A stretch of 64,000 nucleotides of DNA. Source: Ulva prolifera (taxonomy: Eukaryota; Chlorophyta; Ulvophyceae; Ulvales; Ulvaceae). The stretch spans positions 7,053,836 to 7,117,835 of the forward strand of contig CM041198.1 of NCBI GenBank assembly GCA_023078555.1. Direction: 5' to 3'. The notes below the pieces were generated by a model. That model was not told the DNA's origin and ran no database searches. It was given only the letters and a program-made list of their open reading frames with translations. The stretch's first letter is position 1. The number at the start of each line of letters is the position of its first letter. Positions 1-64,000 of the stretch are shown here, piece after piece. A program made the translations under genes and the position numbers.

Positions 1-1087
1 TGCATGGGCCGCAACCGGTTGCGCATGCGTCTGGGTGAGTGTTTCGGTGGCATATGCGCGCTGTGGCGCAATGCATGCATGTGCACTGCTGTGGGTAGAG
101 GGAATTGTGCAGCTGTACTAGGCCTAGGCTGTACTGTATTGTGCAGTCTTCTCGTTCTTGCCACGCACGCACAACCGTCGCCGCGGTGCCACTTCAGCTT
201 GCCTCTTGAACGATATCCGCTTTACACGCAGCCTGCGCGTGACGTGGGGTCAGCCTGCACTGCCGGCGCTCTGCGCGGCATGCCAGGGGTGTTGCGTTCA
301 CAAACGAAGAGCGAGACTGTGTGTTGAGGCACGCTCCGTGCGGTCGGTGCTTCCTGCGGATGCATCTCCGCACATGCATTTCCCCCCACAGCTGCAGGCG
401 ACCTCCCCACTTTTTATTTGATGCCTCTGGATTCTGTTGCGCACAGAGGCTGCGGACTGCGCCGAGGCCCACTGGCACAGGCTGTCCGGAGTCGCATAAT
501 GCATGATGCGTGATTACAAGAGGTGGCCGCGGCGTGTGGCCGCGGCGAGTGGCCACCAGCCGCTGCAGTACGGCAGCATCAGCGGGCACCACTCAAGGGA
601 CATACATGGCATCCATCATGCCTAGGCCTCACACAGAACGAGGGGCTTGGCATGGCAGGAAAAAACGCCCCCACACTGCAGCCGAGCTGTGAGTAGCGCA
701 GATCATTCTCCAGCACATGCAGCATACACATGCATGCGCACAGCGTGAGCGGCGCTGGGCTGGTTCATGCTGCACCGCTCTACACTGCGCTGCACATCTA
801 CCGCTGACAAGGACGAACCCAGACTTATCGTGTCCAGCACGGCAATGCCACACCACCGCCACATGCCGTCTTGGGGACGGCGCATGGGCTGTGGAGCAAA
901 TCCCAGTGCGGTGACGGTTGCCCCATAGCACTGCATGCCGTATGAGTGCGTGAACGTCATCGGTGTACATTCTCCTATCTATCTGAGGATCCTATCTATC
1001 TCCGAGAGATGGGGAAACGCCATCCAGGGGGTGGCTTCAGGGGGTGGCGGCGCAGGCACACGGGCGTGAGCGATCGAGTGCTGTTCA
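1..1087. other. No supportable gene
   Basis: Only short overlapping ORFs on both strands with no recognisable domain and no consistent splice structure. The DNA is rich in TGCATG-type palindromic words, as in most non-coding parts of this window. It lies just downstream of the LURP-one-like gene and may hold its 3' untranslated region. Confidence 0.5.
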
Positions 1088-2248
1088 TCAGTTGTCCTCG
1101 TTCCAGAATTCATCGAAAGCGATGCAGAGGAGCACACACAGGGCGCTGTCGACTCCAGGCATCACTGTGAGGTCGTACGTCTGCCTGTCCAGGAACAGCT
1201 CCGCTGCGGTGATCTGCCGGCTGGCGTACGCGAGCAGGCGGCCACCCTCCTTCTTCTTGCCGAGGAAGAGCTTCATGTTGTGCTCGAGCCAGTTGCCATA
1301 CATGTAGATGTGGTGCTGCTGTTTGGTGTGCAGGTCCTGCACGACCGCCTTGGCTTCATGGCCGATGAGCTTCAACTTCTTCGTCACCTGCACAAGTGCC
1401 GCGGATGTCACTTGAGGATTCGCAGACATCCGGTAGAGTAGAGTGTTGTGTTGTCATTAAAATGACGGACGCGTGGGTGCTCTTTGGGAATAGTGAGCTC
1501 AGGAACATCTGGAACAGTGCAATGGCAACAGCAGCTTGAGAAGGTCTAGCGGCCAGACTGTGCTGTAGCAACATCATCCATGAGGCAGATTGCATTTCTG
1601 AAAGGCAGGATGGACGCTGCCTTTCTGTTGTTCCTCCCACTGTTCAAGAGAAAATTCTGCACAGCCCCTTGCTGTTCCATACAGCATGTGGTCTGCTGGA
1701 ACTGCTCTGGCACAGTGTTGTGCGATCGGAACGAAGGCTACTAGGCACGAATAAGCCCGCATTATGTAGGTCACATGGCTGTTGATGAGCTGGACTGTTA
1801 CAGTGTTGCGATCGATGCAGGTAGCGTGCGCGAAATTTGGACAAGCGTACACTCGCTGCACGCGGTCTTCAAATATGCTGCCGATGCAGCGCTCAATTTC
1901 GAGGTAACATATTTTATGATATATTCCAAGTAGATTTAACTTTGGTACATCGATTGGCCAGCATCGCACCGTAAACGAGTATCCCGGGCCGCTGATCTCC
2001 ATCTTCGGATGGAACGGATGGAACATCGGATGCCGCATGGTGGCGATGGTTCGACCATGCACGTCTTGCATCTTCTTCTCATCTCTGAAGCTGAACGCCT
2101 TGCCTTTGATCACAAACCAGGTCTGTTTGGATGGCAGCTGGTAGATCTCGAAGTCGTCGCCTGACCAGGAAACGCGCTCCCTCAGCCGCAGCTGTAGGCT
2201 GTACGGAGCACAGAAACGATGATCGACAACAGCTAAAGCCTCATTCAT
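1088..2248 (-). CDS. LURP-one-related (tubby C-terminal-like fold) protein, two exons
   Basis: Predicted exons are 2248-1970 and 1387-1088; the 582-nt intron has donor GTGCGA and acceptor TGCAG and joins in phase 0. The N-terminal exon carries the family pattern: an AVVDHRFCAPY start, then SGDDFEIYQL, WFVIKGKAFSFRDEK, DVHGRTIATM and HPFHPKMEI. The C-terminal exon has KKLKLIGHEAKAVVQDL, a GNWLEHNMKLFLGKK strand, TYDLTVMPGVDSALCVLL and an acidic FDEFWNED end. These match the repeated beta strands and final hydrophobic helix of LURP-one/DUF567 proteins (PF04525), known from plants, algae and oomycetes; in Arabidopsis LURP1 is defence-related. The molecular function is unknown; a membrane- or lipid-binding role is inferred from the tubby fold. 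The start at 2248 fits the usual family N-terminus of about 190 residues. An open frame runs upstream to 2395, so the start could be there or behind a further intron. Confidence 0.75.
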
Positions 2249-2617
2249 AACCTGGGGGCCAAAGAACAGTGCGGAGGTTTCCGTGGCGTGCACGAGCTGA
2301 CGGTGCTTCTGCGAGTGGAGTATGTGTTGGGCGTACTGTGACGATATTACAAGCGGCAATGCCGGGAGAAGGTCTGAGACGTACACGCAAGTCACCCTGA
2401 TTTATATCCCGTGCTAATTCGGGCTTACGTAGAGTTTACAGCCGTGTCCAGATATCCTGACGCGGCGTGTCTGATCGTCCAGGTAAACCTTCTGCTCACC
2501 TTCGTGCAGCAGCAGGTTACGTACGAGACGTGAGGCGACATGCCGCGACAGCCTTGTTCCCACTCAGGCGTGAAGATACGCAGGATGTAGACAAACCGGT
2601 GCCTGGAAGACTTGACA

Positions 2618-2661
2618 GACCTCAGCTTGACCTCAGCTTGACCTCAGGTTGACCTCAGCTG
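2618..2661. repeat. 11-bp tandem repeat, 4 copies
   Basis: Four consecutive copies of GACCTCAGCTT, the third and fourth with one substitution each. Confidence 0.85.
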
Positions 2662-3383
2662 GGGTTCTGAAATTGTTCATCTCAACATGTACAGCGTACC
2701 AGCCACCTGACGTGGCGGGATCCTCGAGGCGTCCAACGCTGTTGCTTCCATTGCTGACAACTAACATCAGGTGGTGCGCCCCGTCTGGTCCCTGGCCTGA
2801 GTCGCTGTGGCAATTGCATAGTGAGATTACGGTACCGTCATGACTGCAGATTATCACAGTGACTGCCTCTGTCTCTGGGTGTTGGTACTCACGAATTCCT
2901 TAAGGCTTCCTTAAGGCTTCCTGCCCGAGGCACACCGCTGCAGTGCGGCGAGGGCAGAAACGTGCTGAGCAAGCGTGGCCGACAAACATGCATTCTGATC
3001 CGATTACCCGGCATCAGCATGCAGAATACAATGCACTCTGCATGCAGCTGTGTGCTCAGATGTACACGAAACGTTTGCAGGTTCAGCAGTGCGGATCTAG
3101 CACGTGCATGCTGTGGCCATCCCTGGGCCAAGAAGTATGTTACAGAGGTTCACCGTGACAACACTGGTACGCTGTCAAATAAGTTCTTTCAAACATGAGA
3201 AAAGAAAGGACACCCCACAACCATCCTGCACGAAAAGGGTCTCACCTGAAGTGACTCGAATTTTCCACACTGCCAGAGCGCAGGTGTTAACGAGCCTCAG
3301 TTCACGAGAACAAAACACTATGTACGAGTATACAAACAGCTGGAAAAATGCTAGCGAAGATAAGGATGCCCATTGACCACGCG

Positions 3384-3425
3384 AATGATCATCAGGCACA
3401 GGTCAATGATCATCAGGCACAGGTC
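3384..3425. repeat. 21-bp direct tandem duplication
   Basis: Two perfect head-to-tail copies of a 21-bp unit beginning AATGATCATCAGG. No function is apparent. Confidence 0.85.
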
Positions 3426-3522
3426 AGGCAGGTGCAATGGAGCTTTTGCACCCGTGCCAACACGCTGCTTTAGAACAGTGTGGTCGAGAAAGAACCTCCT
3501 CACGCAACCCCTGGTGCGGCCG

Positions 3523-3726
3523 ATGGCAGTTGATGTACTCCGTTCTTGGTGCTTGGAGCACCGACGCCCTGCAGGCTCAGAGGCTGAGGCCATGACACGA
3601 CTTGAACTCCTCTTCTGTCAAGTCAGAGTGCGGTCCAAGGCTGAGCTGCAGCAAAGAATGGGCTGGTTAACACCTTTTGTGACATATCTGCAATATGCAG
3701 ATTTGTTTGCTCGGCAACGTGGCTAA
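3523..3726 (+). CDS. Possible exon with SAP-like helix pair (hypothetical)
   Basis: A 67-codon open stretch (within a longer ORF from 3373) reads MAVDVLRSWCLEHRRPAG followed by SEAEAMTRLELLFCQVR. This resembles the SAP DNA-binding motif pattern: a helix with LRxWC, a loop with G, then a helix with RL. The remainder is hydrophobic and ends at a TAG 8 nt before a MITE, so the true gene could be truncated by that insertion. There is no second exon, and the match is only a short pattern seen by eye. It may equally be a chance ORF. Confidence 0.25.
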   Translation: MAVDVLRSWCLEHRRPAGSEAEAMTRLELLFCQVRVRSKAELQQRMGWLTPFVTYLQYADLFARQRG

Positions 3727-3734
3727 CAACACAC

Positions 3735-3836
3735 CAGTGTTGGGTCGCTTTGCAGCATTTCCGGGGCTGCCATCCAGAAAGTAGACATATATATTCGGAA
3801 GTGTTCTGTGTAATCGGGCCCGATGACCCAATACTG
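3735..3836. mobile_element. hAT-type MITE copy 1 (102 bp)
   Basis: The ends are inverted repeats, CAGTGTTGGGTCG on the left and a diverged CGATGACCCAATACTG on the right. It is flanked on both sides by the 8-bp duplication CAACACAC. Length, inverted ends starting CAGTG and 8-bp target duplication are the hallmarks of non-autonomous hAT elements. Near-identical copies occur at 36166, 39017, 57472 and 58460. Confidence 0.9.
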
Positions 3837-6560
3837 CAACACACCACATGAGGTGGTGCTTGACAGCATGGTCTGCAGGGCAGCCATGCTGACCCGAATG
3901 AAGACGGCCATTTCGATTGTGCTACGTACAACGGAAGCAATTTGTCAACCGATGTGCAGAAAGCAGTTTGTCAGCATCGATGGAACGGCACTACACTCCG
4001 GCTGTTGTGCTACCGACTGAGTTGAATGTTGCAAGGCTGGGGCAGTTGTGGGCAGAGGCATACTCGACAGACCATTGGCATCATGGAGAGCAGCAATAAA
4101 AGATGGCTCCGGGTACCGTTACTGAGTGCCTTGGGTATTTCAGGGACTAAGGCATGGACACCAGGGTGAGGAGGTGTCAGTGTTTGTGCTCAGGTCACAA
4201 CAGCGCAGCAAGTACCAGAGGTGGGATGGCACCTGGCTGCTGCCCCCCTTCGCATTGTAAGACTCAATGTAATCGAGGTTGTCCAGCCAGATCTTGTACC
4301 GCTTGGAGCGCTCCTCGTCAGAGCCATACGATTTGCCATGCTTCTCGGCCCAATGGCTGAAGGCGTCTTCTGATCGATCCTACAAACCAACAGTGTCTTG
4401 CCACAAATGACGATGTAAATAACTGTTCTGAGTGTGAACTGTGTCTCAATTTAAATGTAGGACACGGCATGTGTTGCACGACCACCTGGCTGAGGGCTTG
4501 GGTGGCAGGCGTCGCAGCGTCGTGAAGCTTGGTCCGGCTGTCGGTGCGCCTAACGGGGTCAAACACATGATCAAGGCGTGCGATGAGCAATGATCCGGAA
4601 CATTCGTGTCCAAAGGCCTACGAAACAGTGCGATGGGCATCAACGGCAGCGAAAGCTGCAGCAGCGATGAACGAGATGCAATCGACGCTGTGCTGTCGGT
4701 GAGTATCGACTGCCGAAAAGGCTACGTATGATGCAGAGTCACCACATGAGGCAATCACATCAGCACATTCACATCTTCAATTATGCACGACTGGATAGCC
4801 TAAACGTGTTCTGTAGTCTGGGGCCAGAAGGTGCAGCTCTGACGAAATATTCCCGAAGACAATCCGTCAGATCTACATTCATTGCGCTCCACAACACTCC
4901 AGATAGCCGTCTCCCCTTTGCGATTGCCATGCATACCCAATGAGCGCGCTAGGCATACTGTGCATGCCGAGGCCGAGCTAGCTAGCGGATGCGATGATTG
5001 TCGCAGATGAGCTGGTAGCTGCAAGCATTCTGTCGACCCTCTGGTGCCATGAAGGATCGCAATGCTATCGAAAGGGTATAGTCAAAGAATCAAACCATTT
5101 GGAAAGCTTTTCCGGCCGTGCTCACTCTGACAGGAATTCCGATGCTTGCGAATCGTGGGAGGGGGCAGCTTGATGTTTCGCCAACGGCTTTGGCTGCATT
5201 TGCCTGAGAATCACATGATTGTAAATGTCTGCCAACAATGTACATGACCACGACGCCCTTACACCCTGCGTCTCGCGGAGGTTCAGTCTGAGTCACCTTG
5301 TGGCTACAGGACAGAACGCGACAAGCAGCCATGTGGCCGCATCCACCCCGCCCCCTCAAACGTGCGGATCAACTGGCGTGCGCGATTCTTGAGCCTCGCA
5401 ATGCATAGCGCGCTGTAACGTCAGTAAGTTTGCCCATGACCGTACATTGAGGTCATGCCAACCCACAAGATACACAAGCCAAGCTCACAAGCCTTGGCAT
5501 GCATCAATGCAGAGATCTCTCCACTGGCGGACACATTTGATCACCACCCGTCGTTCGGTCCATTTGCCATCGGTCAGTGCACCAAAGCCTCCAAACCCTA
5601 TATCTGGTAGCACCCCAATCAGTACTTATCTGCTTCCGAAAGAGCTTGGTAGCATATCTTTGCTATCAAGTTACACAAGACATGGCGCATCCGGATGGGC
5701 CCAGCCTTCCATGCATGTGCTGCCAACCCTGGGCACTGTGCTGCGAGGCCCGATATGAATGAACATCCACCCTCAAATACGCCCTTACAAGACAGGACGC
5801 GGCGCCTTACACTCATGCTGATCGCCGCAGATTCCATATGGGGTACCCACGGCCGCTTATGCCATTGGTTGGCGTTCTTTCTCTGATTAATCAGAGAATT
5901 CGCATCACACACCATTCTCCGATTGTGCGCACGCCATGACAGGACCGCATCTGCAGCAGCCCCGGCTATGGAACGCTGTGCTCACATATGTAACAGCATG
6001 GCTGGGTGAGCCCATAGCAGCAGGGGTGAGCCGATGCGCCTCTTTCAGGGTGGGACGCGTGCTACATCATGCATACATACTATTTATAGGAAACCACAAT
6101 CAAGAGCAGCCCGCCGGGGTAACCCTGTTGCACACCCGCGCCGCACCCCAGCTCCGCCCTGCAGTGCACACTGCAGGGCCAGCTGGTGCTGTCCAATCGG
6201 GGAGCAGCCTGTCCCGCGCACGGCTGTGCGCTGTGCAGACGCCGGGAGGAGCTCCGGCAGTGGCGCCGCGAGCTGCTGTTGCTCTTCCGTCGACGCCTGA
6301 GATACCAGAGCATATGTTAGGGCATCCGGCCCACCCACAAAGGATGATTGCGCTTATGTACAGCTGTGCTCTGGGTAGTGCCCCTGTGATTGGCCCAAGG
6401 CGGTTTAACTCGGCTCAGCATCATGGCAAAGCTGTTCTGTAGGTCTGTGGACGCTGTGGCGGTGTCCGGGTGCGGTATGTGTGGCCACAGGGCGTGGCTC
6501 CGATTCTCGGCTCCGCCGTGTGAGCATGCATTCGCACATTCTGCCAGGCGCTGCGGTTGA
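3837..6560. other. Intergenic DNA, no supportable gene
   Basis: Many overlapping short ORFs in all frames but none with a recognisable domain, consistent splice sites or a paralogue elsewhere in the window. No repeats beyond scattered short palindromes were noticed. Confidence 0.4.
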
Positions 6561-7506
6561 GGTCGCAGGAGATGATGTGGTGGACAGGGCATGCAGTCCA
6601 TGCAGCACCGCAGCTGTAAGCTGCTTGGCTCACAGTCAGTTGATCAATTGGTGTATGCTTAATGAACACACAAAGCTCTATGTCTATTGGGGGTACCATC
6701 TCCATGATCTGCATGTTTCCGAGTACAGGAATGCAGTGTGAGCCACTCTGGCGCTCGATAACGGACAGCGCGTGGGCCTTCCGGCTCGTTGGCACTGTCA
6801 TCGGTTCTGTGCCATGACAGCCCAACTGCTTTGAGACACATGGTGGATCATGGCGTCATGATGGAGCAGTGACCAGAGTCCGCGTAGGACTCGCCGATGT
6901 GGACTTGGCCCCCAAACATAATACACCTGATCAATCACACAGTGTAGCTGCAGCCACAGAGTTGGACGTCACTCAGTGACTGCTGGCAGGGATAAAATGG
7001 CCTAACCATCACGGCATATCTTGACAAAGTCTCCAATGGGCACACTGTCAAGGAGCAGATTCCTAGCTGGAGGCGTTGCTGCCCGGACTGAGCTGGTGAG
7101 GTGCCCCGGGAGTGCTGAAGCGGTACTGGGTAGTGCTAGCAGCTGTTTGGGCCACATCAAACTCTACGGCCCTGACTCTGTAGCTCTTGAATTGAGCGCT
7201 GCATACAAGGCACCAAGCAGGTGCACTCGGTGAGCACACCGATGGGCCGCTGGTAGCCACGGTGCCACAGCGCTCATGGCTGGTCGATCCCGGACTCTGC
7301 TAGCATCAGGCTGATCAGAACGAGAGCATGTGAGTAGCGCCTGACATCTCAGACACAGCTACTGGAGCATGCGCCAGGTCTCCCCTCCTGGGTACGTTGG
7401 AACTGGCATTCGGATCAGACTGGATTGGGTATCCGCGAACACGTGATCGCCCACGGCCACTCCATGGCACAGCATATGCTCCCATCTGGCACAGACCAAC
7501 ATGGAC

Positions 7507-8405
7507 CTACTCAGCCGAAGCTTGGATCTCAGGCTTGGCCTCAGCAGCAGGCTCCTCCTCATCGCCTTCCCCGAGCTTGTGAGCGTCGGGATTGTTCTTC
7601 AGTAAGTTGGCGTTGAGGGCTGCAGCAAAGGCGACCCAGGCCACGGTCGGGGCCATGAGGTAGCCTGCCTTAGGGTTGACCTTGTGGAAGGCCTGCGCGG
7701 TGGCCGCGGTCATGACGAGAAGGCCCGACATCTCCACCATCGCGATGTCCAGGCGCTTGGCCTGGAAGAAGAGTGGCTGCCAGGCGAAGTTGAGGACGAG
7801 GTGCAGTGCGTAGATCCCGAGTGGCTTTTTCTGCACAGATGCACCTGCTGGCATGAGGCATTGACACCTGGTGTACCCACTTGGAAGCATTCGTGCAGCA
7901 GACTTGCATACAGTTGCATTGTGCGCTTCAGCTGTGCTGCCCACGGCGGCAAGCGTTGTGTGGCTCTGTGGCTCGAGTCTGTTGCTTGGGATTGTGGCAT
8001 ACTGGCTGCACAGTCAACGCAAGATGCTATCAGATGGGTGAATGAGAATACAACATTGAGACACTTGAATTATGCTCACTGACGCAGCATCACACCTGTG
8101 CCGAGAAGCCTCCCTGCTTGAACACCAGCCATGAGGCAACACCCATGCCTGTGTACAGGGCGGTCCACACTGGCCCAAACACGGCGTTCGGAGGATTCCA
8201 TGATGGCTTTTTCAGTTTTGTGTACCTGAATCACAGCTGCCTGAATTTGAAGGGCTATGGTCAAGAGTGGCAGTGTGGATTCAGCTTGGCATGTGACGTG
8301 CTCGGCATGTGTGGCGCCAAGCGCAACGCACCAAGTCTTGATAGACGTTTTAGCCAAGAGGCCCAGTGTAACCCCTACGCCCAAGTTAAGCCCGATTGAC
8401 GCAAC
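7507..8405 (-). CDS. TspO/MBR family protein, copy 1
   Basis: TspO (translocator protein, peripheral benzodiazepine receptor family) is a five-helix membrane protein of mitochondria, plastids or ER that binds porphyrins and sterols and is tied to tetrapyrrole and stress signalling. Exons 8405-8332, 8225-8096 and 7830-7507 join with GT-AG introns. The first splice recreates the family motif W-Y-x-K-L-x-K-P-x-W. TM1 is [18 protein letters not shown]; exon 2 has [18 protein letters not shown] and [11 protein letters not shown]; exon 3 has [10 protein letters not shown] and [19 protein letters not shown], the conserved W-x-x-LFF and terminal W-x-x-x-A-x-x-LN signatures. The tail is acidic ([13 protein letters not shown]). 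The N-terminus is unresolved: an open frame continues to about 8520 but lacks an ATG after an upstream stop, so an upstream exon is likely. Exon lengths (74 and 130 nt) equal those of copies 2 and 3. Confidence 0.88.
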
Positions 8406-8639
8406 CTGCATCAACGTTCTGCCAATGGAGAGGAGATTGGTTCCCGTCAGCACATACACGTAAGCAAACGTTCCATCCAAGTAAAGCAGGCAGACTAAGC
8501 ACGAAACGTACCAGAAACTGAATAGATTGCGACTTTGAGATCATCGTGAGCAGCCTCTGCCAGCCTTGCGAACGGTAGTACGGTTAACAGCAGCTGCGAA
8601 AGCTAGCACGCGCGCATCGGTCGACTGACTGAAGGTCCA

Positions 8640-8990
8640 TCTGATGAACACGTATGATATGCACGGGGCAAACCGGCAATTTCGCTGGTTTCAGGAATAT
8701 ATGCGCGTCGAGGACGTTATTCCATGGCGAATTGGATGGAAACACAATCGTCGTTCACTGTGTCTTGGCCCGTTTGCATGGACATAGATATCTATGCGTC
8801 AGCGTTGCCGAAAATGATGTGTATGACACTTCCGCCTGCACCAAATTTTGCAGTGGTGACACCGTCAGAACACATTATTGCCGTTGGGCAGGCTTGGAAA
8901 CCGCTCCGAAATGGCTTGCGAGCCATGCTCCTGCCGACCAGCATGGTGGAGATATCGTTCACCGAACCGACTAGCGCGCGCAGGCAATTC
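8640..8990 (-). pseudogene. Degraded copy of the ORF upstream of TspO-2
   Basis: On the minus strand this aligns codon by codon with the 131-codon ORF at 12833-13228. Shared cores are KPFRSGFQ against KPLRSSVQ and GAGGSVIHIIFGNADA against GTGGSSIHVIFSKADT, with many third-position differences. Here the frame is broken by a TAG right after the NADA core and by an early stop further on. It may be a decayed upstream exon of TspO-1 or of an unknown upstream gene. Confidence 0.4.
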
Positions 8991-9531
8991 TAGAGATCGT
9001 ACTTGCATGTGATTTGGTTTTCCTCCGTTTGATCGTCGAGCTGTTCATCTTGATGGCCCTGGCTGACACATCACCAGCCCATATCCAAGCATTGCAGTGC
9101 AAACGCAATGGACCTGCACGCCATAACAAACTAGCTGCAGGTAATTCTCTACCTCTGTGCATGGATTCTGCATCCTGGTTCACTATCGGTGGATCTGCTC
9201 AGGTCTCACTCATGGCCAGCAGTGGGAGCAGTGGGATGCAGCAGCATTGCCGGACACCTGAAACTACGCACAAACTTCAGAACTGCGAAAGAGTTGATTC
9301 AGGTGTCATCTAGTTAATGGTCGCCGTGTACAATTGCTCCAAGCACCTGACATGTCACACTGTTGACTGCATCAACACACTGCCATCAAATGGCCTTCCA
9401 GGACTCCATGAGTCACGGAGTGACTGTGACACCCAACAGCGGCAGATTGTGGCAGCCCAACAAGTTTTATATATTTATTTATTTACTATTTGACTCCAAG
9501 ATGGGCACCAATGTGTGCAGGGTCCGCTGGT

Positions 9532-9918
9532 TCACATAGACACTGATGCAGGCCCCAGTGCCGAGCAGTGTGCCTCTGACAGGGATGCCCCGCTCGCGAT
9601 CGTGATGAACGTAGCCTGCAGCTTCTCAGCCACATCCGCTTCGAGGACTCCCGGGTCCTCGAAGTACACAAGCATTTGTACGCGGCTGCATGCACGCCAA
9701 AAGAGAACTGCATTTGCAGCAGCCACGCCACTGTCTGAATCGCCATGCACATGTGTATTGTCACACGACAGGACGTGACCAGGGTGGCGAATCATAGACG
9801 CGGCAAGCGGCTGCATCTCTTTCAGGTTGGAGAGGTACGCAGGTGCAAACAAGAGTGGCGCTGCGGGCCAATTGGCGTTGTTAACGTACAGCGGCCCTGC
9901 CGGGTCGCCCTGCCGCAC
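9532..9918 (-). CDS. Hypothetical ORF between the duplicated segments
   Basis: A 128-codon frame reading GDPAGPLYVNNANWP, then SMIRHPGHVLSCDNTHVHGD and DPGVLEADVAEKLQATF. It lies between the two TspO-bearing segments and has no counterpart elsewhere in the window. Two or three exons could be hidden here, since acceptor-like CAG sites precede the GDPAG stretch. I do not recognise the family; it may be spurious. Confidence 0.2.
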   Translation of the reverse strand: MRQGDPAGPLYVNNANWPAAPLLFAPAYLSNLKEMQPLAASMIRHPGHVLSCDNTHVHGDSDSGVAAANAVLFWRACSRVQMLVYFEDPGVLEADVAEKLQATFITIASGASLSEAHCSALGPASVSM

Positions 9919-10151
9919 GACCCGTCTCGCTGCGCAGCTCCGGAGTGGTGCCGACCGAGAGGCGGGGGGGAGGAACGGGCTGCTTTGGCCGTGCGCTGTG
10001 CGGCAGCGCGGGACCCTGAGGGGCCTCTAAGAAGCTCCAGGGCAGCGCAGTGACCTGCCGCTCCATCGCCTCCTGAGGCATCATGTTGCCGGCGTTCTGC
10101 AGGTACTTCACGGAGTGTGTCATTGAATGCGATAGTGTCCGGACCATGGAG

Positions 10152-10246
10152 CAGTGTTGGGTCGCCCGGCTCGAAGGCCGTCCAGAGTTGAGTCACCTCA
10201 CCATTCGGAGCTGGTCCATGTGACCGGGCCCGACGACCCCACATTG
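10152..10246. mobile_element. Diverged hAT-type MITE relic
   Basis: Begins CAGTGTTGGGTCG and ends in a degraded inverted copy (CGACGACCCCACATTG), about 95 bp, but the interior has largely diverged and no flanking 8-bp duplication is visible. Probably an old copy of the family seen intact at 3735 and 39017. Confidence 0.45.
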
Positions 10247-10535
10247 TACGCTGGTCCGGGTGCACAAAGTGTGGCCGCAGGGCATACCTTGGAACAGCTT
10301 CCCTGGTGGAGCATATGCATGTGCGCATGTTGACAGTTGCTGCTGATCCAGATCTAGGCGGCATTGCAGCACTGGGTTGCATGCCATGGCAGGCTGGAGG
10401 GAGCGGAGCGGAGCCTAAGGGCAGCCTGTGTACGCAGCACCGCAGCTGCAGTCTCCATGATCACGGCTCAGCGGTGCTGCAGCTGTGTGCGGCTGCCGCA
10501 CCGCGGCATCTCCACTGCACCATGTGCAAGGGCCA

Positions 10536-10608
10536 CGCAGCATGGCAGACATCGCTCCACGTAGCATGGCAGACATCGCTCCACGCAGCATGGCAGACAT
10601 CGCTCCAC
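10536..10608. repeat. 24-bp tandem repeat, 3 copies
   Basis: Three copies of a unit containing AGCATGGCAGACATCGCTCC, differing only at the junction bases. Confidence 0.9.
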
Positions 10609-11470
10609 GTTGGGCCTCCCGACCGCACTTCCCATGGATTACCTCGCCGGGGATGTGCCATGAACATGACAGTCATGACTGCCCCTGCACTGCCTCTGGC
10701 CACTGGATAGTATCAAGTTGATACGCAGAAATTACATGTGTACTTCACTTTCTTCACATGATGTCCGCTTTCGTGGCGGCTAGATACACTCGGCCCGCAA
10801 TTTACACAAACATGATCACTCACACTGCAGCTACACCCACGCAGGTGGGTGTCAGTCCGCGTCTGCTGGTAGAGCTATGACGGTGTCACCTCTGTAGAAG
10901 ATCTGTGGCGAAATCCCCAAGGGCACAACGCTCCCACGGGAGCAGCAAGTTCCTATCTGCAGGCACTGCAGCCCAAACTTTCGAGAGGGCAGGGTATTGC
11001 AGCAGCGCTGGGCCATGGCAAACCTGCTGACTCAGCACCTGCTAATCTGTGAGCTGCATGCTGGGCACCAAGCAGGTGGAGACGGTGAGCATACGGGTGG
11101 GACGCGCGCGGCGCTGGCTGGCAGAGACGGTAACGGAGCGCTCGTGGCTGGACGATCGGTACTTCACATTCTATTGGGCCGATCGGATTGAGAGCATGCA
11201 AGCAGCGCCCGATGCCTCGGGCCCAGATACTGGAGAAGATGCGCTCGGTCTCCCCTGCAGGATGAATCTGACATGGCAGTAGACTCGGACTGTATCAGAG
11301 GCTCGTTCATGATCGCCGCAGCCCAGCAGCTCACCACGGCCAGGACATCGCACAATTGTACCACTACAAGAATGACTTGCAAGACACACACTCGCACAAG
11401 ACACACACACACCCACCTGGCACAGACTCAGATGTACACACATGCAGCCCTGCTCAGCGGATGCTTGGAG

Positions 11471-12660
11471 CTAAAGCTTGACCCTCGCTCGAGCTGCGGC
11501 AGGAAACCCCTTCCGATGGCCTGCCCCGAGCTTGTGCAATCTAGGATTGCTCCTCAGCAAGCCGGCGTTGATGGCTGCGGCAAAGGCAACCCAGGCCACG
11601 GCGGGGGCCATGAGGTAGCCTGCCACCGGGGTGACCTCGTGGAAGGCCTGGGCGGTTGCGGCAGTCACGACGAGGAGGCCCAGGATCTCGAGCATCGCGA
11701 TGTCGGGGCGCTTGGCCTGGAAGAAGAGTGCATGCCAGGTGAAGTTGAGGGCAAGGTGCAGCGCATAGATCCCGAGTGGCTTGCTCTGCACAGATGTGCA
11801 CCTGCTGGCGTGAGGCACTGGTGGCGTTGTAGCGGATCAATATCGACCTCATGATAGACTATAACGGCAGTAGATGTGGAAACCCAGCGATATGGCCGCT
11901 ACACCACCGGGTAGCTAGTAGAGAGCTGCAGTGAGCGTCGATGGACGGCAGAGGCAGTCGTTTGGTTACTATCCTGGCTGCTGTCTTTGAGGGAGAGGAC
12001 AAGTGGATAGAGTTGGGCTGCACGGCGGTGTGGTACCACGGTAGATGTATGTACATCTACTCGGAAGCGTGCATGCAGCACGCCCACATGCGATTTCTTT
12101 GTGCGCTTGAAAACTGTTAATTTCGGTAGCAGGCGGTGTTTTAAAACTTGTCTTAAATTTGTCTGTGAGAAGAGCCTGCTGCTCAGGATTTCGGCAAATG
12201 CTGTCTCAAGCAGCAGCACAGGCCGACAGCACGTGCACACTCTAGGCAAGATGAAGTTTGGAAAATGTGCAAACGTACGACCATGATGGGCGTGGACATC
12301 TTGAACCACGCGAACTCAATGCAGCAGGCACCGCACGGTGTGAGGCACACCTGTGCCGAGAAGCCTCCCTGCTTGAACACCAGCCATGAGGCGATGCCCA
12401 TGCCTGTGTACAGAGCGCTCCACACTGGCGCAAACACAGCGTTTGGAGGTATCCATGACGGCTTCTTCAGTTTTGAGTACCTGAAACATATCTGTTTGAT
12501 ACTGAGGGGCCACGGCCGACATTCTGTGCATTCAAACGGCCATGGGGCGCTCCGCACATGTACATGTGGCGTGACGCGCAACGCACCAATTCCTGATAGA
12601 CGGTTTAGCCAGCATGGCCAGAGTAAAGCCTACGCCTAAGTTGAGCCCGATTGACGCGAT
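11471..12660 (-). CDS. TspO/MBR family protein, copy 2
   Basis: Paralogue of the gene at 7507 with the same three-exon structure: 12660-12587, 12480-12351 and 11785-11471, introns GT-AG, same phases. Motifs seen: [29 protein letters not shown] and [20 protein letters not shown]. Two positions in the W-x-x-LFF helix differ from copies 1 and 3 (AWQP becomes TWHA). The acidic tail of copy 1 is replaced by a basic one ([16 protein letters not shown]), which suggests a different C-terminal role or relaxed constraint. An in-frame ATG exists at 12789 (MCKVPSFW start), which would add 43 residues including a Cys-rich hydrophobic stretch. In the third copy this stretch is out of frame, so it may be intron or leader rather than coding. 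Expected location is an organelle or ER membrane. Confidence 0.85.
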
Positions 12661-12832
12661 CTGCATCAGTAGACTACCCATGTAAAGAAGATTGGTTCCC
12701 GTCGGGACGTACACGTAAGCAGACGTTCTAACCATGTAGAGCAGGCAGACTGCACACGAGACGCACCAGAAACTGGGTACTTTGCACATTTGAGATCATA
12801 TTGAGAAGTTTACTTCACCCTTGCGAATGGTA

Positions 12833-13228
12833 TTACGTTTTTCTCGCGGCTGCGATCGCGGCAGCTATCACACGCGCATTGGTGAAATGAGTGAATACGA
12901 GGACAAACCTGATGAATACACAAGTATGAAACAATTGCTGCTTTATGGACGATGTGTGCATCGCGGAAGTTGTTCTCTCGCGAATCGGACGAGACAAGTC
13001 GTCGCCTCCGTCTTTCGCTGTGGCTGGGCCAATTCGCATGGACGTCAAAGTGTCAGCTTTGCTGAAGATAACGTGTATGCTGCTCCCGCCTGTGCCGGGT
13101 TGCTCGCCAATGCTGTTGTTACACACCTCGCTGCCATTGGGCAGGCTCGGGAAGTGCTGTACACTACTCCGAAGAGGCTTTTGAGCGCTGCTTCTGCAGG
13201 CTCGCTTGGTGGACGCCTCGTTCGCCAA
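12833..13228 (-). CDS. Conserved ORF upstream of TspO-2, unknown function
   Basis: An open frame of 131 codons ending 44 nt upstream of the possible TspO-2 start at 12789. Core segments are KPLRSSVQHFPSLPNGSE and GTGGSSIHVIFSKADT followed by LTSMRIGPATAKDGGDD. Against the duplicated segment (8640-8990) the differences concentrate in third codon positions of this frame (for example I-H-V-I-F against I-H-I-I-F), which supports past coding. It could be a separate small gene or a 5' exon of the TspO gene, for instance a targeting leader. No family is recognised. Confidence 0.4.
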   Translation of the reverse strand: MANEASTKRACRSSAQKPLRSSVQHFPSLPNGSEVCNNSIGEQPGTGGSSIHVIFSKADTLTSMRIGPATAKDGGDDLSRPIRERTTSAMHTSSIKQQLFHTCVFIRFVLVFTHFTNARVIAAAIAAARKT

Positions 13229-13660
13229 AGCAAATCATCTTCGCAATCAGTGCCATTGCTGTTCCTTTCATGTGAAAATAGGTGTTCTTGCTCGGTTTGA
13301 TCGCGGGGCAGGTTCACTCATGGAGATGGCTGACACACACCCAGCCCACTTCCGAACAGTCTTGCACTGCACATTCAGTTGACAAGCACGCCATAGCAGA
13401 CTTGCTGCAGGTAATTGTGTACTTTTGTGCATGAACTCTGCATTCTGGTTTAGTATTGGTGGCTTTGCTCAGGTCCCACTCATGGCATGAGTGAGTGCAA
13501 TGAGATGCAGCAGCAGCATGTTTGGACCCTCTGAGTCACGCACAAACAATTGCAAAGGAGTTGATGTTGCGTATAACCTACCTGATGGTCACTGTGTACA
13601 CTTGCTTCAGGCACCTGGCATGTCAGAGCAGTGGACTGCATCACCATAATGGCAGCTTCA

Positions 13661-14007
13661 GGTGTGCGAATTGCAACCCAGCCATGGCCATGGCCATGGC
13701 AGTTCATACAAACATGCAGTATGTCCTGTTTTCGTGCACCAGTTCTGGCATGCCTCACCATTCTCCTTTGAAACAGTTGCTGTTGACACTGCATCAACAC
13801 AAGAGACACGGACCCTTGGTTGCATGCTCACTGTTGCTAAGCTATGTTCAGCCGGCTGAGTGGGCTCTGCATTGTTGTGTAGTTGAGCCAGTTGCTGCTG
13901 TGACTGGTTGCGTCGTAGCCGCTGGTGGTGCTACAGCTGTGTACTTCGTCACCGGTAGTACTGCCCATATGAAATATGATACCATATATATGATGCTGAT
14001 GATGATG
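13661..14007. other. Intergenic DNA before the foldback
   Basis: Nothing gene-like is supported. It has short GCCATG repeats (13680-13697) and an ATGATG microsatellite immediately before the foldback at 14008. Confidence 0.4.
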
Positions 14008-14152
14008 AGCAGCTGCTTTGTGGTGTGCCGACACGGGCGTGGGCGCTTGAACATGGCATCCATCGGCGTGCATGTGTTGCGAACACATGCACGCCGATGG
14101 TTGCCACGTTCGAGCGTCCACGCCCGTGTCAGCACACCACAAAGCAGCTGCT
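14008..14152. repeat. Large foldback (71-bp inverted repeat arms, 3-nt loop)
   Basis: Left arm 14008-14078 and right arm 14082-14152 are reverse complements with about five mismatches; the spacer is GCG. The arms begin AGCAGCTGCTTTGTGGTG and end at GTGCATGTGTT. It could be a foldback-type MITE or, if transcribed, a long hairpin RNA of miRNA-precursor shape. There is no target duplication I can define. Confidence 0.85.
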
Positions 14153-14743
14153 GCTCCATCGCAAAACATCAAAAGACACATCAGGGCGACCAGTTACATC
14201 CGCAGAACCAGTAGACCACGGACTGAGACCACCCACCGACCACCATCCCGCAGCCCTGTACGGTTGCTGCACCATGCCCAGCCCCGAGCGCTCAACGACC
14301 GAGATCCACCAGAAACAGCTGCTGCACTATGCCCGCAGAGCAGTAGCGTACACCTGCCGACCAGCTATGCCTCCCACTTGTACGTACTTGCCTCGAGGGC
14401 ATCCCTCCTGGGGCCTACCTGCGGCCTCCATCACCCACTGGACAACACCCAGTGGTGGCCAGCAGTGGGTACTGTCTCACATGAGGCTCTGCGTTCACTC
14501 GGCAGCACCACAGCGGCTGTGCAAATGTGCCGCACAGCAGCTGTGTGTCGCCGCTTCCGCGACACTTTTCCACGCTTCCGCATGGATAACCATGCACGGC
14601 CGCCCCCCCCATGCCCCACGCTACAGCAAAGCTGTGCGCAGAAGGGAAGCTCTGCCACGGACCAGAGCGCCTGCGGCATCTGCTTGCTGCAGTGCAAGGC
14701 GCCATGCTCAGGCGGACAGAGTTACCATGCAGCTGGCAAGCCC
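14153..14743. other. Intergenic DNA with long spurious frames
   Basis: Two frames stay open for about 230 codons on the plus strand (through 14025-14851), but composition is repetitive and no domain or splice site supports coding. It ends at the 9-bp target duplication of the MULE (14735-14743). Confidence 0.4.
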
Positions 14744-14854
14744 CCCCCATGTTATTTTCCCCGACGGTTGTACACCACGCCACCCTCGCTAGCTTGCAGT
14801 CTCAACAAAACTCAAAGCGAAAGCATCAGGGCCACCACAGAAACACACTAAATC
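14744..14854 (+). repeat. MULE left terminal inverted repeat
   Basis: Starts CCCCCATGTTATTTTCCCCG and runs to CACTAAATC. The right-hand copy, read in reverse complement, differs at very few positions, mainly in the C-run length at the tip and one G/A in GGTTGTACACC. Confidence 0.9.
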
Positions 14855-15625
14855 GATCATTTTTGAAATCAGTTGGCATTGCGTTCAGTCGAGATGCGTT
14901 TAGATGCCATGGCGCTTCCAAATTCGAATGTACTGCCGGACCTGTCCATCTCGTGGGATGTACGCTATTTGCGCCTCGAACCTCAGCCTTATGAGTCCGC
15001 AACTTATGATCAAATAGTTTGGACCCTGGATTCGCGCAGGGGTGCCGTCGCTGCTTGTCTTCGCTGTGACGATGTCAACAACACGGCTGCGAATTTTGTT
15101 CTCTCTGAGGAAAAACGGGGAGGTTGCAAGCTATATAAGGAGAAGGATCAGGCCAGTAAAAAAATTACATTGAATCAAATGTTCAATTGAAATTTCTCGG
15201 GTGCTGGGAAAAAATCAGCTAAACTGAAGCAGAGTGCGGGGCTGGTTGGCGCAAACGCTGCCAAACTGGCTACGAACTCAGGCCAGGCATCTGGCAAAAA
15301 ATGTCCTACTCGAGTAGGGAAAGATGCTAGGGGCACTGGTGCCACATGTTGTGCTTGCCGGTACAGCATGCACTGTCGGGTGTTTCGCAATCATCCCAAT
15401 GATCTGTATATCGTCTTGCATAATCATGGGAAGCACAGTAGTGATCCAAATGAAAAGGGCTGTGCACACCAGCCTTTGAAGGTCAGCGATGCAACAAGAG
15501 CATTCTGTGCTGCCAGAATCACAGATGGAGTACCAAATCCTTTGATACTGCAGAGTGCGATCTACATCACATGGTGTGGTTAAGCTGTCTGATGTATGGG
15601 ACTGGAAAGATTCCGCATGTGCAGG

Positions 15626-16054
15626 TGTGAAAGAACACAGCTGCTGTGAGTGTCTCCCTCTAGAGTGCTCACAGATTCATGCAGCCTGCATTCAACATGC
15701 TGAGTTATACCAGCTCAGCAGACTATGTGTCCACAAGCACAAACCAACCACATATCCATGCATGTCAGCTAGAGGACACCATACCTGTGTTTAACTCCAA
15801 TAGACAAGATGTCCTACTGGAGTCAACACAAGGCTTATATGCAAACAAGCACACAGACACATAATGTCTACCTATGTGCAAAACAACAAACGCTCCCGCT
15901 TTCTGAGTCCCTTTATCTCAGGGATCGCGTCGAGCACGTGTACAGCAACCATGCGTACAACCACCTCTTGATATGCTAGCTTCTAGCTCCCTCACACAGC
16001 AGTCTCCTATTGAGCCATGCTTATGATTCTCCTGAAACTCCTGGTTTCACCACA
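15626..16054 (-). repeat. copia LTR 1 (429 bp)
   Basis: Coding-strand ends are TGTGGTGAAACC and CTTTCACA. It matches LTR 3 closely; LTR 2 differs at several bases. Confidence 0.92.
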
Positions 16055-16068
16055 GCCCCCCTGAATCA

Positions 16069-17718
16069 TCAGACTGATTCAATCTGAGAGATCTGCATTC
16101 CCAGCGCCTTTGCTCCAGCCTCCTGCTTCGGGCCTGGAAGCGCCTTGGTGAGGATGTCAGCCTTCATCTCCTCTGTCTTGACAAACACTGCTTCAATGTC
16201 TCCTTGCATCACACGGTGGCGGACAAAATGAAACGCAATGTCTATGTGCTTTGTCCTACCAGCTGCTCCTGGAGTATGCTGCTTCATCAAAACAAGGGCG
16301 GACTGGTTGTCCCCATACATTCGAATACGCTGCATCTGCCCACTCAGCTCAGCCATGAGCTTGCGAACCCACAACACCTCCTTCACCGCTGCAGCTGCTG
16401 CCATATACTCAGCCTCACATGTTGAGCAAGCTACCACAGTCTGCAACTTGGATTTCCAGACCACAGGACCACCATGCATGAGTACAACTGCACCTGAGGT
16501 GCTCTTTCTAGAGTCAGGCTCACCAGCGTAATCAGCATCTGTGTATGCCTCTACAGCGGGCATACCACGCTGATACACAATGCCCCTATCAAGCGTACCA
16601 GCAATGTACCGCAGCACACGCTTGGCAGCTTTCCAATGCACATCAGTTGCAGTTGCCACAAAACGACTCAGTACACCACATGCATATGCAAGATCAGGCC
16701 GATTGTTCACAGTCAGATACAGCAAGGACCCAACAAGCTCAGCGTATGGAGTCTCATCACCGAGAGGAGTGCCTTCATGTCGCCCCAGATGTGTGTTTGC
16801 CTCCAGCGGTGTGGTGACCGCTTTGCTGTCAGACATGCCGAAACGCTCCAGCACATCACGGGCATACTTCGGCTGACCCAACCAGATCTGCCCTAGCTCA
16901 CGGTCCCTCCGAAGCTGCAGACCCAGGAAGTAGGTGACCTTCCCGATGTCCTTGACCTCAAAGGCGCCGGCGATTGCCGCCAAGGCTGCCTGAACCATCT
17001 GCTTCCTGCCGATGATTATACCGTCGTCCACGTAGATTAGAATGTAGACTCGCCGCTGCCCTTCACCTTTGTAGAACATGCATGGGTCCGACTCCGATGC
17101 AGTGAATCCGAGACGGGTGAGCTCGCTTAGCAGCTTGGCGTGCCAGGCACGCGCAGCCTTCTTCAGCCCATACAGAGCTTTCCGCAGTCTGTATGTGCGG
17201 CCGCCGAATGCCTCCGGCATCCGAACGTACACCTCGTCGGTCGGGTCAAGCTCCCCATTCAGGAAAGCTGTTGCCACATCAAACTGATGCAGCTCAAAAT
17301 CATGCTCCGCAGCGTGTGCGAGCATGACTCGAAATGTCGCTTGCTGAGCAGTGGGAGCAAAAACTTCTTCGCAGTCCATGCCCTTGCGCTGCAAGCACCC
17401 CAGCACCACCAGCCGGGTCTTGTACTTGTCAACTGCTCCAAACGCATCGCGCTTGATTTTGTAGACTGGTTTCATCGGCAGAACCCTCTTTCCCATTGGT
17501 ACTTCAGTCACGAGGTCCAGAACCCCCTTCTCAATGATGGATGCCCACTCTGCCTCCATGGATGCACGCCAGAGCTCCGCATCAGGTCGGCCGAGCGCCT
17601 CCGCAGTCGTCTTCGGTTCATCTGTCAGCCCGTCCGCAGCGTACGCATACGCATGGGGTTGAAATGCATCAGGTGCACGCCGCTCCCGTCTGGGGTACCT
17701 GTGTGTGTGAAAGAACAC
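16069..17718 (-). pseudogene. copia element A: 5'-truncated RT and RNase H
   Basis: A 549-codon frame covering only the RT and RNase H half of the polyprotein. It begins at HRYPRRERRAPDAFQPH, contains the DVATAFLNGE block, YGLKKAARAWHAKLL, the catalytic YVDD and the RNase H blocks TDADYAGEPDSRKSTSG and CSTCEAEYMAA, and ends ADILTKALPGPK. gag, zinc knuckle and protease are missing: the internal region is fused at 17703-17706 directly to the partial-LTR leader. Within the shared part it is almost identical to element B, differing at scattered residues. Confidence 0.85.
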
Positions 17719-17822
17719 AGCTGCTGTGAGTGTCTCCCTCTAGAGTGCTCACAGATTCATGCAGCCTGTGTTTAACTCCAATAGACAAGATTACAGAGGT
17801 ATACACTAAGTAGAAGTATACC
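17706..17822 (-). repeat. Leader of element A: partial LTR plus 31-bp spacer
   Basis: 17706-17791 is an LTR fragment with an internal deletion between two CCTG words (left part ending GCAGCCTG, right part starting TGTTTAACTCC). 17792-17822 is unique spacer with an inverted repeat (GTATAC). The same arrangement recurs at 21366-21482, so it predates the split of A and B. Confidence 0.8.
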
Positions 17823-18252
17823 TGTGAAAGAACACAGCTGCTGTGAGTGTCTCCCTCTAGAGTGCTCACAGATTCATGCAGCCTGCATTCAACATGCTGA
17901 GTTATACCAACTCAGCAGACTATGTGTCCACAAGCACAAACCAACCACATATCCATGCATGTCAGCTAGAGGACACCATACCTGTGTTTAACTCCAATAG
18001 ACAAGATGTCCTACTGGAGTCAACACAAGGCTTATATGCAAACAAGCACACAGACACATAATGTCTGCCTATGTGCAAAACAACAAACGCTCCCGCTTTC
18101 TGAGTCCCTTTATCTCAGGGATCGCGTCGAGCACGTGTACAGCAACCATGCGTACAACCACCTCTTGATATGCTAGCTTCTAGCTCCCTCACACAGCAGT
18201 CTCCTATTGAGCCATGCTTATGATTCTCCTGAAAACTCCTGGTTTCACCACA
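17823..18252 (-). repeat. copia LTR 2 (430 bp, shared middle LTR)
   Basis: One base longer than the outer LTRs (extra A in GAAAACTCC) with private substitutions (TACCAACTC, GTCTGCC). Confidence 0.92.
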
Positions 18253-18266
18253 GCCCCCCTGAATCA

Positions 18267-21200
18267 TCAGACTGATTCAATCTGAGAGATCTGCATTCCC
18301 AGCGCCTTTGCTCCAGCCTCCTGCTTCGGGCCTGGAAGCGCCTTGGTGAGGATGTCAGCCTTCATCTCCTCTGTCTTGACAAACACTGCTTCAATGTCTC
18401 CTTGCATCACACGGTGGCGGACAAAATGAAACGCAATGTCTATGTGCTTTGTCCTACCAGCTGCTCCTGGAGTATGCTGCTTCATCAAAACAAGGGCGGA
18501 CTGGTTGTCCCCATACAGCCGAATACGCTGCATCTGCCCACTCAGCTCAGCCATGAGCTTGCGAACCCACAACACCTCCTTCACCGCTGCAGCTGCTGCC
18601 ATATACTCAGCCTCACATGTTGAGCAAGCTACCACAGTCTGCAACTTGGATTTCCAGACCACGGGACCACCATGCATGAGTACAACTGCACCTGAGGTGC
18701 TCTTTCTAGAGTCAGGTTCACCAGCGTAATCAGCATCTGTGTATGCCTCTACAGCGGGCATACCACGCTGATACACAATACCCCTATCAAGCGTACCAGC
18801 AATGTACCGCAGCACACGCTTGGCAGCTTTCCAATGCACATCAGTTGCAGTTGCCACAAAACGACTCAGTACACCACATGCATATGCAAGATCAGGCCGA
18901 GTGTTCACAGTCAAATACAGCAAGGACCCAACAAGCTCAGCGTATGGAGTCTCATCACCGAGAGGAGTGCCTTCATGTCGCCCCAGATGTGTGTTTGCCT
19001 CCAGCGGTGTGGTGACCGCTTTGCTGTCAGACATGCCGAAACGCTCCAGCACATCACGGGCATACTTCGGCTGACCCAACCAGATCTGCCCTAGCTCACG
19101 GTCCCTCCGAAGCTGCAGACCCAGGAAGTAGGTGACCTTCCCGATGTCCTTGATCTCAAAGGCGCCGGCGATTGCCGCCAAGGCTGCCTGAACCATCTGC
19201 TTCCTGCCGATGATTATACCGTCGTCCACGTAGATTAGAATGTAGACTCGCCGCTGCCCTTCACCTTTGTAGAACATGCATGGGTCCAACTCTGATGCAG
19301 TGAATCCGAGACGGGTGAGCTCGCTTAGCAGCTTGGCGTGCCAGGCACGCGCAGCCTTCTTCAGCCCATACAGAGCTTTCCGCAGTCTGTATGTGCGGCC
19401 GCCGAATGCCTCCGGCATCCGAACGTACACCTCGTCGGTCGGGTCAAGCTCCCCATTCAGGAAAGCTGTTGCCACATCAAACTGATGCAGCTCAAAATCA
19501 TGCTCCGCAGCGTGTACGAGCATGACTCGAAATGTCGCTTGCTGAGCAGTGGGAGCAAAAACTTCTTCGAAGTCCATGCCCTTGCGCTGCAAGCACCCCA
19601 GCACCACCAGCCGGGTCTTGTACTTGTCAACTGCTCCAAACGCATCGCGCTTGATTTTGTAGACTGGTTTCATCGGCAGAACCCTCTTTCCCATTGGTAC
19701 TTCAGTCACGAGGTCCAGAACCCCCTTCTCAATGATGGATGCCCACTCTGCCTCCATGGATGCACGCCAGAGCTCCGCATCAGGTCGGCCAAGCGCCTCC
19801 GCAGTCGTCTTCGGTTCATCTGTCAGCCCGTCCGCAGCGTACGCATACGCATGGGGTTGAAATGCATCAGGTGCACGCCGCTCCCGTCTGGGGTACCTGT
19901 GTGCTGGTATCTCTTCTACGGGTGGCGCGCCCGCATCACCGTCATTGTCGGGGTCTTCACCACCATCGGCGTTGCCGTCATCACCAGCATCACCACCGCC
20001 ATCGTCGCCAGCATCTTCATTGCCGTCATCACCAGCATCGTCGTCGGAGTCTTCACCGTCCGAGTCCTCGGCATCACTGGCAGCTTCCAGTGGTGGCATG
20101 TCCGCATACATGTCTGGCTCTCCAAGATCAGGAGTCATCAGGTCTTCATCGGACTCTGAGCCCACCGGCTCTGCATACGCGGGCATCATCTCGCAGTTCA
20201 TTTCATACACACGCCCACGCTTCCGTCCTGTGAGGATGATGCCTCCTTTAGCGTCCATGATCTGACATCTGTCACCCTTCTGGGTGCACTCATGAGCTGC
20301 TTCAGTTGCCAGGAACCCTGATAGAAGGTTCACTGTCATGCTCGGTACCCATAGCACCGAACGCAGCAGCACCAGGCCCGCTGGGCCTCCATCCAGCCAC
20401 ACTTCTCCTTCTCCCATCACATCGTGGCACTCACCACCTCCCAGAACCACTCGCTTGGTGCTGCTAGGTCTCATGTCACGAATCACATTGCGATTGTGTA
20501 CAATGTGGTGAGAAGATCCGCTGTCGTAGAGCAGAGCATCAGTGCTTGCCCCGGCGGCCATTGCCATCCCCTCGGATGGATGTGCAGCTTGTGCAACCAT
20601 TGCTGCTGCCGGCCGCGGGCGATCCTCGGGCTTCACCTTCGGTTGCCGACAGTCCCTCTGGATGTGGCCTACCTTCCCGCAGTTGAAACATTTCCGCGTC
20701 TCTTTCCGCTTCTTCTGGCCCTCGGCGTTCATCGCCTTGCCATCTCTGTTCCCAGCACTATGCTGAGAACTCTCTACCAGTCTGACGGCAGCCTTCAGCT
20801 CCTTCATGACCTGGTTGAAGCCTGCGCTCACATGCTGTGTAAGCATCATGACCAGGGACCCCCTCTCTGGAGCCTCCTTTAGTCCACGCACGAGCGCATT
20901 CGCGGCCAGCTGATCCGCTGCCGCGAAGTCGGTGTCTTGAAGCTTCTCAAGAACCTCAAGCACCCTCTCTGCATACCGCGTGTATGCCTCCGATGAGCCT
21001 TGCCGAATGTCATTCAGCTCGCTCACCAAGAGCGGTTGCCGAAGCTCCTGCTCCGCCTCGTATTCAGCACGCACTTGCTGCCACGCCGCCATGGTGGTGG
21101 CTGCACGGTCAATGATGCGCGCCATACCTCTGTCTTCGACGCAGAGCAGCATCCTGCTCCGGACCTTCGCGTCCGCCATCACTTCCTGTTGTGCAGCCAT

Positions 21201-21350
21201 GTCTGGCTCCTCTGTGAGCCAGCCCTCCATTCCCATAGTAGTCAAGGATGCCCGGAACTGTGCAGCCCACAGCCGGTAGTCCCCACCCCGCTTCAGCTTG
21301 CGGACGGCATGGAGAGTGCTGCTTCGTTGATCTTCCATTGCGCTTAACAC
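18267..21350 (-). CDS. copia polyprotein, gag-protease-RT-RNase H without integrase
   Basis: A 1027-codon uninterrupted frame. Residues 1-200 are gag-like; the CCHC zinc knuckle CFNCGKVGHIQRDC is at about 221-234; the aspartic protease DSGSSHH at about 276; a pre-integrase-like stretch to about 390; then an acidic D/G/E-rich linker (about 400-480). RT follows (about 500-830, catalytic YVDD near 708), then RNase H (about 890-1015, TDADYAG, CEAEY, YGDNQSA, HIDI). Usual copia polyproteins are about 1300-1450 residues with an HHCC/DD35E integrase between protease and RT; that segment is absent and the acidic linker sits in its place. It cannot integrate on its own unless integrase is supplied in trans. 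The start is the first ATG in frame, 133 nt inside the 5' LTR. Confidence 0.92.
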   Translation of the reverse strand: MLSAMEDQRSSTLHAVRKLKRGGDYRLWAAQFRASLTTMGMEGWLTEEPDMAAQQEVMADAKVRSRMLLCVEDRGMARIIDRAATTMAAWQQVRAEYEAEQELRQPLLVSELNDIRQGSSEAYTRYAERVLEVLEKLQDTDFAAADQLAANALVRGLKEAPERGSLVMMLTQHVSAGFNQVMKELKAAVRLVESSQHSAGNRDGKAMNAEGQKKRKETRKCFNCGKVGHIQRDCRQPKVKPEDRPRPAAAMVAQAAHPSEGMAMAAGASTDALLYDSGSSHHIVHNRNVIRDMRPSSTKRVVLGGGECHDVMGEGEVWLDGGPAGLVLLRSVLWVPSMTVNLLSGFLATEAAHECTQKGDRCQIMDAKGGIILTGRKRGRVYEMNCEMMPAYAEPVGSESDEDLMTPDLGEPDMYADMPPLEAASDAEDSDGEDSDDDAGDDGNEDAGDDGGGDAGDDGNADGGEDPDNDGDAGAPPVEEIPAHRYPRRERRAPDAFQPHAYAYAADGLTDEPKTTAEALGRPDAELWRASMEAEWASIIEKGVLDLVTEVPMGKRVLPMKPVYKIKRDAFGAVDKYKTRLVVLGCLQRKGMDFEEVFAPTAQQATFRVMLVHAAEHDFELHQFDVATAFLNGELDPTDEVYVRMPEAFGGRTYRLRKALYGLKKAARAWHAKLLSELTRLGFTASELDPCMFYKGEGQRRVYILIYVDDGIIIGRKQMVQAALAAIAGAFEIKDIGKVTYFLGLQLRRDRELGQIWLGQPKYARDVLERFGMSDSKAVTTPLEANTHLGRHEGTPLGDETPYAELVGSLLYLTVNTRPDLAYACGVLSRFVATATDVHWKAAKRVLRYIAGTLDRGIVYQRGMPAVEAYTDADYAGEPDSRKSTSGAVVLMHGGPVVWKSKLQTVVACSTCEAEYMAAAAAVKEVLWVRKLMAELSGQMQRIRLYGDNQSALVLMKQHTPGAAGRTKHIDIAFHFVRHRVMQGDIEAVFVKTEEMKADILTKALPGPKQEAGAKALGMQISQIESV

Positions 21351-21365
21351 AATGAGCCCATAACC

Positions 21366-21482
21366 TGTGAAAGAACACAGCTGCTGTGAGTGTCTCCCTC
21401 TAGAGTGCTCACAGATTCATGCAGCCTGTGTTTAACTCCAATAGACAAGATTACAGAGGTATACACTAAGTAGAAGTATACC
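21366..21482 (-). repeat. Leader of element B: partial LTR plus 31-bp spacer
   Basis: Copy of the leader at 17706-17822. It occupies the place where a primer-binding site is expected just inside the 5' LTR; the sequence there on the coding strand starts GGTATACTTCTACTTAG and contains an inverted repeat. I could not match it to a tRNA. Confidence 0.8.
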
Positions 21483-21911
21483 TGTGAAAGAACACAGCTG
21501 CTGTGAGTGTCTCCCTCTAGAGTGCTCACAGATTCATGCAGCCTGCATTCAACATGCTGAGTTATACCAGCTCAGCAGACTATGTGTCCACAAGCACAAA
21601 CCAACCACATATCCATGCATGTCAGCTAGAGGACACCATACCTGTGTTTAACTCCAATAGACAAGATGTCCTACTGGAGTCAACACAAGGCTTATATGCA
21701 AACAAGCACACAGACACATAATGTCTACCTATGTGCAAAACAACAAACGCTCCCGCTTTCTGAGTCCCTTTATCTCAGGGATCGCGTCGAGCACGTGTAC
21801 AGCAACCATGCGTACAACCACCTCTTGATATGCTAGCTTCTAGCTCCCTCACACAGCAGTCTCCTATTGAGCCATGCTTATGATTCTCCTGAAACTCCTG
21901 GTTTCACCACA
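21483..21911 (-). repeat. copia LTR 3 (429 bp, 5' LTR of element B)
   Basis: Ends at the base before the second GCAGG target repeat. Nearly identical to LTR 1. Confidence 0.92.
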
Positions 21912-22660
21912 GCAGGCAACCTGCAACGGCTTGCAACCGAAGCCGGACTACCTTCTGCAGAGCCTCACACGTTGATGTCACAACTTGTGCAGACACCCTT
22001 CGTAAAGGACGCTACGATCGACAACACGTTCCTTGCAAATTTGCGCAGGCAGATAGCGACAGCTATGTTTAAAAAGAATCCCGAGGATGCCATTTCTGTG
22101 ACCATCAGGGTAAGCCTGTCCAAAGAATAACTCACTCGCCCACTCCAATCTTTCATCACTGAGAATTTGACTCCTTGCAGTATGGACAGGACGGCAGCTC
22201 CGAGCCAAGGATTTTTCTTGCAGAGCCGGTGATCAACAATGAGCAGGACTGCCTCATTATCCTAGCAAATGATCAGATGATGAAATGGGCAAGGGAATTC
22301 GTTCCTGGTCGAGTCCTTGTGATGGACACCACTTTTGGAACCAACAGATATGGGTTTTCTTTGCTCGTGATGCTTGCAGTCGATGAGCGGGGCAAAGGGC
22401 TGCCTGTCTGTTTCGCCATTATGATGCATGAGGACGCAGCAAGTTTCGAGAAGGTGCTTCAAGTTTTCAAACAAGCATTGAACGAGGGTGGAGAAGGAAG
22501 CAGCAATTTGCAGCCTGCCTCCATTCTGACGGATGATTCAGCAGGTAATCAGAAAGCTGCCAGCTCTGTCTTCCCGTATGCTGTACAAGGCTTATGTCTC
22601 TATCATGTCCGAGCAGCTTTGCAACAGCAATTGCAAGGCAAAACATCGGGCAGGAGATGA

Positions 22661-24061
22661 CTGTGCTGGAAAGCGCAGCAGACCACAAACATCATCGAAT
22701 GCAGTCGAGGCTAACCATTGTGTTCGACCTACTTCGGGTGCCAAGTTTGTCAAGACCAGCAGGAAGATCAAAGCAGACACAAAGAAGACAGCTAGTACAT
22801 TCGATGAGCGTTCAGCCAAGTGGGTGGATAAAGTTTTGGAGAAGGAGAACGCAGCTGCTGTCATGATCTTACAAAGGCCCTGAACCAGGATGGTTCCAAG
22901 GCAGCTAGGCATGTGAGTGGCCTAGACAACAAAAGCTTATGAGTTCAAGTAATAGGGAGTAAGCTGAACTAACTGTCACCATGCGAATTGATGCAGTCTT
23001 AAGTGCTAATACAATGCCCTAAAGTACCTATGAGAACGCCAGTCTTGCTTGATCTTGACTTGGTACTGCTTGACTTGAACTTGAATCTTGTATCTTGATA
23101 TCTTTATTACTTTAAATGCACCATCTTACACTCCCTTTCAACACCGCACCGCACCGACGCCTTTGCTTCTCCTTACATGCTCATAACACAGAGCACTGCC
23201 TATTCTTCACTGTCAGCTCGGCACGTCACAACATAGAGGCCGTTCATCCCGATGTAATTGATAGTATTTTAATTTCGTTCTCAGCCCCAATCGGCCGAGC
23301 TTCCTCAAGGATGAGAAGGCTTATGAGCACTGCAACTACATCAAGCAGAGCAGAGACAAGCGTGCGTCAGAGCTGATGGCACGGCTGAGCGCACAGTCGC
23401 GCATGCATGCATGTGCAGACGGATGCACGCAGCGTGAGTGCATTTGCGCGCAGCTGCGCTGGCTCGAGCAATGCTAGCAACGAGCATGGCTCAGTTACAT
23501 AGCTAGGCCACGACACTGCAGTGCGCGAGGCCCCGTTGAGCTGTGCAAGGCCACCTCTTCAGCCCATCATAGCCGACGATGCTGCCGATACAATCGAATC
23601 TCAGGGCGTCGAGATGGACGACATGGTGTATTTACTGACAAATGGGATACAGAATTCTATGTCCAGTATGTAGAAGTGTTAAAGAGTGTAAGTGCTGTGG
23701 GCTGGCCATCGTCTGTAGCAATGTTCAGCACACCTTACAAATGCCATTTGTCCCGCTACGATTGATGCACCAGTGCTATCGTCTATTGGCGTTGACAGGA
23801 CAAGCTTTCAACAAATTGAGTATCTGACGTGAACTTGTGGCAGGTCGAGGCACCCGACCCAACAGGTCGAGTTGTGTGGGCCCCAGATACATCACGAAAA
23901 GCTCAGATATGTGTTAAAACGTAGCTGTGCAAAGTTACGACGGAGTTTCGAGGAGTGCTGTCCATAAACGGTCGTCCAATGCCACATCTGCATTGAGTCG
24001 CAGCCACCGAGTCGCAATCACGCCGCGAAGGCCACGATGTCCTAACTGATAACCAACAATT
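22661..24061. other. 3' part of MULE, no clear gene
   Basis: Frames in other phases stay open to 22883 (ending AAAVMILQRP), possibly remnants of the transposase C-terminus, but no splice or domain evidence fixes them. A TTGACTTG-type repeat cluster lies near 23048-23100. No other gene is supported. Confidence 0.4.
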
Positions 24062-24171
24062 GATTTAGTGTGTTTCTGTGGTGGCCCTGATGCTTTCGCT
24101 TTGAGTTTTGTTGAGACTGCAAGCTAGCGAGGGTGGCGTGGTGTATAACCGTCGGGGAAAATAACACGGGG
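24062..24171 (-). repeat. MULE right terminal inverted repeat
   Basis: Reverse complement of 14744-14854. It is followed directly by the second 9-bp target repeat GGCAAGCCC. Confidence 0.9.
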
Positions 24172-24362
24172 GGCAAGCCCGCCCTTTGTCACACGGCCTC
24201 GCTGCCACCAATATCATACATCACAGGTGCTTTGTGTCCGGGCGGACAAGCGGCGCCGCCCTCAAGCTGTGTTGCGCGCGTCCTGCTGCAACAAACAACC
24301 AAACGCCACACGCGCTACATACCAAAGCAAGGAGCAGCGGTGCCACCGCGCTGGTCACGCGT

Positions 24363-25552
24363 CTACTTGTCGCCGCCGAGGGCGGCCGCGAAGCTCTTCT
24401 TGTCGGTGTCGATGTTCTTGTGCGGGTTGACGTTCTTCTTCAGCATGCTCGCGTTGAGGGCCGCGGCGTACGCCACCCACGCCACGCTCGGTGCCATGAG
24501 GTACCCCGCCTTCGGGTTGACCTTGTGGAAGGCGTGCGCGGTGGCGGCGGTGAGCACGAGCGTGCCAGTGATGTCCACCAGGGCGTAGTCGAGGCGCTTC
24601 GCCTGGAAGAAGAGGGGCTGCCAGGCGAAGTTGAGGGCGAGCTGGCCCGCGTACAGCGCAAGCGGCTTCTTCTGCAGGCAGGGCTTGTTTGTTGCGGTGG
24701 TGTGTGCGGATGGGGTGGTGCCGGAGGTAGGTGTTGAGAACGGAGTTGCAGCCCTGATGTGGCATTGCAACATGTGAGTCTCAGGATCCTCACGGCATCT
24801 CTCGAGAGATGCCGTGAGATGCACTTGATGCCATGCATCGCCAGACACGTCTTGAGGTGCCTAGGATGCATGTTGTTGTACTGATAGGAGTCATACGCGG
24901 GGTGCCACACAAATATTTGTTAATTAATGCATATGCTGGGGGAGAGGTGGATTCGTGTGCACGGACGCAACATTGCAATGTTGCGTCCGTGCATGTGTTG
25001 GTGTGCTCCCGCCTGAACAGGCCAGAGATATGGGAGCAGCGAGCGATATGGGTATGATTGTTGAAGGGATGAGTTCAAGAGTACGTTGGGCATCTCGCCA
25101 CAACCGCCTGGGAGGCTGCCTCAGCAACACTCATGGGAGAAGTCCCTGCAATTGTGTCGGATGGACAGGCCCAGTGTCTGACACAGGTCCAGACCGCTGC
25201 CGTGAGTGATGGTGGAGCACAATGGATCTGTTGGCAACGCAGACGTATTTTCGAGGCCACACCTGAGCTGCGAAGCCTCCTTGTTTGAACACCAACCACG
25301 AAGCCACACCCATGGCTGTGTACAAGGCGCTCCACATCGGTCCAAACACAGCATCTGGTGGAGTCCACTTAGGCTTGCGAAGCTTCTGGTACCTGAATCG
25401 AGGCACCAATCAGCTGGGTGCATCTTTCGCTGTGCAGGGCATCGGGCACTTCGTGGCGCTGCATGCTGCATGACGCACCATTTCTTAATCGCTGGCATTG
25501 CCATGGCACCCAGTGCGGATCCTACACCCAAATTCAAGCCAACTGAAGCCAC
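24363..25552 (-). CDS. TspO/MBR family protein, copy 3
   Basis: Exons 25552-25479, 25392-25263 and 24671-24363, same lengths (74, 130) and phases as copies 1 and 2. TM1 VASVGLNLGVGSALGAMA; exon 2 has RYQKLRKPKWTPPDAVFGPM and [18 protein letters not shown]; exon 3 has [19 protein letters not shown] and YLMAPSVAWVAYAAALNASM and ends LGGDK. The P-K-W-T-P-P motif is closest to the family consensus of the three, and exon 3 has higher GC than its surroundings, so this may be the least decayed copy. The 5' end is unresolved: the region homologous to the copy 1 and 2 leaders is shifted by one base relative to the TM1 frame, and a TGCAG acceptor sits exactly before TM1, which points to an upstream first exon. 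Intron 2 contains two perfect palindromes. Confidence 0.88.
24789..24818. repeat. 30-bp perfect palindrome
   Basis: Centred on CTCGAG within intron 2 of TspO-3; arms read CTCACGGCATCTCTC. Confidence 0.9.
24958..24993. repeat. 36-bp perfect palindrome
   Basis: Arms read TGCACGGACGCAACATTG, in intron 2 of TspO-3, 140 bp from the other palindrome. Confidence 0.9.
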
Positions 25553-25699
25553 CTGCAGTCGGAGCAACAGTCATGTAGCGAGACGCTAGATGTCGCTTTG
25601 CGCACGGACAAACGCACGCTCGTCGCGTGACAGTGTCGAATCGATCAGCAGCAGCTGCAGCACACCAGGAACTGGATGCCTTGTGCTTTGGTAATCATT

Positions 25700-27459
25700 G
25701 TTAGGCTAGCAGGCAGATTAGGCTATGAACAGTCTGTACGGTATCGGTGATGGCCTGATCGCGCGCGGACTTGCTAAACGTGCTCCAGTTAGACAGGTGT
25801 AACAGTTCAACGTGCCACAGAAGCTACTGTATAGAAACAGGTTTAATGCAGTTGACGTCAACTCATCAGCACTTCTGTGCCGGAGCTTGCAGCGGACTCT
25901 TCGCACTTGAAGGTGATGAACGAAATCCACATCCATCTCAGAGCGCAACGGTTGGTGCAGGCCCACACGTCCACAACGATGTGAGGACGCCGCTGCCTAC
26001 GCCTGGCGAAAATATGCACGCGCCCTTTTCTGATGCGATTCGCCACGCTTGCTTGCCGATTGACGTGAATTGGAAAGCTCACCTATCGCACCAGTGCTTG
26101 CCAGGGACGCGCCCATCTGAAGGCTGTCAACACTGCCTCTCCCAGGTTTGTGCAGCACGGGATATCACCTGTACGTCGCTGGTACCTGTCCTTTGCCGTT
26201 CCATGGACGACAGCAGCATGGCATGCCTTCAGCCATCGCAGTTCGCAACACAGCGGTGTTGTCACCGTAGGTGTGCTGCTTCAGAGCACGCTCCGCTACA
26301 TCTGACCCAAGCAGAGCACATGCTCCGGCAGGAATCGCTGCCACTCTATAGGCGACATCTGGTGCTTGCAAGCAGGCATTTCATCGCTGCAGCTGATCAA
26401 CAGTTGCGGCGTGTTGTCCTCAGAGGTCAGTACCATGGTGCAAGCCTGCACATCTCATACACTTGAGGTGCAAACAATGGACAGCATGGACTGTGCACGT
26501 TCAGTAGTGAATGCTGGAGTCTGATGTGGTACAGCCCCAGGTCAAGCAGGTGCACCAATCGCTCAAGAGTTGGCACAGAGTTGGCACTCCCCTGCCAAAC
26601 GCTCATCGCATCCATGTGCCATTGAGCAGAGTCAACTACAGCAATGCCATCACGGTTTTGAGAGAGCTTGGCACAGCAGCCATCACAGAGTACGGCAGCA
26701 TCCCATAGCAAGCAGAGTGGCCGGCCAGGTGTCACAGTGCACTGACAACATGCATGCTACAGTTGTGAGAGCTCTCGAGAAGCCTCCAGCTCGTGTACAA
26801 CCAGGCACCTGCCGTGCACTCCACAACACCAAATGACCTGTGAGCTGGGTAAGCCCATGAACAAGCCCATGCTGAAACGATCGTGCTCACTGCTCACTGA
26901 ACTCAGCTGACTGAACTCGCTGAATCGCTGCATTTCCGCATCGGGGCAGAAGAGTATCATGGACCCAGACTGTTGGGCTGGGTACCCCGCCAGAAGACGA
27001 AGTTCAGGCCTGTCCTGAGTTTCCAAGCGTTCAGGCACCCCTTATTCAGGGGCTGTGCAAATCCAGGCTGTATCGCCTCAGCAGCGTGGGCGATTTGGCC
27101 CCACGGCATGGCAATTGCGGCATGGCCAAACCGCAACATGCCAGGCCTAGCATGTTGTGTGGGCCCCTATAGGGGCCCTGAAAGCTGCTTCCTGCTTTCA
27201 CGTCTCTGGTCATGCTGCTAAACTTCGATTGGAAGCTGCCCGGCCAATGCGCTGTGCTTTGCAGCAGATCGCAGTTGTGACATAGTTGACTGTGTCCGGG
27301 CGGAAGACGTGTACATATGATGTTTCACGGCACTGTGGCCGGACATATGCAGCCAACGCTGGTGTGCATCACGGATCTGTGCAGCCAACATCAGTTTTCT
27401 GGCCAGCCAATTGGCAACTGGTTTAATTGTGACGTGTGTTGTCGGTACTGAATTACACT
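25700..27459. other. Intergenic DNA, no supportable gene
   Basis: Upstream of TspO-3; a first exon of that gene may hide here. A palindrome GGGCCCCTATAGGGGCCC lies at 27161-27178. Long frames (for example 25771-26466) show no domain. Confidence 0.4.
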
Positions 27460-27724
27460 GGGTCCAATGGGTTGAGGACGGATTAAAAGCTACCCCCTCC
27501 GTTTCAGGAGGTCGTGGGTTCGATTCTGCGTGCGCTTTGGGGAATCGAAACGGCCGTACGTGACCACCTCGCTTAGCACAGGAGGAGGCCCTGTGAGTTG
27601 CGTACGGTCGTCTGAGGGGGGTCTCCAGGTGGTTTGCCCCTTCGACATATGTGGTCCCGTTAATTCGGAGTTGTCAATGTCCAATAGGATACGGCTCAGT
27701 AAATTCAGATTGACTTTACTTTAC
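27460..27724 (+). repeat. tRNA-like SINE, copy 1 (about 265 bp)
   Basis: Near-identical to 42090-42362. An RNA polymerase III B-box-like word (GGGTTCGATTC) lies at 27516-27526, with a possible A-box region (TGGGTTGAGG) about 48 bp upstream. The 3' end is a simple TTTACTTTAC tail, and TTACACT occurs on both flanks as a possible target duplication. Head, body and tail fit a tRNA-derived SINE. Confidence 0.75.
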
Positions 27725-28394
27725 ACTCACCGGCCACATCATGTCTTCAGCCAGAGTCACTTTGCTCTGACATGTCCGAGACAGTTCATCTGAAGTCGAC
27801 CCCGCTATCACCCGCCCTTCACAAATGAAAGGACTACAGCACAGTAATCATTACCCTGTCTAAACTAGCCTCGTCCCGACGCCTGCGTGCGTCCTGGAAG
27901 CCCCTACACATTGCATGGTCGCGAAAATAGGAGCCTGGAAAGGTGTAAAGCCACAGAAATGGAAAGCGTCTTCATGCCACAGAGGACGCGCCAGCACGCC
28001 CGCCCCTGGGTGGTCACCCATGGCCCATCTCACTGCTGTGAAAAGCATCTATAGCTTTGAAACACCTCGAGGTGCCACGCTAGCGCATATGCATGGCAGC
28101 TGCTCCTGTCATATGCACGTCATTATTCTCCCAGCATGCTACATGTACAACTCGCATTTCCCAGCACTATCGTGTATTGCGTATACACAAGCGCTGGCAT
28201 GTAGCGGCCCGGCGTAAGGTCGCCATACGCGCCGCAACGGACACCATCATGACGTGAAGAACGCCCGCTGCCAGACGCCCCCGGCAGTGCGTGGAAGTGC
28301 GCTCGCGCACTCGGCGCGGGCCTTAATCACACGCATCCGCAACGGCTGCGTAGCTTGAGCTGCTGGGCCGCCGCCCCGCGGCACATGCGGGCGC
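27725..28394. other. Intergenic DNA
   Basis: Nothing coding is supported. It lies downstream of the alanine-rich gene and would contain its 3' untranslated region next to 28394. Confidence 0.4.
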
Positions 28395-29958
28395 CTAGTT
28401 GCACTCCACGGGCTCAACACCCATCCGCGCGGCCGTGACCATCGACTCGCAGCGGAAGTCAGGCACGCCGGGCAGCTGAATGCACCGATCTGCCGAGTTG
28501 CAGCAGCTGAGGAAGCCCTCGGGGTCCGAGCACACGGCGCCGGGGCCGACGCAGCGGCCGGCCTGTGCGCACCCCGTGCCCGAGGCGCTGCTCGCGGCGC
28601 ACTCCTCGCCGCCGGTGGCCTCCAGCATGAGCTGCGCAATCGCGACGGCCATGCGCTCCGCGCTGTCCTGCTGGAAGTTCTCCACAATCGCTAGCTCGTC
28701 ACCGGCTGCACACAGCGCAACTTCAGCTTGTATAGCAATACTACGGAACTACCTTGAAAGTTGTACTGTGCAGTTCTGAAGTCAGGCGAGTGGCCATGCA
28801 TCAGCTGGGTAGTGCAGACCTATGAGCTGCATGCATGCTTAAGTTGCTGCTACTGCGCGATGCAGGGTATGTTTGACTGGCGCGGTGTTCGGGGTGACGT
28901 ACGTACGCGTCTATGACACCACAATCACCAGGTTTGCGTATGACAGCCATCGGCACGGTCGTTGAGGTGAGGAAGCGCGGATGCGCAGTGCGTGGAGAAC
29001 GACTGCTGGTGTCTTCCTGAGCCTTATTCAACAGGTGATGTGTGTGTCTAGATGACACAAGAGCGGTGTGGATGCATGAGTGAATTGACAGTCGTCAAGA
29101 GGACCAGCGATAGCTATCTGGTTGCCACTAGAGCAGAGCAGGTCCGGAGCCACGCTAGAAGCCGCCGGCTCAGCAAGCCGACACAGCCGCCACGGACAAA
29201 GCCAAGGCCAATTGAAAGGCCACCTACGACCACAGGCGCTCACTCGGCAGGACGGGCCCGGCAGGTCACCAACTAATGGCCAATCTGTATACTGTATAGC
29301 ATGCACAGATCTAGATGCTGCAGCGCTAGCGGGACACCAGCGGGGCAGGGGCACGCCTGTGCATGCCTCGGCGAGGGCGGTCGTGGTGGCGGTGGCGACG
29401 ATGTCTTCCACCTCCTCCGCCGACACGATCGTGCTCAGGTTGCACACGCACCCCTCGCCCTCAACCTGCGCCATGCCTCCTGACAGCGCACGTGCCTGCA
29501 GCAGCAAGCACAGTCACATTGCCTGCCAAGTCCAGGCCCTGGAGCGGCCAGGCTATGGTACTTCAAACCGTAGCTCTCTCACCGTTTGGCATGAACCATG
29601 GTATGAACACGTTGCAACTGATGTGTCTGCCCAGGAGCCTGTATCACCTGGCACAGAGCTATGCATGCAACCACAGTGTACGGGAAGATAGACGGCCGCG
29701 GGGTGACATCGGGCCGGGCCCGGGTACCGCCTTCCGACATCTGGAATCGGTGACTCACTCACAAGCAGGCTGCTTCGCACGGTGGCCCCAAGCTATACAC
29801 TCCCAAGGGGATCAAAGCAGCATGGCCAGGTCACGCATACGAAATACAACGCGGCTGCGGCATCGCCACGACGACATGTTCCTCGGCAGAACCCAGAAAT
29901 TGAACACGGCTTGTGAAGAATAAAAGTCTTACGAATAAAGATATGTGTGTGGCAGGAA

Positions 29959-29992
<34 letters not shown>

Positions 29993-30278
29993 CTGGGCGC
30001 GCGCGATGCTGGTGACGGTGCTTTCACTGAGGGCGCAGGCGCGGGTGCCGGGGCCGCCGCTGGAGCGGCAGTAGGCCCGCGTGTTGGCGACGGCGAGCGC
30101 ATTGGCGACGGCGATCTCGCGGGCGAGTAGCTCGATCTCTGCCGTGTTGGCCGCGGCCTCGCCGGTGCACGCCAGCGCCTGCAGATTGCCGCCTGCACAC
30201 ACGTTCCCACCTCAATCTCAGCAGTGTCGCAATCGATGTTTTGATGTTTATTCAAAGCAAAGGGCAGAGTTGAAGGCG

Positions 30279-30314
<36 letters not shown>

Positions 30315-31661
30315 GGGGGCATGCGTCGTGCAGCATGCGCAACCCGGTCACATGCATGTGACATCAGCACTGGTGTCGAACGCAGACATACATTGGGTCA
30401 CGCCGGCTCTTCCAGCACAGCCTAATTCATCAACCTCAAGCGCACACACACGCGCACACACCACCCCCGCACCTGATGGTGGCACCTGAAGCATGGGGTT
30501 TTGATTTCGATCAGCTAGATCGCAAGAGCCTGCTAGCTGGCCTAATTCACGAGGAGGCCAATACATACACCCGCCTGCTCTCAAGGCCACGGCCCCTCAG
30601 AAGTGACGGCAAAAGGCACAGTGCACGCTGCTGACTCCGGCGGCTCCCGTGTGCAATGGCAGCGGTTGCGCGCGCAGCTTGCGCTGGCTCGCCGCAGCCT
30701 GCATTTCTGCGCAGAAGAAGCAGTGCTGCTGCAGTCCGACGACAGAGTCTCCCCCGGGACGTGCACCAGTGACTTTACAGAAGCACGGGCCATTGTGTGG
30801 CAGAGCACCAACTCAAGCCAACCAACACATGCATCAGTGGGGCCGGAGCTGCGCACGTGCGGCGTGCTGGTGTAATGGCCACAGGGGTGCTTGTGTGGCC
30901 GAGCGGAACGCGCATCAGTGGGGCCGGAGCGCACCCACTTCAGCAACGGCGTTGAGCTCCGTCGCGATGGCGGATGCCGACACGGAGACGTCGCAGAGGG
31001 CTGTGTTGTCGCCGGCCTGCACCCGCAGGATTGCGTCTGCAGAGCAGCCGTCGCCGGGCGCCGCGCGGATCTCACCGATGGCCTCTGCCAGCGTCGCGAC
31101 GATCTCCTCTTCCATCACGATCTGGATGTCCTCCACCTGCATTGTCTGCGTCTCCCCCTCCTGGAACTGGAAGCTGGCCTGCAAGGCACGCCTGGTGTCT
31201 CATGCTCAGCAGCGCATCAATCTACCCTGCTGTGCTGCGGTTGATGAACGCATTGGTGAAGCAAGAACATGCGCGCTGGGCACGTATGCGTATGTGCTGC
31301 CCCCGCACAAGATAGAATGCTCCCTGCCACCGCCGCGGGAAACGCACCGCAATCTCAGCACGTGCGACGGCGTTCGCGGTCGCGGTGTGCACCGTGGACG
31401 CCACCGCCTCAAAGCCGGAGCGGCAGGTTTGGCAGACATTGGAGTCCGCGATGACGCGGGCGGTCGCGTTGGAGACGGCCTCGGCCTGCGCGGAGATGCC
31501 CGCGGTGCCGGCGACGTTGGCCACAGCGTCCTCGCCCTCGCACGTCGCGATGACGGAAGCCATGGCCTCGGCCATTGCGGACGCGACGGTCTCGACGCGG
31601 GAGGTGATCGGGATGACCCGGGGCGCGTCCCCGTCGCAGGCGACCGCCGCGAGGTCGACAA
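28395..31661 (-). CDS. Alanine-rich, cysteine-containing protein (five exons seen, 5' end missing)
   Basis: Exons 31661-31348, 31178-30935, 30192-29993, 29495-29357 and 28705-28395 join in consistent phase (0, 1, 0, 1). The third intron starts GT followed by a long C run; the fourth appears to use a GC donor. The protein is a series of alanine-rich helical segments (VETVASAMAEAMASVIATC; EAVSNATARVIADSNVCQTC; AREIAVANALAVANTRAYC) with single cysteines spaced between them. It ends in a compact Cys-rich module (GTGCAQAGRCVGPGAVC, then CCNSADRCIQLPGVPDFRC) and closes with VECN. This composition suggests a secreted or wall-associated structural protein. No catalytic motif is seen and no named family is recognised. 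The first visible exon enters in phase 1, so at least one upstream exon, with any signal peptide, is missing; a candidate exon lies near 33497-33545. Confidence 0.65.
29959..29990 (+). repeat. Poly-G tract, 32 nt
   Basis: An uninterrupted G run that forms the C run starting right after the GT donor of an intron of the minus-strand alanine-rich gene. Confidence 0.9.
30280..30313 (+). repeat. Poly-G tract, 34 nt
   Basis: An uninterrupted G run in the upstream intron of the same minus-strand gene. Length may be unreliable in the assembly. Confidence 0.9.
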
Positions 31662-34600
31662 CTGCAAACGCAAGCGTGGGGCATGACGGTGGCACGCACA
31701 GGCAGCAAGCATATGAAACAACGCAACAACATATACCAACATAAAAAATGATGCGCATTCGTGATGATGAGCTCAATACTTCATTTCTGCTCGGGCTTGT
31801 CAGTGCCTGATTGGTCATCAGGACTGATTTGTCTCAAATCTGGAAGAATCGGCAAGAGTTCAAACTGGCGATGGTCAACGCATGTACAGCATGCGTGTTA
31901 TGCCGCACAGGTTTCAGGCTCGCCTGAGGCGCAGTGGAGGGAACCAGGGCGATTAATGCACACCTGCGTCAGCAAAGCCGGGGATGCTCTGCACATTACT
32001 GGAGGAGGAGCCGGTGACAGTACACATCACAACTGCCGCATCCGCAGCTGGCGCGATCGAGCAGCCTGCACGGCACCGCAGCTCTCAGGCTGATAACAGC
32101 CAATTGTCGGCGGCCGGAGCACGCGGCGCGAGGCGTGCCGAGTTGTGCGGCTCGGATGGCCAGGCGACCCAAGACCCACGCTCGTACAAAACCCGTCCTG
32201 CTCCAACACTGGAGCGACGCTGCACAGAGCCGCGAACGGCTGCCGCCTTCAGGTTCACTGTCATGGGGCCCAAGATGGCGACAGGTACCTTTGGGTGTAC
32301 TGGCAAACCCCATATGCATGCGTTTATTGCCAGGAAAACGGACGTGTCTTCACCGTGCCTGCGGCTAGGGCATGTACACAATATGGTCTATTGAGGCTCC
32401 ACTTTAAATTTGTAGCTTTGGTGTGCTACGCAGGCCTAGCTACGGAGGGTGACATCTGTCCACAATGCATGGGCATGTGATCATGGCAGCGCAGGCAGGC
32501 ACCAGTGGTGGTGGTGCTCAGGCTGGGGGCTCAGGTTGGTGACGCCTAGGCGTCAGCTAGCGGCGGAGTTGTGCACATGCTGCAACAGTGGCAGTGAAGC
32601 GGTGCACGTGGCCAGGGGGGGCGCACCCAGTGCTGCAGCTAGCAGCACAGCTCCTGCTCTGCGGAAGCGGTGCTGGCCTGTGCTGCCATTTCCTTGCACA
32701 ACGCCACGGCGTACCATTGACTTTGCCATGTTGAGTGCTGTGTGCTGTGTTTGACCTGCAAACGGCCTCGTGGTCACTCCGGAACGGCCTGTGCGCTGCA
32801 GGCCGACATGCACGATAGGCATGGCACAGGCATGATGCAGGAACATCACAGGCGAATTCGAAGGGCTCACGGAAACAGAGCACCAGTGAATAGCTCTGGT
32901 GCCATGGCGTGAGGGGGAAGGGGCACAGGCGATCGGCGATCCGACATGTCGTTTCTGCGGCTCTGCCGGGAATTCATCCCGCAATTAATGCAAATTGAAT
33001 GTACAATTGCATCAGCCTGTCATGACAGGCCAATGCGATTGTGCGTGTTCACTAGAGAAATGTCAACTTGAAAGGAAACCCCCGCTGTCACCACTGGCAA
33101 CATGCTCGTGTGATCACTCCAGATGCTCGATGCACCACGCCTAGCTATGGGGCCTATAGGCGGGCCCCACTGGCAGGCAAATCGGTCAAGTCAGTCCAGG
33201 TTCAATGTTCTCCGTATGGACAGTTTACAACGGTGTGGGTGTGCGCACGCTCAAAGCAGCCGGCTCTCAAGCTTCAGTCTTGTCACAGTTTTTTTAAGTA
33301 AATTTGAAGTGATCCCGTGGAGCTTTGAGTTGGAGAGATCTAGGGTGCCTGTGGTCGATCTGGTGCCTGGAGATGTGCTGCAGGGGAAGACAAGGGAACG
33401 ACCAGCTGTGTGGGTTGGTGTGCTGGCAGGCTGCGGTGGTTGTTGCGACTGGAAGTGATGAAGAACAGCAGCACTGCTTCATGTATATATATGAATTCAC
33501 CCTCGCCAGCGCATCGAAGATATCTGGCATAAGCTGGTCGACGCTCTCAACTGCCTAGCGCGCCATGGTGGGCGCGGATGTCGGAACGGCCTGCCGGTGT
33601 ACATGTTCGAGTGTGAGCTCACTCGCGCTGGCATTGAACCGCGGGGACGGGGGGAACGTGCAGCCCGCGGCGCACATACATGCGCAGTTTGCAACAGTGC
33701 ACATGCATGCGGCTGGCGCCACATGTTTTACTTGCGTGTCAGTGCACGAACACGAACTTGCTGCATTCGCGTGGCGGCTGTGCAAAGCCGGCTTTGGCCT
33801 TCGCGAAGCTTCGAGAGGCTGCCATGTTCGAGTCGAAGATCTAGACGAATCTAACTCTGAATTCAGTTCAAAGTGTGAATCAAGGTTTGTGACAGGAGAG
33901 TTGCTGTATGGGGCTGTCGACAATTCAAGAATCTTGCAAATCCAGCCCAGCTAGCTACGCCGGACGGCCCAGGTGAGAGAGGTACACCTCTCACCAGAGC
34001 TACACCTGCCGCACGGGGATCCGCGTCTGGACTTTTCGATGGGTGCGATACAGAGCTCGAGGCGGGGACGGGCACTAACATGTTACAAACACGGCTCGAA
34101 ATCTCTCACGCATGAGCAGCGATTGGCATCGTGCCAGATCTGGAGTACCCTAGGCTGGTCCGCTTCTATGGATTCTTCAACCCTCACTGGTGTACTCACA
34201 AGATGAACGTTGTGCATCCCGGCGGGGTCGAGCTGTGCACATGCGGCGCTGTGAAACGGTGAACATCATGGCATGCATGTACGCACCGTGCACCACACCA
34301 TGAGGCCCCTTGCTTTGAGTTGTGCACATGCATGCGTTGCTTGGCAGTGCGTTCAGTGTCTGATCTTACGTCAGAATTCTGCCCCAGGTCCGGCCGCGGC
34401 CTGTATACACGCGTTTGGAACTAGTTGCGGCAGCTGTCACACCGAGAAGTCCTGCGCTGGGATGCACACCCATAGAAGGCATGCGCTGGTCGTGCCTGCG
34501 TGGGCCCCGAGGGGCTCGGCTGGGTGGTTAACCCAGCATCGCAACACAATTGTGTTGCGATGCTCGCTGTTCTCGCGGTGCTGCCCGCTTCCGAGTCGCC

Positions 34601-34894
34601 GCCTTTTCCTTGTAGCACCTAGAGCTGTGTACATGTGAACCCTACCGAGGTCTTCTCGTGAGCCACTCTTCGTTCACAGTTCTAGGCACGTGTGCAACAA
34701 GCTGCTTGCTTGGTGCCCGTCCACCCTCTTCCACAATTGCGATGTTCGTGTGCAGTGCTCACACAGTGCTCACACTGTGCACGTGCTTGTGTGATCACGA
34801 CTTCAGTGGGAAATTTTGCCTGGAGCCCACAGGGTCGATCGATCGGTGAGAAGCGTTACTGTGTCGCTCAGTAGTACTTGCAGCACGATCGGGA
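31662..34894. other. Largely non-coding; possible upstream exons
   Basis: No full gene is supported. On the minus strand 33545-33497 reads ESVDQLMPDIFDALAR between AG and GT sites, and an exon ending FNASA at a GTGAGC donor near 33628 could splice to it in frame. These might be first exons of the alanine-rich gene but the link is not shown. Confidence 0.3.
34535..34564. repeat. 30-bp perfect palindrome
   Basis: Arms read AGCATCGCAACACAA, centred on AATT. No gene context is evident. Confidence 0.9.
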
Positions 34895-35274
34895 TTGTAC
34901 ACGTGTCACGCGAGCCCGTCGACGGATCCGAAGTCGCTCGCACTCGCTCGCCAAACACCCGAGTATGGCAAACTTGCAGCTGACATGCATGACTCGCTGG
35001 TGACGCGGCCACACGGCCTCGGCGGCTCCGAAACTGGCGGCCGTGGCAGGACTGTCCAAGTGCTGCAGGATCATAGATGCCGGCGCATCGCATTGCCTGA
35101 GCCTTGCCAGGCCTGAGGTGTGAGTTAATATTAATGAATTGTCGTGCGCTCCCAAGCGCACATTCCAGGGGGCGTCCATATGAGCCTCTGACATCCCCCG
35201 GCATACGCATAGTGTGGCAGATACGCTGCGACTTTTGTAGGGGGCCCCATGGAAGCTGCAGCGGGAGGAAAGGA

Positions 35275-35297
35275 GGGGGGGGGGGGGGGGGGGGGGG
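35275..35297 (+). repeat. Poly-G tract, 23 nt
   Basis: A G run flanked by further purine-rich sequence (GGAGGAAAGGA and GAGAGGGGG). Confidence 0.9.
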
Positions 35298-35336
35298 AGA
35301 GGGGGAATCACTGACATCCGGCATCCGGCAATCGCG

Positions 35337-35407
35337 TGCAGCGTTTTGCAGCGTTTTGCAGTGTGCAGCGTTTTGCAGCGTTTTGCAGCGTTTTGCAGCG
35401 TGCAGCG
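35337..35407. repeat. Degenerate GCAGCGTTTT tandem repeat
   Basis: About seven imperfect copies of a 9-10-bp unit. It produces misleading open frames of Ala/Phe/Val or Cys/Lys/Thr on both strands. Confidence 0.85.
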
Positions 35408-36165
35408 GTGGCACCCGGCAGTCGCGTGCAGCGTTTGCGGAAAGGTCAGCTGCAGGAGACAACATTGTGCGCAATGGGCTTGGATTGTGGGCCAATTTGT
35501 GGCAGCGGTACCGTTGATCGCATCAGCGCGGCCAGATCTGTCTAGACGTTGCAGGCCCAAATATGTGCACAAGACCAAAGATGAGGAGGCAGGTAGAACA
35601 GCGGGAAAAGACGTGCACACATGTGCAAGCCTGCATCGGCTGTGGCTGCATCGAGAGATATCTCTGTCAAGTGCAGAGCACTAAGTGGTTAAGGATATCT
35701 GCAAATCCGACATTGACTGGACTACGGCACCGCGATGACTCAGATGGTCATTGAATTCACACTTGCGTTTGGTACTGATATGCGAGGGCGGATCTGCCTG
35801 CCAGATCCACTGCAATGGTACGGAAGCGTAGATGAGTACAGGCAAACACAGTACAGGGAACTCTTGTGAAGCGGCTCCCACATGCATGCATTGCAGTGCA
35901 TTCGTTCGACACCTGGCTGACCCGGGACTCAGCAGCGTGACCGTCGGTGTGCTTTAGAGCTGGCGAGCGCAAAACCATGTCAGTGTCGACTTGACCCTGG
36001 CCAGAGGCATCGATCGACCAATGATATCATTGACAATAACAGCGAGGGCGACTTCGTGACAAGATGTCCGTACAAGGCCGAAGCTCGCACTGCAGTGGAT
36101 GACGCCCGTGGCCATGCACACTCTCACCGCGGGCAGGGTTGTGGGGGCGCACTTCAGGTGAGGAC

Positions 36166-36268
36166 GTGTTGAGGAGTCGCTTTTCAGCATTTCCAGGTCT
36201 TCCACCCAGGAATTAGACCTGAATATTCGGAATTGTTACATATGATCGGGACCGACGACCCAACACTG
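36166..36268. mobile_element. hAT-type MITE copy 2
   Basis: Flanked by the 8-bp duplication GTGAGGAC (36158-36165 and 36269-36276). The right end CGACGACCCAACACTG is intact, the left end is slightly eroded (GTGTTGAGGAGTCGC). The interior carries the family core AATTAGACCTGAATATTCGG. Confidence 0.85.
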
Positions 36269-36917
36269 GTGAGGACGTGTTGCTGCAGACAAAGCTGTGA
36301 ATGCGTGTCTCAAGCCCTCTCCATCCCAGCGACCGGCGTCTGCAGCAACCAGCTGGCATGCCGATAGGGGCCCCCGGAATGGGGGTTCGAACGGACGTGA
36401 CACACCAGCTGGCCATGGCGTGATTTATGGGTGATGCTATCGATTGGCTGTGGGAACTGTGTCCGTGTCACACACGTCAGCTGCGTAAGGACACACGATT
36501 CGGAGCAGGTCCTGCACTTCGTCTACCAGGGGGTTGCACAAGAGCTCATCAGCTAAGCATGACTCAGCCTCGGAGGTGCATGCCACATTCGTGCATGTTC
36601 ATGCAACGGTCACAATGCAGTTGGCATTGCCGTCCTGGCCATTCGGGTTTGCCAAGGCCTACGCTTAGGCCCAGCTGATTAGGATTTAACGTGTGCATTT
36701 CCTTCCATCCAGGGGCATCCACTGTGTCTCTGGATGGTGCTCTTCGTAGCCAGTTTTGTCGGTGTCAGTCACCATCGTCAGTAACTGTAGGTACTTCTTC
36801 ATGGTTTCAAGGGTCTCAAGTGTTTCGATGAGTTTGAAGATTTTCGAGGTGTTAAGGAGCTCGCAAGCGACGGCTGTCTTGGGGACCAGGAATGCAGAGT
36901 CGGCCTTATAATGTATA

Positions 36918-36972
36918 CCAACACTGGCTGGCAGGCACAAGGGCCTGCCAGGTGCCTGCAAGCCAGTGTTGG
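36918..36972. repeat. 55-bp inverted repeat with MITE-like tips
   Basis: Arms CCAACACTGGCTGGCAGGCAC and its mirror (one mismatch) around a 13-nt centre. The outer words CCAACACTG/CAGTGTTGG equal the terminal words of the hAT-type MITE family turned outwards. A SINE 3' tail remnant follows at 36981. Confidence 0.7.
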
Positions 36973-36980
36973 GACGACCA

Positions 36981-37000
36981 TTCAGATTTACTTTACTTTG
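36981..37000 (+). repeat. SINE 3' tail remnant
   Basis: Matches the last 20 bases of the SINEs at 27460 and 42090 (TTCAGATTTACTTTACTTTG) with no body attached. Confidence 0.5.
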
Positions 37001-38172
37001 ACCATGATCATCGGGCCTGCCAACATAGAGCAGTCTCAAACGACCAAGTCAAACTTCTCGACAGCCGCCCTGATCTAGCGGCAAGGCGATTCAAAATTGC
37101 TGCAGACCAGGTGCTGAGAGACACTGCCTCGACCGAGGTCAGGTTGTACTCTGCGAACTTTCAAGAGGACTTCTCGACACCAGACAGACGATAGGGATCT
37201 TGTTGAACGTACAGGCCTTTGCATGCTATGACATGCACTCGCAAGGTGTGAGAACTCCAGGTGTCCGTTTGGTCACAGTTCAGAGTTCTCCATCGTGGCA
37301 TACCTGACGTGCAAGCGAGGTGGGGTGTTGACAACATAGCTGAGGGGGCTTCACACCTTATGGCCTGCAGGCACCTTGGCAAGGTGCAGCAGAGGCAGCC
37401 ATCGCATCCTGAATTTCTAGCTCGATGCATCTTTGTTGCAGGCAAATGGGGGGGGGGGGGGGGCTGGTCGTGCTCGCCGCAGGCTCGCTCCCGCATGAAA
37501 GATTGTATGGCACTCGCAGTAGCGCAGGCAAGGCTAAAGCACATCATCGTGAAGAAGAAGCCTGTTCGGAATTAGGTTCATGTACATATATCTATGGGCC
37601 TCAGCGGTGCCGTACTGGGACGAATATTCGCTGCTGTCACTCCAATAACAGTGATGGACGTCGGGCGCGCGCGTCTGCGATCAAGGCTCAGGTGACAGAC
37701 TCGAGTGTTTCAAAGAAGCGCAACTATCCTGTGCGATAGGATGTTCACGCTGGTCTTCCTTGAGCGCTGAATTACCTGTGTGATTGGATCTTTAGCGACG
37801 ACGTGCCACTTCTGTGCGGACTCCCGTATGCATGGACAGGAGCGCTGTTTGACACAGACCACATCCCGCTGCCAGATTTCAAATTGAGTCGCTGCTAGAG
37901 ATGATATGCTATGTTGTAGTTTCAGCCTGATTATCGGCCTTCGATCGTGCAAAGCCTCAACGTGGCCACGAACACAAAGCCACATCAGAACGGATCACAA
38001 TCACCACAAGGCCCTGCACTAGACTACACTGCCAACGCTACACAATCTGCCCGCACGAGCCACCTGCTACCGCTGTCTCCGTAGCCTTGTCATGTACACG
38101 TCGCGATCAGACGCACGACACACTCGCCGCCAGGCCAACATCCAGTCCCCCACGTTCGACCCCACCAACCCA
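37001..38172. other. Intergenic DNA
   Basis: Nothing gene-like is supported. It contains a 16-nt G run at 37448-37463. Confidence 0.4.
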
Positions 38173-41100
38173 TCACTTGTCATAGTTCTCTGCGCCCCGC
38201 AGGCTGCCATCAGGCAGCTCCTTCCACCACGCCGGCAGGCTGTCGTACGGCACATCTGTGCTCGGCTTGCCCTGCAGCTTGTTGACAAAGTTGGTGATGC
38301 GCAGCACGACTGGGTTGATTGCGATATCCCATATCCCGGGGTTGCCTGCGGCACGCAGGAAGCCGGCGACCGCTACCTTCATCGTGCCGTTGGGCGTGTT
38401 GGAGTTGATGCGGTCCACGCAGTAGCCAACTGAGATGTACCTGCACCCGCCGCCCCACTCTGTGCATGCATGGCGTGACAGAAATGCCCACATTCGTTGA
38501 AGTGGGTGTGAGACACTGCACCTGCTCAGGGCCGTTGTCTGAGTGCAGACAAGCAAATGTTGGCAGTGTGTCGGCTGTTTCGTGCATATACAGACCAGCG
38601 CTGCCAGCAGTGGCCACGTTGCAAATGTGCGTCGTGACCACTGCTGGCAGCGTTGTCAACGGGTGTGGAGAACGTGTAGGGCGGTTTGGAGAGACGACGG
38701 CCACATGCCCTCGCCCCACACCGGTGGCCTGGTCAAGGCAGACCCAGGGCAACCTCCAGTCGACCGTGCAGCAGGCGTGCATGGTATGCGCACTTGACTT
38801 TGCGGTCAGGCGTCCAGATGATCGAGTTCGCCTCCGTGCCGTTCTGGATCTTGCCCCCCGTCGGCGCGATCGTGGTGCCGCCAAAGGTGAAGTTGCCGGT
38901 GTGCGTGCCGGTCGTCTGCGCGAAGAACCACACCCGGTACGGGTCCTGCATCGCAGCGCTGAGAGCCTCAGATCTCTAGAGATGCCGGGAGGTGCACCTG
39001 CCGCGTCACTGAGCACCAGTGTTGGGTCGTCCGGCCCGATCATATGTAACAATTCCGGACATTCAGGTCTAATTTCTGGGTGGCAGACCTGGAAATGCTG
39101 CAAAGTGACCCAACACTGCTGAGCACGCCCCTCTCACGTTCATGCCTGACACCACGTGAATGACGACGTCGTGTGTGCCACCATCGAGATCGCAGCTGAG
39201 CAGGAGCATCTCAGAGGTATCTGGGGTAGTCTTTGTGGAGATACCCGGACACGGGAGAGAATGCTTCAGATTACAGGCGCCAGCAGCATCACTGAGGGCT
39301 GTACATTTCGGAGCTTGGGGGGAATACGTTGTGTGGCGTGAACAACGGCAGCAATGCAGCGTGGACTAGATGGAGTGGCCAGGCGAACTCAGCCACATTT
39401 GTCGGCACTCGTGTCCGGACAAATGTGACTGATTTCAGGTCTAAACCAGCGAGTTCCAACGCAGTAGCTCGACTAGTCCGGTGTTGTGAGGCGGGGCCGC
39501 ACCGTGGGGTCGATGGAGTAGCCAAACGCGTTGGTCTTGATGTCTGGGAATGCATCAGGCACCTTGAAGCTGGAGAGGGCCTTGATGTACGTGTCCCTTG
39601 GCAACGGGCCGATCACTGCAGCAGCAATCGCGATGAGTACTGAGTCACTGCAGCAGCAATTGCGGTGAGTGCTGAGACACTGCAGCAGCAATTGCGGTGA
39701 GTGCTGAGACACTGCAGCAGCAATTGCGGTGAGTGCTGAGACAAATTGATGCACGGCTTGAGGCGCAGCTGGAGCTCTGTTGCCTCAGCGCACCGCGTGC
39801 GGCTCCCAGATGCGAGTACTGCTTCGCCAGCAGCTCTGCTATGTGAGTGCAAAAAAAATAAATTTTGTACTGCTAGACTCATTGACCTAGCTACTCGTAC
39901 CCTAGTACCGGTGTTTTGTGGGTGCTCAGAGCTAGCTGCATGGACAAATCCGTTCACGGGGCCGAGCACCGTCGCCATGATGCTACAGCTGCCATGTTTT
40001 GGGCTCATGGTGGCGTTGGTCGCTACCAAGCAGTATGGAGTCAAATGTTTGCCCCTTTGAAATCGACTCATCGCAAAACGGCACCGTGCTGTACAGAAAG
40101 ATGCACTGACACTGGTGAGAACAAGAGCCCAAGGTGGGATGAGGCCAGTGTGCTGTCGGGATGGGCTCGGGGAAGGTCACTGCAGCGTAATGTGCATATC
40201 GTTAGTGATCGTGAACGCAGGCACAGAAAGCGAGTGGCTAGTGCGAGCTGCTGGCTAGTTCTGGGGACCATTTACAGGTGCAAGCGTATCGGGATGACAG
40301 GGGATGGGTGCCCGAGTGATGGACAGACTGTAAGGCCGCTGAGCTGTTTTTTCTTTGTCAATGAAATACAGAAACAGGTAGTGTGTGTAGCGCACCGGGG
40401 CCACGAAAGATGAATTCATCGGACAGCATTGCCCCCTGGTCTGCACCCCCGAAGTCTGCTGCCACGAAGTCCTTCGTCAGCTGGATGAGCTCTTCCTCTG
40501 AGAGTTGCGCTGCCTCTGGTGAGGCCACCTGCAGCTACTGTGACATCGAGCAGCCGGATCAATCAACAGTGGCCTCACAAGAGCATCCGTGCAGTGCACC
40601 ACGGAGGGCACAACAGCTGCCAGATGGCTCTATCAGAACGTATGAAAATCTTGGACTATCGTGGCCAAGATCAGGGGGTATGAGGAGAAGATGTGGTCAG
40701 CACCATGTCAGTGCTGCCACTTACGGGCATGTAGCCTAATCGACAGGATATGACTCATATCATATGAGCATGTCATAACGGCCAGAACATGAATTACGTG
40801 CTGCTCGTGGACACATACGAGAACGTGAATTGTAGCTCAGGAGCAACATTCCACATTAAGCGAGCTGAGCCTCGAGTATGTCACATAGAGTTGAGTTGAT
40901 ACATGGGAAGCTGCGTTGCTATCAGTGCACAGCGATGAAGATGATGCTGAGAAACGATTGAAAAATGCTGTATGTAAGAAATTTCGCTCACGACATTGTC
41001 ATCAGTTGCTGTCGTGGAGCCTACACCAACAGGCTTGGAGCGACCTGGTCGCGCTTTGCTCGTGTGGAAGGTTTTGACCTCGCACAACTGCCTCGCACAG

Positions 41101-41577
41101 CTGTAATACTTATCGTATGGATATGATGACACATTCAGGTACTGTGCCCCAATGCCGATGTCAATGGGCATCCTGCATCCTGGTATACTTAGCTCACTAG
41201 TCCGGCTGGGCGGAGTTGGAGCGACGGAGATGAGTGCGTGAGCAAACCTTTCCAATTGACTGATTCTTATGCCGATGAGATACAAGCCATCACTATCTTA
41301 TTGATTGTTACGAACGCGGTCGTGAACCTTGCCGGATTGCAGTCGACACTTATCCGACACTCCTGCTGCTGGCCGGTCCATGGAGTGACCAAAACCACAC
41401 CTGTGACGCAGCATGAGCCACTATGGAGCTCCGCACGGTGCAAGGCTGTGCGTCGCTATCCATGCCTGGACGCGCGAGCGGTGATGGCGGGGGCAGGGCT
41501 GGAGCAGGTCTTGCTGCCACGTTTGCTCCAGCCCTCGCGACTGGGCGCGTAATGGTCGCGGAGCAAAACGACGCCAT
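38173..41577 (-). CDS. NTF2/SnoaL-like protein, putative plastid-targeted, gene 1
   Basis: Five exons: 41577-41401, 40528-40396, 39615-39503, 38945-38794, 38440-38173; total 843 nt, 280 residues. Exon 1 (MASFCSATITRPVARAGA start, Ala/Arg/Ser/Pro-rich, ending HAASQ) looks like a chloroplast transit peptide. The mature part has EEELIQLTKDFVAADFG, then FRGPVIGPLPRDTYIKAL created across a splice, AFPDIKTNAFGYSIDP, DPYRVWFFAQTTGTHTGNF and YISVGYCVDRINSNTPNG, ending LRGAENYDK. Alternating strands with an FRGP-VxGPL motif and a V-W-F-F-x-x-x-T-G-T-H-T-G strand resemble SnoaL-like NTF2-fold proteins of algae; I assign the fold, not a reaction. All splice phases agree with the paralogue at 44742. Intron 2 holds a 32-bp repeat that multiplies the acceptor, and a MITE lies in intron 3. 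Confidence 0.75.
39017..39118. mobile_element. hAT-type MITE copy 3 (102 bp)
   Basis: Ends CAGTGTTGGGTCG and GTGACCCAACACTG, flanked by the perfect 8-bp duplication CTGAGCAC (39009-39016 and 39119-39126). Inserted in an intron of NTF2-like gene 1, in the opposite orientation to copies 1, 2 and 4. Confidence 0.93.
39614..39741 (-). repeat. 32-bp tandem repeat carrying a splice acceptor, 4 copies
   Basis: Units begin CACTGCAGCAGCAATTGCGG. The first (39614-39645) is diverged and contains the true 3' splice site of NTF2-like gene 1 exon 3 (GCTGCTGCAG on the minus strand). The next three are identical and each repeats the same acceptor word. Confidence 0.9.
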
Positions 41578-41971
41578 ACTGAAATTTGAAATGGCAGCGG
41601 TGGCCCTACTGGTTCAAAGACCTGGGAATGCTCAAGTCGCAGAGGTGCTGTTGGATGTATCTGTGGCTGTTGCTGGCCTCACAACGATGTTCAATGCTCA
41701 AGAGTGGAGGTGCACGAGACGTTCATACCAGTGACGGCCTCTCCGCTATACCACTGATACGTTGTGTATGCTAGCGGAATGTGGCGCGCAATTTTTGCTT
41801 CGCATGGAATCTTCAGCATGGCTCTCTTGCGTCCACAAGTGACCGTGTGTACAGCCTAGGAGCCCCTCATGCATGTCACCTGCCGGTGCAGAGCCACATG
41901 TGGCCACATCTGACCTTCATTGCAGTCACCACGGGATTGTACAAACCATGTAGGTTACACTGATAGTTCTA

Positions 41972-42007
41972 CAGATGCGACGTCAGATGCGACGTCAGAT
42001 GCGACGT
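41972..42007. repeat. 12-bp tandem repeat, 3 copies
   Basis: Three copies of CAGATGCGACGT, just upstream of the second SINE. Confidence 0.9.
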
Positions 42008-42089
42008 GCAAGAGTATTCTGCCACCACTACCACAATCTCCCATTCTCCACAGCCTGACCAGTACCACTCCACAGAACTCTGGGAGATT

Positions 42090-42362
42090 GGGTCCAATGG
42101 GTTGAGGACGGATGAAAAGCTACCCCCTCCGGTTCAGGAGGTCGTGGGTTCGATTCTGCGTGCGCTTTGGGGAATCGAAACGGCCGTACGTGACGTCGGT
42201 ACCACCTCGCTTAGCACAGGAGGAGGCCCTGTGAGTTGCGTACGGTCGTCTCAGGGGGGTTTCCAGGTGGTTTACCCCTTCGGCATATGTGGCCCCGTAA
42301 ATTCGGAGTTGTCAATGTCCAATAGGATACGGCTCAGTCAATTCAGATTTACTTTACTTTAC
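42090..42362 (+). repeat. tRNA-like SINE, copy 2
   Basis: About 95% identical to 27460-27724, with an 8-bp insertion near GACGTCGGTACC. The B-box-like word GGGTTCGATTC starts near 42146 and the tail is TTTACTTTAC. Located between NTF2-like genes 1 and 2. Confidence 0.75.
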
Positions 42363-43402
42363 TCTGATAACGCCGATATCTCCTCATATGCATGAGGACC
42401 TCACTACCCCCACCGCGCGCGATCACTGTGCATATGCAAGAGGATTCTGCAGCCACTACCACTGCCTCATCCCAAAGCCTAGAGGATTCTGCTACCACTA
42501 CCACGATTTCTCTGCAGCCTGAAAACTATCTCTCCACAGCCTTCTCCCTGACATAGCTATATCTCTCAATACGCAAGAGGATTCCACTGCCACTACCACA
42601 AGCTCCATGTGTGCGCAAGACGAGTCTGCTACCACTGCACTACCACTCTCTTTCCGCAGCCTTGTCACACATGTGCACATCATGCTGTCAGGCATGCCAC
42701 CAGCTCGACTTCCAATCATCCCGTGTCAACCAGTCTGACACAAGCTTTCGCACCACCGTTTGATCACTTGGTGTAGGTCTCTGCACCGCGCAGGAGGCCA
42801 CCAGGCACCTCAGTCCACCATGCATGTGCCGGCAGGCTCTCGCCTGTGCTCGGTGTGTCCTGCACCTCCCCGACGGCCGCCACGTCAGCGCTCCGGCGAG
42901 GTCTAGTGCTAGCACCTCGGGCACACCACGCGGGCCTGCAGCCCAGGGTTGCCAACACAGTGCCCGCGCGGCACGCGGGAAGCCCGCGACAGCCACCGCC
43001 ATCGTGCCGTTGGGGGTGTTGGAGTTGATGCGGTTCGCGACGAGATGTACCTGCGCGCGCTAGCTGCCGCACGTGACACCTACCGCGCCATGCATGACAG
43101 AGATGCATACGTGCACCGAGCGCGGTTCGCCGCATCAGACTTTTCTTGGGGCTGAAATATGGACAGACTGCGCGAATCGGAGCTCTTATAACAGGAGCTG
43201 TTACAATCAATTGTAGGTGTGCCGCGCTGTGCACGCTGCGCACAATGGCCCTACATATGCCCGCATGCTGGCGACAATGGCATCATGTTGTCGGGGCACC
43301 ACGTGGGGGAGGTGCAGCGTCGTCTAGACGACGCGACACAGCTGCGAGCTCTACTAGTGGAAACCCTGTAGCAATGCGGCACCGGTGTGGAGATACCATC
43401 GC

Positions 43403-43600
43403 TGCGCCCAACCGCGGTGCGCCCAACCGCCCAACACTGGTGTGGAGCGGTGCGCCCAATGTGGAGCGGTGCGCCCAATGTGGAGCGGTGCGCCCAACCG
43501 CCCAACACTGGTGTGGAGCGGTGCGCCCAATGTGGAGCGGTGCGCCCAATGTGGAGCGGTGCGCCCAACCGCCCAACACTGGTGTGGAGCGCGCTCCACA
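43403..43600. repeat. 71-bp higher-order tandem array built from 19-bp units and MITE ends
   Basis: The word CCGCCCAACACTGG recurs at 43427, 43498 and 43569 (period 71), each followed by 19-bp units TGTGGAGCGGTGCGCCCAA. The junction CCCAACACTG-GTGTGGAG equals a MITE terminus followed by its target duplication, and the array ends in a palindrome with the intact MITE that starts at 43602. Confidence 0.88.
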
Positions 43601-43601
43601 C

Positions 43602-43718
43602 CAGTGTTGGATCGGCGAGCCCGATCACATAGCAAAGTTCTGAGGATTTGAAGAATTGGGGTGAAATTCTAGATTGCAGCCCTTAAAAAAGCTGCAGAGC
43701 GCGCGCGACCCGATACTG
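43602..43718. mobile_element. hAT-type MITE, variant copy (117 bp)
   Basis: Ends CAGTGTTGGATCG and CGACCCGATACTG. The flanks CTCCACAC and ATCCACAC match at 7 of 8 positions. The interior differs from the 102-bp family (AATTGGGGTGAAATTC), so this is a related subfamily. Confidence 0.75.
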
Positions 43719-44741
43719 ATCCACACCCGGCCGCGTGCCCTGCACACGCACAACCTGAAGGCATGCAGGGCCACGGCAGATTCCAGCCGGCGTCGTACGG
43801 TGCAGTGCAGGGACGGCAGGGGGCGGCGCACATGCATGCAGCCGCGCACGTGACTCTGCGGTCGGGCGCCCACATGATCGAGGCCGCCTCGGTGCCGTTG
43901 CAGATCTCACCAGCATTTCGGATCCAACGTTTCTGCCGTCAGGTTCAGGCGCTGGGAGTGAAGACATCGCACCTGCCGTGCAGCACAGGCCATGGTGGAC
44001 GTTCGCAAGCTGCAGATCTGTGCGCCTCTGTCCGCGTCTGGGCGCATCGACAGTGACGCGTACGGCGGGGGCAAGCCTGGAGAGGATGTTGTCGCCACGT
44101 GCAGGTGCACATTGCCTCCGCCTCCGGATGCAGCCCTCGCAACTGCAGCTGGACGCCATTGTTGTGAAGCCGGACGATTTCATTCCCGACCTCATTCCGG
44201 AAATTTATGGGTCAGCTAGTTTTAGGATCAGAATCGCCGGAAGGCATGGGGAAGTTCGAGACCCAGCCGTTTTTCCTGGGAATTTCAACCCGGCTATGTG
44301 CTATATTATTATTATTATTACAATAGTGTCAGCGGCCACCCCCCCGCTTCGGCACCGGCAGATATATTGTGTGCTGGTATATCTGGGTGCGCTACCTGCA
44401 TGAAATCCTCGAAATATCTTCTACGTCCGCAAGTGGCTTTGTGCACCGCCTGTGCGCCTCATGCATGGTACCTCAGCACACACACCACTGCAATGCAGTC
44501 ATCGAGGCAGCAGATGTCGACATCTCCCGGGCCACAGACAGTTTTTCAAATGCATAGATGTTGTAAAACTTACAGACACTGTCCTGAGCCCCACACACAT
44601 GCATATATACATTGGCACACGTATGCCACGACACCTCAGCTCAATAACGCCAGTGACTTCGGCCGGTGGCCGGACTGTGTACACCGTGTACTGCCAAACA
44701 CACCCGTCCGCCCCAACACAACCAACGCCCGGTCACCACGC

Positions 44742-47700
44742 TCACTTGTCATAGTTCTCTCCCCCCCGCAGATCTGCGTCCGGGATCTGCTTCCACCACT
44801 CTGGCAGCTCGTCGAACGGCACGTCGGTGCTCGGCTTCCCCCGCAGCTTGTTGACCGCCTTGCCCACCGCCTGCACAATTGGGTTCGAGATGAAGTCCCA
44901 GATCTCGGATTTGCCGGTCGCGCGCAGCAGCCCGACGACAGCCACCTTCATCGTGCCGTTGGGCGTGTTGGAGTTGATGCGGTCCACGCAGTAGCCGACC
45001 GAGATGTACCTGCAGCCGCCGTCGTGCCGTCATGTGCACGCCATACCGGCAAAAAAGTTAATGTTCACATACGCACGGCTTATTGAAAGGCGTGACACCA
45101 AAGGATACTGTAGAACATCTCAGACAGACAGAGTCTGTCGAAGTTTGACGTCGACGGGAAGACCGCCAGCCTACAGAAGAGGGAACGAGAGCAATTCCCG
45201 CGCCAGATCATTCACACAGGTCCGCTCTGTGGCGCACGTCGTTAGCAGGTATGCATACTTACATGCTGCAGATTCGATGCGGTCTGCCCTGCGATAACGG
45301 CCATCATGTGCGAGTGCTGGCTAGCAAGCATGAGCAGGCCACGAGTGAGTGATGTATAGCCATGCATGGGTGGGGCCCGGCTCAAGGCAGACCACTGCAT
45401 CACGACACCCACGATACAACCTTGGGTGCGTTTATTGGTCGAGGCTGCTGCATGGGGGCCTCCTCTACCGGGAGTGCAGCACAGAGCCAGTAGACTGGCC
45501 CTGCATGCCGAGAAAACAACGCAAGCCTACTCTATCTGCGGAACGCCGCAAGCACGAAGGCAGATCAGATATGTGCAGAGCGCACTTGACTTTGCGGTCG
45601 GGCGTCCAGATGACGGAGTTGGCCTCGGTGCCGTTGCGGATCTCGCCGCCGGTGGGCGGGATGACGTTGCCCGCAAACTCAAAGTTGCCGGTGTGCGTGC
45701 CGGTCGTCTGCGTGAAGAACCACACCCGGTACGGGTCCTGCACCGCAGCGCAGGAGTTATGGGTCATCCCAAAAGGATGTGTGGCAAGCCCGTGGTGCAG
45801 CGGTCAAGATCTTGACCGCTGCTGTGGCAAGGATCGATCCTTGCCATAGGAGGACATGACCGCTGACGGCGTTGCCTGTACGGGAGGGGTTTGGCGACAA
45901 CCGGTCCCGGTGGGACTATGTCAGCTGATCATAAACATGATTGCTTCAGCCGGCCTCTGAGAGCTGCAGCTGTTCCACCGCCCCGGGTCCGCAATTGTAC
46001 TGTTTGTGGATATGATCAGAACGTATTGATGATGAGTACGTACACACAAGAGCAGTGGGCATTCCGGTCGCCCCTGCATGCATACATGTGAGTTCGAGGT
46101 CAGGGCGAGGCCGGACCGAAACGAAGCGGGCGTGTGTACATTGCCGCAGATCACCCCAGGTGCGACCAGAATCCGAAGAAGTGCAGTGCCATGAAACGTG
46201 GAGCTGGGGTTTGGAGCAGTAGCGCTCCATCAGAGGCTGGTCTTTGGGGAGAGCTCTGGGCCCAGACACACTCAGCACGTGGCATCCCAGTGACATGACC
46301 TGTAAGGCAGTGCGCTGCCGCACGATGGGCAGGTCGGCAGATACAGGCTAGGTGTACCACTGGTTTGCCCCACAGTGGGCAGGCAGGGGCGCACCGAGGG
46401 GTCGATGGAGTACCCGAAGCCCTTCGTCTCGATGTCGGGGAAGGCCTGCTCCACCTTGAAGCTGCTCACTGCTTCCAGGTACTGATCCTTTGGCAGCGGG
46501 CCCACCACTGCAGCAGCACAAGGCAATCAGCTAGCCACGCTTGCATGCCACACGTGTGAATTCCTAGCACCGGCTCGATGCCCGGCCTCTGTCCTTTGTA
46601 ACTACATGCCACACGCTATCGCGCCGCATATGGTGCTCTGTGTAGTTGTGCACCACGTGCTGCCATACAGCGGCATTCAGTGCAATGGCCCCATGGCCAC
46701 ATTGAATGTCTCCAAGCTTTCTGCCCCTGCTCTGCAGGCTACAACAGCAGCAAATGAAGCAGGCTACTTTGTGTGAGAGCCCGTGTTTGCAGGCAGGATG
46801 AGCCTCGAGTGCCTGCCTGAGGGATTGTGTCATCGCCCGCATAGGTGTGCTCTGGTGTCCCATGCACACACTGGGGGGTCAGAATGACCACAGAAAAACG
46901 TTTGCTGGCAAGGTCTGCTGGCGGCGTGGGCACCTGGGTCGACTCGAGCAGGGCTGGTGCGAAGGAGCGCTGCACCATATTGACAACCGAATCGGCACAA
47001 TCGACCTGGGTAAAGTAAAGTAGATCTAAATGGGTTGCAGATGTTGCTTTTGGGAACAGGTAGGTGGAGCGAGGCGAGGGGGCACCTGGGCCACGGAAGA
47101 TCATGTCATCTGAAAATAGCTCGGTGTTGTCTGTTGCACCAAAGCCTGCTGCGACGAAGTCCTTCGTCAGCTGGATGAGCTCTTCCTCTGGAATCACAGC
47201 TGCCTCGGGTGCGTCCGCCTGTAGCAAAATTGCGACAATCGGACAGAATTGCAGCAACGGCAGCAGATCTGTGGATCAAGTGATAGGAGACATGGAATTG
47301 TTATGGTGCACAATGCTGCCAGCAGAAGAGTAGTGGGAAAGGGATGGGCTATAATGTGCAGCTTCCCATGCGGTGGTGCTTGGCTACAACACTGGAGCCA
47401 GTGCAGTGCACAGTGAGCAACCAGGGCAGAGCCGGCAGACAACCACACCAGTGGCTGTGCATGACGGGCTGTCCAAGTGGCAACACGCACTGTGTTGTAG
47501 CAGATATCGCGTCACGGCTCGTGCGGGATACAAGCTGCCCGCAAGTATACAACAAAAATGTTAGCGATCGACACCATTGTGTTCACTTGTGCATGGTGCT
47601 TGCGGGCTCTGATGGGCGGGCGCATGGCTGCAATTGACCGCTGGTGGTCGGCAGAGTCCTGACCGGCTCAGGTCCGACCGGCGCAGCGCACACACGCACC

Positions 47701-47870
47701 TGCAAAGCCGCAAACGCTACTGTAGTTCTCCTTTGATGGGCTGTGACGTAGCTGTTGAGGCTCATTTGCGGAGCTTGCGCTGGCGTAAGCTTCGCGGGTA
47801 TGAGCCTTGCTGGCATCTTACAGCTGGCTAAAGAGCAAGAAGCGCTTGCCATGGTAGAAGCGGCCATCAA
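44742..47870 (-). CDS. NTF2/SnoaL-like protein, putative plastid-targeted, gene 3
   Basis: Exons 47870-47700, 47218-47086, 46507-46395, 45737-45586 and 45009-44742 give 837 nt, 278 residues, with the same four internal exon lengths (133, 113, 152, 268) as gene 1. Exon 1 (MMAASTMASASCSLASCK, ending VAFAALQ) is transit-peptide-like but unrelated in sequence to that of gene 1. The mature part has PEEELIQLTKDFVAAGFG, MIFRGP joined to VVGPLPKDQYLEAV, AFPDIETKGFGYSIDP, DPYRVWFFTQTTGTHTGNF and SVGYCVDRINSNTPNG, ending ADLRGGENYDK. Every splice is GT-AG. This looks the best-preserved member and a good reference for the cluster. Its function is not known; a small-molecule-binding or enzyme role in the plastid is inferred from fold and targeting only. 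Confidence 0.78.
45797..45822. repeat. 26-bp perfect palindrome
   Basis: Centred on AGATCT, in an intron of NTF2-like gene 3; a second palindrome starts 3 bp later. Confidence 0.9.
45825..45846. repeat. 22-bp perfect palindrome
   Basis: TGGCAAGGATC and its mirror, directly adjacent to 45797-45822. Confidence 0.9.
46571..46605. repeat. 35-bp dispersed word, copy 1
   Basis: CGGCTCGATGCCCGGCCTCT followed by GTCCTTTGTAACTAC; recurs at 58251 and 62004 with few changes. GGCTCGATGCC resembles a Pol III B box, so it may be the fragment of a second SINE family. Confidence 0.7.
47010..47032 (-). repeat. SINE 3' tail remnant (reverse)
   Basis: The reverse complement reads TTTAGATCTACTTTACTTTA, close to the SINE tail; no body is attached. 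Confidence 0.4.
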
Positions 47871-50553
47871 AAGTTAAATTCTACGTACAGCTGTTGAATT
47901 CAGGCGTAAATACAGCAAGGATGTTGTGAAGTGGCACAGGTGTGTGAGCGAGTATCGGGCAGTACACGCACTGAGTGACAAGCAGGACGTGGGAGATGCA
48001 GCCGAACCTGCTGGTACATACACCGCTATCGTGATGCAGCCGCTGAAACGGTGCATGGCATCGCTGTAACACATTCCCGGAAAGGACACTCCGCGACCAC
48101 AAATGGGATCGACGTCGATGCCGCGCATGGTCACCACAGAGCCAGCTCGCGCATCGATCAGATCACAAGCCGGCTCGGCAGCAGTGCAACGGTGCCATAT
48201 TCGCGGGTGTCTAATCCATGGCGCTGGCTACGTGGCCAAGCGTGCTTCAGTGAGGTCTAGTGCTCCGTGCTTCGCCCACTGCCACAGAGTCTGTCTGCAT
48301 GCACCACACTAGTACTTGCCTTCCCAGCCTAGGCTCCCGTCTCATTGCGCGCAGCGTTGCATGCACATACAGCTGCATGTCAACAAAGCGAACCTATTCC
48401 GAAAGCATCACCGCAACGAGCAGCACACTGTGGGCATGTACACCCCAGAAGTACATGTACTTCTGTATGGGAAGCCAGTGCTCAGCGATTGCGATCGCGA
48501 TCGTGGCATGCAGGTGCGCTTGCGCGTACCTACTTGCATGGGCAAGGCAGTGTTGGCGGTCCTCACGGCCCTGTCCAACGACCTCTCGCCGCTCACACGC
48601 CATCTGTCGCAAGCGTCGGGCCGCCCTGCGGTGCGGCACTGCGCGACCCATGGGCTGCAGCTGCGCCACCTACCACTGGTCTCCGCTAGCGCATGCATGC
48701 GGCTGGTCTACTCCGCGCCGCATGCGCACGTGGAGTTGCCGGAGCCTTCTCTGCCTGCTCACATGTGGCCAGGGCGTACTGATGCGTGCGGGCATGCCGA
48801 GGCGTTTGCCCTGGCTTGGGCGTGCAACAGCTTGGGCATGATGCATGGCGATGGCGCCGCTACAGCCCATGGGTCGGCGTGCTGAGCAGGGGCTCTGAGT
48901 GGCGGGGAGTGTTGGGGTTTGGGTGTGGGCGCTGAGTGGGCCCATGCATCTCTGGCGAATGAAAAAAAAAACCACGAGCGACTGGCAGCAGCCGGCCGGC
49001 CGCGTGCACTGCGAGCCTCTGGGCGGGTGTGGCTGTGAGGGATCGCGGCATGCATGCAGGACGATGTGTGCATGTCTGCGGGAGGTGACGCGTGCATGTG
49101 TAGAGCAGTGCACTCACCCTTGTACTGAGGATACATGATGCTGTGTGCATGATGCTGTGTGCATGAGGTCCAACACCTCGGCCTCAACGTCCTCAGCTTG
49201 AGGCATGCTATAAATCGGGGAGGCAGGGACCATGAACTACAGTTCGAGGAACACCCATGCCAGCGCCAGCTGACAGAGCACCCGGACACAGCAACCTGTC
49301 AACAGCGGCCTTGCACACAGAGTCCCCCACTCACCCACGTGTACACACATTGGCCATCACGATGGCAAGGGAGCAAGGAGAATGTGTACGGAAAACATCT
49401 CAGAGATACAGTGTGCTCCTCCATCTGAAACCAGGCGGCACAGCTGTGGCAGCCATCGTCCGCGCACACTAGAACACACGTAACTTCATGCGGCACCACG
49501 CGCGCCGACAGTGCGAAACCACTGCTTTCAACGCCTTTGTGCACAGCACAAGCTACCACAAGCCGACCCTACGTCAGGGCGGCTGCATACAGAGCACCGC
49601 CAACAAATGCGCCCCAGAGTCTCCGCACCCCAGACCTGCGGCTTGATGCCCTCCATGGAGCTTTTTAATTATTGTATGGGTGCCCGGTGCCACGTCCGGG
49701 CAGTCGGCGTGAGCTGCAGACAGCTTCAGCATATCACACCCGTTCTTCGCGCGCTCTGCCACCCGCTGCACTCACATTGCCCGTACTTGACCCGGTCATG
49801 TACGATCCACGCTCAGCATGCCTCGCCGGGCACGCATCCGTACGTCCACACGCATGCAGTGCATGTATATACATACATGGACAATGAAAACTCCGCCTTC
49901 CAGCTGTGCGCTGTGCATGCAGTGTGCGCTGTGCACTTGGCCACAGAGCAGCGGCGGCCACTCGCATGCCTGCAGAGGCAGGGGCTACGCAGAGGCTTCA
50001 TAGCAGCCATACCTGCACAACTCTGGGTCCGGCCGGGTGTGAGCATACGACGTGCTCATTGTGAATTTGGCACGTCCGGAGGGCACCGCCTGAATCCACC
50101 AGACATAACAGAGCCAGCCAGCACACACAACAGCGCACAGCTGCAGCGCATTAGCCCGGGGAATCATCAACTCCCTGGGGCAGCCCCTCAGGTGTTCGTA
50201 CGGTGCTGATGCATGAGTATAGGGCCTATACTATAGGCACCCCCTGCATCTGCTCTGAACCTTCGGCAACCGCACCTCGCACCTCCCACACTCTCGTGTT
50301 CTGAAAAGGCACTCCCACAGATGCCTCGTACATGTGAACAGCACAGCATAGATCTCCGAGCACACCAGCTCGAACCCCGGGTTCCGATGCTGCGTGGTGT
50401 TCTCGACGTGGAAACGCTCACGAGTGAGAACAACGGAGGACACCCTCTCCTTTCTCATTTTATTTCGCAGGCGGCGCGGCGACACCCTGCCTTCAGGAAG
50501 GGGAAATTTTTTTCCATGTTGTTTCGCAGGCGGCGCAGCACGTAGTCAGCTGC
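47871..50553. other. Intergenic DNA between NTF2-like genes 3 and 4
   Basis: No gene is supported. Long frames occur (48316-48885 and 49511-50209 on the plus strand), but neither shows a domain, paralogue or splice pattern. A 20-bp palindrome CAGAAGTACATGTACTTCTG lies at 48446-48465. Confidence 0.4.
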
Positions 50554-52852
50554 CTAGGCGTAGTACCGCTGCGCGCCGCGGAGGCCGCCGTCCGGCAGGT
50601 CGCGCCACCACTGCGGCAGCTCCGCCCAGGGCGTCGCGCCGAAGCGGGCCTCCTTCGGGGCTCCCCGCAGCCGGTACACCACGTTCATGACAAACTGCAC
50701 GACGCGGTTGGTGAACAGCGCCCATATGGCCGTGAAGCCCGCCGCGCGCAGGATGCCGACCCCCGCGACGCGCATCGTGCCGCGGGGGGTGTTGGAGTGG
50801 ATGCGGTCGACACAGTAGCCACCCGACGCGTACCTGCACCGCACTCCGGGTTCATGATGGATGATGGTGTGTCTTTGGAACGTAGCCAACTGTATACTTT
50901 CTACATCTATGCTTGGACAGATGGCTCGGATCCACAGTATTATTTGAGGCGCCACCCGCTGTCAACGTTGATCACATCGACACAGAACGGTTTGGTTCTC
51001 GTTGCAACAGGTCACCCAAGAAACTGGAACAGCCCCAGGGATACAGCATCTTGGTGGCCCGAACAACACATCAACGCGGTGGTGTCTCGTTTGGCTGTCA
51101 GCGGTAGCAGGCGCACCGGATCTTGCGGTCGGGCGTCCAGATGACGGACGCGGCCTCGGTGCCGTTGCGGATCGGCTCGCCGGTGGGCTCCATGACGACC
51201 CCGCTACCACCTCCTGACGCAAGCGGCTGCGTGTGCGTGCCCGTCGTCTGCGTGAAGAACCACACCCGGTACGGGTCCTGCACACGTAACATCAGTTGAA
51301 ACATCAGTGCCCCTGCAGCCGGACTGGTTCATGCATGCACAGGGGGCCGGAAGGCTGTTGCTGGTGAGCATCCTTGACTCGAGTCGGTTGGACGCGTGCA
51401 GTGGTTGGAGGTGCAGAGGGCGGACGTGCCTGGGGGTCAATGGAGAAACCAAAGGCCTTTGTCTCGATGTCGGGGAAGGCCTCGTGGAACTTGAAGCCGT
51501 TGAGAGAAAACACGTACTGGGCCTTGTTCAGCGGTCCGACCACTGCATCAGACCGGCGGACACCGTCAGTGGACCATTCCTGGGAGACGTGGACCAATCT
51601 GGGTTCACTTACAGGTGAGTTCACACCGTGCATCAGTATCCAGACATGTGTGAAAAGGACAAAGGCAGAGAGAAGAATGAAAGCATGCAGCACGCCTGCC
51701 TGCCATGATGCTGCGTGTACAGCAACACCAATGATGGAGCCTGCTGCAATGCTCCTACACAGCTGGTCATGCCACTAGATCATGGTTCAACTCCGCAGCT
51801 GTGGGTTCAGCTGCACGATAGCCAGGCGGCAGGGCTGAGTTGCCAATGCTGATGGCCAAGCGACGATGAACAGTGCATGTGCTGGGTGTTTGAGTGTGGG
51901 ATGCAACGACCACTCGTTGGAATCAGTACATCCGGCGAGGCCTCACCGGGGCCACGGAACACAAACTCTTCGGAAAGTGTCGCAGCCTGCTTTTCGCTGA
52001 CACCGTTGAACGTGCTCACCCAGTCCTTGGTCAACTGGATGAGCTCCTCAGCGGGTATCACACCGCCCTCATCCGCTGTAGCCTACACATACACGCCATT
52101 CTGGTCCACCTGCTTTCATCAAATGGGAGCGTGCTGGCTGCAATATGTGGTAGTGCATGTGAGCAGTAGCCCGCTGAGTCTCCGAGGAGCTCTGTTCAAT
52201 GCGCAGAGCCTTCCTTACACGCACGAACACCGCCAAGCCGCAACGAGCAGATTAGCGCGGGAAGAAAAGCAGGCCCAGACAATCCATGGAAAAACATGAA
52301 GACTTCTAGCTCTCTATTGGGCGGCACGCAGTGTCTTGTCGGCCTGTGCGTGTGGCCATCGCCATGCGCACTGACAGCGTCCGACACTTCTCAGGCCAGT
52401 GAAGCCGTAATTGAGCGCATGAATAACTCAGAATCATGTTTATTATGGCACATTACACCATAATGTCAACTAATGAGTAGCCCTGGCTAGCGGTCTGCTG
52501 CAGCTTCGAGCAGGAGCTAGTGCGGACTACTCCAACACGTCAATAGATGCAAATAACACACAAGGCATCATATTTGAGTAGAACATTTCGCGCAAGCGTC
52601 CTTACGACTGTCCCGAGATGATGCAGTGAGAGGTAAACAGATCAGATGAGGACTGGGCCAGACCCACGTGCAGGCCTCGCCAGCAGCACCGCACCGAATC
52701 AGAAGCCCGGGCAGACGCATTACCCCGGCTGATGCAGCTGATGGTGGCCCACCGCCGTGCGCTTTGTGGCGCGACTTCATGCGGACCCGTTTCCCTAGCA
52801 AGCAAGATCGAGCGTTCGACGCGCCCGGGACGGTACGGCTTGCAGTGGACAT
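50554..52852 (-). CDS. NTF2/SnoaL-like protein, putative plastid-targeted, gene 4
   Basis: Exons 52852-52753, 52075-51947, 51542-51430, 51277-51117 and 50833-50554 give 783 nt, 260 residues in one frame. Exon 1 (MSTASRTVPGASNARSC, basic) is transit-peptide-like. The mature part has GGVIPAEELIQLTKDWVSTF, FVFRGP joined to VVGPLNKAQYVFSLNG, AFPDIETKAFGFSIDP, DPYRVWFFTQTTGTHTQP, a Gly/Ser insertion, then YASGGYCVDRIHSNTPRG, and ends GLRGAQRYYA. It is the most diverged member: the last exon is 12 nt longer, the first junction is in phase 1 instead of 0, and the exon 3 donor reads CAG/GCACGT, a GC donor where genes 1 and 3 have GT. The exon 1 boundary is the least certain part. Confidence 0.68.
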
Positions 52853-53856
52853 GATGGCGTAAAACTGTCGATGCTTGCGACCCAAAAGGAAGCTTCAGAG
52901 TGCTCATAGTGTCAGCAGGCCTAATAGAGGCGCTAGTTTACAAGCTTCGAACGATGGATTGCGGTTTTGTACGTCTCAGCACATGGCCCGATCCGCAAGC
53001 TTTGAAGGGCGCCGCGAAGACACTCGTGTGAACAGCCTCAGTCGCAGCTATTCATTGTTTCAATGCTTCATATGCGAAGCAGCACGTGACAAGATGCTGG
53101 TGAGCATGGCTGGTGTTGGCATGCGTGATCTTGTACAGCGCAGTTCACGTGAAGCTGGAGCGGGAGCGCGTCACAAATCGATGAGTCAGGGACGTGTGCA
53201 CATCGTGTGCTCGCATTGGCCAGCTCTATCGACTGTCCCCGCGTCACACAAGTTGTGACACAACGCCTATACGCTGGGCAATCGCACCGTCACACAAGTT
53301 GTGACACAACGCCTATACGCTGGGCCTATTTATCCGCTGGACAAGTGCCGGCGGCGAGGCTCGAAGGGTACGTGCTTGCTCACGCCTCCAGCAGTCGAGT
53401 CGGAAGGAACCTTCCGCCGCGCGGCGGGTGTATATTTTTTTGTTGCCGGGCTGCAGTCGCGAAACAGCGATGCGCGCATCAGGCGATGTTACAGCGACTC
53501 CGCGAAAGCGGCCATTGTTACCCCTCGCGCGAAGCCACGCGTGGCCACAAACGAGCAGGCGCGTGCTATGCTGTGAACTTTACCTGCGACGGGGCACGCC
53601 CGTGTACCCTTCTGCAGCAAGATCAATGGTTACGGCCCGCAGAGCATACATATCCGTGGTACATCTTTGCAAAGCTCAGCAACTAGCGCGGTGTACCGCC
53701 TGGATATGCTATCTTCTGTCCAGGATGGCTCCATCAAGCTAATGAAACGTTCTGGCGCTCAAAGCGCCAACACGCCCCATTGATGCCGTAGCTATTTCAA
53801 TTTATAGCTCTAGCATGTGAATTGGCGATTCGTACCGTTGATACTACTCTGGCACA
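52853..53856. other. Intergenic DNA with a 46-bp spaced direct repeat
   Basis: No gene is supported; it contains the repeat pair at 53242 and 53288. Confidence 0.4.
53242..53325. repeat. 38-bp direct repeats, period 46
   Basis: Copies at 53242-53279 and 53288-53325 are identical. Each starts CGTCACACAAGTTGTGACAC, containing an imperfect palindrome, and ends CTATACGCTGGGC. It could be a paired binding site or a simple duplication. Confidence 0.85.
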
Positions 53857-54447
53857 ATGAGCAGCTGCAACGCTGCTGGCAACGTCGCCACGCTGCGCTT
53901 CCGTACCGGCGCTCGGTCGATGGTCCTGAGTTATAGTATGCTCAATGATGATGCCTCCAACCGCAATTTGATACGTACGGCGCTTGACAAGGCTGGATGG
54001 GATCGAAAAGATCGCCTGCGCGACGTCGTTGTGAAGCTCCAGTGCGTGGACGACCCCCACGGACCAGGAATCGAGTTCGTGGCGAATCATCTTATAATGT
54101 ACGCGAAGATTTGCATTGCCAAAGGGCGTTTCTCTGCCGATGTGGGCCCTACCGGCATTCTGACTCTTGTCCGGCCCTCGCGCCCCGATTGCTCTGCCAC
54201 GACGGATCTGATCAAGCCCGCTGCGACCTGTGAATCTCGTGGGAATTATTGCACGGTGCTGAGAGCCAGTGACAAGCTGTGGCTGCGGTGCACGGACGAG
54301 ATGTTGAGGAAGATCAAGCAGCTGCCCGAAGTCGCCACTGATGGTGTGCAAGCGCAGTTCGAGCTCGATCCGTCCCTGCTACACAACCGTGTGCAAGTTT
54401 CATCCACTCGAGCCCTGGAGGCCGTCCTTGAAACGGTACGACCGTAG
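53857..54447 (+). CDS. Hypothetical protein, intronless ORF of 196 codons
   Basis: The ATG at 53857 opens a frame with balanced amino acid use and G/C-biased third positions, unlike the shadow ORFs nearby. Visible segments are NLIRTALDKAGWDRKDRLRD, GRFSADVGPTGILTLVRP, then SDKLWLRCTDEMLRKIKQL. There is no signal peptide, membrane helix or motif I recognise. No paralogue elsewhere in the window. It may be a complete small soluble protein or one long exon. Confidence 0.4.
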   Translation: MSSCNAAGNVATLRFRTGARSMVLSYSMLNDDASNRNLIRTALDKAGWDRKDRLRDVVVKLQCVDDPHGPGIEFVANHLIMYAKICIAKGRFSADVGPTGILTLVRPSRPDCSATTDLIKPAATCESRGNYCTVLRASDKLWLRCTDEMLRKIKQLPEVATDGVQAQFELDPSLLHNRVQVSSTRALEAVLETVRP

Positions 54448-55633
54448 TTCTAGCTCTGGACAGCTTTCTGGACCTGTGCCTACCGGAGTGTCTTTGGACG
54501 CGGCATCAGCCAGCTGTACCTCTCCACGCTCGTGATCATTGCGATCAATGAAACGCTGCGTTTCGTTGTTCGTGAAGGCCTGAATCCACGACCGCAGACA
54601 TGGCTGAAGGCTTAGCACCTGGCCACAGACGTGCACACACAGCCATGATGCATGATGACACCAGCAATCAACCATACATTGTCCGCTGTGACCTGCGCAC
54701 TGCCTCTGACAGCCTGAAAGACTGGACGCACTCATGCCGGTGCAGGTCTCACAGAAATACCAGGCTTCATTACTCAAGCTCTCTCTTTACAGAAGGGGCC
54801 TCCATGCTGACGCACACGAGAGGGCAGTCTCTGCACTGGAGAACATACTGAAGGCCTTCATGCAACATCTGATCTACTGGGACGCCGATAAGCTCGAGTA
54901 CGACTGCCGACGTGCCTGCTTTGTATGGGCTTGACAACCACACCAAAGCCATATGGTGCATGGGCACGCGGGCGGGTGCCTTTGCACATCACACGGCATA
55001 TTGTGTGTGGGCCATGGGGTCTGTGCGTGCGTGTATGGGTGTGTGCGGATCTGCGGATCTGGCGGATCTGTGTCGTTTGCTGCGCCGGTGATGGGTTTTC
55101 TGGGCGTGGTGGGTGTCGCGTGCATGGGTGTCTCGGGGTTTGCTTCGTCTGCTTGCTTCTTTCGCGGTGCTGCCCGCCTTGCTGCCTTTGTCCTTGTAAC
55201 ACATCACACGGCATATGTGGTCTGCGCACCGCGTATGTGGTCCCGTTAACTCGGAGTTGTCATTGTCAATGGGATACGGCTCAGTAAATTCAGATTTGCT
55301 TTACTTTGCATCACGACTGGCCTGCTAGCCTACTAGATCTCCTGGCTGAACACAGCCTGGTATCGTATGCATGCTCTCCTCAGGCGCCCCGGCCTCACTT
55401 CGAAGATGTGCTCCCTGCTGCTGTAGAGCTGTTCTGTATGAGCGAAGTGATGGAGCCACTAGCGTGACAACCGTCGGCGCCTCAGCCACATCGGGCGACA
55501 GCGCCCTCCATTCCTTCAAGACCAAGAAGGTGCGGCCACTCCTCAGCCAAGTTACTATTGACATGCCTCGGCGAGGCGCGAACTGATCCTTGAGTGTGCT
55601 CGCATCTCCGTCTCTGCCTGGAGGTCTGCAGGA
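54448..55633. other. Intergenic DNA with SINE fragment
   Basis: No gene is supported. It contains the 3' end of a SINE at 55234-55308. Confidence 0.4.
55234..55308 (+). repeat. 5'-truncated SINE
   Basis: Matches the last 75 bp of the SINEs at 27460 and 42090 (TATGTGGTCCCGTTAACTCG and GGATACGGCTCAGTAAATTC), ending TTTACTTTG. Confidence 0.7.
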
Positions 55634-55702
55634 TAGTGTTCCGTCGCTTTGCAGCATTTCCGGGGCTGCCATCCAGAAATTAGACCTGCATATTCGGAAT
55701 CA
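55634..55702. mobile_element. hAT-type MITE, truncated copy
   Basis: The left end TAGTGTTCCGTCGCTTTGCA and the core TTAGACCTGCATATTCGGAA are present; the right half is missing. Confidence 0.7.
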
Positions 55703-56536
55703 CGCATTGTGCCTTCAAGTCTGCAGGACGCCTGAGTGCCGGCCTGAGCGCCGACCTCTCCAGGGTTTCATATGTGCACAGGTCTGTGCATTTCGCACTG
55801 CGACTACTCACAGATGAGCCCAGCCCAGCTGGCTCATCTGTTTGACGGTTGGCCGGGCACTTCAGGCATCCTCGTGTGCAGTTCGGCCACGAGGCCGGGC
55901 CGCTCAGTTGTACGCTGACACGTTGACAACGCCGCACGGAGGCGTCTCTAAAGAGCCAGGCTTTAACAAAGTTGCTGCGTGTGCCATCAATTGCGCAAGC
56001 TTCTAACACAGTTGCTGCGTGTGCCATCAAGCCTCTCAATGCGACACGGCAGCGCCACACTGCCCGCAGCCTCCACTGCTCTGCTGGCGCCGTTGTCTAG
56101 ATCCACACGCTGTCAGGGCGAGTGCTGCCTATTGCCGCCGTCCTTGCTGTGCCATCAGGCCTTACGAAGCAATACTATCGCCTGCGCCATGCCCTCGCCG
56201 CGCGTGTGGCACGAAACCGTTTTGCATGTGTACATCGTATGTGTTACGAGGGCAGCATTGGAGAGGCGGACTGACCGACAGGGTACGCAAATGGCATCGT
56301 ATGTGTGGTTGTGTGTATGCATGAGCAGGCAGCCATCCTCCGTGGCTGTGTGGAATGCGCCACTGCCGCTGTCTACGAAATGGAGCGCTGCAAAGGTGCG
56401 GTTGGAGCGAAGCCTGCTGTGCATGCCGCAGAGGCACGACTGGGGCACGCCCCTGGGGCTGCTCTGGCACCTGCTCGCTGACTGACATTCCAGCTGTTCT
56501 ATGTAGTGAGGTCTAGTGACCTAACAGCGCGAAACC

Positions 56537-58801
56537 ATGGGAACAGCTCCACCGCTCGGGCGCGCCAGAGTGCCGGCCCTGGGCGGCCGCAGATTCGCGA
56601 TCGAGTCTGAGCGTCAGGAACGGTCGCGGATCATCGTCGATCGTGGCGTGTATCACAGATCGCTGGGGGTTCGAGGAGAAGTAGGCGGTGGGGGAGGACT
56701 TCAGGGCACTCTGCTGCAGAGCCGTCAGAAGGATCTGCAGAGCTCTACTGATATTGCGCATGCATGTGTGCAGGTGTCCGCAGAGGGCACGGGGCGGGCG
56801 CGGGTGGGAGGTTCGCTGAAGACGCGGGAGCAGTGGGCGCAGGACGGCGTGTTTGTGCCGGATGTGGCCAGGCTGAATCAACTGCTGCAGCAGTTCAGGC
56901 AGGCGGTGGCCGCGGCAGTGGCTCCGGCTTCGGGAGAGCAGCAGAGTACGCGCGAAACTGAGTCGAGGGACGAGGTGCGGCTCCCCGCAGCGCCGGCCCG
57001 GACGCTCCCGCGCATGTGCATGTGGGGTGCGCGCGGTGCACAGCCAGAGCTGCGATGTTCCGTGATCTGTTGGGTGCATCACTGCCTTGGGTGCATACGC
57101 GGAGATGTGGGGAATCACATGCCAGCACTCTGGGGCAATGTTGCCTTTTTTGCGGGTGCTGCGTGATCCATTCATCGTCTGTGGAGTACAGCGGCAGATG
57201 CGGCCCCTGTGGCGGCCGAGGCACACATTCTGGTGCTCCACAGGCCGTATTGCCGCAGCAGGATCTGCACGTCCCCGACTCGTCCCAACAGATACTACTG
57301 GGCAGGAGGGGGTGGCCTGTTCCATGTGGGCAGACTGCGCGCGACAGTCGCATTCATAGGAAAATGTCAATCGGCAATCGCACCGCACACACACGTGCGC
57401 GCGCGGTGTACCATAATATGACACGTTGTGCCGCGTGGAGCCGCGGCGGCCTTCAGACGCAGCCGGTGCAGCAGTGTTAAATCGCTTTGCAGCATTTTCA
57501 GGGCTGCCACCCAAAAAGTAGACCTGGATATTCGGAATTGTTCTATGTGATCGGGCCCGATGACCCGACACTGCGGTGCAGGTGCAGCCCTGCGGCGGCA
57601 GCCCAGCGCCGCAGCACGGGCCCCTGCAGCAAGCAAACGCGCAGCCCCATAGCTCAAACGTCAGCGTAGTGCGCAAGCCGCAAGCTCCAGAGCCGCGCGC
57701 AGAACGGCCACAGGGGCGCGGCTCCTCCCCGTCGCAGCCCCCGGCCTCAGGTTCGGGGGCGCCGCCGCCCCCTGCCGAAGAGGGCATCCCAGCAGGCGAG
57801 AACTTGGACCCTAATCCAAAGCGCAAACAGCCAGCGCGCCGGCGGAAGGTGTGCACACGCTACACTCTGCCGACATGTGTGTCCAGCCTGCTTGCGCTTT
57901 GGGCAGCGAGTGCTGCCCCAGTGGACACGTCTGTGCACGCGTGCATGCTGCACCCAGCGCGGCCACGGCCACAGACTGTGACAGTATGTGGCTTGGGCGC
58001 CTTGAACAGCCCTGCGGTACGGAGTGGTCAGTGTCCATTTGGACACCGCTTTGCATATGTGTGTCTGCACGGCTTTCTTTGGTCGTGTGATCATGCATAC
58101 GTACATACAATCAGCGTGAAGCTGGATGCCTGCGTTTTCTCTGCTTGTGAAAACGCTTTTGTAGTTTCTCATGTGCAGCGCATTTGCCCGTAGTGGGCAT
58201 GCACGGAACTGGTGATTAAGTGTGTGGATTTGCGACAGTCCTTCGAGAAACGGCTCGATGCCCGGCCTCTCTTCTTTGTAACTACAATCAGCGCACACCT
58301 CTGGGCAGAGGCTGGGAAGGGGCCCTCGGGGTGGGCTGCATACACGCACACGCCGCGCCCGCTCGTGAGCGCCGTTGGCAGAGGCCTTTGGCCGAGTCGG
58401 GGCCACCGCCGGTGCGGATATACAGTGACGTCTCACCTGTCCATCCAGACACCCTCAACCAGTGTTGGGTCTTCGGGCCCGATCATATGTAACAATTCCG
58501 AATATCCAGGTCTATTTCCTCAGTGGCAGCCCTGGAAATGCTACAAAGCGACCCAACACTGCCCTTAACACTGACGTGTAGACCTGAGTTCGGTGACAAC
58601 CGGATGCTCTGGGTGCATGCGGCGGCAACACTGCTCTTCATTGCACACTCAAATATTGACCTGAACACCTTGGTGGTGATGTATGACCCTGCGCACATGC
58701 CTGCATGTTCTGAAAGCTGAAGCTGTCGTGGGTGGATGCAGGAGGGCGGCGCGGGCAAGGCGGCCCCGGCGTCGCGGGTGCTGAGGCCGCGGCGGCGGGC
58801 C
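56537..58801 (+). CDS. Uncharacterised multi-exon gene, basic low-complexity protein (unit 1)
   Basis: Proposed exons: 56537-56682 (MGTAPPLGRARVPALGGR start, donor GAA/GTAGGC), 56772-56945 (after GTGTGCAG; SLKTREQWAQDGVFVPDVAR and LNQLLQQFRQAVAAAV, a short amphipathic helix), 57575-57850 (Gln/Pro/Ser-rich, with PQGRGSSPSQPPASGSG and a KRKQPARRRK cluster at the GTGTGC donor) and 58736-58801 (KAAPASRVLRPRRRAAG, donor GTGAGC). The basic clusters look like nuclear localisation or nucleic-acid-binding stretches. Exons 3 and 4 have in-frame counterparts at 61424, 62514 and 63523, which supports coding. A MITE insertion lies immediately before exon 3. No enzyme domain is recognised and joins are not all phase-checked. 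Confidence 0.35.
57472..57573. mobile_element. hAT-type MITE copy 4 (102 bp)
   Basis: Ends CAGTGTTAAATCG and CGATGACCCGACACTG, flanked by the perfect 8-bp duplication CGGTGCAG (57464-57471 and 57574-57581). The duplication itself ends in CAG directly before an exon of the surrounding gene. Confidence 0.92.
58251..58285. repeat. 35-bp dispersed word, copy 2
   Basis: CGGCTCGATGCCCGGCCTCT followed by CTTCTTTGTAACTAC; see 46571. Confidence 0.7.
58460..58561. mobile_element. hAT-type MITE copy 5 (102 bp)
   Basis: Ends CAGTGTTGGGTC and GCGACCCAACACTG; flanks CCCTCAAC and CCCTTAAC match at 7 of 8. Same orientation as copy 3. Confidence 0.9.
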
Positions 58802-59946
58802 GCGGGGTGAGCGCCGCACGGCGCCTCCCGAGACACCGCCCCGTGGCGTTCACCCTAGTTGTCCCGGTGATCAGCTTCTCTGCGCAAGGCAGTAACGCGT
58901 TTGAGGATGCAGCACCGGTGATGGGGACATTGTGTGGGCCCTGCGTTTGTACAGGGCCTTGTGAATGCACGCTGCCGTGTGCACGCCCGGATGTTCTCCC
59001 GGAGACGTGCAGTGCACGTGGGTGCCTGCATTGAGTGTTTTGGGAGCGTGGGCCACACGCTCACGGGCAGGTGGGTGTTGCGGTCCATCTGCAGCGCGCC
59101 TCGTGCACCTGGAGGCGAGGCAGCCATTGTGTGGGAGGGACAACTCGAAGTGGTCGCCGTCGTGACTATGCGGAAGGGTGTTTTCCTTGGAGCTTGTGCT
59201 GAGCCGTGCGCCAGCGTGCTCCTCTTTTCGCTCATGCCTGGTTGAATTGTGATCATCGTGTTTCTGCGAATTGTGAATCCTGCGCCAATCCCGCCAGAAA
59301 GCGCATAGAGGCTTGGTGAGAGTGGAGCATCTCATCAGCTGTGTTGTAACTCAGAGCTGTATGTGTACACAGAAACGGGCCCCCGATGCTCACTGTATCC
59401 GGAGTATATCACACAGGCAGGATGATTGCTGTGCCGACTGTTGTGGTGCGTTCCGCGGTGCTGAACAAGCTGAGCACAGGGAGCACATGCAATTGCTCAC
59501 ATCGTATGTGTGTTCCCGCTGCAGAACAAGGTCGACCGGGACATGCGCAGCTGTCGCAGCCTCAGGTGCAGGCGGTGGGGCTGAATCGGTTTCAACATTG
59601 TGTTCTATGGGTTGCTAACGGAGGTTGCTCATGTACGGGTCTGTTCATGTACTCTCCGTGCTCATGTACGGGCCAGGACATATCCCTACAGCTGCCACGC
59701 TGCGATGCCATATCTGCCATATGCCACCGCGCCAATGACAAGCCCTGTCCGGTGTTCAGAAGCCGCTGTGACTTGGATTGTGGTGCGGCTTCGAGGCAGA
59801 AGGGTGTATGCGTGTGCGTGCGTGTGAGCATGCATAGGGCATCATGGCTGCACATCAAGGGATGCACGATTCAAATACAGTGGCCTAGAATTTGAAAGCA
59901 GTCGTGTCTGCCGGCATGCATCGTCAATAATATTGACACACTGCCG
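58802..59946. other. Spacer within the unit 1 / unit 2 gene family
   Basis: May contain further exons: near 59524-59590 a CTGCAG acceptor is followed by HAQLSQPQVQAVGLNRF and CVLWVANGG in frame. Not assigned with confidence. Confidence 0.25.
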
Positions 59947-61693
59947 ATGTACCGATCCTTGGCAGACATGTGGGACGCACCTCCCGACTTGGGAACCGGT
60001 ACGGAGGCAAGTGAGAACACCGCTACCGGTGGACATGTGACCCTGTTTTGGGGTGACGAGGGTCATCAAATGACCTTCAAGATAGGAAAGGATTATACGT
60101 GTGAGGTTGAACAGTTGATGTTCGAGGCGGCATGCGAACTGGGGCACGCATCGCCTGACGACGACGTCGACATCGAGGCCTTGGGGAAGAAATGGGCCTA
60201 CGTTCAGGTGGGCAACGATTACAGGTTGAGGAAACTCAAGGGACTATTTCAGGAGATATTGGTGGTAGTCGTGACAGGTGAGGACAGGTCAATGGTGCAA
60301 GACGGCAATATCCGAGTAGTGAAAGAGCGGCCTTCACCGAAGAAGACCCACAAGCAGGCGAAAACCACACAGAGTGTATGCATTCATTGCCCCTGCTTTC
60401 TCCTGGACTACAATCTGCAGTTAGTCTGCAGCAAGATCGGCGTCAGCCGTTGCAGCCTCGATTCAATGTACACGCGCTGAATGGCAAGTCCAGGCGGGCT
60501 CCATCGACAGGCGAAACAAACAGCTATGCCACTACGTACTTGCGCTAACGCTACATGATATGGTGGACATGTGCAGCAGGAGATGCGATACCTCAGTCGC
60601 CGGGCTCCGATCGGAGCATCGATGGCGTCGGACGTCAGGACCATCGCCGGCGCCATCACCAGAGTGGACAACCTTGTCGAAGCAAAATCAGCTCCCATCA
60701 ACAATATCCATATAATGTGTGTGGCACAGAAGCCCCGCCTGGCGACTGGCGAGCTCGGGGGCAACACTGCCACCGATAAGCAACCGGTACCGGTAAGCAT
60801 CCACAGTCTATGCTGTGCAGGTCGTAACAACCGCAGTGTGTGCGTCGCAAATACCCATGTGCGATCACACCGTGCTGCTGTACGATAGCTTTGAAGTGTC
60901 TGGGGTCCAGGCGGGGGGGAAGGGGGATGGCTGGGGTCGGGGCGGGGGACGGCGAAGTCTCGAAATCAGGCGTGTGTATATTGGGGTGCAGCATGTTGCA
61001 GCGCCGAGATGCAATTTTATATTTGTCTGCCGCTACCATGCGTACTCGCGCAACGTCCTGCCAGTGCTCTGCGGTGATGCCGAGGCCTCCTAGGCCTTGG
61101 CGGGCCTTGGCGGGGGCCTTGGCGGGGGCTGTATGCTGCAGTGCGTGCACTAATACACGCCGCCTCGGCGGTGGCCGAGGCATGCATTCCGGCGAGGTAA
61201 AATTCATATCGCCCCAGCAGGATATTTTTCAGTAGTCCTGACTAGCCCACGCCATCGGAGTGGTTGAAATTATTTCAAAAACTGAAGACATTTAGTGGGA
61301 TGAGGCCATGCGCCGCGGCGACATCTGTGTCGCTCACGGCGCACACGTATACAGCGTACCATGGTATGGCACGACGTGCCGCATGGAATCGCATGGAATC
61401 AGCTCTCAGCCGTGGCGGGTGCAGGAGCGCGCGCACCTCCGCGGCAGCCTGGGGCCCAGGCACGGGCCCCCGAAGCTGACGCGGGCGCGGGCCCGGAGGT
61501 CAAACGGCGGCGCAGCCGCGGAGGTGCACGCGGAGGTGCCGCAGGGCCGCGGCTCGTCGCTGCACCCCACGGACTCGGGGTCGGCCTGCTGCTGCGGGTC
61601 GAGCGCGCCGCCGGTGGCCGCGGGGAGGGGCTCCACGACAGCCGGGCAACCTGGCACAGCTCAGATGCGCAAGCGGCCAGGACGCCGGGATGT
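59947..61693 (+). CDS. Uncharacterised multi-exon gene (unit 2)
   Basis: The ATG at 59947 opens a good coding frame: MYRSLADMWDAPPDLG, GGHVTLFWGDEGHQMTFKIG, EVEQLMFEAACELGHA, ALGKKWAYVQVGNDYRLRKL, then a basic PSPKKTHKQAK, with possible donor near 60372. A second likely exon (about 60576-60795) follows TGTGCAG: EMRYLSRRAPIGASMASDVR and TIAGAITRVDNLVEAKSAP. A third (61424-61693, after GGTGCAG) reads SLGPRHGPPKLTRARARRSN, PQGRGSSLHPTDSGS and MRKRPGRRD before GTGGTGC. It matches unit 1 exon 3 and unit 3. The N-terminal exon suggests a small globular domain; I do not recognise it. Exon joins are tentative. Confidence 0.4.
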
Positions 61694-62513
61694 GGTGCGC
61701 ACTCTGGGCGTTCCACCGACATGCATGCCGTGCCTTTGCCGCGGCCGCGCTTCCAGCAGGTGACCCAGGTGCTTCGGCGGATGCGGATCCGTACACAGGG
61801 GGGTCATGCGCCCTGCACCCGACAATGCCTCTGCACTTGGCTTTGACGACTTGTTAGGACCCTGGTCACCGACGGTCGCAGAGTCGTCGATGTGCCTATG
61901 AACACAATCACATGTACGTGTTTGTGCATAATGATGATTCATTAGTTGGTGCATACATACATTCAGAACAGTATTCCTGGCATTCAGTGTGTATTCCTGG
62001 CGACGGCTCGCTGCCCGGCCTCTGTCCTTTGTAACTACATTCAGAACAGACTCTACGGATGCCGAGTGATGCTGGTGAACATGCACGCATACCTTCAGCG
62101 CGTCCACGATCGAGGTGCCGAGCGGGCCCCACCGTGGTGGTCGGCACACACACCCCCAAGCCACACACCCTACTGCCGCCGTGTGAGCGCCGTGGCTGCA
62201 GGTGTGTGGTGAATTTGGGGCTGCCAGAGACGAGGCCGCTCGTGTCGACACACTTCTGCGAGGTTTCACACAGCCGTTCGTGGCCTAATCGTCCGCAGAT
62301 GGCACCGACGAAGCTGTACGCATACAGACCAGGACAGCCACCTCGAATCCGCCCAAACTCAGGGCCCAGCCGGGTGTCCTATGTGTTCTATGCCAAGCGC
62401 GGCAGTGACTTCGATGTTGGTCAGCGCCCGCGCACGCGGTATGGTAACATGACCTGGCTGCGTATGCCGCATGGAACCGCCTCGGCCTCCAGGTGCGGCC
62501 GGTGCAGGCACGG
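61694..62513. other. Spacer between units 2 and 3
   Basis: Holds the third copy of the 35-bp dispersed word (62004-62038) and sequence that aligns patchily with 62840-63250, showing that the spacer is also duplicated (for example around CTGCAGGTGTGTG and CACACACCCCC). Confidence 0.4.
62004..62038. repeat. 35-bp dispersed word, copy 3
   Basis: CGGCTCGCTGCCCGGCCTCT followed by GTCCTTTGTAACTAC; see 46571 and 58251. Confidence 0.7.
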
Positions 62514-62768
62514 ACGTACGGTAGCCTGGGGCCCCGGCACGTGACCCCGAAGATGACGCGGGCGCGCGCCCAAACGCTGAACGGCGGCTCTGCCTTGGAG
62601 CTACACGCACACGAGGTGCGGAGGCGTTGCGCCTCGCCGCAGGCCGCGGCATCACAGACGAGTCGCCGAGGGTCCAGTCCGCCGCAAATGGCCGCCAGGC
62701 GGGCCTTGACAGCAGGCGAGCAACGTGGCAAAGCTCAGACGCGCACGCGACCAGCATGCCGGCACATG
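62514..62768 (+). pseudogene. Exon copy of the uncharacterised family (unit 3)
   Basis: After GGTGCAG the frame reads SLGPRHVTPKMTRARAQ, NGGSALELHAHEVRRRC and GEQRGKAQTRTRPACRHM before GTGCGTCC, aligning in frame with 61424-61693. Several motif positions are lost, including the PQGRGSS core, and no partner exons are evident, so it is called a decayed duplicate. An intact but diverged gene is not excluded. Confidence 0.4.
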
Positions 62769-63522
62769 GTGCGTCCCCAGGGCGTTCAGCCGCCATGCAT
62801 GCCCGGCGTGGCTTGCGGCCGCGCTTCCAGCAGGTTTCTGTGTCCCGGTGGATGCGGCGATGTACCCACGGGTGCGTGCGGCCTACACCCCACGATGGCA
62901 AAGCGGTTGGCGTAGACATCGTGTCGGGAGCCGGGTCGCAGAGTCGTCAAAGCGCGTGTGAACACAGTCATGTCTATGTTTCTGTGCATGATGATGACCA
63001 TTCCGCTCATGCGTATACACATACATATGGAACCGACTTCATCAACGCTGAGGGGTTCTGGTAACCATGCACACATGTATTCAGCGCAGAAGCAAGGTGC
63101 CGAGCGGGCGCTCTGCTGGTTGACACACACCCCCCGCGACACCCTACTGCTCCGGTCGGAGCACTGTGGCTGCAGGGGTGTGGGGCTGCCACAGACGAGG
63201 CCCCTGGTGTTACCTCACTTCTTCACAAGCATCTCACACACGCTGCGGGCTGAGCTCAGTGTCCACCCGGTGCAAGCGGTGCCCGTAGCAGCGAGGCCTG
63301 CAAACATGTGGTAGGCATGCGATCGGAGACGGGAACGCCGTATGCATGAAGTCCGGGGGGGGCAGCACGGTTCCACTGAGGGAATGTGCAGCATATCGCT
63401 GCGAAAAGATGCGTGTCCTGCATCCGCTGCACAGGTCTTGAAGAAGGGCGCTGTTGACAAGCGTGGGGTCCTTGAAGGGGTCTTCGGTACAGCGACCTCC
63501 ATCCGGTGAGAAGTCGTGGGTG

Positions 63523-63592
63523 GCTGCAGGAGGTCGGCGAGAGTGAGGCGCCGCTGCCGCGGGTGCTGAGGTCGCGACGGAGAGCCGCAGGC
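63523..63592 (+). pseudogene. Copy of unit 1 last visible exon, donor lost
   Basis: After GGCTGCAG it reads ESEAPLPRVLRSRRRAAG, matching KAAPASRVLRPRRRAAG at 58736-58801. The following donor is CTGAGT instead of GTGAGC, so splicing would be impaired. Confidence 0.45.
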
Positions 63593-64000
63593 TGAGTGCC
63601 GGATGAATGAAAGGGTGACTCCGGAGGCACCGTGCTTCGTGGCACAATGAATCTAAATTGTCCTTGCTTTGCAATGGCAATGGTCGTCAGCCCGGTGCAG
63701 CAGCCTCGTCGTTCAGGCCCGAGCATGCGTGTGACGCTGCAGCACCGGCCCTCGGGCACGCGTTGGGGCATGCATGATGGGAGCATTGCTACAGGGCTTT
63801 GCCAAAAGGAGCACACATGGCGGTGGAGAAGGGAAGGTGCTGTGGTGTTACACATGGCCATGTACGATATGGCTGGTTGTTCAAAAATCGGTCTTTGGCA
63901 TGCTGCTGTTGAGCATGTGCATGTTGATTCTTCAGAGTGTCTTCCTCGGAGGTGGGTAAGTGTTACTTCTAGAACTGGAAGGTGGCTGTTACAACACGAG

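Follow-up and report, generated by a model that had tools for sequence, protein, structure and literature searches.

Among described systems, a Ty1/copia LTR element nested in a DNA transposon shares with the locus analyzed here a 5-bp target duplication, TG...CA LTR ends, RVT_2 and copia gag domains, and unoccupied sister copies of the host transposon. Introners, according to the available part of their description (PMC9860276), are mostly DNA-transposon-like, short, and spliced, and their target duplication can supply a splice site. Transposon-driven intron expansion in grapevine, as presented in the accessible part of that report (PMC3058033), has in common with this locus that an insertion beside intron sequence could lengthen the intron.

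In the 64-kb stretch of Ulva prolifera DNA studied here (the window), a copia array lies within the transposase gene of a Mutator-like element (MULE). With a probability of roughly 0.8, the arrangement is best explained as a coincidental nested copia insertion at the boundary between intron 1 and exon 2 of the MULE, which would represent ordinary nested-transposon decay rather than a new mechanism. A unit consisting of an LTR, a truncated element, a second LTR, an integrase-less element, and a third LTR lies between the two copies of one 5-bp duplication, having either arrived as a unit or grown in place by recombination. The staggered cut apparently spanned the acceptor by chance and duplicated GCAG/G, with the 70-nt intron staying complete upstream and a second putative acceptor, CAGCAG, placed downstream of the array. 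Transcripts of such a gene would in most cases splice the old intron, enter the antisense LTR, and soon meet a stop. The coordinates of all features are given in Table 1.

Table 1. Features of the MULE copy and of the copia array nested in it (window positions)
Feature	Position	Strand	Remarks
MULE target duplication, left, 9 bp	14735-14743		GGCAAGCCC; matches 24172-24180
MULE copy holding the copia array	14744-24171	+	By comparison with copy L033
MULE exon 1	14894-15554	+	From first ATG of the frame; start inferred
MULE intron 1 (putative), 70 nt	15555-15624	+	GTGCGA...GCAG; paralogue match ends, alignment, donor scores (mixed)
Target duplication GCAGG, left	15621-15625		Last 4 intron bases and first exon base
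copia array, 6.3 kb	15626-21911	-	Two elements sharing an LTR; antisense to transposase gene
3' LTR of array, short form, 429 bp	15626-16054	-	
Truncated copia element 1, internal part, 1,652 bp	16055-17706	-	RT region; frame 16069-17739, 556 aa
Middle LTR, long form, 546 bp	17707-18252	-	99.5% identical to right LTR
copia element 2, internal part, 3.1 kb	18253-21366	-	One 1049-aa frame, 18267-21416
5' LTR of array, long form, 545 bp	21367-21911	-	Internal repeat of its own end
Candidate tandem acceptor CAGCAG, right side	21910-21915	+	LTR end plus duplication; sequence only
Target duplication GCAGG, right	21912-21916		Directly after CCACA
MULE exon 2	21916-22109	+	First base duplicated at 15625
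MULE intron 2 (predicted), 71 nt	22110-22180	+	GTAAGC...TTGCAG; frame change and GT-AG ends
MULE exon 3, catalytic domain PF10551	22181-22660	+	Ends just past deletion junction 22654
Insertion in 3' part of MULE copy, ~650 bp (0.65 kb)	22859-23509		Absent from copy L033
MULE target duplication, right, 9 bp	24172-24180		GGCAAGCCC; second copy of 14735-14743

Unoccupied copies of the MULE elsewhere in the genome establish both the copia insertion and its direction. In 11 of the 12 other MULE copies (L029 to L039), a single GCAGG is followed by CAACC with no insert, and in the window the left GCAGG directly precedes TGTGAAAG. The 12th copy, L040 (G000:C5:9129000-9137000), is diverged; it also lacks copia, and shortly after its GCAGG it has 14 additional bases, which are possibly an excision footprint. 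The acceptor was located by comparison with paralogues: GCAG stands directly before the conserved exon beginning NLQRLA in six of the seven fetched (L042 to L047), the seventh, L048 (E value of 0.022), being too diverged at the acceptor and omitted from the alignment. The duplication, the empty sites, and these paralogue acceptors together back the statement of the initial annotation that the array sits at a 3' splice site and duplicated the acceptor. Its reading of GCAGG as the intron end plus the first exon base agrees with paralogue exons that begin right after GCAG, and CAG/G is indeed found on both sides of the array.

The array was classified as Ty1/copia by its RVT_2-type RT and copia gag, together with TG...CA LTR ends and the 5-bp duplication. 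The 1049-aa frame of element 2 has gag, zinc knuckle (E value of 8e-7), Pol_BBD, and RT matches, including PF07727 (E value of 9e-49) and PF14223 (E value of 9e-8). A domain search of the 1049-aa and 556-aa frames gave no match to the integrase domain (rve, PF00665) expected of Ty1/copia. Such a match is present inside relatives whose LTRs lie 4.63 to 4.65 kb apart (C2:1026388, C2:5666870, and C6:3365650), found among the 150 of 626 candidates that were scored, so that further rve-bearing elements are possible. The array thus consists of defective copia derivatives. Five other LTR pairs are spaced 3.66 to 3.67 kb apart, like those of element 2, a count based on LTR positions and not on the sequence between them; a group of copia elements without integrase may be spreading through help supplied in trans. 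Across the outer LTR stretches (15626-16054 and 21483-21911), 429 of 429 bases agree, indicating that the copia insertion is recent, and the internal parts of elements 1 and 2 share 99.2% identity over 1,651 bases, indicating that they are different copies. The long LTR form repeats its own end and adds a short spacer, 116 bp in all (21367-21482), and the leftmost LTR (from 15626) has neither. Since this LTR nevertheless abuts the target duplication, two forms of LTR end can apparently integrate.

The element that received the array is assigned to the MULEs by its transposase domain (PF10551; E value of 4e-19 in a domain search), long terminal inverted repeats of about 110 bp (108 to 112 bp in the comparison with copy L033), and a duplication of about 9 bp. 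Its transposase gene is on the plus strand. Exon 1 contains an in-frame stop at 15188-15190 that L033 does not have, and about 1.46 kb is missing between reference positions 1617 and 3073, as a result of which the catalytic exon ends at 22660. Because collinearity with L033 extends as far as the right end in the 11 empty copies, of which L033 is one, this deletion and the insertion of about 650 bp in the 3' part are private to the window copy. The window copy is therefore defective, with a stop upstream and much of the second half of the transposase lost. A full transposase cannot be made from it whichever way intron 1 is spliced, and any survival of the copy would be as a non-autonomous MULE whose ends are retained. 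To the left of the MULE, an inverted repeat with 71-nt arms separated by 3 nt occupies 14008-14152. Rfam models at gathering scores had no match in the window.

Introns of the host for comparison were taken from chaperonin genes. The 16 that were resolved range from 73 to 338 nt, come from one gene family, and represent resolvable gaps only, so long introns may be under-represented; one unresolved gap in L116 would measure 943 nt if it were a single intron. Their donors were picked by agreement with the length of the protein model, with ties settled by eye for protein continuity, and ambiguous introns were omitted (L109, 105 nt; L112, 137 nt; L113, 243 and 289 nt; L116, 324 nt; and L117, 291 nt). 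Donors of the form GT(A/G)CG occur in 9 of the 16, with GTGCGA, the sequence at 15555, in two and GTTAAG, the sequence at 15579, in none.

Several accounts of the locus differ in the extent of intron 1. The initial annotation had drawn a 46-nt intron (15579-15624, donor GTTAAG), which in its account the array enlarged, with splicing still able to remove it; in the corresponding rival reading, the resulting intron of 6.3 kb continues to be removed and the gene stays intact. Both copies of the acceptor that this requires do exist, and the 46-nt join is open and in frame, as is the join of the 70-nt intron, because the two differ by 24 nt. The claim that removing the array restores an in-frame intron therefore stands as to the join, while the length of 46 nt gives way to one of 70 nt, which fits the paralogues. 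Of 24 paralogue rows, which are related copies and not independent cases, the 13 that reach past query position 228 all end at query 256 to 257 (window positions 15556-15557), about 24 nt before the proposed donor; the other 11 are fragments ending between query 111 and 228. In the gapped comparison, the alignments of L045, L046, and L047 are interrupted from 15556 to 15620. The gapped alignments of L042 to L044 continue through the intron at about 67%, so the break is a drop in similarity and not a passage into unrelated sequence. The donors of the paralogues, GTATGT and GTATAT, align opposite the GTGCGA that starts at 15555 and share its codon phase, with a 9-base insertion opposite this donor in L042. 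A donor at 15579 would add eight residues to exon 1, and the exon 1 protein matches of five of the six paralogues end before them; that of L042 extends weakly over them, which is in favor of the later donor. The donor matrix built from the 16 host introns is divided, giving 6.2 bits for 15555 versus 0.5 bits for 15579 over positions +1 to +6 and 5.5 versus 2.0 bits over -1 to +6, but 1.8 versus 2.6 bits when four exon bases are included; a first matrix from nine introns likewise did not favor 15555. The base before the donor (position -1) is G for 14 of the 16 host introns and likewise for 15579, whereas 15555 has A there. Two further candidates, 15574 and 15594, have good donor scores but leave the wrong frame or a stop in the exon. 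On the strength of the sequence comparison with paralogues, which outweighs the donor matrix, intron 1 is taken as the 70-nt stretch 15555-15624. An enlarged and still functional intron is thus quite unlikely, the more so as 46 nt is below and 6.3 kb far above the range of the resolved host introns and the transposase gene is broken elsewhere. It is very improbable that 15579-15624 is instead coding and that a frameshift is common to the copies. The +1 frame is open (HGVVKLSDVWDWKDSACAGNLQ...) and runs through this stretch into exon 2 without a stop, but L042 to L047 match the frame only from GCAG on, two residues before the N of NLQRLA, and have GT...GCAG ends of their own.

The position of the array on an acceptor could also reflect a copia integrase guided to splice acceptors or CAGG motifs. 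Of 30 further LTR places in the family, 19 have clean 5-bp duplications, 16 of them distinct by their flanks, in a partial sample in which 40 of 102 candidates were scored and five mismatched LTR ends were left out. The 11 places that were dropped showed no duplication, and some of their boundaries are internal, truncated, or in a complex array. With that of the window included, CAG is present on either strand in 3 of 17 distinct duplications, near the 1.6 or so expected for random 5-mers. AGCAG and GCCTG, which like the window's duplication hold CAG on one strand, speak for guidance, and the 14 other distinct sites, which have no CAG, speak against it. No common motif or splice-site signature is visible among the 17 duplications, and targeting of acceptors by the family was rejected on the basis of this near-chance count and the lack of a shared motif; a guided integrase is accordingly given very little credence. 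Three LTR copies with the AGCAG duplication (C4:5328269, C4:5356994, and C3:9313930 in G000) have identical 25-base flanks, and here the LTR was apparently copied along with the surrounding repeat. A 5-bp cut is estimated to span an acceptor in about one per cent of insertions into an intron-rich gene, and one such case in a copia family of this size is therefore unremarkable.

Under the preferred reading of a coincidental insertion, the consequence for splicing depends on which acceptor is used. The original 70-nt intron is complete upstream of the array with its signals unchanged, so splicing to the first acceptor, with the array staying in the exon, is the default expectation. From the 15554/15625 join, the frame then runs into the antisense LTR and meets a stop at 15792-15794, 56 codons past the join. 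The initial annotation had held that the insertion enlarged the intron and spared the exon. Against this, the old intron survives whole, and removal of the array requires an intron of 6,361 nt, roughly 19 times the length of the longest among the 16 resolved host introns. For most transcripts, the expected outcome is removal of the old intron followed by read-through into the LTR, with use of the distal acceptor probably rare. Judged by eye, pyrimidines seem more frequent in the LTR end preceding the second acceptor than in the original acceptor. It is conceivable, though unlikely, that this LTR end and the duplicated acceptor form a strong tandem acceptor, through which the entire 6.3-kb antisense array is removed from at least some transcripts and alternative use of CAG/CAG adds one residue, and that the retrotransposon is silent at the RNA level by having landed on an acceptor. 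As the copy is already broken by its stop and deletion, the choice of acceptor matters little for the MULE copy in the window.

Compared with the usual nested copia insertion, the duplication here spans a splice acceptor, and the insert comprises two elements that share an LTR, with no integrase domain found in them. Among the papers listed in literature searches, none dealt with the duplication of a splice acceptor by an LTR element. If the array were spliced out, the locus would document a large retrotransposon tolerated via a copied acceptor, which is relevant to intron growth. On present evidence the insertion is recent and the 11 empty copies make its direction clear; the locus also warns that an intron model based on a single sequence can be right at the acceptor and wrong at the donor. 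The presence of a splice site in the target duplication, with acceptor sequence on both sides of the insert, is shared with introners as portrayed in the available part of their description (PMC9860276). Introners are, in that account, short, repeated, and spliced and make new introns, whereas here one large retrotransposon is involved and no recurrence was seen, and the varied sequences of the 17 distinct duplications speak against an introner; the duplicated acceptor belonged to an existing intron, as the empty copies and the paralogue alignment indicate. In contrast to intron expansion in grapevine, as far as it is covered by the accessible part of the report (PMC3058033), the complete old intron remains upstream of the insertion, and lengthening is not forced.
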